Below are positions 1 to 42,615 of a DNA stretch of 42,615 bases, one piece after another (the first letter of the stretch is position 1; each line of letters begins with the position of its first letter). The position numbers and the translations under genes are program-made. The notes under the pieces were generated by a model. The model did no database searches, was not told where the DNA came from, and saw only the letters and a program-made list of their open reading frames with translations. This DNA is from Bacteroidota bacterium (GTDB lineage: Bacteria > Bacteroidota > Bacteroidia > Bacteroidales > VadinHA17), in the NCBI GenBank assembly GCA_029564935.1, contig JAKQPD010000171.1:1-42615 (forward strand). The letters run 5' to 3'.

Positions 1-1
1 T

Positions 2-784
2 GACTACAAGGCTACGGTTGACGATCTCGACTTTAATGCCCCGTCAGCTCTTACAACAATTAATAAATGGGCTAACGACAATACCAACAGTAAAATACAA
101 AAAGTGTTGGATGAGATCGATCCCAATGCAGTCATGTTCATTATGAATGCACTGTATTTCAACGGTGACTGGAGCTATCAGTTTGATAAATCGAAGACGG
201 AGGAACGTACTTTTAATCCCGACGGTGGCAAGGCAGTGGATGTTGCTACAATGAACGGCGAGGTGGGTTCAAAAGTTGTTTCCGGTAATGGCTTCAAAGC
301 CATTGAAATGCCCTATGGCCGTACAAATTTTACAATGATTGTGGTAGTCCCGGATGGAACCCTCAGCTCGTTTTATCCTTCTTTCACACACCAGTCCTGG
401 AGCCAGATTACTGCAGAACTTGACGGAAAACCTGAATTCGGCAAAATGATAGTTTTTATGCCGAAATTCAAATTCGAGTATGAGAAGTATCTCAATGACC
501 AGTTGCGGAGCATGGGAATGGTTAATGCATTCATTCCGGACCAGGCCGATCTTTCAGGAATATCCAATAATTCGATTTACGTCAGCTTTGTGAAGCAGAA
601 CACGTTTGTTGAGGTTGATGAGGAGGGTACGGAAGCTGCTGCTGTTACAACAATAGGTGTTTACAACACGAGTGTGCCACCACAACCACAGCAATTCATT
701 ATCGACAAGTCATTCATCTTCGCGATACGGGAACGTACAACAAATACCCTGCTGTTCATCGGGCAGGTCGTGAATCCGCAGTAA
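2..784 (+). CDS. serpin family protease inhibitor (5' end outside the window)
   Basis: The reading frame is open from the first bases, so the ATG at 104 is internal; 260 residues are visible, about the last two thirds of a serpin. Serpins trap serine or cysteine proteases by cleavage of a reactive-centre loop that then inserts into the central sheet. The serpin core is seen in NALYFNGDW and in the C-terminal FIGQVVNPQ. The hinge is EEGTEAAAVTT, with small residues at P12-P9 as in inhibitory members. Aligning GTEAA...SVPP with alpha-1-antitrypsin puts Thr at P1 and Ser at P1'. No signal peptide can be judged because the N-terminus is missing. The stop is followed directly by a heptamer repeat island. 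The family call is firm; the protease target is unknown. Confidence 0.95.
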   Translation, partial: DYKATVDDLDFNAPSALTTINKWANDNTNSKIQKVLDEIDPNAVMFIMNALYFNGDWSYQFDKSKTEERTFNPDGGKAVDVATMNGEVGSKVVSGNGFKAIEMPYGRTNFTMIVVVPDGTLSSFYPSFTHQSWSQITAELDGKPEFGKMIVFMPKFKFEYEKYLNDQLRSMGMVNAFIPDQADLSGISNNSIYVSFVKQNTFVEVDEEGTEAAAVTTIGVYNTSVPPQPQQFIIDKSFIFAIRERTTNTLLFIGQVVNPQ

Positions 785-788
785 TAAG

Positions 789-966
789 GCACAGGGCGCA
801 GGTTGAGGAGTGAAACGACGTAATCCCGCAAAGCGGGAGCACAGAGCAAGTTGCGAGGTGCGGGGTGCAAGGTGCGAGGGTGCGGGGTGCGAGGTAATCT
901 CTAACCGAAACCTGGAACCTTAAACCTGGAACCCGGAACCCGGAACGCTGAACGCCGAATACCTTA
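789..966. repeat. heptanucleotide repeat island with a central hairpin
   Basis: This fills the gap between the serpin and the lipoprotein. It starts with GCACAGG and GCGCAGG (789-802). A hairpin element follows at 805-838 (arms TCCCGC 824-829 and GCGGGA 833-838). Next come about seven units of type GCGAGGT/GCGGGGT/GCAAGGT at 846-895, one with an extra G. Last are about eight units at 904-959 (CCTGGAA, CCTTAAA, CCCGGAA, CGCTGAA, CGCCGAA). Read on the other strand, the last array is RGGTTCC, close to the RGGTGCG of the first, so the two arrays are related and inverted. ORFs crossing it are translated repeat. Confidence 0.85.
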
Positions 967-993
967 AACAAAAAAGTACATAAAAACGAAAAA

Positions 994-2280
994 ATGAAAA
1001 CTCTTGTTAAAACATCACTTGTCTTTCTGGTTCTTGCAGCATCTTTGTCAGGTTGTAAGGACAATACCGGGGAAAAGGTTACTTACCAGGCAAATGTACC
1101 CGTATATATGGGATTCAATGAATTCCGGAGCAGCTTCAGTATCACTGAACCCAGGGAGATCTCCTTTCCCGGTAAGATCTATTTCAAGGATAATTTTCTG
1201 TTTGTTAACGAGATAGGAAAAGGCATCCATGTCATTGACAACACAAACCCTTCAAATCCCAGGAAAGTAGGTTTTTATGATATCGTTGGTAATGTGGATA
1301 TGGCAATCAGGGGAAATATACTTTTTGCCGACAGCTTCATTGACCTTGTTGCAATCGATATCTCCGAAATTGATAAGCCGGTTGAGATCAGCAGGATTGA
1401 AAATGTATTTCCTGAAATTGTTCCTGAAGGAGATCACTGGTACCCTTATGCTATGGTAGATAAATCCAAAGGTGTTATTGTTGAATGGAAAGTAAAGAAT
1501 ATTTCCGAGGACGTAGAGCCTGGTGGCAGCTGGGGTGGCTGGATTTACAGGGGAGATATGGCCTTTCTGGCACTTGCCAATAGTGAGGCTGGCTGGTCGG
1601 CCGGTGCAGGTACTGCAGGTTCAATGGCCCGCTTCATGCTCAATGACAAGTATCTCCATCTTATTGCTCATCCCTGGATGCTAAAGACCGTTAATGTCGA
1701 AAATGCCACGAAAATGATCATCGCAGACAGTCTTAACGTTTCCCGTAATATGGAAACACTTTTTCTGTTGGGGGAAAAAATGTTTGTAGGTACAACTACC
1801 GGCATGCTCATTTATGATGTTACAGATGCAACAAAACCCAGACTCCTGTCACATTATGACCATTTTACCTCATGTGACCCGGTGGTAGCCGACGAAAATT
1901 ATGCATATGTGACCCTCCGTTCAGGGAGCAGGTGTAATAATGGAGAAAATCAGCTCGAGGTTATAGATATATCATCAATCACAAATCCATACCTCATTAA
2001 AGCATATCCGATGTATAACCCTCACGGACTGGGGATTGACGGTAATCTCCTGTTCATCTGTGACGGTTCGGCCGGACTGAAAATCTATGACAGGTCAGAT
2101 CCGCTTGACATCATTAACAAAAAGCTTGCCCACTATCCCGATTTCTTTACCTATGATGTAATTCCTATGAATGGCATACTTATGCTTGTCGGAGAAGATG
2201 GAATATACCAGTTTAATTATTCCAACCCGGCGAACATTGTTAAGATTAGTCAGATCCCAATAACCGGCAGGGAAAAATGA
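994..2280 (+). CDS. LVIVD-repeat lipoprotein
   Basis: 428 residues. The N-terminus is a lipoprotein signal peptide with lipobox LSGC (Cys21), so the mature protein is membrane-anchored, probably at the outer membrane or cell surface. The body repeats a beta-propeller-like unit of the LVIVD family: GIHVIDNTNPSNPRKVG, LVAIDISEIDKPVEI, LIYDVTDATKPRLL, LEVIDISSITNPYLI and LKIYDRSDPLDI. The spacing suggests one blade every 40-80 residues. Such proteins are common in Bacteroidota and have no assigned reaction; binding or scaffolding is an inference. The ATG at 994 lies just after an A-rich stretch downstream of the repeat island. A stem-loop at 2334-2360 follows the gene. Confidence 0.85.
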   Translation: MKTLVKTSLVFLVLAASLSGCKDNTGEKVTYQANVPVYMGFNEFRSSFSITEPREISFPGKIYFKDNFLFVNEIGKGIHVIDNTNPSNPRKVGFYDIVGNVDMAIRGNILFADSFIDLVAIDISEIDKPVEISRIENVFPEIVPEGDHWYPYAMVDKSKGVIVEWKVKNISEDVEPGGSWGGWIYRGDMAFLALANSEAGWSAGAGTAGSMARFMLNDKYLHLIAHPWMLKTVNVENATKMIIADSLNVSRNMETLFLLGEKMFVGTTTGMLIYDVTDATKPRLLSHYDHFTSCDPVVADENYAYVTLRSGSRCNNGENQLEVIDISSITNPYLIKAYPMYNPHGLGIDGNLLFICDGSAGLKIYDRSDPLDIINKKLAHYPDFFTYDVIPMNGILMLVGEDGIYQFNYSNPANIVKISQIPITGREK

Positions 2281-2333
2281 AAGATATAAAAAACCGGGGT
2301 GTATTATTGACTAATTAGCTTTTTCCGGTTCTG

Positions 2334-2360
2334 ACCGGATTGAAGTGCAATCCGGTTTTA
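2334..2360 (+). terminator. intrinsic terminator after the LVIVD lipoprotein
   Basis: Nine-base perfect arms ACCGGATTG (2334-2342) and CAATCCGGT (2348-2356) with a 5-base loop are followed by TTTATT. It separates the lipoprotein from the sigma-factor operon. Confidence 0.7.
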
Positions 2361-2400
2361 TTCAGGTAAAGTGAAAATATGAGTAATTCAGTCATAAAAC

Positions 2401-2440
2401 CATCCAAATTAAGTTATTTTGATGAAGCTTAATCTGGATG
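2401..2440 (+). promoter_or_regulatory. 13-bp dyad over the sigma-factor start
   Basis: CATCCAAATTAAG (2401-2413) and CTTAATCTGGATG (2428-2440) are complementary at 12 of 13 positions, with 14 bases between. The right arm contains the ATG at 2438. The spacer holds TTATTTTG, a near match to the Bacteroidota -7 element TAnnTTTG. It could be an operator over the promoter or an RNA hairpin hiding the start codon. If it hides the start, the in-frame ATG at 2447 is an alternative. Confidence 0.5.
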
Positions 2441-3034
2441 TTAAGAATGAGAAGGAGAGATGAAGATGAACGGACAATATCAGACCTGGAACTTATCAGG
2501 CGTTGTTCGAAAGGGGAGCCCCGCGCACAGGAGCTTCTCTACAAACGCTACTTCTCATTCGCGATGTCGGTATGTTTAAGATATACCAGAGACCAGTATG
2601 AGGCTATGGAGATCGTTAACGACAGTTATATGAAGGTGCTGGACAACATAGACGCATTCGACAATTCAGGATCCTTCAGATCGTGGTACGGCAGGATACT
2701 TATCAACTCTGCTATTGATAATTATCGCAGGAAATCAAAACATTTATCACAACTGCCTATAAGCGATCTGGAAACCACGCATGAACAGGAACCCGAGATA
2801 AGCGCTGTATTGTCGGCGAATGAGATACTCTCCCTCTTCAACCTGCTGCCGGATAATTACAGGGTAACTTTTAACCTTTACGAGATCGAGGGATATTCTC
2901 ATGAGGAAATCGGTCAGATGCTGGATATAAGCACATCCACATCAAGATCAAATCTTTCCAGGGCAAAGAAAATGCTCCGGGATCTGTATAACATGAATTT
3001 CAACCCTGATAAAAGGAGTGATGAAGCAGTTTGA
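2438..3034 (+). CDS. ECF-type RNA polymerase sigma factor
   Basis: 198 residues, the usual ECF length. Region 2 is about residues 28-100 (YKRYFSFAMSVCLRYTRD, FRSWYGRILINSAIDNYRRK). Region 4 is about 133-182, a helix-turn-helix (YSHEEIGQMLDISTSTSRSN). There is no extra N- or C-terminal domain. It should direct RNA polymerase to a small regulon when released from an anti-sigma factor. Its end overlaps the next gene by 14 bases, which implies translational coupling and marks that gene as its likely regulator. Start choice: ATG 2438 lies inside a dyad and a second ATG, 2447, is in frame; I keep the longer form with moderate certainty. Confidence 0.92.
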   Translation: MLRMRRRDEDERTISDLELIRRCSKGEPRAQELLYKRYFSFAMSVCLRYTRDQYEAMEIVNDSYMKVLDNIDAFDNSGSFRSWYGRILINSAIDNYRRKSKHLSQLPISDLETTHEQEPEISAVLSANEILSLFNLLPDNYRVTFNLYEIEGYSHEEIGQMLDISTSTSRSNLSRAKKMLRDLYNMNFNPDKRSDEAV

Positions 3035-4319
3035 CGACATATTCAGGGAAAATGTAAAAAAAGCTTTCAGCAACTACAATGCTGATCACCTTGCTGATGA
3101 AGGATGGAATTCCTTTGTGGGGCGCAAACAGAAGCGCAGGCGCGCAACACTCATCCCCTTTTGGGCAAGGGCAGCTTCAATAGTTGTTCTGATCGGCCTG
3201 GGTGTTTTCATTGCATTAAAAATATCCACAAGGCAGATTACGCAGAAAAACACTTCCGTAGCTGAGTCTTCTGTGGAGAAAGATAAAGCATCGGTTAAAC
3301 CTTATGAAACCGGTAAAGAGGTTCCTCCCGCTGTTCCTTCACCAGCTGAAATAAAGACTGAAAAGGGAGAAAAGACTGAGAAGAGGGTAGCAGAAAAACT
3401 GCAAATTTATCATCAGGAAATTCCTGGGACGGAGCAGTTCCCTGTTCACAATAAAAATCTTTTAGTATCTGAAGATGCAGAGAGCCTTTTTATTTCCTTT
3501 CATAACATAAATGTTCTTATCCCTTCCGGGATTTTAAATGATTTACATGATCAACTAAAACCTGATGACCTTGCATCAGCGGAGATCAAATATGAAGATC
3601 TTAAAGCATCCAACAACGCTGGTGACATTGAAAAACCTTTCAGAGAGAGGGCTCTGCTTGCAGGCTTGTCAGGATTGATTGCACAGGGTAAGGGTTCCAT
3701 TTCTCCGGCTTCGGGACTATCCGTGGGATTTTATCTGGATCAGAAGCTGACAAAAAAGATATCAGTCCGCCCCGGTCTGGCACTGGCAATGCAGTCATTC
3801 GGTCTTGAAAACGGAATTAATCAGGCGGTTTACGAACAAAACATTTCGCTTAGTGACGGAACAAACGCTGTTCCGTACTCATTTGAAGGTCAGATGAACA
3901 TGCTGACCATGGAACTGCCGCTGAATTTTGTTTTCAGGATAATTGACAGGAAGCGTTCAGGATTTTATATTTCAGCCGGAGCTTCGACGATGATCTATCT
4001 CAACCAGCAATTCACTGCAGATGTGGTTAATGCATATACGAAAGTAAGCTACAATAACGCATCCGGCCTATATTCAAGCGAAACACATTATTCAACAGTT
4101 GAAGTTGAAAAAGATTACGGAGCATTCAGCCGGACAGATTTTCTGGGGCTAGCCAATCTGTCGGCCGGATACTCTTTTCCATACAGCAAAACAGGAACCA
4201 TGCTCATCGAACCATTCCTGCAACTGCCGGTTAGTGATCTTACCAGTCTTAACCTTAGAGTAAGATACGGTGGTATCTCCATGAAACTGCGGTTTGGAAA
4301 GCAGTACCAGGAGAAATAA
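3021..4319 (+). CDS. inner-membrane-anchored beta-barrel-like protein, probable anti-sigma partner
   Basis: 432 residues. Residues 1-42 are a soluble, charged segment (FDDIFRENVKKAFSNYNADH...), with KQKRRR just before a single membrane helix (about 47-68). Residues 70-125 are a Lys/Glu/Pro-rich linker. The remainder, especially 210-430, has the alternating aromatic and glycine pattern of outer-membrane beta-barrel proteins and ends LRVRYGGISMKLRFG. The order (cytoplasmic head, helix, periplasmic domain) and the overlap with the sigma gene suggest an anti-sigma factor whose head binds the sigma factor, though the head is not a recognised zinc anti-sigma domain. ATG 3021 is preferred over GTG 3018, because AAGGAG at 3013-3018 overlaps the GTG. 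The membrane topology and role are inferred. Confidence 0.6.
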   Translation: MKQFDDIFRENVKKAFSNYNADHLADEGWNSFVGRKQKRRRATLIPFWARAASIVVLIGLGVFIALKISTRQITQKNTSVAESSVEKDKASVKPYETGKEVPPAVPSPAEIKTEKGEKTEKRVAEKLQIYHQEIPGTEQFPVHNKNLLVSEDAESLFISFHNINVLIPSGILNDLHDQLKPDDLASAEIKYEDLKASNNAGDIEKPFRERALLAGLSGLIAQGKGSISPASGLSVGFYLDQKLTKKISVRPGLALAMQSFGLENGINQAVYEQNISLSDGTNAVPYSFEGQMNMLTMELPLNFVFRIIDRKRSGFYISAGASTMIYLNQQFTADVVNAYTKVSYNNASGLYSSETHYSTVEVEKDYGAFSRTDFLGLANLSAGYSFPYSKTGTMLIEPFLQLPVSDLTSLNLRVRYGGISMKLRFGKQYQEK

Positions 4320-4381
4320 CTGTCCAATATTTTGTAGATAATTATACCTCAGGGAATATTACAACTGCTTAATCGTGATAA

Positions 4382-5911
4382 TCACAGTGTAATTTTCGCA
4401 AGTTCTATACCTTCTCCCCTGCCAAGATTCTTTGAATAAAGTTTATCAGCAGGATTGTTCCAGTGTTCATGAACTCCCAGGCTTTTTGGAATGGGAATAC
4501 CATCTCCATTTGGCGTGTAAACTATTCCGGACGGCCAGTTACCCGAATCGGCAGTCTGATGCAGATAATCATCAACACCCGAATCGCTTATAAAAGAAAC
4601 AGTATGTTCGGGGTATGTGAACTCTGTCCTGAGAAAATCAAAGGCTACAGATTCTATTGCAACCGGATCAAGTGACAGTAACAGTGAAGAGCTCCAGTGA
4701 TTGTTGAACGGAGGCATCAGTAATTTGACCGGAATTCCGTTCCAGTCGGCTCCGGCCCATAAGGCATCAAGAATATAAAAAAGGTTCTTGTCACCGGTGT
4801 ATTTATTTCCCATGATATCAACCAGTACCCTGTAATGTCCATATCCCTTCCGGTTAAGGTTCAGTCCGGGATGAAGATGTGCTGCGCTTCGCCTCGACTG
4901 TGTACCAAAATGATTTTTGGCACACAGAGTGATGCCGGCAATACCATGTCCCTTCATTACAGCAGGATTTATCAGATATTCCGCATCTTCGAGTACAGTA
5001 TAGATCTTATCTGATCCTCCGTCGCTCATAACCGTTTTATTGTCTGAATAATAAATAAGGTCCCTGCTGCTTGGAGTACAAAGTATCCTTCCATGCGTGG
5101 AGCCAAAACTTGAAAGATAGTTAACCCTGGGGAACTCGCTGGAGTATTTTATATATTCATCCTGATATATATTCCTCATTGCATCCCCAACATAAATATA
5201 TTCCTGTGGCACTCCTGCAATATTAACAAGCTGTCTCAGCAGTGAAAGCACTATCTGGGGGGATGTCTCGCTCGACAATGTTACAGGCCGGTCTTCGCGT
5301 CTTTTGTATTCTGAATCCATACCTCCCGAAGCAGAAGTCCGGTTAAGTTTGATATATATCTTTTCTCCTTTTTTGTAAGGGACATCTCCTTTCCCTCGTT
5401 TCTGGTTGTGATATCTGAATATTGTATCCCATGCCTCTTTGTCATTTTTCTTACCGGTCATTGAAAACAATCCAGCTACCAGCATTTTATCAACGGCATC
5501 CTGATTTGTGTTCCTGTCCATGAACCAGGCATCATATTTCATTCCTGTGGCATTTGCCGGAACAGGTTTATTTATGCAATCAGGATTTGTTGAAGAAGGA
5601 TCCCATACCCAGCTTACCCTGCCGGGGAATATTCCCTGCGCAATCCCGAAAGGTTTGTTGGGAGTATATACATCTTCGGGAAGCATATCAGGTATATAAG
5701 GATATTTATTTCCTGCAGGGCTTTTGACTTCAGGAAGGGGCCGGGAATATCCTTCGGCTCTTGCGGCGGTAAGGATAAGACTCCATTGAACCGGGAAAAG
5801 TATCAGACCCTTAAGGGCTTTCCGTCTGCTGATTTTATTGGCAAGGGGTTTCTCAGACGTAGAAGAAACTGTTTTATTTACATCGGTATTATTCTTTTTC
5901 ATCTTAAGCAA
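4382..5911 (-). CDS. DUF362 protein with Tat-like signal
   Basis: 509 residues. A twin-arginine-type signal is present: SRRKALKGL at residues 28-36 followed by a hydrophobic stretch, so export in a folded state is likely, often a mark of a cofactor-bearing protein. The body matches DUF362, with PAVMKGHGIAGITLCAKNHF, TQSRRSAAHLHPG and a C-terminal SLDPVAIESVAFDFLR. DUF362 proteins have no established reaction; some carry ferredoxin domains, but no CxxCxxC cluster is seen here. It lies 76 bases downstream of the broken peroxidase gene on the same strand and may once have been co-transcribed with it. ATG codons at residues 1 and 4 could both serve as start. Confidence 0.8.
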   Translation of the reverse strand: MLKMKKNNTDVNKTVSSTSEKPLANKISRRKALKGLILFPVQWSLILTAARAEGYSRPLPEVKSPAGNKYPYIPDMLPEDVYTPNKPFGIAQGIFPGRVSWVWDPSSTNPDCINKPVPANATGMKYDAWFMDRNTNQDAVDKMLVAGLFSMTGKKNDKEAWDTIFRYHNQKRGKGDVPYKKGEKIYIKLNRTSASGGMDSEYKRREDRPVTLSSETSPQIVLSLLRQLVNIAGVPQEYIYVGDAMRNIYQDEYIKYSSEFPRVNYLSSFGSTHGRILCTPSSRDLIYYSDNKTVMSDGGSDKIYTVLEDAEYLINPAVMKGHGIAGITLCAKNHFGTQSRRSAAHLHPGLNLNRKGYGHYRVLVDIMGNKYTGDKNLFYILDALWAGADWNGIPVKLLMPPFNNHWSSSLLLSLDPVAIESVAFDFLRTEFTYPEHTVSFISDSGVDDYLHQTADSGNWPSGIVYTPNGDGIPIPKSLGVHEHWNNPADKLYSKNLGRGEGIELAKITL

Positions 5912-5987
5912 TTTAATCTTGTTTGAGATATGTCGGAAAAATAATAAAAAGAACTTATTTATATATTATTCAGGTATATGATAGAAA

Positions 5988-6655
5988 TCATTTCCCGGGG
6001 ACATATCCATCCGACAATGTCTTAAGAAATTCAACAATCGCAGCTTCTTATTCAGATGTAAGTCCAAGATTTCCCAGCTCATCCCTTTTCATATTTGTTG
6101 TAACTTCTGGTTTTGGCCAGCAGTTTATTCCCGGTTTCGGATCTTTTACCGCATCGACGGATGGTAATATATCGCGGGTATTGTAGAAATGTATTATTTC
6201 TTCAAGGCTTTTAAAATAACCGTTATGCCCGTAACATTTAATAAATCCCGGAGATTGGCGCTTATCAACATTACGGAGTGTCGGTACCTGGTGCTTCCCA
6301 AAGTTTTCCCCGGCGAACATTGCATATTGAGGCATATCTTTCAGGAATTCTCCCAGACCCGGGTCAATCCAGTTTGCACCATCCTTATTTATTGAATTAT
6401 CCATTGAATACCATGGATTCTGCGGATTTTTTGGCAAGCCCAGATTGTCAAAAGTGAAATCCGTGAACTTGTATTTTTCAATGCTTCTTTGCAGCCTGTA
6501 CAAAACAGGCACAGGATAATACCTCCTGATATTAAAATCCGAGGGATGAGTCTTGACCTTTGTTTCTTAAATTTAGTGAATTCTAAAACCTGAATCTGCT
6601 GAGCATCCCTGTTTATGAATTTTCCTGATAAAAATAACCTTCCAAGTCGTTCCAT
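5988..6655 (-). pseudogene. remnant of a di-haem cytochrome c peroxidase family lipoprotein
   Basis: Three pieces of one gene are visible. At 6500-6600 one frame encodes a lipoprotein signal (ILISGGIILCLFCTGC). A second frame, from about 6494 down to 6048, encodes the C-terminal part of a cytochrome-c-peroxidase/MauG-type protein (FTDFTFDNLGLPKNPQNPWY, GKHQVPTLRNV, KCYGHNGYFKSLEEIIHFYN). Then comes an in-frame TAA (6048-6050), after which the same frame continues EAAIVEFLKTLSDGYVPGK and stops at 5988. Most of the haem domains are missing and no CxxCH motif remains, so the gene has an internal deletion with frame change plus a nonsense codon. One CAA-to-TAA or GAA-to-TAA change would explain the stop. 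No functional product is expected. Confidence 0.85.
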
Positions 6656-6770
6656 AGTTTTACCTGCGTTAAAATGTCCTGGTTTTAATCATATATCAAA
6701 TTTAATAAATCTGTGAAACATCCGACATAATTTAAATCAGGTTCACAGATCAGCTGAGCTTGCGGATCAA

Positions 6771-6814
6771 CGTATTAAAAAACGTATTAAAAAACGTATT
6801 TTAATACGTTTTTT
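6771..6814. terminator. tandem 12-mer merging into a palindrome
   Basis: Two copies of CGTATTAAAAAA (6771-6782, 6783-6794) run into CGTATT TTAATACG TTTTTT. Arms AAAAAACGTATT (6789-6800) and AATACGTTTTTT (6803-6814) pair perfectly around TT. Placed after the cupin gene (-) and reading as a U-tailed hairpin on both strands, it is probably a terminator. The duplication of the left half is unusual. Confidence 0.6.
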
Positions 6815-6826
6815 CTGTAAGGGATC

Positions 6827-7159
6827 TTATTTGCTTCTTATCATTGTAAGGACCATCTTGAACTTTTCAACCGCCTTAAGAGCATGCGGCTGATTTGCCG
6901 GCATAATTATGGTTTCGCCGGCTTCAAGTATATTGGAAGTACCGTTAATGATAATGTCTGCTTTGCCATCAACTATCTGTACAACTGCATCATATGGTGA
7001 TGTGTGTTCGGTCAGTCCTTCTCCTTTATCAAATGACATGAGACTGATATTGCCTGTCTCCTTTTTAAGCACATGTTTGCTTACAACAGCTTTTTCAGCA
7101 TAGGAAATGGTGTTGACGTAAGAAAACTTCTTTCCCTTTTCGTATTCATTATTTTCCAT
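6827..7159 (-). CDS. small cupin-domain protein
   Basis: 110 residues, a single conserved cupin barrel. Motif 1 is degenerate: EHTSPYDAVVQIVDGKA, with one His where metal-binding cupins have HxH. Motif 2 is GETIIMPANQPHAL, with the usual Pro and His. Such small Cupin_2 proteins are often binding or regulatory proteins. The loss of one metal ligand makes an enzymatic role less certain. No signal peptide is present, so it is cytoplasmic. It stands alone between a terminator-like palindrome and a 127-base gap. The substrate cannot be told from sequence. Confidence 0.85.
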   Translation of the reverse strand: MENNEYEKGKKFSYVNTISYAEKAVVSKHVLKKETGNISLMSFDKGEGLTEHTSPYDAVVQIVDGKADIIINGTSNILEAGETIIMPANQPHALKAVEKFKMVLTMIRSK

Positions 7160-7286
7160 AATACTTCGTTATTTATTAATCTGTCTTAAAATATCTTTTA
7201 CTGCGTTTACAGATTGCATTACACTGGTCTTATCTTCCGGCTGTTAAGTGTAAAGGTTATCACTGATAAAAACATATTAATTATAT

Positions 7287-7673
7287 TTATGAATTCCTTT
7301 TTCTTCCGGCCAGAATACCGGCAATTGTTCCGATGACAGAAAGTATCCATCCTGTACTAAATAATTTCCACAGGTTGCCTGTAAAGAAACCCGGTTCGCC
7401 GAAAGCTGATGTTATACCTATAATATTACAGATTACCGGCACATGCCACCAGCTTTGCGGATATCGCTTTGATATGAAAAAACATGCTGCCCCTGTTATA
7501 ATTCCATAAATAATAAAGGAGGTTAAATTGACCGTCGTACTGCTTAATGATTTGAATTCCCCGAGGATGCGGGCAGTGAGCATCAGCACAAGGTATGCAA
7601 TTATTGTAGTCCCGAATGCAAGTGCCCACGAGGGCATAATTGATATCAGCAACCTTATTTTTTTCTTATCCAT
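7287..7673 (-). CDS. four-helix membrane protein of unknown function
   Basis: 128 residues with four predicted membrane helices: about 10-30, 48-66, 76-93 and 103-123. A positively charged start (MDKKKIR) and a charged end (GRKRNS) suggest both termini are cytoplasmic. I recognise no family motif. It is preceded upstream by the terminator of the Trp/Tyr/His-rich gene and so probably has its own promoter. A real gene is likely because of length, composition and consistent helices; no function is proposed. Confidence 0.65.
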   Translation of the reverse strand: MDKKKIRLLISIMPSWALAFGTTIIAYLVLMLTARILGEFKSLSSTTVNLTSFIIYGIITGAACFFISKRYPQSWWHVPVICNIIGITSAFGEPGFFTGNLWKLFSTGWILSVIGTIAGILAGRKRNS

Positions 7674-7757
7674 CTTTTTATTCTATTGCTGGTGGTAAAA
7701 AAATTGTCTGTCAAATGTACATGACCATTATTGAAATTACAATTTTCAGTTAAAAGA

Positions 7758-7784
7758 AAACCCGCAGGATGTTCCTGCGGGTTT
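7758..7784 (-). terminator. intrinsic terminator of the Trp/Tyr/His-rich protein gene
   Basis: Perfect 12-base arms AAACCCGCAGGA (7758-7769) and TCCTGCGGGTTT (7773-7784) with a 3-base loop lie 20 bases after the stop at 7805. The U-tract on the minus strand is short and interrupted (TTTTCTTTTA). Confidence 0.8.
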
Positions 7785-7804
7785 GATTGATTATATGTTA
7801 CCGT

Positions 7805-8992
7805 TTACCTTCTTTCAGGCCTTGGCTGTCTTTCTTGGGCGGAGGTTCTTACCTCGCTTCTCCTGGCTTCAGCAGCTCTGGCAGCTGTTTCCCTGGCCTG
7901 GTTAGCTCTTTCTTCGGCTGCTCTTTCAACAGCTTCTCTCCTATCGGATTCCCTTCTTTCAGTTTCCCTGGCCTGTGCTGACCTTTCTTCAGCAGCCCTG
8001 GTTTCTGTTGCCCTCCTGTCGGTTTCTCTCACTTCCGGGGTTGCTACAGGTCTTCTCCTCGATTCAGTATTCCGGACAGCATCCTGTCCTGCGGGACGTC
8101 TTGCTTCAGTTGCAACCGATGGCCTGCGGCTTGGGTCGCCTCTTTCAGCGCGTGTTCTGTTATAGAGCGCTGCACCTTCACTCCTTTGCTCAGGCCGCCC
8201 GTAAGTGTCCCTGTACCTTCCTTCAGTAATGTTCTGATGTACCTGATGTGACTGCTGACGTATACTGGTGTAGTAGAAGTCGTGATATCCATGATACCTC
8301 GGACGGTCCCAGTGATGGTACCAGTTGTAGTAGTGAGGATGCCAGCAGGAATGATATCCGTAGTAGAAGTCCCAGTAATATGGGCTCCACGGTGACCACC
8401 ATTCCGGGTAGTAACCCCAGTACCAGGCGGAATGCCATCCGTGGTAATGAGGACGATAGATGTAGACTATTACAGGCCATTCGTAAATGTCCGTGTAGTA
8501 GTTGTTTATTACTGAATAATTATCTGCATATATGGGTGTTGAGTAGAAACTCTGTTTCGGTCTCTTTGCAATTAAGGGTTCGATAATATAGTTTGGTCCA
8601 TAAAGGGCTTCGTCACCAATGAGCTGTATCATCACTTTTCTTTTGCGCAGCTTCTGGACTGTAAAGACTGCGACATCCTGATATTCGTTTCTGCCAAGTG
8701 CGGCACGTAACACAATCGTATGAACTTTCCGGTTGATATAATCGGAGACCGTTATGTAGTCAACCAGATTATCACCGTTAAGGTCAAGATTATTGATCCG
8801 TGAAGCAGGATTGTTGAGATTTCTTTCGAAACCTTCAAGGGTTTCCGAATTCCTGAACAGATCCATTACCGCGTAAAGGTTAAGATTGTCACCCGGGAGT
8901 CCCAGGTATTCCCTCGGGTAGTCCTGTGCCCTGACTGTGGTCGCTGAAGCTATCAGGACTGCGAGGATCGATTTAAAAATTAAGTTTTTCAT
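7805..8992 (-). CDS. exported Trp/Tyr/His-rich protein with Arg/Glu-rich tail
   Basis: 395 residues in three unlike parts after a signal peptide (1-22, cleavage near VRAQD). Residues 25-145 form a folded domain conserved in Bacteroidota, with an EF-hand-like loop DLNGDNLVD (70-78) followed by beta-rich sequence. Residues 149-242 are extraordinarily rich in Trp, Tyr and His (SAWYWGYYPEWWSPWSPYYW). Residues 275-395 are mostly Arg, Glu and Ala and probably helical, with a repeated unit around RAAEERSAQARETERR and RAAEERANQARETAAR. The aromatic segment could bind metal or pack against the wall, and the tail could bind polyanions; both are guesses. It stands alone with its own terminator. No enzymatic motif is seen. 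Confidence 0.75.
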   Translation of the reverse strand: MKNLIFKSILAVLIASATTVRAQDYPREYLGLPGDNLNLYAVMDLFRNSETLEGFERNLNNPASRINNLDLNGDNLVDYITVSDYINRKVHTIVLRAALGRNEYQDVAVFTVQKLRKRKVMIQLIGDEALYGPNYIIEPLIAKRPKQSFYSTPIYADNYSVINNYYTDIYEWPVIVYIYRPHYHGWHSAWYWGYYPEWWSPWSPYYWDFYYGYHSCWHPHYYNWYHHWDRPRYHGYHDFYYTSIRQQSHQVHQNITEGRYRDTYGRPEQRSEGAALYNRTRAERGDPSRRPSVATEARRPAGQDAVRNTESRRRPVATPEVRETDRRATETRAAEERSAQARETERRESDRREAVERAAEERANQARETAARAAEARRSEVRTSAQERQPRPERR

Positions 8993-9372
8993 TTTGTTAA
9001 GTTTTATGAAGATCTGCTCTTCGTTATTATTAATGCAAACTATATGCCAGATTTGTTACTACACTGATATTTAGGATCTTATCGAGATGGATTACGTACT
9101 TTTCTGTCATTGAATCCGGGAGTAAAAGATAGAGAGATAGGGAGATGAGGAGAGGGGGAGCAAGAAAGCTCAGGGCTCAGGGCTCAGGGCACAGGGCTCA
9201 GAGCACAGGGCTCAGGGCTCAGGGCTGGTGATCGGTAACCGGTATGATAAGCGGTATGTCGATAAGTATAAATGACTTACTGATTACCGAACACCGAATA
9301 CCGATTACCGAACACCAGACACCGGAATTAATAAAATTTTACAATCTTTATACTCAATTAAACAACGGTTTT
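8993..9372. repeat. gap holding octamer and heptamer arrays upstream of the first acyltransferase
   Basis: 8993-9120 shows nothing recognisable. At about 9134-9165 an octamer-period purine stretch occurs (GAGATAGG, GAGATGAG, GAGAGGGG). At 9168-9223 there are eight contiguous heptamers: GCTCAGG five times, GCACAGG twice, GCTCAGA once. At 9227-9266 are GGTGATC, GGTAACC, GGTATGA, GGTATGT. At 9282-9330 are GATTACC, GAACACC, GAATACC, GATTACC, GAACACC, AGACACC. The last array read on the other strand is CGGTATT/CGGTGTT/CGGTAAT, the same word type as CGGTAAC/CGGTATG at 9233-9259, so the two are inverted copies. Confidence 0.85.
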
Positions 9373-10560
9373 ATGACAAACCAGAATCGAATTCTGTCCA
9401 TCGATATTATGCGCGGACTTACTCTTGTCCTGATGCTGTTTGTAAATGACCTTTATATGCCTGGTGTACCGGCATGGCTGGGACATACAAAAGCAAGTTT
9501 CGATGGTATGGGCCTGGCCGACTGGGTGTTCCCGGGATTTATGTTCATGGTCGGGATGTCAGTACCATATTCAATTGGCAACCGGATCAAACGGGGTGAA
9601 AGCACAATGAGAATTATCGGGCATATAATTATCAGGACAATCAGCCTCCTGATCATTGGCGTGCTGATGTCAAATTCAAGAAATGTTAATGGTGAGTTTA
9701 CAGGAATAAGCAAAAACGTATGGTCTCTTATAATGTATTCAGGGGTATTTCTTATCTGGAATAATTACAGGCGGACTGAAAAGAATGCCTGGCTGATTAC
9801 AACTCTCCGGCTGCTCGGGGCTGCAATGATAATTCCGATGGTGATTATTTTCCGCGGCGGAGAGAATTCGGGATTCTCATACACTTCCTGGGGTATACTG
9901 GGGACTATAGGCTGGGGCTACCTGGTCGCAGCACTTGTTTACCTTTGGGCAGGAAATAATTTATGGAAAACTGTCCCGGCCATACTTTTCTTCCTGACAT
10001 TGAATATTTTATCAAAACTACATCTGCTGGATTTTCTCAGACCGTTAAGGCCTTACCTCGGGATAATAATTAATGGTAATGCACCATTCATTGTAATGTC
10101 GGGAATGCTTATAACTCTGATCCTCAGCAAACAATCAACTGATAATTTCAGAAAAGCCTTTTTAATAATTTCATCACTTGGAATTTTAAGCATCATCCTC
10201 GGATTTTTTCTCAGACAGTGGTTCATAATTTCGAAAATCCAGGCCACCCCGTCGTGGGCTCTGATCTGTAATGGGATAAGCATGGTATTATTTGCCCTTC
10301 TCTACCTGCTTATCGATGTTAAAAAACGGTCAGGATGGGGAAGCTTCTTAAGGCCGGCGGGAGCTAATTCCCTGACAATCTACCTTGTCCCGGATATGTT
10401 CTATTATATTATCTGGCAATTAAGTCTGCCTTTTCTTTTTTATAAAAACACCGATTTCCCGCCGATCCTGGTCGTTGCCGGTTCTGTTGTATGGGCACTT
10501 TTTATGGGAGTCGGTCTGGCAATACTTCTTGAAAAGATCAATTTCAAACTGAAGCTGTAA
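9373..10560 (+). CDS. membrane acyltransferase, HGSNAT/DUF5009-like (COG4299), copy 1
   Basis: 395 residues and about 10-11 membrane helices. It opens with the family hallmark SIDIMRGLTLVLMLFVND and has LADWVFPGFMFMVGMSVP near residue 55. This is the bacterial family related to heparan-alpha-glucosaminide N-acetyltransferase, thought to move acyl groups across the membrane onto sugars; the substrate here is unknown. Start: an upstream in-frame ATG at 9244 would add 43 residues that are purely translated heptamer repeat, so ATG 9373 is chosen, matching the start of the neighbouring paralogue. It ends 16 bases before copy 2 and is surely co-transcribed with it. Glycan context: a GH92 gene lies convergently downstream. 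Confidence 0.85.
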   Translation: MTNQNRILSIDIMRGLTLVLMLFVNDLYMPGVPAWLGHTKASFDGMGLADWVFPGFMFMVGMSVPYSIGNRIKRGESTMRIIGHIIIRTISLLIIGVLMSNSRNVNGEFTGISKNVWSLIMYSGVFLIWNNYRRTEKNAWLITTLRLLGAAMIIPMVIIFRGGENSGFSYTSWGILGTIGWGYLVAALVYLWAGNNLWKTVPAILFFLTLNILSKLHLLDFLRPLRPYLGIIINGNAPFIVMSGMLITLILSKQSTDNFRKAFLIISSLGILSIILGFFLRQWFIISKIQATPSWALICNGISMVLFALLYLLIDVKKRSGWGSFLRPAGANSLTIYLVPDMFYYIIWQLSLPFLFYKNTDFPPILVVAGSVVWALFMGVGLAILLEKINFKLKL

Positions 10561-10576
10561 CTTAATATACACCCGC

Positions 10577-11767
10577 ATGACCAGTCAAAACCGGATACAG
10601 TCAATCGATATTATGAGAGGCCTTACTCTTCTCCTGATGCTTTTCGTAAATGATCTTAACATGAAGGTTGCTCCGCACTGGCTTGGGCACATGGAAGCGA
10701 ACTTTGACGGGATGGGACTGGCCGACTGGGTTTTCCCGGGTTTCCTTTTTATTGTCGGGATGTCCATACCTTTTGCCCTGTCAAAGAGATTTTCAAAAGG
10801 TGAAAAAACTGTAGATATAAGCAAGCACATACTATCACGCTGGGTAAGTCTCATCGTCATTGGGGTGCTTATGCTGAATACCGGCCGCGTAAATCCGGAG
10901 CTGACCGGATTAAGCAAAGATCTATGGGCTCTGCTTATGTATATTGCAGTTTTTATTTTCTGGAATGATTACAGGGATCCTAAAGAGAGGATCTATAATA
11001 TAGCCGGATACAAGCTTGCTGCACTGGCAATCTTCATCTTTCTTGTTTTCAGATTCAGGTCGGGAGAGCTCGAAAACAGCGGTTCGCTGATAACCGGTTG
11101 GTGGGGTATACTTGGACTTATCGGCTGGGGATATCTGGCCGGAGCATTTACTTATATGCTGTGCCGCGATTCTATATGGAAAACGTCAATAGCCACCGGC
11201 TTTTTTTTACTGTTGAATATTCTTTCCGGACTGAAACTGCTTAATTTTCTGGCTCCGGTACAACCTTTTATTGGTGTTCTGACAGGCGGGAATGTGCCGT
11301 TCATTGTGCTGACAGGCATGATTGCCGGACTGATCCTTAGGAAATTCCCGCTTACGGAATATAAAAAAGTCATCCCCATATTCTTAATCCTTGGAATATT
11401 GTGTATCATTTCCGGGTTTATACTTCGTCAATGGTTCATAATATCAAAAATCAAAGCCACTCCAAGCTGGGGAATGATCTGCAATGGTATAAGTTTTCTC
11501 CTGTTCGCACTTATTTATTTTATAGTTGATGTAAAAGGCAGGAAAGCCTGGGCAACAATAATAAAACCCGCCGGCGAACATTCTCTGACGACATATCTTG
11601 CACCCGACATCCTTTATCATCTGATCTGGATGACAAATCTTCCAATACTTATTTACAAGCAGTCATCATCACCATGGATAGTTGTCGGAGGTTCGATAAT
11701 TTGGGCTCTGGCAATGGCAGGCCTTACCGCGCTGCTTGTACGGATAAACATCAAACTGAAGCTATAA
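10577..11767 (+). CDS. membrane acyltransferase, HGSNAT/DUF5009-like (COG4299), copy 2
   Basis: 396 residues, collinear with the preceding gene from start to end: SIDIMRGLTLLLMLFVND, LADWVFPGFLFIVGMSIP, FILRQWFIISKIKATPSWG, and the shared C-terminus INIKLKL. The resemblance is high along the full length, so this is a tandem duplication that has diverged but kept all helices. Two copies could act on different sugars or form a heteromer; neither is shown. It converges with the GH92 gene with only 23 bases between the stops and no visible terminator. Confidence 0.85.
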   Translation: MTSQNRIQSIDIMRGLTLLLMLFVNDLNMKVAPHWLGHMEANFDGMGLADWVFPGFLFIVGMSIPFALSKRFSKGEKTVDISKHILSRWVSLIVIGVLMLNTGRVNPELTGLSKDLWALLMYIAVFIFWNDYRDPKERIYNIAGYKLAALAIFIFLVFRFRSGELENSGSLITGWWGILGLIGWGYLAGAFTYMLCRDSIWKTSIATGFFLLLNILSGLKLLNFLAPVQPFIGVLTGGNVPFIVLTGMIAGLILRKFPLTEYKKVIPIFLILGILCIISGFILRQWFIISKIKATPSWGMICNGISFLLFALIYFIVDVKGRKAWATIIKPAGEHSLTTYLAPDILYHLIWMTNLPILIYKQSSSPWIVVGGSIIWALAMAGLTALLVRINIKLKL

Positions 11768-11790
11768 ACAGAATTATTACTCTGCAGCCG

Positions 11791-14115
11791 CTATTTCGTT
11801 TCAGTACTCATGGAATAAGGGAATGATTTTTCATCAGTACCTCTTTCATAGTCGGGTTCCCCTGACATATTGAACGTCAGTTTACCTCCCCTCTGAAGTT
11901 CATAATGTGTTATATAATTGAGATCGAATGATCGTCCGTTCAGGTTTATGCTGTTGACATAAACATTTCTGCTGCTGTTCCCCGGAGCATCGATCACAAA
12001 TCTTTTCCCGTCCTCAAATGTAAGAGTTACCCTGTCAAATAATGGAGAACCAAACACATACTGATCGGTTCCCGGAGTAACCGGGTAGAAGCCAAGAGCT
12101 GAGAATACATACCAGGCTGATGTTTGCCCGTTATCCTCGTCTCCGCAATAACCATCAGGGGTATAGTTATAAAGCTTATCCATGACCTCCCTGACATGCA
12201 TCTGGGTTTTCCATGGCTCACCTGCATAATTATACAGATAGATCATGTGCTGGATCGGCTGGTTGCCATGCGCATAATTTCCCATATTCATTATCTGCAT
12301 TTCACGGATCTCATGGATAACTATACCATAATATGAATAATCAAATACCGGCGGAACTTCAAAAATCGAATCGAGCTTTGCGACAAACTTTTCTCTTCCA
12401 CCCATAAGGTCGGCCAGTCCGGCGATATCCTGAAAAACGCTCCAGGTATAATGCCAGCTGTTTCCTTCAGTGAATGCATCACCCCATTTATATGGACTAA
12501 AGGGTGATTGAAAAGAGCCGTCTTCATTACGGCCTCTCATCAATTTCCTTCCCTGATCAAAGACATTTTTATAGTTCATGGCTCTTTCTGCAAAGAGATT
12601 GATCTCTTCCTGTGGCCGTCCAAGCTCTTTTGCCAGTTTCCAGATGCAGAAATCGGCATAGGCATATTCAAGTGTCCTTGCTGTATTTTCCCGTATATCA
12701 ACATTATAAGGGACATATCCCAACTTATTATAATATTCAGCGCCCAGCCTGCCGACAGAAGAGACAGGTCCGACACCCCGGGTGTTTTTCAGTATGGCTT
12801 CATAAAGCGTTTCAATATCATATCCCCTTATACCTTTCAGATATGAGTCTGCAATAAGTGATGCTGAATTGGATCCTATCATACAATCGCGGTGACCGGG
12901 ACTTGCCCATTCCGGGAGCCAGCCACTCTCCTTATATGTATTCACCAGTCCTTCCATTATCCTGCTGTTCACTTCAGGATACATCAGAGTTGTGAAGGGG
13001 AAAAGAGACCTGAATGTGTCCCAGAAGCCATTGTCCGTAAACATATATCCCGGAAGCACTTTCCCGTTGTAAGGGCTGTAATGGACAATATCATTCCTTT
13101 CATCCAACTCATAAAAGCTTCTCGGGAAAAGGATCATCCTGTAGAGGCAGGAATAGAATGTCCTCTGCTGATCGGCGGACCTCCCTTCAACTTTTATTCT
13201 CTTAAGCTGGTCGTTCCATATCTTCTTTCCCTCCCGTCTTACTGCCTCAAAATCTTTGCCCTCCGTTTCACGTTTAAGGTTAAGCTCAGCCTGCCCAGGG
13301 CTTATGAATGAAGAAGCCACTTTTACATTCACCACCTCGCCTTCAGTTGTTTTAAATCCCAGGATGGCTCCCGTATGATCGCCTTCCGCATCAGTTTTAT
13401 TCAGATTAAGATCCTCCCCGTTCCAGGTATGCGCCGAGGTGAAATCCTTGTCGAATACCGCGACAAAGTAATTATGGAAGTTTTCAGGTACACCACCGGC
13501 GTTATTACGGCAATATCCGACGACCTTACGTTCTTCGGGGATAATCTTAACCATCGAACCCTCGTTAAAAGCATCGAGAAGGATGAATGAAGAATCATTT
13601 TCAGGAAAGGTGAAGCGGAATATGGCAGCCCTTTCGGTCGGAGTCACTTCAACTTTAACGTCATAATCAGCAAGATAAACACTATAGTAATAAGGTTTAA
13701 CAACTTCTGCCTTATGAGAGAACCACGAAGCCCTGTCAGCTTCCTTAATCTTCAGCTTCCCTGTGACAGGCATGAACGAAAAAGCTGCATAATCATTTAT
13801 CCACGGACTCGGCTGGTGGGTCTGTTTTATGCCCAAGATCTTGTAATCATCATAGGTATAACCCCACCCGTTGCCCATCGGACGTGTCTGGGGTGTCCAG
13901 AAATTCATTCCCCACGGGAGGGCAATTGCAGGATATGTATTGCCATTCGACAGTCTGAATTCAGAGTCGGTACCCATCAGAGGATTTACAAGCTCGACAG
14001 GATCAAAATTCTTTTCTTTCCTTATCTCAGCGCAGCCGGATAAGAAGATCAATATAAATAAAGGTATAAAGACCAGAATCACTATGGCCTTTCCGATTAG
14101 TTTGGTTTTTGTCAT
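11791..14115 (-). CDS. GH92 family glycosidase (alpha-mannosidase type), lipoprotein
   Basis: 774 residues, normal for GH92. A lipoprotein signal with LSGC (Cys28) anchors it to a membrane. N-terminal beta-sandwich: VNPLMGTDS, NTYPAIALPWGMNFWTPQ. The catalytic (alpha/alpha)6 domain follows. Likely catalytic groups by family comparison are Glu550 in FTEGNSWHYTW (general acid) and Asp659 and Asp661 in GDEDNGQTSAWYVFSALGFY (general base). GH92 enzymes are calcium-dependent, inverting exo-alpha-mannosidases acting on N-glycan or yeast mannan linkages; the linkage is not readable here. It begins 11 bases after the GT9 gene, so it may belong to that operon. No SusC/SusD pair is nearby, so this is not a canonical polysaccharide utilisation locus. 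Confidence 0.93.
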   Translation of the reverse strand: MTKTKLIGKAIVILVFIPLFILIFLSGCAEIRKEKNFDPVELVNPLMGTDSEFRLSNGNTYPAIALPWGMNFWTPQTRPMGNGWGYTYDDYKILGIKQTHQPSPWINDYAAFSFMPVTGKLKIKEADRASWFSHKAEVVKPYYYSVYLADYDVKVEVTPTERAAIFRFTFPENDSSFILLDAFNEGSMVKIIPEERKVVGYCRNNAGGVPENFHNYFVAVFDKDFTSAHTWNGEDLNLNKTDAEGDHTGAILGFKTTEGEVVNVKVASSFISPGQAELNLKRETEGKDFEAVRREGKKIWNDQLKRIKVEGRSADQQRTFYSCLYRMILFPRSFYELDERNDIVHYSPYNGKVLPGYMFTDNGFWDTFRSLFPFTTLMYPEVNSRIMEGLVNTYKESGWLPEWASPGHRDCMIGSNSASLIADSYLKGIRGYDIETLYEAILKNTRGVGPVSSVGRLGAEYYNKLGYVPYNVDIRENTARTLEYAYADFCIWKLAKELGRPQEEINLFAERAMNYKNVFDQGRKLMRGRNEDGSFQSPFSPYKWGDAFTEGNSWHYTWSVFQDIAGLADLMGGREKFVAKLDSIFEVPPVFDYSYYGIVIHEIREMQIMNMGNYAHGNQPIQHMIYLYNYAGEPWKTQMHVREVMDKLYNYTPDGYCGDEDNGQTSAWYVFSALGFYPVTPGTDQYVFGSPLFDRVTLTFEDGKRFVIDAPGNSSRNVYVNSINLNGRSFDLNYITHYELQRGGKLTFNMSGEPDYERGTDEKSFPYSMSTETK

Positions 14116-14126
14116 GACTATAGTAT

Positions 14127-15155
14127 TTATAAGATTTCAAGTTCATTCAGTTTATCAAATACAATTTCAGGAGTCAGCCAGTTCATACACGCATGATCAC
14201 CCCTTCTGCAGGTACCTTTTCCGTAAATTGTACATGGCCTGCAGGTGAGATCTTCCACAGGGATCCTTATCGCGTTCTCTTCAGGCTGATCCCATGGTCC
14301 AAATCCTGCAAGCGGATCGGTTGCTCCCCAGATTGAGATGACTTTTACACCGGTAAGCGCCGCAAGGTGCATGTTTGCAGAATCCATAGCAATCATCAGG
14401 TCCAGCCTGCTCATGAGGGCAAGCTCTTCTTCAAGAGAGAAATTGCCGGCAACAATTAATGAACCGGGGATGGAGACCTGCAGGGCTGAAAGTCTTTCCT
14501 GTTCCTCTTTACCCCCGAACAGCCAGAAAGTGCATTTAACTTTCCCTGATATCATTTCCGCCAGTCTGATCACATTCTTTTCGGGCCATATCTTCAGAGG
14601 ATGTTTTGCATAAGGTGCAATACCGATATTCATTGCTCCGCTTCCGTCAAACAATCCGGCAATTTTCCCATAGGCTGTACATACCGGAACAATGCTTCTC
14701 CAGTTTTCCGGTCTTATCTTCAGACCGGCTTCAGAAAAAACATCCACGTATCTGAAAACCGAATGCTTTAGTCTGGCCTTCTTCCTGCCCTTTATAAGAT
14801 CCCGTTTTTCTGACCTCCCTTTGTCGATCACGAAAGTTCTGCGGCCCGATAAATTGTAAAACCACAGTAATATCTTAGATCTCAGAACATCATGAAGATC
14901 AATAATGCAATCAATATCACCACTATTATTAAGATCCCTGTAAAGTCTTAATAATCCGAATAATCCTTTGTGACGGCCATCAAATCCTGCTTCAAATATC
15001 TGAAGTCCGGGAATTGAATTAAAGAAGGGTTTGAACGCGGGTCTTGTAAGAAGGGTGACTTTTATTCCGGGATATTGCACCATCAGAGAACCGATTACCG
15101 GAACTGTCAGGGCAACGTCTCCCATAGCTGATGTCCTGATCACAAGAAGATGCAT
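14127..15155 (-). CDS. glycosyltransferase family 9 (heptosyltransferase-like)
   Basis: 342 residues from ATG 15155. A longer frame to 15206 overlaps the upstream gene, and the family's N-terminal strand starts exactly at MHLLVIRTSAMGDVALTVPV. Other family marks are IGIAPYAKHPLKIWP and the nucleotide-sugar site MIAMDSANMHLAALTGVKVISIWGA (in two parts around residues 250-275). The C-terminal TCRPCTIYGKGTC carries several cysteines, as in many Bacteroidota GT9 proteins. It would add a heptose-like sugar to lipid A core or a related surface glycan at the cytoplasmic face of the inner membrane. It follows the DUF6165-like gene by one base, implying coupling. Confidence 0.9.
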   Translation of the reverse strand: MHLLVIRTSAMGDVALTVPVIGSLMVQYPGIKVTLLTRPAFKPFFNSIPGLQIFEAGFDGRHKGLFGLLRLYRDLNNSGDIDCIIDLHDVLRSKILLWFYNLSGRRTFVIDKGRSEKRDLIKGRKKARLKHSVFRYVDVFSEAGLKIRPENWRSIVPVCTAYGKIAGLFDGSGAMNIGIAPYAKHPLKIWPEKNVIRLAEMISGKVKCTFWLFGGKEEQERLSALQVSIPGSLIVAGNFSLEEELALMSRLDLMIAMDSANMHLAALTGVKVISIWGATDPLAGFGPWDQPEENAIRIPVEDLTCRPCTIYGKGTCRRGDHACMNWLTPEIVFDKLNELEIL

Positions 15156-15156
15156 A

Positions 15157-15528
15157 TCAATATTTTTCGTAGGATTTTTCCTCCGTAAAGCCGGAAGAAG
15201 TGACAATATTAATTTCCTTTTTTAATTCTGCTCTTCTGTCGTTCTTAAAATAGACCGACCGGGCTGTTTCTATAAAATCGCTTCCGAATTCCTTACGGCG
15301 CTCAAGATCCCGTATATGATCTTCAATATCCCATAACTCGCAATTTACTTCATAAAGGGCTTTATACAGCGGATTATCACGGCGCATTACAGAATCAGCC
15401 TTCTTTTGCAGGTCATCATATTCTTTCCTTATATTCTTCAGCTTCTGCTCATCCTTTATCCGCTCAAGTTTAATCTGAAGGATAGTAAGCTTATCAATTA
15501 TCTCACCATTTGATACTTCTATTCTCAT
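15157..15528 (-). CDS. DUF6165-like small protein
   Basis: 123 residues, soluble, largely helical, highly charged. The start MRIEVSNGEIIDKLTILQIKL and the later NPLYKALYEVNCELWDIED resemble DUF6165, a short family often found beside glycosyltransferases; I name it from memory of the family, so moderately. Function unknown. It sits between priA and the GT9 gene on the same strand, with 33 bases to priA and one base to GT9, so it is likely made with the transferase. It could be an accessory protein for surface glycan assembly. Confidence 0.7.
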   Translation of the reverse strand: MRIEVSNGEIIDKLTILQIKLERIKDEQKLKNIRKEYDDLQKKADSVMRRDNPLYKALYEVNCELWDIEDHIRDLERRKEFGSDFIETARSVYFKNDRRAELKKEINIVTSSGFTEEKSYEKY

Positions 15529-15561
15529 CTCATGGTTTTATATTATCCAAATTTAGTAATT

Positions 15562-17850
15562 TTAATAAGGATCCACATCAACCGATATTTTTAATCCGCC
15601 GGAGCCCTTCAGCTTTTCGATCCTTTCAATTGATTCGCGGATCATATCCTTTGCCCTGGAAAGTGGCCGGTGTTTTTCGATCTTTAAAAGTATTGTTTTG
15701 ATATAATATAACTGTACCTGGGAAATAACCGGGTATTCCGGTCCAAGTACGCGGTTGCCGAATAGTTGTTTCAAATCATCACCCAGATTACCTGCAAAGT
15801 TGTTCAGCATTGCCCGGTCTTTATGCTTCAGGTTAATTCTTATCATTCTGCAGAAGGGAGGATAATTGAAAGCTTCACGTTCTTCAGCCTGGATTTTATA
15901 CATTCCATAGTAATCGTGACGCAACATCAGCCGGATAATTTTATTTTGCGGATCTGAGGTCTGTATTATCACTTTACCCTGTTTCTGTCTTCGTCCTGCC
16001 CTGCCGCTTACCTGTTCCATAAGCTGAAAGCTCCTTTCATGAGCCCTGAAATCGGGAAAATTAAGAAGGTTGTCTGCATTAAGGATCCCTACGACGGTAA
16101 GGTTTTCAAAGTCGAGGCCTTTTGATATCATCTGGGTTCCGATAAGGATATCTGTCCTTCTCTCTTCAAAAGCCCTGATAATACTTTTAAATGAATTTTT
16201 ACCTTTTGTAGTATCCTGATCCATCCTGGCAACACGGGCAGCAGGAAAAACAATTTTAATCTCATCTTCAACTTTTTCCGTACCGAATCCCCGGGTAGCC
16301 AGTCCCGGCGAACCACAGTTACCGCATTTGGATGGAACCGCGGTACTGTTGCCACAATAATGGCAGACCATGCTCCTGGCAGATTTGTGATAAGTCATAT
16401 TCACTGCACACTGATTGCAGACGAGTATCCAGCCGCATTCGGGACACTCTATATATGGTGAAAAGCCTCTCCTGTTCCTGAAGAGGATCACCTGTTCCTC
16501 TTTTTCGAGAGCTTCATCGATTGCATTAAGCAATTCAGGAGTAAAATGTGAGACCATCAGTTTTTTCCTGTATGCCTCCCGGGTATTGGCCAGAACTATG
16601 GAAGGCAGCTTTACCGCACCGAATCTTTCTTTTAATTCGGCAAGTCCGTATTTACCGCTGAGTGCATTATAATAACTTTCAACTGACGGGGAGGCCGATC
16701 CCATAATTGTTTTTGCCCCATGGAACCCGGCAAGCATAATGGCGGTATCTCTTGCATGATATCGCGGCGCCGGATCGTGCTGCTTATAGGAACCGTCATG
16801 TTCTTCATCAATAATTACAAGCCCTAGTTCGCTGAAAGGAAGAAAAACAGATGACCTGACACCCAGAATAAGCCGGTATCCTCCGGAAGGATTATTATCA
16901 GCCACTCTTTTCCATATCTCAACCTTTTCCTGGTCAGAAAATCTGGAGTGGTAAACCCCTGTAAGATGACCGAAATGCTTCTGCAGCCTGAGAATTATCT
17001 GGGTTGTAAGTGCAATTTCCGGAAGCAGGTAAAGGATCTGCTTCCCCGACTTCAGCTGCTCTTCTATTAAATGAATATAAATTTCAGTCTTACCGCTTGA
17101 TGTAATTCCATGCAATAATACTATATCCTTTTCCGCGAAGCTTTTATGAACCGAATCCAGTACCGCCGACTGGCTGTCACTTAGCTTGTTAAGAGGTACC
17201 GTCACATTCCTGCTGTCTGCCAGTCTTCCCACCTCGAGAGAGATACATTCCAGGATCCCCTTTTTGATAAGTCCTGTAAGATTTGCAGCGGAAGATCCGG
17301 CATCTTTCAACAATACTGATTTCCTAACAGGTCCGGCATCAGTTGCAGTTCCAAATGCCGAAAGGTGAAGATAAGATGTCAGCAGAGCTGATTGCCCGGG
17401 AGCTTTTTTAAGCTTATCAAGAATGATGTTTAGTTCTTCATCATTGAACTTTTTAGTCAGCTGTACAAAAGATTCCTCTCTGGGCTTATATTTTTCTATA
17501 ACCGGAGCAGATGTATTTCCTTCGGGGAAGAGTATCCCCGGGACTGCAGCCTTCATCACTTCTCCTTCGGAACACATATAATATTCTGACATCCACCTCC
17601 ATAGCTTTAGCTGCCTTTCATTTACAACAGGAACCGGATCAGTTATATCAACAACCGGACGAATTTTACTAAGTCCGGGAGGATTGTTATATATCCTGGC
17701 AATGATACCTGAATACAGCTTTCTGTTCCCGAGCTGAACAAGCGCTCTGACACCCGGCCGTGCCAGTGACAGCAAATTAGAGGGGATGCTGTATGTAAGC
17801 CTCCCTTTAATTGCAAGAGGAAGTATAATATCAGCGTAGCTTTGTTCCAT
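15562..17850 (-). CDS. priA: primosomal protein N' (replication restart helicase PriA)
   Basis: 762 residues, typical. The N-terminal 3'-DNA-binding domain spans about 1-105. The superfamily 2 helicase has Walker A GITSSGKT (248-255), DEEH (348-351), GSASPS and the motif VI arginines QVSGRAGR. The insertion with zinc ligands is intact: Cys469, 472, 478, 481, 496, 499, 509 and 512, two sites in CxxC pairs. PriA binds abandoned forks and loads the replicative helicase. The C-terminal domain is complete. The start ATG 17850 matches the usual beginning (YADIILPLAIKGRLTYSIP). It is followed at 33 bases by the DUF6165-like gene. Confidence 0.97.
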   Translation of the reverse strand: MEQSYADIILPLAIKGRLTYSIPSNLLSLARPGVRALVQLGNRKLYSGIIARIYNNPPGLSKIRPVVDITDPVPVVNERQLKLWRWMSEYYMCSEGEVMKAAVPGILFPEGNTSAPVIEKYKPREESFVQLTKKFNDEELNIILDKLKKAPGQSALLTSYLHLSAFGTATDAGPVRKSVLLKDAGSSAANLTGLIKKGILECISLEVGRLADSRNVTVPLNKLSDSQSAVLDSVHKSFAEKDIVLLHGITSSGKTEIYIHLIEEQLKSGKQILYLLPEIALTTQIILRLQKHFGHLTGVYHSRFSDQEKVEIWKRVADNNPSGGYRLILGVRSSVFLPFSELGLVIIDEEHDGSYKQHDPAPRYHARDTAIMLAGFHGAKTIMGSASPSVESYYNALSGKYGLAELKERFGAVKLPSIVLANTREAYRKKLMVSHFTPELLNAIDEALEKEEQVILFRNRRGFSPYIECPECGWILVCNQCAVNMTYHKSARSMVCHYCGNSTAVPSKCGNCGSPGLATRGFGTEKVEDEIKIVFPAARVARMDQDTTKGKNSFKSIIRAFEERRTDILIGTQMISKGLDFENLTVVGILNADNLLNFPDFRAHERSFQLMEQVSGRAGRRQKQGKVIIQTSDPQNKIIRLMLRHDYYGMYKIQAEEREAFNYPPFCRMIRINLKHKDRAMLNNFAGNLGDDLKQLFGNRVLGPEYPVISQVQLYYIKTILLKIEKHRPLSRAKDMIRESIERIEKLKGSGGLKISVDVDPY

Positions 17851-17903
17851 CAGGAAAAGTTGCTTACAAAGTAATAAGAAAAACGGAGAGATTACCCTTT
17901 TGA

Positions 17904-19733
17904 TCAGACAGACTTTATAAATGAAGACATCACAGTTATAAGGTTGTCTTTAAGGATGGGTTTGATCAGACAGGCATCGCAACCTGCTGCCAGGATACCG
18001 GCTTTATCATCTTCAAAAATATAGGCTGTCTGGGCAATGACCGGTATTTTGCTGTTTATCTTCCTTATCTCCTTCGTGACTTCAAGACCATTAATTTCAG
18101 GCATCTGCAAATCAAGGAGAATGAGATCAAGATCTGATGTTTTTGATATAATATCAATAGCTTCAGCACCTGAATTTGCAGAAATTACATTTATCCCTGT
18201 ATCGAGGAGTATCCGTTTAAGATAGGTAAGGACATCTACATTATCATCAACAAGCAGGCATTTATAAGCACTCCAGTCCAGATTTTTCTCCGGCTGATCT
18301 TTTTGAAGATCTTCTGTTTTCAATTTCGCAGTTTCTGTCTGTCTGTAAGGAATTGAAAATGTAAAAACTGATCCTATACCTTTCTCAGACTGAACAAGTA
18401 TTTTACCTCCCATCTTTCCGATAACCTCTTTTACAAGGGTAAGCCCGATTCCAAGACCTTCAAACGGACGATGATGGCCATCAACCTCCTGCTGGAATTC
18501 CTCAAAGATCCTTCCGAGGTTCTCCTTATTTATCCCTATTCCCGTATCCCTGACCTTAAAGACCAGATCGCCGTTCTGAAGGTAATAGGATAACTCAACC
18601 GAACCATCGAGAGTGAATTTTATTGCATTGTCCATCAGATGGTTAAGGACTCTCTTAAGCCATACTCTGTCAGACAGTATCCTGTCGCTGTTATTATCAA
18701 GAGGAGTGATAACGCTTACAGTGATCGTCTTTTCATTTCTCCTGATAACCTGTCTGGCTTCATCTACAACCTCTTTGACAATTTGGTTAACTGACACTTC
18801 CTCGTTAATGATTTCAATTTGTGAGCTCTCAAGCCTGGAAAGGTCAATAATATCGCCGATAATCTGCAGAAGCTTTTCGCTGTTATAAGTAATATGTTCG
18901 AAGTACTGTTCCCTGACCTCTTTTGTAATATCTTCTGCCAGAAGCAGATTAGAAAATCCCACAACACTGTTCAGAGGTGTTCTTACTTCGTGTGAGATAT
19001 TTGCCAGGAAGGTTGATTTGAGCTTATTGCTTGCTTCAGCCACCATGTTTGCTTTGATGAGCTCTTCATGTTCCTTTTTCAGCTTTGTAATATCTCTTGA
19101 AATTATTAGGGATCCTGTTACCTCGCCGGATTCGTCCCTGACACTGACCGACCTGGTTGAAAGGAAAACATAGTGGCCATCCTTGTGCAATAATCTCAGT
19201 TCACTTTCAAAAAATCCTCTTTCCTTTAATTCTGCTTCCCGTCTTACATGAAAATCACGGTCGTCGGGATGAATCAGTTCTACAGATGTTTCAATATTAT
19301 AAGAATCCTTCGTAAGTCCGAGCAGGGAATAGAATGCCGGATTTGAAAACTTAAGCTGCCCTTCATTATCATAGAAAGAAATACCATCATCGGCCGACTC
19401 AATGAGCATCCTGTAATAGTTTGCAGTCTTTATCTGTTCTTTTTTAAATTGTTCCGACTGCTTTTCAATATCTGAGAGCTTTTTAAGAAGTGTATCGTTT
19501 TCAGCTTTGACCTGCATGCATTTTCTCTCAAGATTGTATCTGGTCTTCCTAAGTCTGAATAACAAGTATACTACTATGGCACAAACAAATACAATCAATC
19601 CGGCCAGAGCGGAAAGTGGATTGCTCAGGCTGCCAATGCCAATAATTATTTCTGAAAAACAGACCATTAAGAAAAAACTTTCACCTATCAGACTGATAGG
19701 CAAATATAAGCAATCATAAGATTGATTATTCAA
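17904..19733 (-). CDS. hybrid sensor histidine kinase with receiver domain
   Basis: 609 residues. Two hydrophobic segments (about 12-34 and 41-60) are followed by a coiled coil (65-105). The PAS domain spans about 106-218 (DGISFYDNEGQLKFSNPAF). The HisKA phosphoacceptor is His248 in FLANISHEVRTPLNSVVGF. The HATPase domain has the N box HLMDNAIKF and G boxes DTGIGI and GLGIGLTLV. The C-terminal receiver domain spans about 490-605 with Asp541 in ILLDLQMPEINGL, and Lys591 in LIKPI. All phosphotransfer residues are present. There is almost no periplasmic loop, so it probably senses an intramembrane or cytoplasmic signal through PAS. No DNA-binding output gene is adjacent, so the partner is elsewhere. 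Confidence 0.93.
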   Translation of the reverse strand: MNNQSYDCLYLPISLIGESFFLMVCFSEIIIGIGSLSNPLSALAGLIVFVCAIVVYLLFRLRKTRYNLERKCMQVKAENDTLLKKLSDIEKQSEQFKKEQIKTANYYRMLIESADDGISFYDNEGQLKFSNPAFYSLLGLTKDSYNIETSVELIHPDDRDFHVRREAELKERGFFESELRLLHKDGHYVFLSTRSVSVRDESGEVTGSLIISRDITKLKKEHEELIKANMVAEASNKLKSTFLANISHEVRTPLNSVVGFSNLLLAEDITKEVREQYFEHITYNSEKLLQIIGDIIDLSRLESSQIEIINEEVSVNQIVKEVVDEARQVIRRNEKTITVSVITPLDNNSDRILSDRVWLKRVLNHLMDNAIKFTLDGSVELSYYLQNGDLVFKVRDTGIGINKENLGRIFEEFQQEVDGHHRPFEGLGIGLTLVKEVIGKMGGKILVQSEKGIGSVFTFSIPYRQTETAKLKTEDLQKDQPEKNLDWSAYKCLLVDDNVDVLTYLKRILLDTGINVISANSGAEAIDIISKTSDLDLILLDLQMPEINGLEVTKEIRKINSKIPVIAQTAYIFEDDKAGILAAGCDACLIKPILKDNLITVMSSFIKSV

Positions 19734-19796
19734 ATATTTATTATAAAAAAATATTAAATTGCAAACATTTAATGAGTTAACTTATTAACAATATAA

Positions 19797-20291
19797 ATGG
19801 AAAAAGGCAAATCATTTTCGGGTGGAAGAAAATATACGAATGGTGAGATAACCGTATACTGGAAGCAGGATGCCTGCATTCATGCAACATACTGTTACCG
19901 GGAGCTGATTGAAGTATTCGATCCGGGGCGCAGGCCCTGGGTTGATATGCATGGAGCCACAACTGACAGGATAATTAAAACTGTTAATATGTGTCCGACT
20001 GAAGCTCTCACATGGAAATGGAATGATGAGGAGAAGAATAAAATCATTGGTCCCGAGCAAACCAATCATATAAAATTCCGCAGGCCAGAGCTGATGGGAT
20101 CCGGGGCAGAAAAGATACCTGAGCAGCCTGTCACGGTTAAGATTATGAGAGACGGGCCGATAGTTGTCAAAGGCAGTTTTGAGTTAATAAGTTCGGGGAA
20201 TAAAAAAGTCATTTCCGACAGTATCATTTCAATCTGCAGATGCGGTAAGAGTGGTCAGATGCCATTTTGTGACGGAACGCACAGGAAATGA
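19797..20291 (+). CDS. fusion of a Fer4_19 ferredoxin-like domain and a CDGSH iron-sulfur domain
   Basis: 164 residues. Residues 15-75 form a divergent mono-cluster domain (Fer4_19: DACIHATYCYRELIEVF, VNMCPTEALTW). Residues 110-164 form a CDGSH 2Fe-2S domain with the ligand set CRCGKSGQMPFCDGTH (three Cys and one His). Both cluster sites look complete. Such fusions are known in bacteria and archaea, and an electron-transfer or cluster-carrying role is presumed. No signal peptide. It is divergent from the histidine kinase across 63 bases and convergent with sucC, whose stop is two bases away. Confidence 0.92.
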   Translation: MEKGKSFSGGRKYTNGEITVYWKQDACIHATYCYRELIEVFDPGRRPWVDMHGATTDRIIKTVNMCPTEALTWKWNDEEKNKIIGPEQTNHIKFRRPELMGSGAEKIPEQPVTVKIMRDGPIVVKGSFELISSGNKKVISDSIISICRCGKSGQMPFCDGTHRK

Positions 20292-20293
20292 GT

Positions 20294-21490
20294 TTAGTTA
20301 CCCTTAAGTACTGAGCTTACCAGTCCGGCTGCTTCGTTGAAAGTCAGAGCCGAACAGACTGACAGTCCCGATCCGTCGATTATTTTCCTGCCATCTTCGG
20401 CATTTGTTCCCTGAAGCCGGACTATCACAGGAACCTTTATCTCCCCCACTGATCTGTAAGCTTCGACGACACCGTTTGCAACCCTGTCGCAACGTACTAT
20501 TCCCCCGAAAATATTTATAAGTACTGCTTTTACAGCCGGATCTTTAAGGATGATCCTGAATCCTGCTTCAACAGTTTCAGCACTTGCGCCCCCCCCCACA
20601 TCGAGAAAATTTGCAGGTGACCCTCCGGATAATTTTATTATATCCATAGTGGCCATTGCGAGGCCTGCACCATTCACCATACAGCCGACATTGCCGTCAA
20701 GCTTAATGAAGTTGAGATTGTGCTTTGCAGCCTCGGTCTCTACCGGATCCTCCTCGTTCAGGTCGCGCATCTCAGCAAGATCAGGATGTCTGAACAATGC
20801 ATTGTCGTCGAGCGTGACCTTACAGTCTACTGCCAGGATCCTGTCATCACTCGTTTTCAGAACAGGATTTATTTCAAGAAGCTGAGCATCGCATCCTGTA
20901 AATGTCTCATAAACACCTGCCAGGAATCTGAGCATATTTGTATATGAAGTACCTGTCAATCCGAGGTTAAAGGCAATATTACGGCACTGAAATGATTGCA
21001 GGCCTGCTCCAGGATGGATCTCTTCGGTAAAAATCCTGTCAGGATTCTTTTCTGCCACCTCTTCGATTGACATGCCCCCGTCAGGGGAGTACATAATGAT
21101 ATAGCGGCTCTTATTCCTGTCGAGTAGAAGGCTTATATAAAACTCCCGGATATCTGATTCTCCTTTATAATAAACATCCTGTGCAACGAGAACTTTCCTT
21201 ACAATTTTCCCGGCAGGGCCGGTTTGTGGAGTAATCAGGGTTTTATTAAGCAGTTCCGAAGCGATCTTCCCGGCTTCCTCAACTGACCGTGCAAGCTTCA
21301 CACCCCCGCCTTTTCCCCTGCCGCCTGCCTGTACCTGAGCTTTTATCACGAAATATTCCGATCCGAATTTATCGTGCAACTGGTTTGCCACCATTACTGC
21401 CTGATCAGGAGTTTCTGCAACAAAACCTTCCTGAATATCTACATTACATGCACGAAGCAGTGATTTTCCCTGATACTCATGAATATTCAT
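20294..21490 (-). CDS. sucC: succinyl-CoA synthetase beta subunit (ADP-forming)
   Basis: 398 residues, full length. ATP-grasp marks: [45 protein letters not shown], then the ligase CoA region with [13 protein letters not shown] and [20 protein letters not shown]. The enzyme interconverts succinyl-CoA and succinate with nucleotide phosphorylation in the TCA cycle, as a complex with the alpha subunit. sucD is not adjacent in either direction, so it must be elsewhere. The codons for DVGGGA contain a run of nine G (C on the plus strand at 20588-20596), a slippage-prone tract in an essential-type gene. Confidence 0.96.
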
Positions 21491-21592
21491 AACAATTAAC
21501 CTGGTTTATAGTAATAAGCTTCCTGTCACGGAATTACTCATCCACAAAATACAATAATAGCATATTTTATCTATTTTCGTGTAAAAAAAATA

Positions 21593-22129
21593 ATGCGCAA
21601 GCTGTTCAACAGGGAACTGGGGAGGAAAAGTGTGGAACAATTCAGGAATCTGGTAAAATCACCATTTGTGATTGTTCTTGATAATGTAAGGAGCATGAGC
21701 AATACCGGTTCGGTGTTCAGGAGTGCTGATGCATTTCTTGCAGAAAGTATTTATCTGTGCGGTATAACAGGCGTTCCCCCTCATCCTGAGATCCGGAAAA
21801 CTGCTTTGGGGGCCACCGAATCGGTATCCTGGAAATATTTCAAAAAGACGGCAGAAGCAATAACCGGGCTAATATCGGAAGGCTACAGGATCATCGGTAT
21901 CGAACAGGCAGAAGGTGCAATAAGTCTCAACGATTTTATTCCCGAAAAAAATATAAAATATGCTTTTGTCTTCGGTCATGAAGTAAATGGAGTTGACCAG
22001 GAAATAATCGATATGTGCGACCACGTGATTGAGATACCACAGTCAGGTACGAAACATTCGCTCAATATTGCGGTCAGTGCGGGGATTGTAATGTGGGAGA
22101 TGTATAAATCCCTCTCCCGGGAAATTTAA
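21593..22129 (+). CDS. SpoU/TrmH-family RNA 2'-O-methyltransferase
   Basis: 178 residues, a bare SPOUT catalytic domain with no N-terminal RNA-binding extension. Motif 1 is NVRSMSNTGSVFRSADAF, with the catalytic Asn-Gly-Arg set. Motif 2 is YAFVFGHEVNGV. Motif 3 is IPQSGTKHSLNIAVSAGIV, which forms the AdoMet knot. It should methylate a ribose in tRNA or rRNA; the site is not readable. The last codons (SLSREI) coincide with a CCCTCTCCCGGG repeat that recurs 34 bases downstream, so the C-terminal tail has been rewritten by repeat sequence. A weak promoter-like TATTTTCG lies near 21573. Confidence 0.93.
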   Translation: MRKLFNRELGRKSVEQFRNLVKSPFVIVLDNVRSMSNTGSVFRSADAFLAESIYLCGITGVPPHPEIRKTALGATESVSWKYFKKTAEAITGLISEGYRIIGIEQAEGAISLNDFIPEKNIKYAFVFGHEVNGVDQEIIDMCDHVIEIPQSGTKHSLNIAVSAGIVMWEMYKSLSREI

Positions 22130-22163
22130 ACCTCTCCCTAAATCCCTCTCCCGGGGGAGAGGG
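22106..22163. repeat. direct and inverted CCCTCTCCC repeat at the end of the methyltransferase gene
   Basis: AAATCCCTCTCCCGGG occurs at 22106-22121 (inside the coding end) and again at 22140-22155. The second copy continues into a palindrome, CCCTCTCCC GGG GGAGAGGG (about 22144-22163). This is a short intergenic repeat that has spread into the gene end. Confidence 0.75.
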
Positions 22164-22187
22164 ACTGGTTGAAGAAGAAACATTTAT

Positions 22188-22214
22188 AAAAAAAGGGCAT
22201 TGCATGCAATGCCC
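22188..22214 (-). terminator. terminator of the TPR lipoprotein gene, REP-like palindrome
   Basis: The perfect 20-base palindrome GGGCATTGCATGCAATGCCC (22195-22214) is followed on the minus strand by seven U (22188-22194). It is one of three related hairpins in this window (see 24774 and 35344). Confidence 0.85.
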
Positions 22215-22239
22215 CTACGGTAAATATCATTAATAAAAT

Positions 22240-23952
22240 TTATTGAACGATTGATTTGAATGCATCGTCGGCAAAGAATTTTGCAAATTCCATATCGGTT
22301 TTTGCAGCTGCTTTGAATGCGGGATCGATTCCGACAGCTTCGCGCAGACCGGCAAGCATATAGTTTTTGTCATCCAGACGTGCACCAACAACAGCTTTAA
22401 GGTAAGGAGCTCTTCCTTTGCATGTTTCTTTCATACTGTCGAGAGTTGCTTTAGCCCTGTTGACATCGCCTTTAAGAAGCTGTGCCAGAGCCAGGTTGAA
22501 GCAAGGTTCTGTTCCGAAAAGGTTAACTGCCTTATCATATTCTCCCTTTGTAATTGCAATAACTCCCAGTCCCCATTTTGATTCGGGTGTCTGAGCTGTC
22601 ATCGAATTGAACAGTTCTTCAGCTTTAACGAGTTCACCTTTAACAAGTGCGGCAAAACCAAGGTTGTTCTTTACAACATCGTTATTGTTGATCGCTTTTG
22701 CAGCTTCGAAAGCTTTGACAGCATCATCTGTTCTTCCGAGAGCCATGAGTGTATAACCAACATTATTATGAGCCCTGATACATTTCGGATAAGCTTCTGC
22801 AGCTGCCTGGTAGAATTTGAGTTGTTCGTTGGCATCCTTGGTAAGAGTGGATGCATAAAGCATTTCCTCCAGACTGAGTACTTTGGGATCAGATTTGGCC
22901 TGAGCAAGTATCTGTTCGTCGCTGCGACCGATCTTATCAACATTGATGACCATTTTTGACCTTCTCAGCTTAGGGAGAATCTCATCTTTCAGTGATTCAT
23001 AAGCTGATGCCATGTTTTTGATCTCTTTTTCACGTACAGCAGGGTCGGCATACATAGAAAGAACCCTCAGTATCAGATCTTTGTCCTGGATTGATGATTT
23101 TTCTACTTCTTCCTTAAAGCCTTCCCAGTCTTCCGGAGTGGTTAAATTGTCGAAAAAGTCGCCTGTTTTTGCAGCTTCAATTTTTGAGAATTCTTTCTTG
23201 ATGAATTTATCGGCTGCAGTACCTCTGTTTCCTGAAAGTTTTTCATTCAGGGTAAGAGGACCATCGGGAGATGCATAGGAGCTTACAACTGCGGTTTTGA
23301 ACTGGCGGGAAGGATCGGTATTAACAGCCTGGATATATTCTTTCAAAGCTGTAATGTCAGCAGCTTTAAGTTCTGCGCTGCGGATATCTGCCCTGTTAAT
23401 TACATAGTTTATATCAGCCATCTGGCTTTCAGGAATGATCCTCTGGAAATTATCTTTCATCAAGACAGCTCTTCCATGTTTCTGAACCAGCGTTGAAGTT
23501 GCAATAACACCATCTGCCAGTTTTACCGGTTCAAAGTCAAGACTTTTTGCCCCTCTCACTGCATTTACTCTCAGCATCAGCTCTGATACTTTCATTGCGT
23601 CTTTATAAGGAATGACTGCATTATAGGTGAAATTACCACCTGTATAAGTAATAACCTGGTTATTGGCCATAACTTTCTCACCCTGTAATACCTGAACTTT
23701 ATCAAAAGCTGTTTCTCCACCTGCATAGGTCAGAACAGGAGTAGCTGTAACTGTAGTCTTCTTGTCGAAATACTTTTCAGGGAATTCACCTTTGATAGTA
23801 ACATTTACCAGGCCTCCGTGTGCTTCAAGAATCTTTGGAGTTACCTCATACTTAATTGTGTCCTGGTTTTTCTTCATCTTATTCAGACCACTACAGCCTG
23901 TCATTAAGGCTGCGGCCACGATGAGAATAAAATAGCTGCTGATTTTTTTCAT
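22240..23952 (-). CDS. TPR-containing lipoprotein with OmpA-like segment
   Basis: 570 residues from ATG 23952, chosen because MKKISSYFILIVAAALMTGC is a complete lipoprotein signal (Cys20); an upstream in-frame ATG at 24003 adds 17 residues without it. The mature part begins with a beta-rich domain (about 30-165). A segment VSSYASPDGPLTLNEKLSGNRG resembling the peptidoglycan-binding OmpA core follows (about 225-265). The C-terminal 180 residues are TPR repeats (AHNNVGYTLMALGRTDDAVKAF in outline). A periplasmic scaffold linking the outer membrane to the wall is a reasonable inference. A -7-like TAAATTTG lies at 24020-24027. A U-tailed terminator follows at 22188-22214. Confidence 0.8.
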   Translation of the reverse strand: MKKISSYFILIVAAALMTGCSGLNKMKKNQDTIKYEVTPKILEAHGGLVNVTIKGEFPEKYFDKKTTVTATPVLTYAGGETAFDKVQVLQGEKVMANNQVITYTGGNFTYNAVIPYKDAMKVSELMLRVNAVRGAKSLDFEPVKLADGVIATSTLVQKHGRAVLMKDNFQRIIPESQMADINYVINRADIRSAELKAADITALKEYIQAVNTDPSRQFKTAVVSSYASPDGPLTLNEKLSGNRGTAADKFIKKEFSKIEAAKTGDFFDNLTTPEDWEGFKEEVEKSSIQDKDLILRVLSMYADPAVREKEIKNMASAYESLKDEILPKLRRSKMVINVDKIGRSDEQILAQAKSDPKVLSLEEMLYASTLTKDANEQLKFYQAAAEAYPKCIRAHNNVGYTLMALGRTDDAVKAFEAAKAINNNDVVKNNLGFAALVKGELVKAEELFNSMTAQTPESKWGLGVIAITKGEYDKAVNLFGTEPCFNLALAQLLKGDVNRAKATLDSMKETCKGRAPYLKAVVGARLDDKNYMLAGLREAVGIDPAFKAAAKTDMEFAKFFADDAFKSIVQ

Positions 23953-24064
23953 GATAAAACTAGTTATTTGATTATTAATAGTCGTGTGTAAATAGTTCAA
24001 CAAGATACAAATTAAACTGCAAATTTAAAAAAAAGTTCAGGGAACATATAAAAAATTAAGAAAA

Positions 24065-24706
24065 TTACAAAATTAGTTTATTCATTCCTGGCTGGTAATC
24101 ACTCTCAAAAATCGCATTGATTATCTTCTTATAATCATTTTCATCTGAAACAAAATCAATATTGCTTATATCGATAACAAGATATTTATTCTCCGGATTC
24201 TGTCTGAAAAATGAGAAATAGCTTTCCTGGATAGTACGAAGATATTCTGCCGTAATCGATTTTTCATAATGTCTTCCCCGTTTTTCAATATTTTTAAGTA
24301 AGCGGTCAGGATTAAGATGAAGGTAAACATAGATATCGGGCCGGGGCAATGAGCTGTATATAATATAAAAGATCTGTCTGTAGAGGTTATATTCATCACC
24401 TTTGAGAGTTGAAGCGGCAAAGATCAGTGATTTGGCAAAATAATAATCTGCAACCGTGAATGAGCTGAAGAGATCCTGTGGTTCGAGTTCCTCTCTCAGC
24501 TGTTTATAGCGGCTTGCCAGGAAAGAAAGCTCGAGCGGGAAGGAGTATTTTTCAGGATCTTCATAGAACCTTGGGAGGAAGGGATTATCGGCAAAGCTTT
24601 CAAGGATGAGCCGGGCATTGAACTGGCCCGCTATCTTTGAGGCAAGGGTAGTCTTGCCTGCACCGATATTACCTTCAATCACCACATAGTTATATTTATT
24701 ATTCAT
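24065..24706 (-). CDS. deoxynucleoside kinase
   Basis: 213 residues. The P-loop is IEGNIGAGKTTLASKIA (residues 9-25). The family substrate-binding residues follow in LILESFADNPFLPRFYEDPEKY, with YSFPLELSFLASRYKQLR as in bacterial dNK/dGK-dAK enzymes. The lid region is KRGRHYEKSI, with Arg residues that grip phosphates. It phosphorylates deoxynucleosides in the salvage pathway, in the cytoplasm; purine or pyrimidine preference cannot be fixed. It stands alone on the minus strand, 112 bases after the TPR lipoprotein gene and 116 bases from pnp. Confidence 0.93.
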   Translation of the reverse strand: MNNKYNYVVIEGNIGAGKTTLASKIAGQFNARLILESFADNPFLPRFYEDPEKYSFPLELSFLASRYKQLREELEPQDLFSSFTVADYYFAKSLIFAASTLKGDEYNLYRQIFYIIYSSLPRPDIYVYLHLNPDRLLKNIEKRGRHYEKSITAEYLRTIQESYFSFFRQNPENKYLVIDISNIDFVSDENDYKKIINAIFESDYQPGMNKLIL

Positions 24707-24770
24707 GCCGGTTTCCCTGTCAATGACAACAGGTCAAATATATTAACTGCCGTGTAAATTAGCAAAACAA

Positions 24771-24793
24771 AAAGGGCGTTGCACCCAACGCCC
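24771..24793 (-). terminator. terminator of pnp, REP-like hairpin
   Basis: Arms GGGCGTTG (24774-24781) and CAACGCCC (24786-24793) surround a 4-base loop, followed on the minus strand by TTTTTGTTTT. The stem is like that at 22195 but carries a paired A-to-G / T-to-C change. Confidence 0.8.
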
Positions 24794-24822
24794 CCGTTAT
24801 TTATAATTATGTTTCCAGCAGT

Positions 24823-26988
24823 TTATTTCTGTCCGCCTTCATGTTTCCTGTGTTCATCATGCTCCTGTCTGGGTGGCCGTGGAAGGAGAACTTTTCGTGA
24901 AAGTTTCAGTTTACCGTTTTTCTGGTCAATCTCTATAAGCTTAACTTCCACCTCATCGCCTTCCTTAAGTACATCCTCAACTTTCTGAACCTTCTTCCAG
25001 TCTATCTCAGAAATATGAAGCAATCCGTCTTTATTGGGAAGTATTTCGACAAAAGCGCCAAACTGAACTATGGTTTTTACTTTGCCTTTGTATATCTGTC
25101 CGATCTCGGGTACTGCAACGATTTTCTTTATCCAGTCGACAGCAGCGGAAATAACTTCCTTATTTTCCCCGAATACATTTACATCTCCTCTTCCATCTAT
25201 CTCTTCAACAACGATGGTAGCGCCTGTAACCCTCTGTATTTCCTGGATCACTTTTCCTCCGGGACCGATAAGTGCTCCGATCATTTCTTTCGGGATTGAT
25301 AACATTTCAATTCTCGGTGCATGAGGTTTAAGTTCCGGGCGGGGTTCTGAGATTATTTCGTTCATGATGCCCAGTATGTGCATCCTTCCGGTTTTAGCCT
25401 GATCAAGAGCTTTTGCCATGATCTCGAATGAAAGTCCTTCGACCTTTATATCCATTTGTGTTGCTGTGATACCGTCTTTTGTACCGGCAACTTTGAAATC
25501 CATATCACCAAGGTGGTCTTCATCACCCAGAATATCCGATAGTATTGCGTATTTATTTGTTTGTTTATCGGTTATGAGTCCCATTGCAATTCCGGAAACA
25601 GGTTTCCGGAGTTTTATCCCTGCATCCATCAGAGCCAGCGATCCGGCACAGACAGTAGCCATTGATGAGGATCCGTTTGATTCAAGGATATCAGAAACAA
25701 CCCTTATGGCATATGGGTTTTCTGTATCAGATGGCATCATGTTTTTAAGGGCTCTGTGGGCAAGGTTGCCGTGACCGATTTCCCTGCGGCTTACACCACG
25801 TGCGGGCTTTGCCTCTCCGGTCGAGAATGGCGGGAAATTATAATGAAGGGTGAATTTCTCGCTACCCTGATTCAGTACATCGTCAATGATTTTCTCATCG
25901 AGTTTGGTGCCGAGTGTTACGGTTGTCAGTGACTGGGTCTCCCCTCTGGTGAACAACGAGGAGCCGTGTGTTGCAGGAAGCGGATCAATCTCGCACACGA
26001 TGGGTCGTATCTGATCTGGTTTTCTTCCGTCAAGACGGATCTGTTCGTCGAGAACTAGTCTCCTTGCAGCTTCTTTGAGAACATCGTGGTAATATTTTTT
26101 CACAAGAGGTTCATTAACCTCATCTTCTTCTGTATACTGAGCAAGAAATTCCGTGATTATTGCATCAAAAGCTTCAGAACGGGCCTGTTTGCTTGTTGTT
26201 GATGATTTGGCTGCCTGGTAACATTTATCGTATGTTTCATTCCAGACCTTTTGTTTAAGCTCCTCGTCATTATCTTCAGGAGCATATTCACGTTTTACAG
26301 TTTTTCCAAGTTCTTCGGCAAACTCCATCTGTGCCTTACAGTGGATCTTAATTGTCTCGTGTGCCAGTTTAAGAGCTTCGAGCATTTCCGATTCCTGAAC
26401 TTCTTTCATCTCACCTTCAACCATCAGGATGTTATCATAAGTAGCGCCGACCATCATGTCCATATCAGCATCCTTAAGTTCCGTTGCAGAGGGATTGATC
26501 ACATATTTATTGTTTATCCTTGCAACCCTCACCTCGGATATTGGTCCGTTGAAAGGTATGTCAGAGACAGCCAGAGCTGCCGAAGCAGCAAGTCCGGCCA
26601 GTGCATCTGGTATTATTTCAGTATCGGCTGAAATAAGATTTATTGTAACGAAGGTCTCACAATGGTAATCATCGGGGAACAACGGACGTAAAGCCCTGTC
26701 GACCAGTCTTGAAATAAGTATTTCATAATCTGATGGCCTTGCTTCCCGTTTGAGGAATCCTCCGGGTATACGGCCGGATGAAGCATATTTCTCCTTATAT
26801 TCGACAGAAAGAGGCATAAAATCAGCATCTTCCTTAGGTTCTTTTGCGGCAACAACAGTTGCAAGCAGCATTGTTTTGCCCATCTTCAGCAGTACAGCAC
26901 CGTCAGCCTGTCTGGCGAGCTTGCCTGTCTGTAATACTATTTGTCTCCCGTCGCCGAGATCAATAGTCTTCTCTTTTAAATTAAACAT
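24823..26988 (-). CDS. pnp: polyribonucleotide nucleotidyltransferase (PNPase)
   Basis: 721 residues, full length. Two RNase PH domains flank a helical domain. The first has [20 protein letters not shown] and the second has [22 protein letters not shown] and the catalytic region [20 protein letters not shown] domain [20 protein letters not shown] and an S1 domain ([20 protein letters not shown]) follow, then a short charged His/Arg tail. It degrades mRNA 3' to 5' using phosphate. The order rpsO then pnp is the common bacterial one, but here a strong terminator (27041-27067) lies between them, so pnp probably needs its own promoter or read-through. Confidence 0.97.
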
Positions 26989-27040
26989 TCTTATATAAAA
27001 TTTTGTGATTGCTGAAATTACAGGAATAAAAATAGTATGA

Positions 27041-27067
27041 AAAAAGGCAATTCAGAATTGCCTTTTT
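27041..27067. terminator. bidirectional-looking terminator of rpsO
   Basis: AAGGCAATT and AATTGCCTT pair around CAG, with A and T runs on either side (27041-27045, 27063-27067). It lies two bases past the rpsO stop. Confidence 0.8.
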
Positions 27068-27069
27068 CC

Positions 27070-27339
27070 CTATTTGCGTAATTTCAATGCTTTAACGATT
27101 TCGCGGTATCGTTCGATATCTTTTACTCTCAGGTAGTCGAGAAGTCTTCTTCTTTTACCCACGAGCTTAATAAGTGCCTGCTGTGTGCTAAAATCTTTCT
27201 TATTCTTTTTCAGATGTTCAGTAAGATGATTGATCCTGTACGAGAAGAGCGCTATCTGTCCCTCAGCTGTACCGGTATCAATTTCAGACGTTCCGAATGA
27301 CTTGAATAACTCCTGCTTTTTTTCTGATGTTAAGTACAT
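27070..27339 (-). CDS. rpsO: 30S ribosomal protein S15
   Basis: 89 residues from ATG 27339, the exact usual length; the frame is open to 27432 but that extension is not S15. Marks: MYLTSEKKQELFKSFG, DTGTAEGQIALFSYRI, HLKKNKKDFSTQQALIKLVG, RRRLLDYLRVKD. S15 binds 16S rRNA (helices 20-22) early in assembly of the small subunit. A well-formed Bacteroidota promoter lies at 27397-27429, giving a leader of about 50 bases. Known S15 autoregulation acts on such leaders, but I see no clear pseudoknot here. Confidence 0.97.
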   Translation of the reverse strand: MYLTSEKKQELFKSFGTSEIDTGTAEGQIALFSYRINHLTEHLKKNKKDFSTQQALIKLVGKRRRLLDYLRVKDIERYREIVKALKLRK

Positions 27340-27396
27340 GTCTTTTATTAAAATATTGTTTGTCCACAAATAAATCAAGTCTCCAATTTTGGAACG

Positions 27397-27429
27397 CAAA
27401 AATAAGGCTTTTTTATGTAAATTGTCAAA
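27397..27429 (-). promoter_or_regulatory. Bacteroidota-type promoter of rpsO
   Basis: On the minus strand TTTG (27426-27429) is followed after 21 bases by TATTTTTG (27397-27404), matching the -33 TTTG / -7 TAnnTTTG pattern. It lies about 58 bases before the rpsO start. Confidence 0.7.
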
Positions 27430-27703
27430 CAATTGAAATTATTTTTAAAAAATTCTTCTAAAATCTTCGCTATTTCGAAACTTATTGTATCAGACAATAC
27501 TGTTTCTTTTATATAAAGACGAAAAAACAGTATAAAAAGTTGCGTTAAAACACTCTTTTTTTCCAAAAATAATCTTTGCCCTTCTCTATAAACTCCAAGA
27601 ATCTTACACAAGCTCCCATTCTCCCATTCTCCCCCTCTCCCATTCCCCCTCTCTCAATCCTCATCCTGTTTCATCAATGTATTGTCAGGTCCCGGATTTT
27701 TAT
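27430..27703. repeat. gap between rpsO and prfA with pyrimidine octamer array
   Basis: The rpsO-prfA gap totals about 390 bases. Apart from the two promoters, 27430-27600 is AT-rich with no visible gene. At about 27608-27662 lies a C/T-only stretch with an 8-base period (TCTCCCAT three times, then TCCCCCTC and TCTCAATC). Its other strand resembles the purine octamers at 9134-9165. Confidence 0.7.
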
Positions 27704-27711
27704 TAACTTTG
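27682..27711 (+). promoter_or_regulatory. Bacteroidota-type promoter of prfA
   Basis: TAACTTTG (27704-27711) matches TAnnTTTG, with TTG (27682-27684) 19 bases upstream. Transcription would start about 10-15 bases before the prfA ATG at 27730. Confidence 0.65.
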
Positions 27712-27729
27712 CACGCAATTTTAAAAATT

Positions 27730-28815
27730 ATGTCCGATAATCTTATTCTTGAGAAGCTGGAGGGAGTAAAACAGCGCTTTATAGAGGTGGGTGATCTTCT
27801 TACACGTCAGGAGGTGCTTTCGGATATGGAGAGGTATATTGCTCTTAACAAAGAATATAAAGGACTACAGCCGATAATAGAATCGTACGAGAAATATAAG
27901 CTTGCCCTTTCAAATATTGACAGTACAAAGGAACTTCTGGCAACAGAGAAGGACGAGGAAATGCGTGAAATGGCCAAAGCCGAGCTTGAAAAGCTGAATG
28001 AGCAGATACCGGAAATGGAGGAAGAGATAAAGTTGCTTCTGATACCTGTTGATCCTGAGGATGAGAAGAATGCAGTTATTGAGATCCGTGCAGGTACTGG
28101 TGGCGATGAAGCAAGTATCTTTGCAGGCGATCTGTTCAGGATGTACACGAAATTCTTCGAGCTTAAAGGCTGGAAAGCAGAAATTAACCGCTTTTCTGAA
28201 GGCACTGCCGGAGGATATAAGGAAATAGTCCTCAGTGTTTCCGGTGATGGTGTCTATGGTGTAATGAAATATGAATCGGGAGTTCACAGGGTACAACGGG
28301 TACCTCAGACTGAGACACAGGGAAGGATCCATACATCGGCCGCATCAGTGGTGGTACTGCCGGAGGCAGGTGAGTTCGATGTCGAGATAAGAAATGAAGA
28401 TGTAAGAAAAGATACTTACTGCTCATCGGGTCCGGGAGGACAGTCAGTCAACACTACTTATTCAGCTATCAGGCTTACCCATATTCCGACAGGGATAGTT
28501 GTGACCTGCCAGGATGAAAAATCCCAGCTCAAGAATTATGACAAGGCGATGAAAGAGTTGAGGACACGACTCTATAATCTTGAATATCAAAAATACCTTG
28601 ATGATATTTCACATCGCAGGAAGACAATGGTATCAACCGGTGACCGGTCGGCAAAGATACGTACATATAACTACCCTCAGGGCAGAATGACAGATCACAG
28701 GATCAATCTTACGATGTATAATCTTCCCAGCATACTGGATGGCAATATCGAGGAGATAATTGATCAGCTCCAGATGGCCGAGAATGCAGAACGTCTTAAG
28801 GAAAGTAATATTTAA
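27730..28815 (+). CDS. prfA: peptide chain release factor 1
   Basis: 361 residues from ATG 27730; an in-frame ATG at 27682 lies upstream of the promoter and is rejected. Domain 2 carries the stop-codon recognition PxT motif as PQT (192-194) within [18 protein letters not shown], which reads UAA and UAG. The GGQ loop is at 236-238 ([20 protein letters not shown]). The remaining RF1 features are typical ([20 protein letters not shown]). It releases the finished peptide at the ribosome. pyrF follows 11 bases after the stop, so the two form an operon. Confidence 0.97.
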
Positions 28816-28826
28816 GCGGACAACAT

Positions 28827-29654
28827 ATGAATCACTTACAGCTCTTTAACAACATAGTGAAGAAGAGATCCTTTCTTTGTGTCGGACTGGATACAGAAAC
28901 TGACAAACTGCCTCCCTCCCTTCAGAAATACGATAATCCGGTACTTGAATTCAATAAAAGGATAATTGATTCCACTCATAATTATGCAATCGCCTTCAAA
29001 CCCAATGTTGCATTTTATGAGCATTCAGGAACACAGGGATGGGATACCCTTCAGGAGACTGTCAGATATATCAGGAAAAATTACCCTGATATTTTTATTA
29101 TCGCTGATGCGAAAAGAGGCGATATAGGAAACACTTCAAGAATGTATGCCAGGGCGTTTTTCGAAAATATGGACTGTGATGCAATAACCGTAGCGCCATA
29201 TATGGGTGAAGATTCAGTAACACCCTTTCTTTCATACAGTCATAAATGGGTGATCCTTCTTGCACTTACCTCAAACAAGGGAGCTGATGATTTCCAGTAT
29301 CATAATGAAGATGGCATAAGGTTATTTGAAAGAGTTCTGACATTATCACAAAAATGGGGAACCACCGATAACCTGATGTACGTTATCGGGGCCACACGGG
29401 CTGAAATGCTTAAGGATATCCGGAAAATTGTTCCCGAACATTTCCTTCTGGTGCCCGGGATAGGAGCACAGGGAGGAAGCCTCTCAGAAGTTGCCCGGTA
29501 TGGAATGACAAATAAATGCGGACTGATCGTTAATTCATCAAGAGCTATAATATTCGCCGATAATTCGGAAAACTTCGATAAGGTCGCAGGAGAAAAAGCA
29601 CAGGAGATCCAGATTGAAATGGCTCAGTATCTATTGGAGAAAAAAATTATCTGA
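28827..29654 (+). CDS. pyrF: orotidine 5'-phosphate decarboxylase (type 2)
   Basis: 275 residues, the longer type 2 form. The active-site signature is [17 protein letters not shown], with Asp-Lys and Asp of the catalytic network. Other conserved blocks are [37 protein letters not shown] and [10 protein letters not shown]. It makes UMP from OMP in pyrimidine synthesis. It is co-transcribed with prfA and is followed by a good terminator at 29682-29705, so the operon ends here. Confidence 0.96.
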
Positions 29655-29681
29655 AATAATCCGGAAATAATTTCCGGTCCT

Positions 29682-29705
29682 GCTCTTGCGTCATAAGAGC
29701 TTTTT
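29682..29705 (+). terminator. intrinsic terminator of the prfA-pyrF operon
   Basis: GCTCTT (29682-29687) and AAGAGC (29695-29700) pair, followed by TTTTT. A second small hairpin, CCGGAAA/TTTCCGG (29661-29677), precedes it. Confidence 0.75.
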
Positions 29706-29750
29706 GCATAATTTTATTCTTTCGCTGCATTCTTTTAAACCCGTGCTGCC

Positions 29751-31073
29751 ATGAAAGAAGAATTCCTTCATTACCTCTGGAAATATTCTCTTTATGACCC
29801 TGAATCACTTCTTGATAATGATAAAAATAAGATAAGGGTCATACATCCCGGAGAATATAATAAAGACTCCGGCCCCGATTTTTTTAATGCCAGGATACAG
29901 ATCGGAGATACAAGCTGGGCAGGAAATGTTGAAATACATACTTCCTCATCCCATTTCGACAATCACGGTCATAATCACGACCCGGCTTTTGATAATGTTA
30001 TTTTACATGTCGTCGCAAATAACGACCGCCGGGTTTTTAATTCAAAAGGGGAAGAAGTCCTGACAACAACAATATCATTCAATCCTGACCTTTATGACAA
30101 GTATCTTGAACTGGTGAATAATCCCTGTCTGATTGCCTGCCAGGAGCAGATAAGGGATATTGATAAGCTTTTTATCCGTCACTGGCTCGGATCAGTCCTG
30201 ATCGACAGACTGCAGGATAAAATGGATCAGATAATGAGGATCTATACAGAAACCGGACATGACTGGGAAGAAACTTTTTACAGATTACTTGTGCGTTATT
30301 TCGGGTTCAGGGTAAATACCGGACCGTTTGAAATGCTGGCTGTATCTCTCCCGTTCAGGATCATCAGGAAACATTCCGACAACCGCTTTCAGGTCGAGGC
30401 TCTCCTTTTCGGGACTGCCGGCCTCCTTGATGAAGGACTATTCAGGAATGCAATAATTGATGATTATTATATTTCACTCATCCGCGAATATAAGATCCTA
30501 TCATCAAAATATTCATTGCAGCCCCTGCATGGATTTATCTGGAAATTTGCCAGGCTCAGACCAGCCAATTTCCCCACTGTAAGGATCTCACAGCTTGCGG
30601 CTATGCTTTGCGGCTCCGGAGGATTATTCTCCAGGGCTCTCGAATGCAATAATATCAGGCAACTGAAGGGAGTCTTTGAGGTGGAAGCTTCGGAATACTG
30701 GAATGATCATTTCATTTTCGGGAAAAAAAGCAGGTTTTCTCCGAAACATACAGGATCTCAGGCATCGGATCTGCTTCTGATAAATGCTGTTACCCCGGCA
30801 ATATTTGTTTATGGTAAAACACGCGATCTGAAAGAGGTCAGTGAAAGAGCACTTTCATTTCTGGAGGATATTCCCCCTGAAGCTAATTCAATAACAGATG
30901 AATGGAAACTTATCGGAATTGAAGCGGAATCAGCATTTTATTCCCAGGCGCTTATCCGGCTGAGAAATGAATATTGCAAAAAGAGAAGATGTCTCGATTG
31001 CCGGATCGGAGCCAGATTAATAAGTATGGGAAGGTGCTTCAGAAAACACGAGGAGCTGATGCTGGAACCCTGA
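29751..31073 (+). CDS. DUF2851 family protein
   Basis: 440 residues, a family characteristic of Bacteroidota with no known activity. Visible family blocks are FLHYLWKYSLYD, GEYNKDSGPDFFNARIQIG, WAGNVEIHTSSSHF, and DNVILHVVANNDRRV. The N-terminal part with its Asp/Glu/Lys spacing (GPDFFNA, GNVEIH) looks like a nuclease-type PD-(D/E)xK fold; this is inference. The C-terminus has a Cys cluster, CKKRRCLDCRIG, which could bind metal. The stop codon (31071-31073) overlaps the first unit of a heptamer array. The gene converges with the purM-like gene. Confidence 0.85.
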   Translation: MKEEFLHYLWKYSLYDPESLLDNDKNKIRVIHPGEYNKDSGPDFFNARIQIGDTSWAGNVEIHTSSSHFDNHGHNHDPAFDNVILHVVANNDRRVFNSKGEEVLTTTISFNPDLYDKYLELVNNPCLIACQEQIRDIDKLFIRHWLGSVLIDRLQDKMDQIMRIYTETGHDWEETFYRLLVRYFGFRVNTGPFEMLAVSLPFRIIRKHSDNRFQVEALLFGTAGLLDEGLFRNAIIDDYYISLIREYKILSSKYSLQPLHGFIWKFARLRPANFPTVRISQLAAMLCGSGGLFSRALECNNIRQLKGVFEVEASEYWNDHFIFGKKSRFSPKHTGSQASDLLLINAVTPAIFVYGKTRDLKEVSERALSFLEDIPPEANSITDEWKLIGIEAESAFYSQALIRLRNEYCKKRRCLDCRIGARLISMGRCFRKHEELMLEP

Positions 31074-31106
31074 GGGGTGAGGTATGAAGGGTGAGGGGTG
31101 AGGCGT
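31072..31106. repeat. heptamer array between convergent genes
   Basis: Five contiguous units: GAGGGGT, GAGGTAT, GAAGGGT, GAGGGGT, GAGGCGT. They fill nearly the whole 36-base gap between the DUF2851 and purM-like stops. Confidence 0.85.
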
Positions 31107-31109
31107 AGA

Positions 31110-32282
31110 TCACAGATACTCAAACCTCCCGGCTTCAGATACTATTGTCAGTTTCCTTCTGTCAGAAATTTCACACCTTCCGATGACCTTTGCTTCAAGG
31201 TCGAAGCAGGATGCTATCCGGATTATTTCATCAGCATTTTTCTGATCTGTATAGATTTCAAACCTGTGCCCCATATTAAAGACCTGGTACATCTCTTTCC
31301 AGTCCGTACCGGATTGTTCATGAATTAATCTGAACAGCGGAGGCAGCGGGAAAAGGTTGTCTTTTATTATATGAAGATCATCAATAAAATGGAGGATTTT
31401 TGTCTGTCCTCCCCCCGAACAATGTACCATTCCGTGTATCTCAGACCGCATCGATCCCAGAATATCTTTTATAACAGGTGCATAAGTCCGGGTGGGAGAA
31501 AGTACAAGTTTACCTGCATTCATTCCGGTACCATCAACGGGATCTGTCAGTTTAAGTTTTCCGGTATAAACAAGATGGCGGGGAATTGACGGATCAAAGC
31601 TCTCGGGATATTTTTCAGCCAGGTATGATCCGAATACATCATGGCGTGCTGATGTCAGTCCGTTGCTGCCCATCCCCCCGTTGTATTCCTTTTCATAGGT
31701 TGTCCGGCCGGAAGAAGCCAGCCCAATGATGACATCCCCTGCTTTGATGTTATGATTTGAGATAACATCCGGCCGTTTAATCCTCGCTATAACAGTCGAA
31801 TCAACCACTATTGTCCTGACGAGATCACCAATATCTGCAGTTTCGCCGCCGGTTGACCATATCCCAATGCCAAGATCTCTTAACTCCGTAAGGAATTCTT
31901 CTGTTCCATTGATTATAGCTGAAATCACCCCGCCGGGAATAAGGTTTTTATTCCTTCCTATTGTTGATGAGATCAGGATATTATCAGTAGCTCCTGCACA
32001 CAGAAGGTCATCAAGGTTCATCACAATTGCATCCTGTGCTATTCCCTTCCATACCGACATATCGCCCGTCTCCTTCCAGTAAACATAGGCAAGAGATGAT
32101 TTTGTTCCTGCCCCGTCGGCATGCATTATATTACAGTAACCGGGATCACCTCCGAGAAGATCGGGAACTATTTTGCAGAAAGCTTTCGGAAAGATACCCT
32201 TATCGATCTTACTGATTGCAGAATGGACATCCTCTTTTTGTGAAGACACTCCGCGAAGATCATACTTTGATTTTTCCTGCAT
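31110..32282 (-). CDS. purM: phosphoribosylformylglycinamidine cyclo-ligase (AIR synthase), Bacteroidota form
   Basis: 390 residues, longer than the E. coli enzyme (345) as in Bacteroidota. The PurM ATP-grasp-like fold is seen in MHADGAGTKSSLAYVYW, DAIVMNLDDLLCAGATDNI, IWSTGGETADIGD and GDVIIGLASSGRTTYE. The C-terminal half has MVHCSGGGQTKILHFID and FNMGHRFEIYT. It closes the imidazole ring in purine synthesis. No other pur gene is adjacent. The call is firm at the family level; the symbol assumes this is the working PurM rather than a relative. Confidence 0.85.
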   Translation of the reverse strand: MQEKSKYDLRGVSSQKEDVHSAISKIDKGIFPKAFCKIVPDLLGGDPGYCNIMHADGAGTKSSLAYVYWKETGDMSVWKGIAQDAIVMNLDDLLCAGATDNILISSTIGRNKNLIPGGVISAIINGTEEFLTELRDLGIGIWSTGGETADIGDLVRTIVVDSTVIARIKRPDVISNHNIKAGDVIIGLASSGRTTYEKEYNGGMGSNGLTSARHDVFGSYLAEKYPESFDPSIPRHLVYTGKLKLTDPVDGTGMNAGKLVLSPTRTYAPVIKDILGSMRSEIHGMVHCSGGGQTKILHFIDDLHIIKDNLFPLPPLFRLIHEQSGTDWKEMYQVFNMGHRFEIYTDQKNADEIIRIASCFDLEAKVIGRCEISDRRKLTIVSEAGRFEYL

Positions 32283-32437
32283 TACAAAAAAATGTTGGTT
32301 AAAGATAAGAAAAAGAAAAATCCTCCAGGCTCTTCTCTGTGTACCTCTGTGTAACCATAATAAAACTAAGAACTTACATAACTTATCCCGATTTTATCGT
32401 GAGAGCTAAACAAAGGAAAACAGTGTTAAACAGAGAG
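32283..32437. other. gap between the purM-like and ThuA genes
   Basis: 155 bases. CTCTGTGTA occurs twice with a 10-base period (32335-32343, 32345-32353). Otherwise AT-rich, with no gene or clear promoter seen. Confidence 0.5.
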
Positions 32438-33172
32438 TTATTTTTTGTAGACCCAGATAATTGACTGTTTCAGCAGTTTCCTGAAACCGGGATTTTCGAA
32501 GGTTGGTACATCATGACCGCTTTGAAGAACTACAATTCGTGATTTACCATATTTCTTTGCCCAGCCGATAGTTGGTGTACTGCTCGGTTCGTCGGTAGTA
32601 AGTAGAGTAGTAACATCATCAGCAACATAATAACCCTTATATGTCTCGTCGAATATCGGGAAATCGGTCACTCCTCTGGTTACCGGGTGTTTTGTATTAG
32701 CAATCTTTACGTTGAAATTAAGATCATGGATATATGAGCAGGGTTGATACACTTTCCCGTTGAATGTTGTCTCTTTGTGGAAATACTTTCCTCCGATGAT
32801 ATTCCAGTATTCGGGCCAGTCATCAAAGGCACAGATACTATGATGGAGAGCCACAACCGGTTTACCGCTTTTTATGCATTCTGCAAAAGTCTCAGCCTGT
32901 TCTTCCGTGATCTTCTGCCACATGTGATAGAAAACCAGGACATCATATTTATTTCTGTTTTCAGGTTTGAACATTTCAAAGGCTCCCGGAAGCTCTGCAA
33001 CCTGCCAGGTGATTTCCGGACCCATGCTGGTCAGCATTTCATTGAACTGCTCAACTTTATAGCCATGTCCGCCTGTAATAACAAGTATCCTTACGGGATT
33101 CGCCGGATTGGAACCCATTAATGTAATTGATGCAATTACAGCAAGGAAAACAGATGAGATAATATTTTTCAT
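32438..33172 (-). CDS. exported ThuA-domain protein
   Basis: 244 residues with a signal peptide (about 1-24). The ThuA-like (trehalose-utilisation type) class-I glutamine-amidotransferase-like fold shows in VRILVITGGHGYKVEQF, YDVLVFYHMW, GKPVVALHHSICAF, and IGWAKKYGKSRIVVLQSGHD. There is no Cys at a nucleophile elbow, as is usual for ThuA domains. The family is linked to sugar use but has no proven reaction. It is the only gene between two gaps, and the PorE-like gene lies upstream on the same strand. Confidence 0.88.
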   Translation of the reverse strand: MKNIISSVFLAVIASITLMGSNPANPVRILVITGGHGYKVEQFNEMLTSMGPEITWQVAELPGAFEMFKPENRNKYDVLVFYHMWQKITEEQAETFAECIKSGKPVVALHHSICAFDDWPEYWNIIGGKYFHKETTFNGKVYQPCSYIHDLNFNVKIANTKHPVTRGVTDFPIFDETYKGYYVADDVTTLLTTDEPSSTPTIGWAKKYGKSRIVVLQSGHDVPTFENPGFRKLLKQSIIWVYKK

Positions 33173-33233
33173 ACTAAGTACAAACTAAATGCACGAAGGG
33201 CGGTATATTCAGTTTTGATTAATATGTTGTTAT

Positions 33234-35216
33234 TTATTTCGGTGATACGTAATCTGTTCTCAAAACTCTGAATTCGGTGCGTCGGTTGATCTGGTGAGCG
33301 ATCTCCTTTTGTTCATCTCCGGCAAGTGAGTTAATATATTGCTCCGACAGAGTTGCTCCGGTCTTAAGGAAAGGCGACTGTGCTGAGATAGCAGCGTCAA
33401 CAACTTTCGGATTTGATTCACCATATCCTTTTGCAGACAATCTTTCTTGTTCAATACCCTTATCAATAAGGTACTGTACGACTGATTGTGCACGCTTCTG
33501 GGATAATTCCTGGTTATAGGCTTCCGTATCCCTCGAGTCGGTATGTGACATCAGCTCTATCGTAACATTCGGATTATCATTAAGAGTTTCAACAAGCTTA
33601 TCAAGAGAAACCATCGATTCGGGCCGCAGATCCCACTTGTTGAAATCATAGAATATATTCGGCAATTCTATTGGCATATCGATTGCCGTCAGGTTAATTG
33701 TAACCATGAAATCCCGGCTCTTCTCCTGACCTTTTGTTGTTTCTTTTTCTTTTCCGTTCAGATAACCTCTTTTTGAAGCCAGGAAAATATAATCCACATC
33801 GGGTTTAAGTGAGAATTTAAAATCTCCTCCGGCTCCGGTCTCAGCCTGCAGGTTTGATCCGTCTGAGGCTATCAGCTGTACCGTTGATCCCTGGATGGCC
33901 GTCCCTGTCTTTTCATCTTTAACAAGTCCGGTTACACTGAATTTCAGCGGAGGGAACTCAAAAGAATAAAGTTCATCGTTTCCTCGTCCTTTACGGGTTG
34001 AGCTGAAAATCCCCTTCTCATTTTCATTTTCGAAGGCTATTCCGAAATCGTCTGCGGAGCTGTTGATTGGAGCTTTCATATTCTGTACCGTCCATGATCC
34101 GTCAGGTTGTGCTGTCGCCTTGAAGATGTCAAGTCCGCCCATTCCTATTAATCCGTCGGAAGAAAAATAGAGAGTGTTTTCATCTCTCATATAGGGAAAC
34201 AGTTCATCGCCTGCTGTATTAATGTCAGGGCCAAGGTTTACCGGATCTGACCATGACTGGCCACCTGCAGTCCGGCTGACTTTCCAGATATCTTTTCCTC
34301 CAGATCCTCCATTAATATCAGATGCAAAATACAGGGTGAGTCCATCGGGTGACAAGGCCGGATGTGCTGCGACAAGCGAATCGCCCAGTATTTCAAGTTT
34401 TTCAGGTTCACTCCAGGTATCGCCGTTCTTTTTTGAGAACATAATAGAACAACCTTTTTCTTCGCGCTTTCCTGCTTCACACCTTGTAAAATACATTTCC
34501 CTGAATTCCGAAATGATGAAAGGGGTGCCATCTTCAAATTCACTGTTAATAACATCGGCAGGAACAGGTATACTCCACTTTGATTTCTTATCGAGCCTGC
34601 TCTCAAAAATATCCGTAAATCCCTGTCCGGTAGCCCCGTGGGTTTTATTTCCGGCAGCATCATCACGCGATGATGTGAAATAAACAACTCCGAAATCGTC
34701 ACGTCCGAAGGCAGGACTGAAATCGGCTTCCTTAGAATTCAGTTCCTTTATTTCCTCAACAATATATGCATCCGGATTGCGCTGCCATTCAAGGGCAAGC
34801 TCACATGCACGTATCTCCTGGTCGGCTTTTGCATCTGCAGGGGCAACCTGCTTGTAATTCCTGAACTCCTCAATAGCCTGCTGGTATTTTCCGTTCTTTT
34901 TCAATGTTGATGCCAGCCCGAATTGTGCTTCTGGCCTTGAATAAGCTGATTTAACGGCAAGTTTGTACCATGTCTCAGCATTACGGGGATCATTTATAAG
35001 ACGATAGCATTCGGCTATCATAAAAATATACTCAGCCCGTGACTCTTTATCTGCCTTTTTGGTCTTTGAATAAGTATTCTTGAACTCATCAATAGCATCG
35101 AAATATTCACCGGCATTATAGGCATCATAGGCCCGTTCACTTCTTCTGCCCTGGGCCGGTGTTTCCTGTAATGTAATAATAAATAATAAAATAAATAGGA
35201 TTATATACCTTTTCAT
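33234..35216 (-). CDS. OmpA-family protein with TPR, propeller and regulatory-like domains (PorE-like)
   Basis: 660 residues. Signal peptide 1-21 (TLQETPAQG), with no lipobox. Then come TPR repeats (about 25-140), a PD40/WD40-type beta-propeller (about 160-430; ALSPDGLTLYFASDINGGSGG, ENTLYFSSDGLIGMGGLDIF), a carboxypeptidase-regulatory-like beta domain (about 435-515) and an OmpA peptidoglycan-binding domain (about 525-655; MSHTDSRDTEAYNQELSQKR). This is the order described for PorE of the type IX secretion system, which ties the trans-envelope machine to the wall. PorE of Porphyromonas is a lipoprotein and this one is not, so it may be a relative with another job. Confidence 0.85.
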   Translation of the reverse strand: MKRYIILFILLFIITLQETPAQGRRSERAYDAYNAGEYFDAIDEFKNTYSKTKKADKESRAEYIFMIAECYRLINDPRNAETWYKLAVKSAYSRPEAQFGLASTLKKNGKYQQAIEEFRNYKQVAPADAKADQEIRACELALEWQRNPDAYIVEEIKELNSKEADFSPAFGRDDFGVVYFTSSRDDAAGNKTHGATGQGFTDIFESRLDKKSKWSIPVPADVINSEFEDGTPFIISEFREMYFTRCEAGKREEKGCSIMFSKKNGDTWSEPEKLEILGDSLVAAHPALSPDGLTLYFASDINGGSGGKDIWKVSRTAGGQSWSDPVNLGPDINTAGDELFPYMRDENTLYFSSDGLIGMGGLDIFKATAQPDGSWTVQNMKAPINSSADDFGIAFENENEKGIFSSTRKGRGNDELYSFEFPPLKFSVTGLVKDEKTGTAIQGSTVQLIASDGSNLQAETGAGGDFKFSLKPDVDYIFLASKRGYLNGKEKETTKGQEKSRDFMVTINLTAIDMPIELPNIFYDFNKWDLRPESMVSLDKLVETLNDNPNVTIELMSHTDSRDTEAYNQELSQKRAQSVVQYLIDKGIEQERLSAKGYGESNPKVVDAAISAQSPFLKTGATLSEQYINSLAGDEQKEIAHQINRRTEFRVLRTDYVSPK

Positions 35217-35343
35217 GACATCCTCTCCGATTTGACCATAAAAATAATTAAATAAATGAGAATGGTGTAAATAACAAACGGAAGGGACGGATAATTATTA
35301 TTAATGTCTTGCAGGGCAATGATTGAAATACCCATACAATATG

Positions 35344-35367
35344 AGGGGCATTGAATTCAATGCCCCT
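35344..35367 (-). terminator. REP-like palindrome downstream of glnN
   Basis: A perfect 24-base palindrome with half-site AGGGGCATTGAA lies 27 bases after the glnN stop. No U-tract follows it, so it may protect the mRNA end rather than terminate. The stem is related to those at 22195 and 24774. Confidence 0.6.
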
Positions 35368-35393
35368 GCAACATCAACCCTCAGGAAAGAATT

Positions 35394-37583
35394 CTAACGT
35401 GTGAACAGCAGTTCCCTGTATTTCGGAAGGGGCCAGATCTCATCATCAACTATCAGCTCGAGCTTATCGATATGATAACGGATTTCCTGCAAATAAGGTT
35501 TGACCTTCTTCTCATAGGTTACAGATTTTTTATAAGAGTCTTCGATGACATTTGCCTTCTTTCTTTCTTCAACCATCTGATTTACACCCTTTTCAATCTG
35601 AGAGATATGGTCTGAGATAGTGGTGATCATTTCTTTATGGATCAATGCCATCTTTTCATATTCTCCATCTCCAAAAACCTCTTTAAGTCCCTTCACATTA
35701 TCAAGGAGAGTACTCATATACCTGATTGCCGTGGGAATTATGTGGTTGATAGCAAGGTCGCCAAGCACCCTGGCTTCTATCTGGACTTTCTTTGTGAATT
35801 TTTCATATTCGACTTCGCAGCGGCTCTCAAGTTCTTTTTCCGAAAAAATACCTGATCCGACGAGAACCTCTTTTCCGTTGGGATTCAGATAACATTTAAT
35901 CGATTCGGGAACGCCTTTCAGGTTGCATAATCCCCTTTTTTCTGCTTCTGCATGCCATTCTTTTGAGTAGTTATCTCCCTCAAACAAAACTTTCCGCGAT
36001 TCGATTATATACTTCTTGATAACCTGGAAAATTGCTTCATCCTTATTTCTTCCCTTTTTTATTATGTTTTCAACCTCTTTTTTGAAATTTTTAAGTTGAT
36101 TAGCCACAGCAGCATTCAGGGCTATCATTGCGGCGCCGCAGTTTGCCGATGAGCCTACGGCCCTGAATTCAAACCTGTTTCCCGTAAATGCGAAGGGTGA
36201 TGTACGGTTCCGGTCAGTATTGTCAAGAAGGATTTCCGGGATTTTACCGATCCCGAGTTTGAGCTCAGTTTTCTCGGCCGGGGTCATCTTCTTATCAGTC
36301 ACCCTGCTCACAATATCTTCAAGCATATTGGTAAGATACGTACCCAGGAACACTGAAATTATTGCCGGTGGCGCTTCATGTCCGCCAAGCCTGTATGAAT
36401 TTGATTCATTCATTACCGATGCCCGGATAATCTCATTGCTGTCGTTAACTGCTTTGATTACATTTACGAGGAAAGTCAGGAACTGAAGGTTTGATTTCGG
36501 ATTCTTACCCGGCGAAAGCAGGTTGACTCCCGTATTTGTGGACAGTGACCAGTTGTTGTGTTTTCCCGAACCATTTATGCCTGCAAAGGGTTTTTCGTGG
36601 AAAAGAACTCTGAACTTGTGTTTTCTTGCAATTCGTCTCATCACATCCATCAGAAGCTGGTTGTGATCGACGGCAAGGTTAACCTCCTCATGAATCGGTG
36701 CACATTCAAACTGGTTGGGTGCAACTTCATTATGACGGGTTTTAACGGGTATCCCAAGCTTATATGCCTCACATTCAAAATCCCGGATAAAACACATTAC
36801 TCTTTCGGGGATTGATCCGAAATAATGATCTGACAATTGCTGATCCTTTGATGACTGATGTCCCATAAGAGTTCTTTCAGCAAGCGACAGATCGGGACGT
36901 GCATAATATAATGCCTCGTCCACGAGAAAATACTCCTGTTCAAGTCCCAGTGTGGCAAAGACCTTGTTGACATCCTTATCAAAATACTGGCAGACTTCAA
37001 CAGCAGCTTTATCAAGTTCCGATAGTGCTTTCAGAAGAGGAGCTTTGTAATCAAGAGCTTCTCCTGTATAGGAAACAAAAATTGTTGGTATACAAAGTGT
37101 TGTACCAACGATAAATACCGGAGATGAAACATCCCACGCGGTATATCCCCTTGCCTCGAAAGTATTTCTTATACCTCCGCTGGGAAAGCTTGAAGCATCA
37201 GGTTCGGACTGTACCAGGACATCACCAGAGAAATTTTCAACCATATGACCGTTGTCGCCCATTTCAAGAAATCCGTCATGCTTTTCAGCAGTGCCGTCGG
37301 TAAGCGGATGGAACCAGTGAGTGAAATGTGTGGCTCCATTCTCTATGGCCCAGGCCTTCAGACCTATCGCCACCTGCTGAGCCTCAATCCTTGTAAGGGA
37401 TTTACCGTCAGTAATAGCTTTCTTTACCACCCGGAAAGCTTCCTGAGACAGATAATGTTCCATCTTATGAAGATTGAACACATGTGATCCAAAATACTTT
37501 GAAATATCCTTTGAAGGAGGAACTGTCACAACGGGTTCTCTTTTGAAAACCTCTTTAAGTGCACTGAATCTTAATTCTGCCAT
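35394..37583 (-). CDS. glnN: glutamine synthetase type III
   Basis: 729 residues, the length of GSIII, far longer than GSI. Blocks: N-terminal GSIII domain with FSALKEVFKREPV; catalytic core with GLEQEYFLVDEALY, KTRHNEVAPNQFECAPIHEE, NGSGKHNNWSLSTNTG and NRTSPFAFTGNRFEFRAVGS; and a C-terminal GSIII-only helical region. It makes glutamine from glutamate and ammonia with ATP, as a dodecamer. A -7-like TATTTTTG lies at 37603-37610, close to the start. The leader also has a run of seven G (plus-strand C, about 37627-37633). No P-II gene is adjacent. Confidence 0.97.
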   Translation of the reverse strand: MAELRFSALKEVFKREPVVTVPPSKDISKYFGSHVFNLHKMEHYLSQEAFRVVKKAITDGKSLTRIEAQQVAIGLKAWAIENGATHFTHWFHPLTDGTAEKHDGFLEMGDNGHMVENFSGDVLVQSEPDASSFPSGGIRNTFEARGYTAWDVSSPVFIVGTTLCIPTIFVSYTGEALDYKAPLLKALSELDKAAVEVCQYFDKDVNKVFATLGLEQEYFLVDEALYYARPDLSLAERTLMGHQSSKDQQLSDHYFGSIPERVMCFIRDFECEAYKLGIPVKTRHNEVAPNQFECAPIHEEVNLAVDHNQLLMDVMRRIARKHKFRVLFHEKPFAGINGSGKHNNWSLSTNTGVNLLSPGKNPKSNLQFLTFLVNVIKAVNDSNEIIRASVMNESNSYRLGGHEAPPAIISVFLGTYLTNMLEDIVSRVTDKKMTPAEKTELKLGIGKIPEILLDNTDRNRTSPFAFTGNRFEFRAVGSSANCGAAMIALNAAVANQLKNFKKEVENIIKKGRNKDEAIFQVIKKYIIESRKVLFEGDNYSKEWHAEAEKRGLCNLKGVPESIKCYLNPNGKEVLVGSGIFSEKELESRCEVEYEKFTKKVQIEARVLGDLAINHIIPTAIRYMSTLLDNVKGLKEVFGDGEYEKMALIHKEMITTISDHISQIEKGVNQMVEERKKANVIEDSYKKSVTYEKKVKPYLQEIRYHIDKLELIVDDEIWPLPKYRELLFTR

Positions 37584-37976
37584 ATTTCTGATTATTTTTC
37601 AGCAAAAATATATATTTTTCTTTATCACCCCCCCTATTTTTTATAGATATTTCAATATTCTCTTACTTTTTTTTCGATTACCCCTCTGTTTTTTGTATAC
37701 TTCTGAAGAAATTACCTGTATTTTTTCAACATACCTTTATTTATACTGCGCTTTCAAAAAAATGAAGAAAAACCAGATTCAGGATAGTAATATCATGGCC
37801 GGGTTACCTGTACCCCGGTCAGGAAAACAAGGTGTATTACCCGTCTGGCATCCTGCTGTAATACATTATTATAAATATCCGCCGTGAAAAGCTCCCTTTT
37901 TAATATTGAAATTTGTTATATTTGTCGCCTGATTTTTAAAAAGTTCAAATTTATTAATTCATAAACAGCAGATTTA
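37584..37976. promoter_or_regulatory. divergent control region of glnN and the PpiD-like gene
   Basis: 393 bases. The glnN side is AT-rich with TATTTTTG (minus strand, 37603-37610). The right side has TATATTTG (37917-37924) 52 bases before the PpiD-like ATG, a good -7 match but with no clear TTTG upstream. The middle holds a small ORF (37762-37887) with an imperfect GC-rich hairpin inside it. Confidence 0.55.
37762..37887 (+). CDS. possible 41-residue small protein
   Basis: ATG 37762 to TGA 37885-37887. The peptide starts MKKNQIQDSNIMAGLPVPRS and ends with a Pro- and aromatic-rich stretch (VWHPAVIHYYKYPP). It does not look like random AT-rich translation: it is balanced in charge and the codons are ordinary. 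I recognise no family. It has no signal peptide or membrane helix. It lies 89 bases before the PpiD-like gene. It may be a real small protein, a leader peptide, or chance. Confidence 0.35.
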   Translation: MKKNQIQDSNIMAGLPVPRSGKQGVLPVWHPAVIHYYKYPP

Positions 37977-40094
37977 ATGTCAGCCATTCAGTTTTTAAGG
38001 GAAAAAGCAGGTGTCTTTGTTGCAGCAATTATAGGTCTGTCACTCTTCCTTTTTGTAGTCAGTGATTTTTTCGGAGGAGGAAGAGGTCAGCGGTTACAGG
38101 CTAAAAAGTATTATCAGATCGGTGAAATTGCAGGAGAGTATATATCCTATCAGGACTTTGAAGAAAGGGTGCAGAGCATGATGGAAATATACAAATTATC
38201 AGGTTCATCATCTATTGATGAATCGACTGCAGAATCAATAAGGGAACAGGTATGGCAGCAGATGGTAAGGGAGCTTATTCAGGACAGGCAGTATAAGAAA
38301 TTAGGTATAGGTGTAAGTACTGAAGAAACCGAGGAAATGATACTTGGCAATGATCCTCATCCCATTGTCCGGCAGCTGTTCACCGATCAGTCAACCGGCG
38401 CTTTCAATAAATCATTCCTTGTGAATTTCCTTAAACAGACGGAATCTGATGAGACAGCAAACAAATACTGGCTTTTCTTTGAAGATGAGATCGTAAATGA
38501 AAGGATGAGCGCCAAATACAATAACCTTGTGTCAAAAGGGCTTTATGTAACCTCAAAGCAGGCTGAATTTGACAAGATCATTTCCGGATCTACTGTGGAT
38601 TTCAGTTATTTAATGAAGAATTATTCACAGGTACCCGATTCGGCTGTCACCATTACCCGGTCAGAAATTGAATCATATTACTCAAAAAATAAGGAACGCT
38701 TCCGTCGGACTGCTCTCAGAAACATTGAATATGTAGTATTTAATGTTACTCCTTCTGAAGAAGACATAAAGCAGACGGAGGACTGGATACTCAAGACCAG
38801 GGATGAATTTGCTACTGCTGCTGATCCTGTTCAGTTTATTAATCTGACTGCCGATTCGAGATATAACGGTTTCTTTGTACCTCTGACCGAAGTTCCTGAA
38901 AACCTGAAGGAATTTGTAAAAAAGGAAAACAAAACTGAAGTTTTTGGTCCCTACCAGGAAGATGGTTCATTCAAGATCGCAAAGCTTATCGAAGTTGCTG
39001 ACAGACCTGATTCAGTTCATGCAAGACATATATTGTTGTCCCCTAATCAGACCAGGAATCTGCAGGCAGCAAAAACTGCAGCTGACAGTCTCGTCAGGCT
39101 TATCAGATCGGGATCAAAATTCGAAGTACTGGCCATGACAAATTCGGATGATCAGGGCTCAGCCCAGATAGGCGGTGACCTTGGCTGGTTCCGCGAAGGC
39201 ATGATGGTCACTCCCTTTAATAATGCATGTTTTACGGCCAAAAAAGGTGATATAGTGACGGCAGAAACAAGTTTTGGCATCCATATTATTGAGATACTTG
39301 ACAAATCAAAGAATTCGAGGAAATATAATATAGGTATAGTTGACAGGAAAATCATTCCAAGTTCCACAACAAATCAGAAGATCTACAGTGAAGCCAGTCA
39401 GTTTGCAGGTACAAACAATACATATGAAAAGTTCAACAGTGCAATTGCAGAACAGGGGCTTAATAAACTGATGGCTAACGATGTAGCTCCCCAGCAAAAA
39501 ACTCTTCCGGGACTTGAAAATCCAAGGAATCTGGTGATCTCTCTGTTCTCTGCTGAACAGGGTAAGATAGTTCTGGACAATAACCAGCAGGCGGTTTTCG
39601 AGGTGGGAGACAATTATGTCGTCGCTTTCTGCACTAATATTCAGGAAGAAGGTATTGCTCCTGTTGCAGCAGTGGAGAATGACATCAGGTTTACCCTTAT
39701 CAGGGATAAAAAAGCCGAGGTCATTTCCGAAGAGATGAACAAGGCAAACCAGGAAGGCAGAACGCTTGATGATATAGCAAATTCCCTGGGGCTTACTGTT
39801 CAGGAAGCAACAGGCATCACCTTCAGATCATATTCCTTACCCGGTATTGGTGCCGAACCTTCTCTTGTTGCCGCTGCATCGGCTGCAAAGCAGGGAGTTA
39901 TCGGTGGTCCGGTCAAGGGCAATAACGGAGTCTTTATGTTTTTCGTGAACTCACTGGCCAGTTCAGAAGAGCAGGATCTGAAGCAGGTTCAGGAGAATCT
40001 GATGTCAGCATTTCAGATGAGAGGCGGATACGAAGCATATGAAGCTCTTCGTAAACAGGCTCAGATAGTGGATAAGAGGTATAAGTTCTATTAA
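37977..40094 (+). CDS. PpiD-like periplasmic peptidyl-prolyl isomerase / chaperone
   Basis: 705 residues, typical for the Bacteroidota PpiD form. A single N-terminal membrane anchor (about 13-31) is followed by a SurA_N-like region (ISYQDFEERVQSMMEIYKL). One parvulin domain spans about 341-445 (ARHILLSPNQ, DDQGSAQIGGDLGWFREGMM, TSFGIHIIEILD). Then a second, degenerate C-terminal region follows. It sits on the outer face of the inner membrane and helps newly exported proteins fold. It is followed by a clean terminator at 40118-40141. It lies alone. Confidence 0.93.
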   Translation: MSAIQFLREKAGVFVAAIIGLSLFLFVVSDFFGGGRGQRLQAKKYYQIGEIAGEYISYQDFEERVQSMMEIYKLSGSSSIDESTAESIREQVWQQMVRELIQDRQYKKLGIGVSTEETEEMILGNDPHPIVRQLFTDQSTGAFNKSFLVNFLKQTESDETANKYWLFFEDEIVNERMSAKYNNLVSKGLYVTSKQAEFDKIISGSTVDFSYLMKNYSQVPDSAVTITRSEIESYYSKNKERFRRTALRNIEYVVFNVTPSEEDIKQTEDWILKTRDEFATAADPVQFINLTADSRYNGFFVPLTEVPENLKEFVKKENKTEVFGPYQEDGSFKIAKLIEVADRPDSVHARHILLSPNQTRNLQAAKTAADSLVRLIRSGSKFEVLAMTNSDDQGSAQIGGDLGWFREGMMVTPFNNACFTAKKGDIVTAETSFGIHIIEILDKSKNSRKYNIGIVDRKIIPSSTTNQKIYSEASQFAGTNNTYEKFNSAIAEQGLNKLMANDVAPQQKTLPGLENPRNLVISLFSAEQGKIVLDNNQQAVFEVGDNYVVAFCTNIQEEGIAPVAAVENDIRFTLIRDKKAEVISEEMNKANQEGRTLDDIANSLGLTVQEATGITFRSYSLPGIGAEPSLVAAASAAKQGVIGGPVKGNNGVFMFFVNSLASSEEQDLKQVQENLMSAFQMRGGYEAYEALRKQAQIVDKRYKFY

Positions 40095-40117
40095 CAGGAT
40101 CAGGAACAGTTAAATAT

Positions 40118-40141
40118 AAAGGCGCCATTCAGCGCCTTTTT
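40118..40141 (+). terminator. terminator of the PpiD-like gene
   Basis: AAAGGCGC ... GCGCCTTTTT: 5-base GC arms (40121-40125, 40132-40136) extended by A/T pairs, with a 6-base loop and a T run. Confidence 0.8.
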
Positions 40142-40169
40142 CATTATCGTATCAAATATAAGCTTAAAT

Positions 40170-40262
40170 GAAGTAAGAATGAAGAACAATCGAATGAAGA
40201 ATTAAGAAGTAAAAAAAAGGGTTCCGCGAATGCAGAACCCTTCATTTTTAAAGTCAGCGACG
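40170..40262. repeat. left copy: heptamers, rRNA-type terminator and 5S 3' relic
   Basis: Heptamer-like units (GAAGTAA, GAATGAA, GAACAAT, CGAATGA, AGAATTA, AGAAGTA) at 40170-40211 are followed by a hairpin. Its arms AGGGTTC (40218-40224) and GAACCCT (40235-40241) precede eight U on the minus strand. Then comes AAAGTCAGCGAC, matching the 3' end of 5S rRNA at 41969-41980 (AAAGTCGGCGAC), with divergence after that. It has the order and sequence of the true rRNA-operon end at 41854-41980. It now serves as the terminator of the ATPase gene. Confidence 0.8.
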
Positions 40263-40289
40263 ATCCAATAACTTTACCTCGAGTGTTCT

Positions 40290-41426
40290 TTAGCTTAATG
40301 GAAAAGACTCTGTCCATCGCCTGAAAAGTATATCGTAGATACTGTAGTACACTGCACCTTCCACGGTAAATGCAGAGTACAACAATTCGTTGTTTATTAA
40401 TGACTTCAATGAGCGAAGCACAGTGGAAGGGCTTCCAAGTTTATACCTGCTGATAAAATCCTTTGAGGTCGGAGCTGTAACAACTCCCTCGTGGGCAACC
40501 GCTTTCATCAGCTGCCATTGAGGATTTGTAAGCATACTCCTGTAATTGAAAAATATGTTCTCCTGTTCTTTCAGGAGCTTGTAGGCTTCTTCCTTCCACA
40601 CAGTGTCTGTAATCTTTTTTTGCCCCGTGGCGAATACCCTGTTGCAGATAAGCTGCACGTAGTATGTGTGTAAACATGACCACATCAGCATATCTTCGAT
40701 TATTTCTCCGGAAACAGATTTGCCATGTCTGTCGAACCACCCGGCTATAAAGTCGCGATACTCGCTCTTCTCTAATTTTTCGATACCCAGCACTGCCGTG
40801 CTCCGGTAAAATGGTCTCGATGGCAAACTAAACATCTCATTGATAATATGCTGCTGACTTCCTGAAAAAACAAAACGGACATGTGTCATGTGCTGGATCA
40901 CGGAACGCAGCCAGGCATCAATATTCTTTTCCGGATACCTTGTAATCTGTTGAAATTCGTCTATGGCAATAACAATATTGAAATCCTGATTCTCCAGGAA
41001 TTGCATTATTGAACTTATATGCATTTCAGCATCAGCCTGTCGAAGTTCAAAAGACGCCTGAGGCAGGTTAGTCAAGGGGTCGAAGCTAATTATGGGACGC
41101 ATTGATTTGACAAAGGTCCAGATTTTCCTTCCCAGGCTTTCTTTTTCCGGCACGGTATTCAGGATCGCTGTAGTCAACATGCTGAGAAATTCCTGTAGGT
41201 TTTCTGTTGGTAGGATATCTACATAAATCCCCTTCCATCCTTCAGGAAGGTTATAAAAAAGATGTTTGATCAGTCCTGTTTTGCCTATTCTCCTGACAGA
41301 TGTAAGAGTGACATTCTGTCCATTCTGAATGTGGTTCAATAAGCGGGTGGTTTCTTTTTTCCGGTCACAGAAGTAATCGGGGCTGTGATAGCCGGAGATC
41401 AGGAAAGGATTTTCCGGTTTTCTCAT
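40290..41426 (-). CDS. STAND-type P-loop ATPase with C-terminal winged helix (archaeal-ATPase family)
   Basis: 378 residues. The Walker A-like SVRRIGKT (43-50) has the family's RR before GKT. Walker B is IVIAIDE (151-157), and the sensor is FVFSGSQQHI. The C-terminal winged helix is at about 300-355 (TSKDFISRYKLGSPSTVLRS). This matches the ATPase_2/MNS-like families that are numerous in Bacteroidota and archaea and of uncertain role (sensing, regulation or mobile-element related). No nuclease or other effector domain is fused. It lies between two copies of the rRNA-operon end. A strong inverted repeat just upstream of its start (41445-41485) could be its own operator. Confidence 0.85.
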   Translation of the reverse strand: MRKPENPFLISGYHSPDYFCDRKKETTRLLNHIQNGQNVTLTSVRRIGKTGLIKHLFYNLPEGWKGIYVDILPTENLQEFLSMLTTAILNTVPEKESLGRKIWTFVKSMRPIISFDPLTNLPQASFELRQADAEMHISSIMQFLENQDFNIVIAIDEFQQITRYPEKNIDAWLRSVIQHMTHVRFVFSGSQQHIINEMFSLPSRPFYRSTAVLGIEKLEKSEYRDFIAGWFDRHGKSVSGEIIEDMLMWSCLHTYYVQLICNRVFATGQKKITDTVWKEEAYKLLKEQENIFFNYRSMLTNPQWQLMKAVAHEGVVTAPTSKDFISRYKLGSPSTVLRSLKSLINNELLYSAFTVEGAVYYSIYDILFRRWTESFPLS

Positions 41427-41444
41427 GGCATTAATTGAGTATTA

Positions 41445-41485
41445 TTTACATTTTGCAATTTACAAAATGTAAATTACATAATGTA
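41445..41485 (-). promoter_or_regulatory. operator-like inverted repeats before the ATPase gene
   Basis: TTTACATTTTG (41445-41455) and CAAAATGTAAA (41463-41473) are perfect 11-base arms, 7 bases apart. TACAT A ATGTA (41475-41485) follows directly. They sit 19-59 bases before the start codon, overlapping the expected promoter. Binding by the ATPase's winged helix is a guess. Confidence 0.55.
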
Positions 41486-41931
41486 TAAATATTTAAAATA
41501 ATATCATCAAAAGGTTGCAGGTAAACGAGTATCAGGAAAGCATTATTCCTGATAAATTTCAGAACGGTTCGGAAGAATTAAGAAATTAAACACATACTTC
41601 ATTCAATAGTTTTAACTGATGTTATTTGAAGTAAGAACATTTGAACCAACCTTCGCTACCTCCTTCGCTACCTCCTTCGCTGACGCTACGGAGGTCAAAG
41701 AAAGCTACGGGGGTCAAAGATTGCTTCGGCTGGCAATGCATTCGAAGTCAGAATGCAGAAGTTTATAGTTCTTAATTCTTACTTCGCTTGTTCTTCATTC
41801 TTAATTCAATAGTCTTAACTGATGATTTTTGAAGTAAGAACATCAGAACATTCGAAGTAAGAATGAAGAAGTATTTTAACTTCTTACTTCGCAATTCGTT
41901 TGTTCTATTGTTCTTACTTCATTCAAATCAT
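41486..41931. repeat. gap between the ATPase gene and the rRNA operon, mostly repeats
   Basis: 41486-41590 shows nothing clear. A 40-base direct repeat (41601-41640 and 41804-41843) matches at 37 positions. Between these, the 12-mer TTCGCTACCTCC occurs twice (about 41656-41679), with inverted relatives (GCTACGGAGGTC, GCTACGGGGGTC). From 41765 to 41930, heptamer-like units alternate orientation: TTCTTAA, TTCTTAC, GAAGTAA, GAATGAA, then TTCTTAC, TTCGCAA, TTCATTC. No gene is seen. Confidence 0.75.
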
Positions 41932-41961
41932 AAAAAAAGGGTTCCGCGTTAGCAGAACCCT
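41932..41961 (-). terminator. terminator of the rRNA operon
   Basis: AGGGTTC (41938-41944) and GAACCCT (41955-41961) pair, with seven U on the minus strand. It lies about 12 bases past the 5S gene. Confidence 0.85.
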
Positions 41962-41972
41962 CTGTTTAAAAG

Positions 41973-42079
<107 letters not shown>

Positions 42080-42271
42080 AGATCGTTTGAAGTCCGGAGT
42101 CTGAAGTCCGGAGTCCGAAGAATTTTTCTTCCTGACTTCCTTTCCCGCTGTGCGGGATTGTGTGGCTTCGCTCCTTAACTTCCGTCTTCCGACTTCCGTC
42201 TTCCGACTTCCGACTTCCGTCTTCCGACTTCGGTCTAATATTATGACATTTGGCAAAAGCTAGTAAAATGT
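42080..42271. repeat. 5S-23S spacer made of inverted heptamer arrays around a hairpin
   Basis: 42089-42123 holds five units (GAAGTCC, GGAGTCT, GAAGTCC, GGAGTCC, GAAGAAT). The hairpin element is at 42143-42180 (arms TCCCGC 42143-42148, GCGGGA 42152-42157). 42179-42234 holds eight exact-length units (CTTCCGT, CTTCCGA, CTTCGGT). Read on the other strand, the second array is GAAGTCG/GAAGACG, so it is the inverted relative of the first. No tRNA is present. The stretch should be in the primary rRNA transcript and then be removed. Confidence 0.85.

Positions 42272-42615
<344 letters not shown>

Follow-up and report, generated by a model that had tools for sequence, protein, structure and literature searches.

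Facing heptamer arrays in the intergenic islands of a Bacteroidota genome and their orientation to the adjoining gene edges

The stretch shown above raises a simple question: why should a short intergenic spacer hold an array of G-rich seven-nucleotide words followed closely by an array of similar words read on the other strand? The window, that is, the whole stretch of 42,615 bp analysed here, is contig C348 of a genome (G000) of 4,175,997 bases in 441 contigs; the named relatives of one of its proteins belong to the Bacteroidales and other Bacteroidota, the best being 67% identical. The first island begins right after the stop codon at 782-784 with degenerate G-words GGCACAGGGCGCAGG (785-845, + strand), and this initial segment includes a 5-bp hairpin with AATCCCGCAAAGCGGGA at 822-838 (+ strand), both read from the letters. 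A G-word heptamer array of the GGTGCGA type follows at 846-895 (orientation +; reported by TRF from 846 or 852 to 895 as TGCGAGG) and is faced by a C-word array at 903-959 (orientation -), which reads GGTTCCR on the other strand and corresponds to a TRF array of the AACCTGA type at 903-952. A first-pass annotation had described 846-895 and 904-959 as inverted arrays, and the TRF calls at 852-895 and 903-952 agree with this description. In what follows, "+" designates a G-word array, "-" a C-word array, and "+-" a G-word array followed by a C-word array.

Four places of inverted pairing had been named in the window. All four exist, and three of them are facing arrays of short repeats, but the fourth, at 41820-41930, is a palindrome of long words. 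In the second place, a GCTCAGG array without a same-word partner (9168-9226, +, TRF score 97) precedes a short CGGTAAC/CGGTATG arm at 9233-9259 (+) that faces an ACCGAAC-type array at 9277-9326 (-). The latter, annotated at 9282-9323, was confirmed by TRF at 9286-9324, with an orientation score that was undecided (-0.1), but the first arm consists of two to three copies only and was seen by TRF as a 12-mer repeat (9236-9258). The pairing of GAAGTCC with GAAGTCG in the rRNA spacer was borne out. The GAAGTCC arm (42088-42120, +; TRF 42089-42120), which is the C-word side in the sense of the rRNA (- strand), faces an ACTTCCG arm (42178-42236, -; TRF 42178-42231, score 87-99) in the spacer between the 5S gene (41971-42079) and the 23S gene (from 42273), both on the - strand; orthologous spacers were compared, as described below. 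At 41820-41930, inverted arms do occur, in the form of an extended, imperfect palindrome made up of GAAGTAAGAA-type words (41830-41921, no strand assigned), the 43-nt arms of which (41830-41872 and 41879-41921) are 79% complementary, but TRF reports no 7-mer array there and the words are longer than heptamers. Not every island of the window is paired, as a single TGAGGGG array lies at 31071-31106 (+). RNA folding was compared with dinucleotide shuffles on the two strands, as the first-pass annotation had proposed. The first island does not stand out (z of -1.5 and 0.0 for 837-983, -1.5 and -0.7 for 790-990), but the other three do: -7.5 and -4.5 for 9160-9335 (-5.3 and -5.2 for its part 9228-9326), -9.1 and -9.3 for 41820-41930, and -4.0 and -4.1 for 42085-42240.

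Several other repeats were noticed around these islands. The hairpin AATCCCGCNNAGCGGGA of 822-838 is also present, with 0-1 mismatch, at 42143-42159 and in contig C26 of the same genome (197-213), and two of these three sites sit in the two 23S-5S spacers. REP and REPIN elements consist of a palindrome with a conserved head, present in many copies, and come with a cognate transposase. As a REP-like core of the islands this hairpin was rejected because it is too rare (three sites with 0-1 mismatch and six with two mismatches in the genome), and the combination of many palindrome copies and a cognate transposase was not found for it; three Y1_Tnp matches are present in the genome. Next to the 5S gene, the ORF at 40290-41426 may be an inserted element. 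It is flanked by a 30-nt terminator-like sequence found at 40212-40241 and 41932-41961 (90% alike) and surrounded by a 47-nt inverted repeat (40169-40215 and 41762-41808, 87%), and upstream of it lies a 54-nt direct repeat (41593-41646 and 41796-41849, 87% alike, 203 nt apart).

The search was extended to an own-genome sample composed of the window and 80 stretches, 972,518 of the 4,175,997 bases; 32 of the 80 stretches lie on contigs already matching the first island, so that the density of arrays in this sample is not unbiased. Seven was the commonest of the lags tried, with 79 arrays, compared with 0, 15, 30, 14, 5, 3 and 1 at lags 5, 6, 8, 9, 10, 11 and 13, respectively. Lag 14, a multiple of seven, gave 57 arrays, and lag 12 gave 30 arrays versus 72 at lag 7 in a smaller sample of 735,469 bases. 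The period-7 arrays form 57 islands, 32 of which contain at least two arrays, and many words coexist in the one genome (GGTTCCA, AGTTGGC, AGGGCTC, AAGTCCG, AGGCGTG and others). In a related genome, G017 (L227-L229), six lag-10 arrays were seen within 60,000 bases, outnumbering its lag-7 arrays.

The inverted pairing is genuine and is found again across the genome. Arrays were oriented by a 5-mer score, leave-one-out, trained on the first versus the last arrays of all other islands. Among the 57 islands, 27 were +-, one was +-+ and none was -+, while 14 were + only and 15 were - only; one of the 27 (L056 15703) is, by eye, probably a single word misread. Controls in which random islands were flipped (n = 300) yielded a mean of 5.9 +- and 5.8 -+ islands, with a maximum of 20 +-. 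The score, held fixed, was then applied to 70 distinct islands at 57 loci from other species of the genus, where 18 +-, no -+ and two -+- islands were counted. Seven of these loci had been retrieved by search hits spanning both arms and held six of the 18 +- islands; removal of these six by hand from the locus tables left 12 to 0. The addition of 20 stretches from four relatives brought the count to 19 +-, no -+ and two -+- among 83 distinct islands. GC skew alone gave 10 +-, two -+ and one longer pattern in the other species, and was rejected as the sole marker of orientation because it breaks down on balanced words. The claim that inversion is beyond chance holds for the orientations, as 29 of 39 orientable adjacent pairs were opposite (28 +- and one -+) and 10 were the same, three more being unclassifiable. 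It did not hold for plain similarity: a comparison of direct and inverted likeness was not significant (24 of 40 inverted, p 0.27) and was abandoned as a test of inversion, being weak in part because an array broken into two pieces scores as a direct pair. The order with the G-word first was kept in pairs of unrelated words (nine +-, one -+).

The arrays are also oriented with respect to the gene edges, here defined with a crude ORF caller (74% of the bases called coding). An array was considered to abut a stop codon when its outer end lay between 20 nt inside and 30 nt outside it. By this definition, 32 arrays of the own genome are G-sense and three are C-sense. Start-abutting arrays numbered ten C-sense and four G-sense. 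Islands with a single orientation and nearest to a stop were G-sense in 19 of 20 cases in the own genome, 17 of 19 with retrained gene calls, and 25 of 29 in the other species; those nearest to a start fitted the rule in four of nine, four of ten and seven of nine cases, respectively. The stop codon may even lie inside the first repeat unit, as in the TGAGGGG array at 31071, where it belongs to the ORF that ends at 31073, and at L029. The pooled rates of the one-sided islands predict +- in 91% of the co-directional and 98% of the convergent mixed islands, and the own-genome rates alone predict 85% and 99%. With 91% per island, the probability of 27 out of 27 is approximately 0.07; since the observed count is slightly above this prediction, something may add to the orientation rule.

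Comparison with related genomes revealed empty sites. In the sister species G013, which has one lag-7 array in 400,000 bases, the corresponding spacers are short at three places: 57 bp at window position 785-983, 60 bp at L044 6050-6200 and 50 bp at L043 3929-4167, the last being 62 bp in G011. This near absence speaks against the general structural RNA role offered by the first-pass annotation. The spacer of the first island is also short and array-free in G015 and G002, and in G020, with the same two neighbours, it contains GGGCTC-type words and a similar hairpin. In G004 and G014, other repeats lie upstream of the gene downstream of the first island, the left neighbour being cut off or different. 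For the 23S-5S spacer, 23 of the 29 loci with a 5S match were examined (six were excluded because the 5S lay at the edge of a contig or was matched only in part; the included G033 has 6 bases upstream). No arrays were found in this spacer in G001, G010, G011, G012, G013, G019, G020 and one of the two G024 copies, nor, more distantly, in G027 (two copies), G029, G031, G037, G038 and G039. GAAGTC-type arrays occupy both G000 operons, G002 and the second G024 copy, while GGCGGAA faces AATCCGC in G014 and AATGCGG faces AATCCGA in G017. The words thus turn over at this spacer while the facing layout persists. The spacer of G007 (L149, upstream of the 5S) is unlike the other occupied ones, in that its facing repeats have units of 9 and 8 nucleotides and enclose an ATGTATT-type repeat.

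We propose that the islands are made of runs born by slippage, each oriented to the adjoining gene end. This is the best explanation of the data, to which we assign a probability of about one half. In this model, short spacers would acquire one or two heptamer runs, probably through replication slippage, and partly after the split from the sister species, as the three empty sites show. The orientation of each run to its gene edge is seen in the data: the G-richer word points outwards from the adjoining gene, most clearly in sense directly after a stop codon, which is sometimes contained in the first unit. Runs on both sides of a spacer would then have to face each other, with the G-word first on either strand. 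Judging from the rates in one-sided islands, the inverted pairing would be mainly a consequence of the orientation rule; orientation to gene edges, which the first-pass annotation had not considered, accounts for most of the facing. Hairpin potential would arise where the two words happen to be related. The orientation might be maintained by selection acting on the bases that immediately follow the stop codon, or by a mutational bias at the point of ribosome exit from the transcript, the two causes that we rank first. The homogeneity of the arrays showed no gradient from which a direction of growth could be read: of 40 arrays, 19 had more mismatches in their 5' half and 16 in their 3' half. 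Besides the count slightly above prediction, the crude gene calls and the two -+ islands given by GC skew in the other species, further observations count against the proposal. The start-nearest one-sided islands of the own genome do not follow the rule, and the words of two arms are more alike within an island than after re-pairing (0.616 versus 0.517, with one in 500 re-pairings as high), a likeness that independent runs would not give. Later exchange between the arms, or selection on their pairing, may explain it.

The same likeness is what would be expected if a nascent first array folded back and was copied as an inverted second arm, later template switches keeping the two alike, and template switching is described as a source of RNA hairpins in the available part of a published study (PMC8794818). 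The turnover of words at the 23S-5S spacer, with arms that still face each other, would also fit. Yet arms that were mirrored copies should show their variant units in mirrored order, and this was found in none of 17 tests. Nine of the 28 +- pairs are made of unrelated words, L056 15703 probably being one misread word among them, 29 of the 57 islands have one orientation only, and folding back gives no reason for the G-first order or for the rule at stops. Fold-back, which the first-pass annotation had suggested, is therefore not supported as a general origin, and we regard it as unlikely. A birth linked to transcription is somewhat less doubtful, although still improbable. RNA:DNA hybrids would form where ribosomes exit at the stop codon, and the displaced strand would slip and expand, with G-rich words favoured in sense; the displaced strand could then fold and give rise to the partner. 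The G-sense excess at stops, both in one-sided islands (19 of 20) and in abutting arrays (32 to 3), agrees with this, as does a rule that is weak or absent at starts in the own genome. Such hybrids are, however, only presumed here, and in co-directional islands the second array runs antisense to both genes. The gene calls also placed five mixed islands between two starts, although undetected genes may account for some of these. A telomere-like extension of 3' ends at breaks would fit the island order, and was dropped as the leading model because the one-sided islands nearest to a start lack the rule (4 of 9).

The islands could instead be kept for the RNA that they encode, as 3' hairpins, terminators or exonuclease blocks. 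Indeed, in the comparison with dinucleotide shuffles, 16 of the 28 +- pairs had z < -2 and the mean z was -2.9, and the occupied rRNA spacers reach -3.5 and -4.1 in G000, -4.8 in G002 and -2.8 in G017. Against this, 12 of the 28 pairs, and the first island of the window, miss the threshold, and the values are weak for the occupied spacers of G024 (contig C50, -2.0), G014 (-1.8) and G007 (-1.0), when the array-free G024 copy itself attains -1.9. A quarter of foreign partner arms, on average, fold as well as the own arm, approximately half of the islands are one-sided, and the sister species lives without nearly all of them, which makes this explanation quite unlikely. Folding energies were similar when the arms were swapped so that the C arm came first, hence pairing alone cannot set the order. 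Lastly, selection for G-quadruplexes, or their formation, has been suggested for the GGGNATC repeats and might set both placement and orientation; the placement and the convergent pairs are those reported in the accessible text of Rehm et al. 2015 (PMC4692102). The composition of the arrays is hardly compatible with it: GGG is present in the consensus of 21 of 96 oriented arrays, a canonical quadruplex motif in seven, 26 have no GG at all, and in 20 of the 28 pairs GGG occurs in neither arm. As a general cause, quadruplexes are largely refuted for canonical motifs, most arrays having no G-tracts, and we consider this reading very improbable.

The orientation to gene edges thus remains our preferred reading, and its interest lies in its generality. 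A rule described for a single quadruplex-forming word applies here to many, most of them lacking G-runs, and even to arms that do not match; orientation can therefore be separated from quadruplex and hairpin formation, and its cause becomes testable. Strong fold scores at such islands may accordingly be by-products of facing repeats. It is conceivable, as a speculation that we hold with little confidence, that distant phyla (the Bacteroidota of this study and those of the published Xanthomonas and Nostoc cases) share a polar mutational process, independent of the words, which operates at gene ends and deposits heptamers whose G-richer strand points outwards from the gene. Under this hypothesis, any spacer affected on both sides would acquire a facing G-to-C island, and both the period of 7 and the polarity would stem from an enzyme, or from an RNA:DNA state at ribosome exit, and not from the words. 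In Nostocales plasmids (19 stretches, 950,000 bases), 35 lag-7 arrays were counted, with at most seven at lags 5, 6, 8-11 and 13 and 15 at lag 14. Two arrays were present in only four of 34 islands, too few for a test of the order; by GC skew two of the four were +-, and by letters three had the G-word first, L307 37590 being undefined or contrary. One of the stretches, L299 (Nostoc plasmid NZ_CP117772), carries at 23853-23972 a PLSDB-predicted 120-bp match to Erm(K) with 100% identity, which may be a prediction artefact.

Cyanobacteria such as Calothrix also have genomes dotted with degenerate 7-bp tandem repeats, the short tandemly repeated repetitive (STRR) heptamers, which belong to another phylum and have other words than those found here. 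Among the matches listed, confined to open-licence papers, none dealt with such islands in Bacteroidales. In the Nostoc trnL intron, the P6b stem is built of seven-nucleotide repeats of two interchangeable word classes with a similar fold; it is one intron site under structural constraint, and the portions available describe no genome-wide rule (Kaasalainen et al. 2015, PMC4476775). The TAACTGA repeats of Beggiatoaceae, Cyanobacteria and five Bacteroidetes are likewise spacer heptamers, with mixed islands in a few Bacteroidetes and with shorter, array-free spacers in close relatives, as here. According to the sections accessible, this system has one word, whereas many are found here, and its arrays in the main genome studied are nearly all direct and mostly upstream of starts (MacGregor 2015, PMC4679880). 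Neither TAACTGA nor a rotation of it occurs among the consensus words listed for our arrays, which are placed after stops.

The closest likeness is with the GGGNATC and GGGGA(C/T)T repeats of Xanthomonas and Nostoc PCC 7120, as far as the available passages of Rehm et al. 2015 (PMC4692102) describe them. These are intergenic degenerate heptamers that lie in sense less than 50 bp from stops, which they may overlap, or antisense upstream of starts. Convergent pairs of GGGAATC arrays number 70 in Xcc and 75 in Xac, and Nostoc PCC 7120 has the same placement with few pairs only. Intergenic tandem arrays with a 7-nt unit, convergent pairs on opposite strands, and sense-strand G-words no more than 50 bp from a stop are all found in our genome, and length and sequence vary between relatives in both systems. 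The quadruplex-capable G-tracts are not shared by most of our 96 oriented arrays: Rehm et al. stress quadruplexes, mentioning slippage as a suggested origin, and describe one G4-forming word per genome with a preference for four units, whereas most of the many words here have no GGG. Pairs of unrelated words occur here and not in those passages, and 83% of the Xcc repeats have a counterpart in Xac (PMC4692102), whereas our sister species is nearly array-free. The islands are therefore of an established type of bacterial repeat, with the architecture of the repeats of Rehm et al. To this type they add a Bacteroidota genome with many words, mostly without quadruplex G-runs, together with empty sites in a sister species and a turnover of words in the rRNA spacer.
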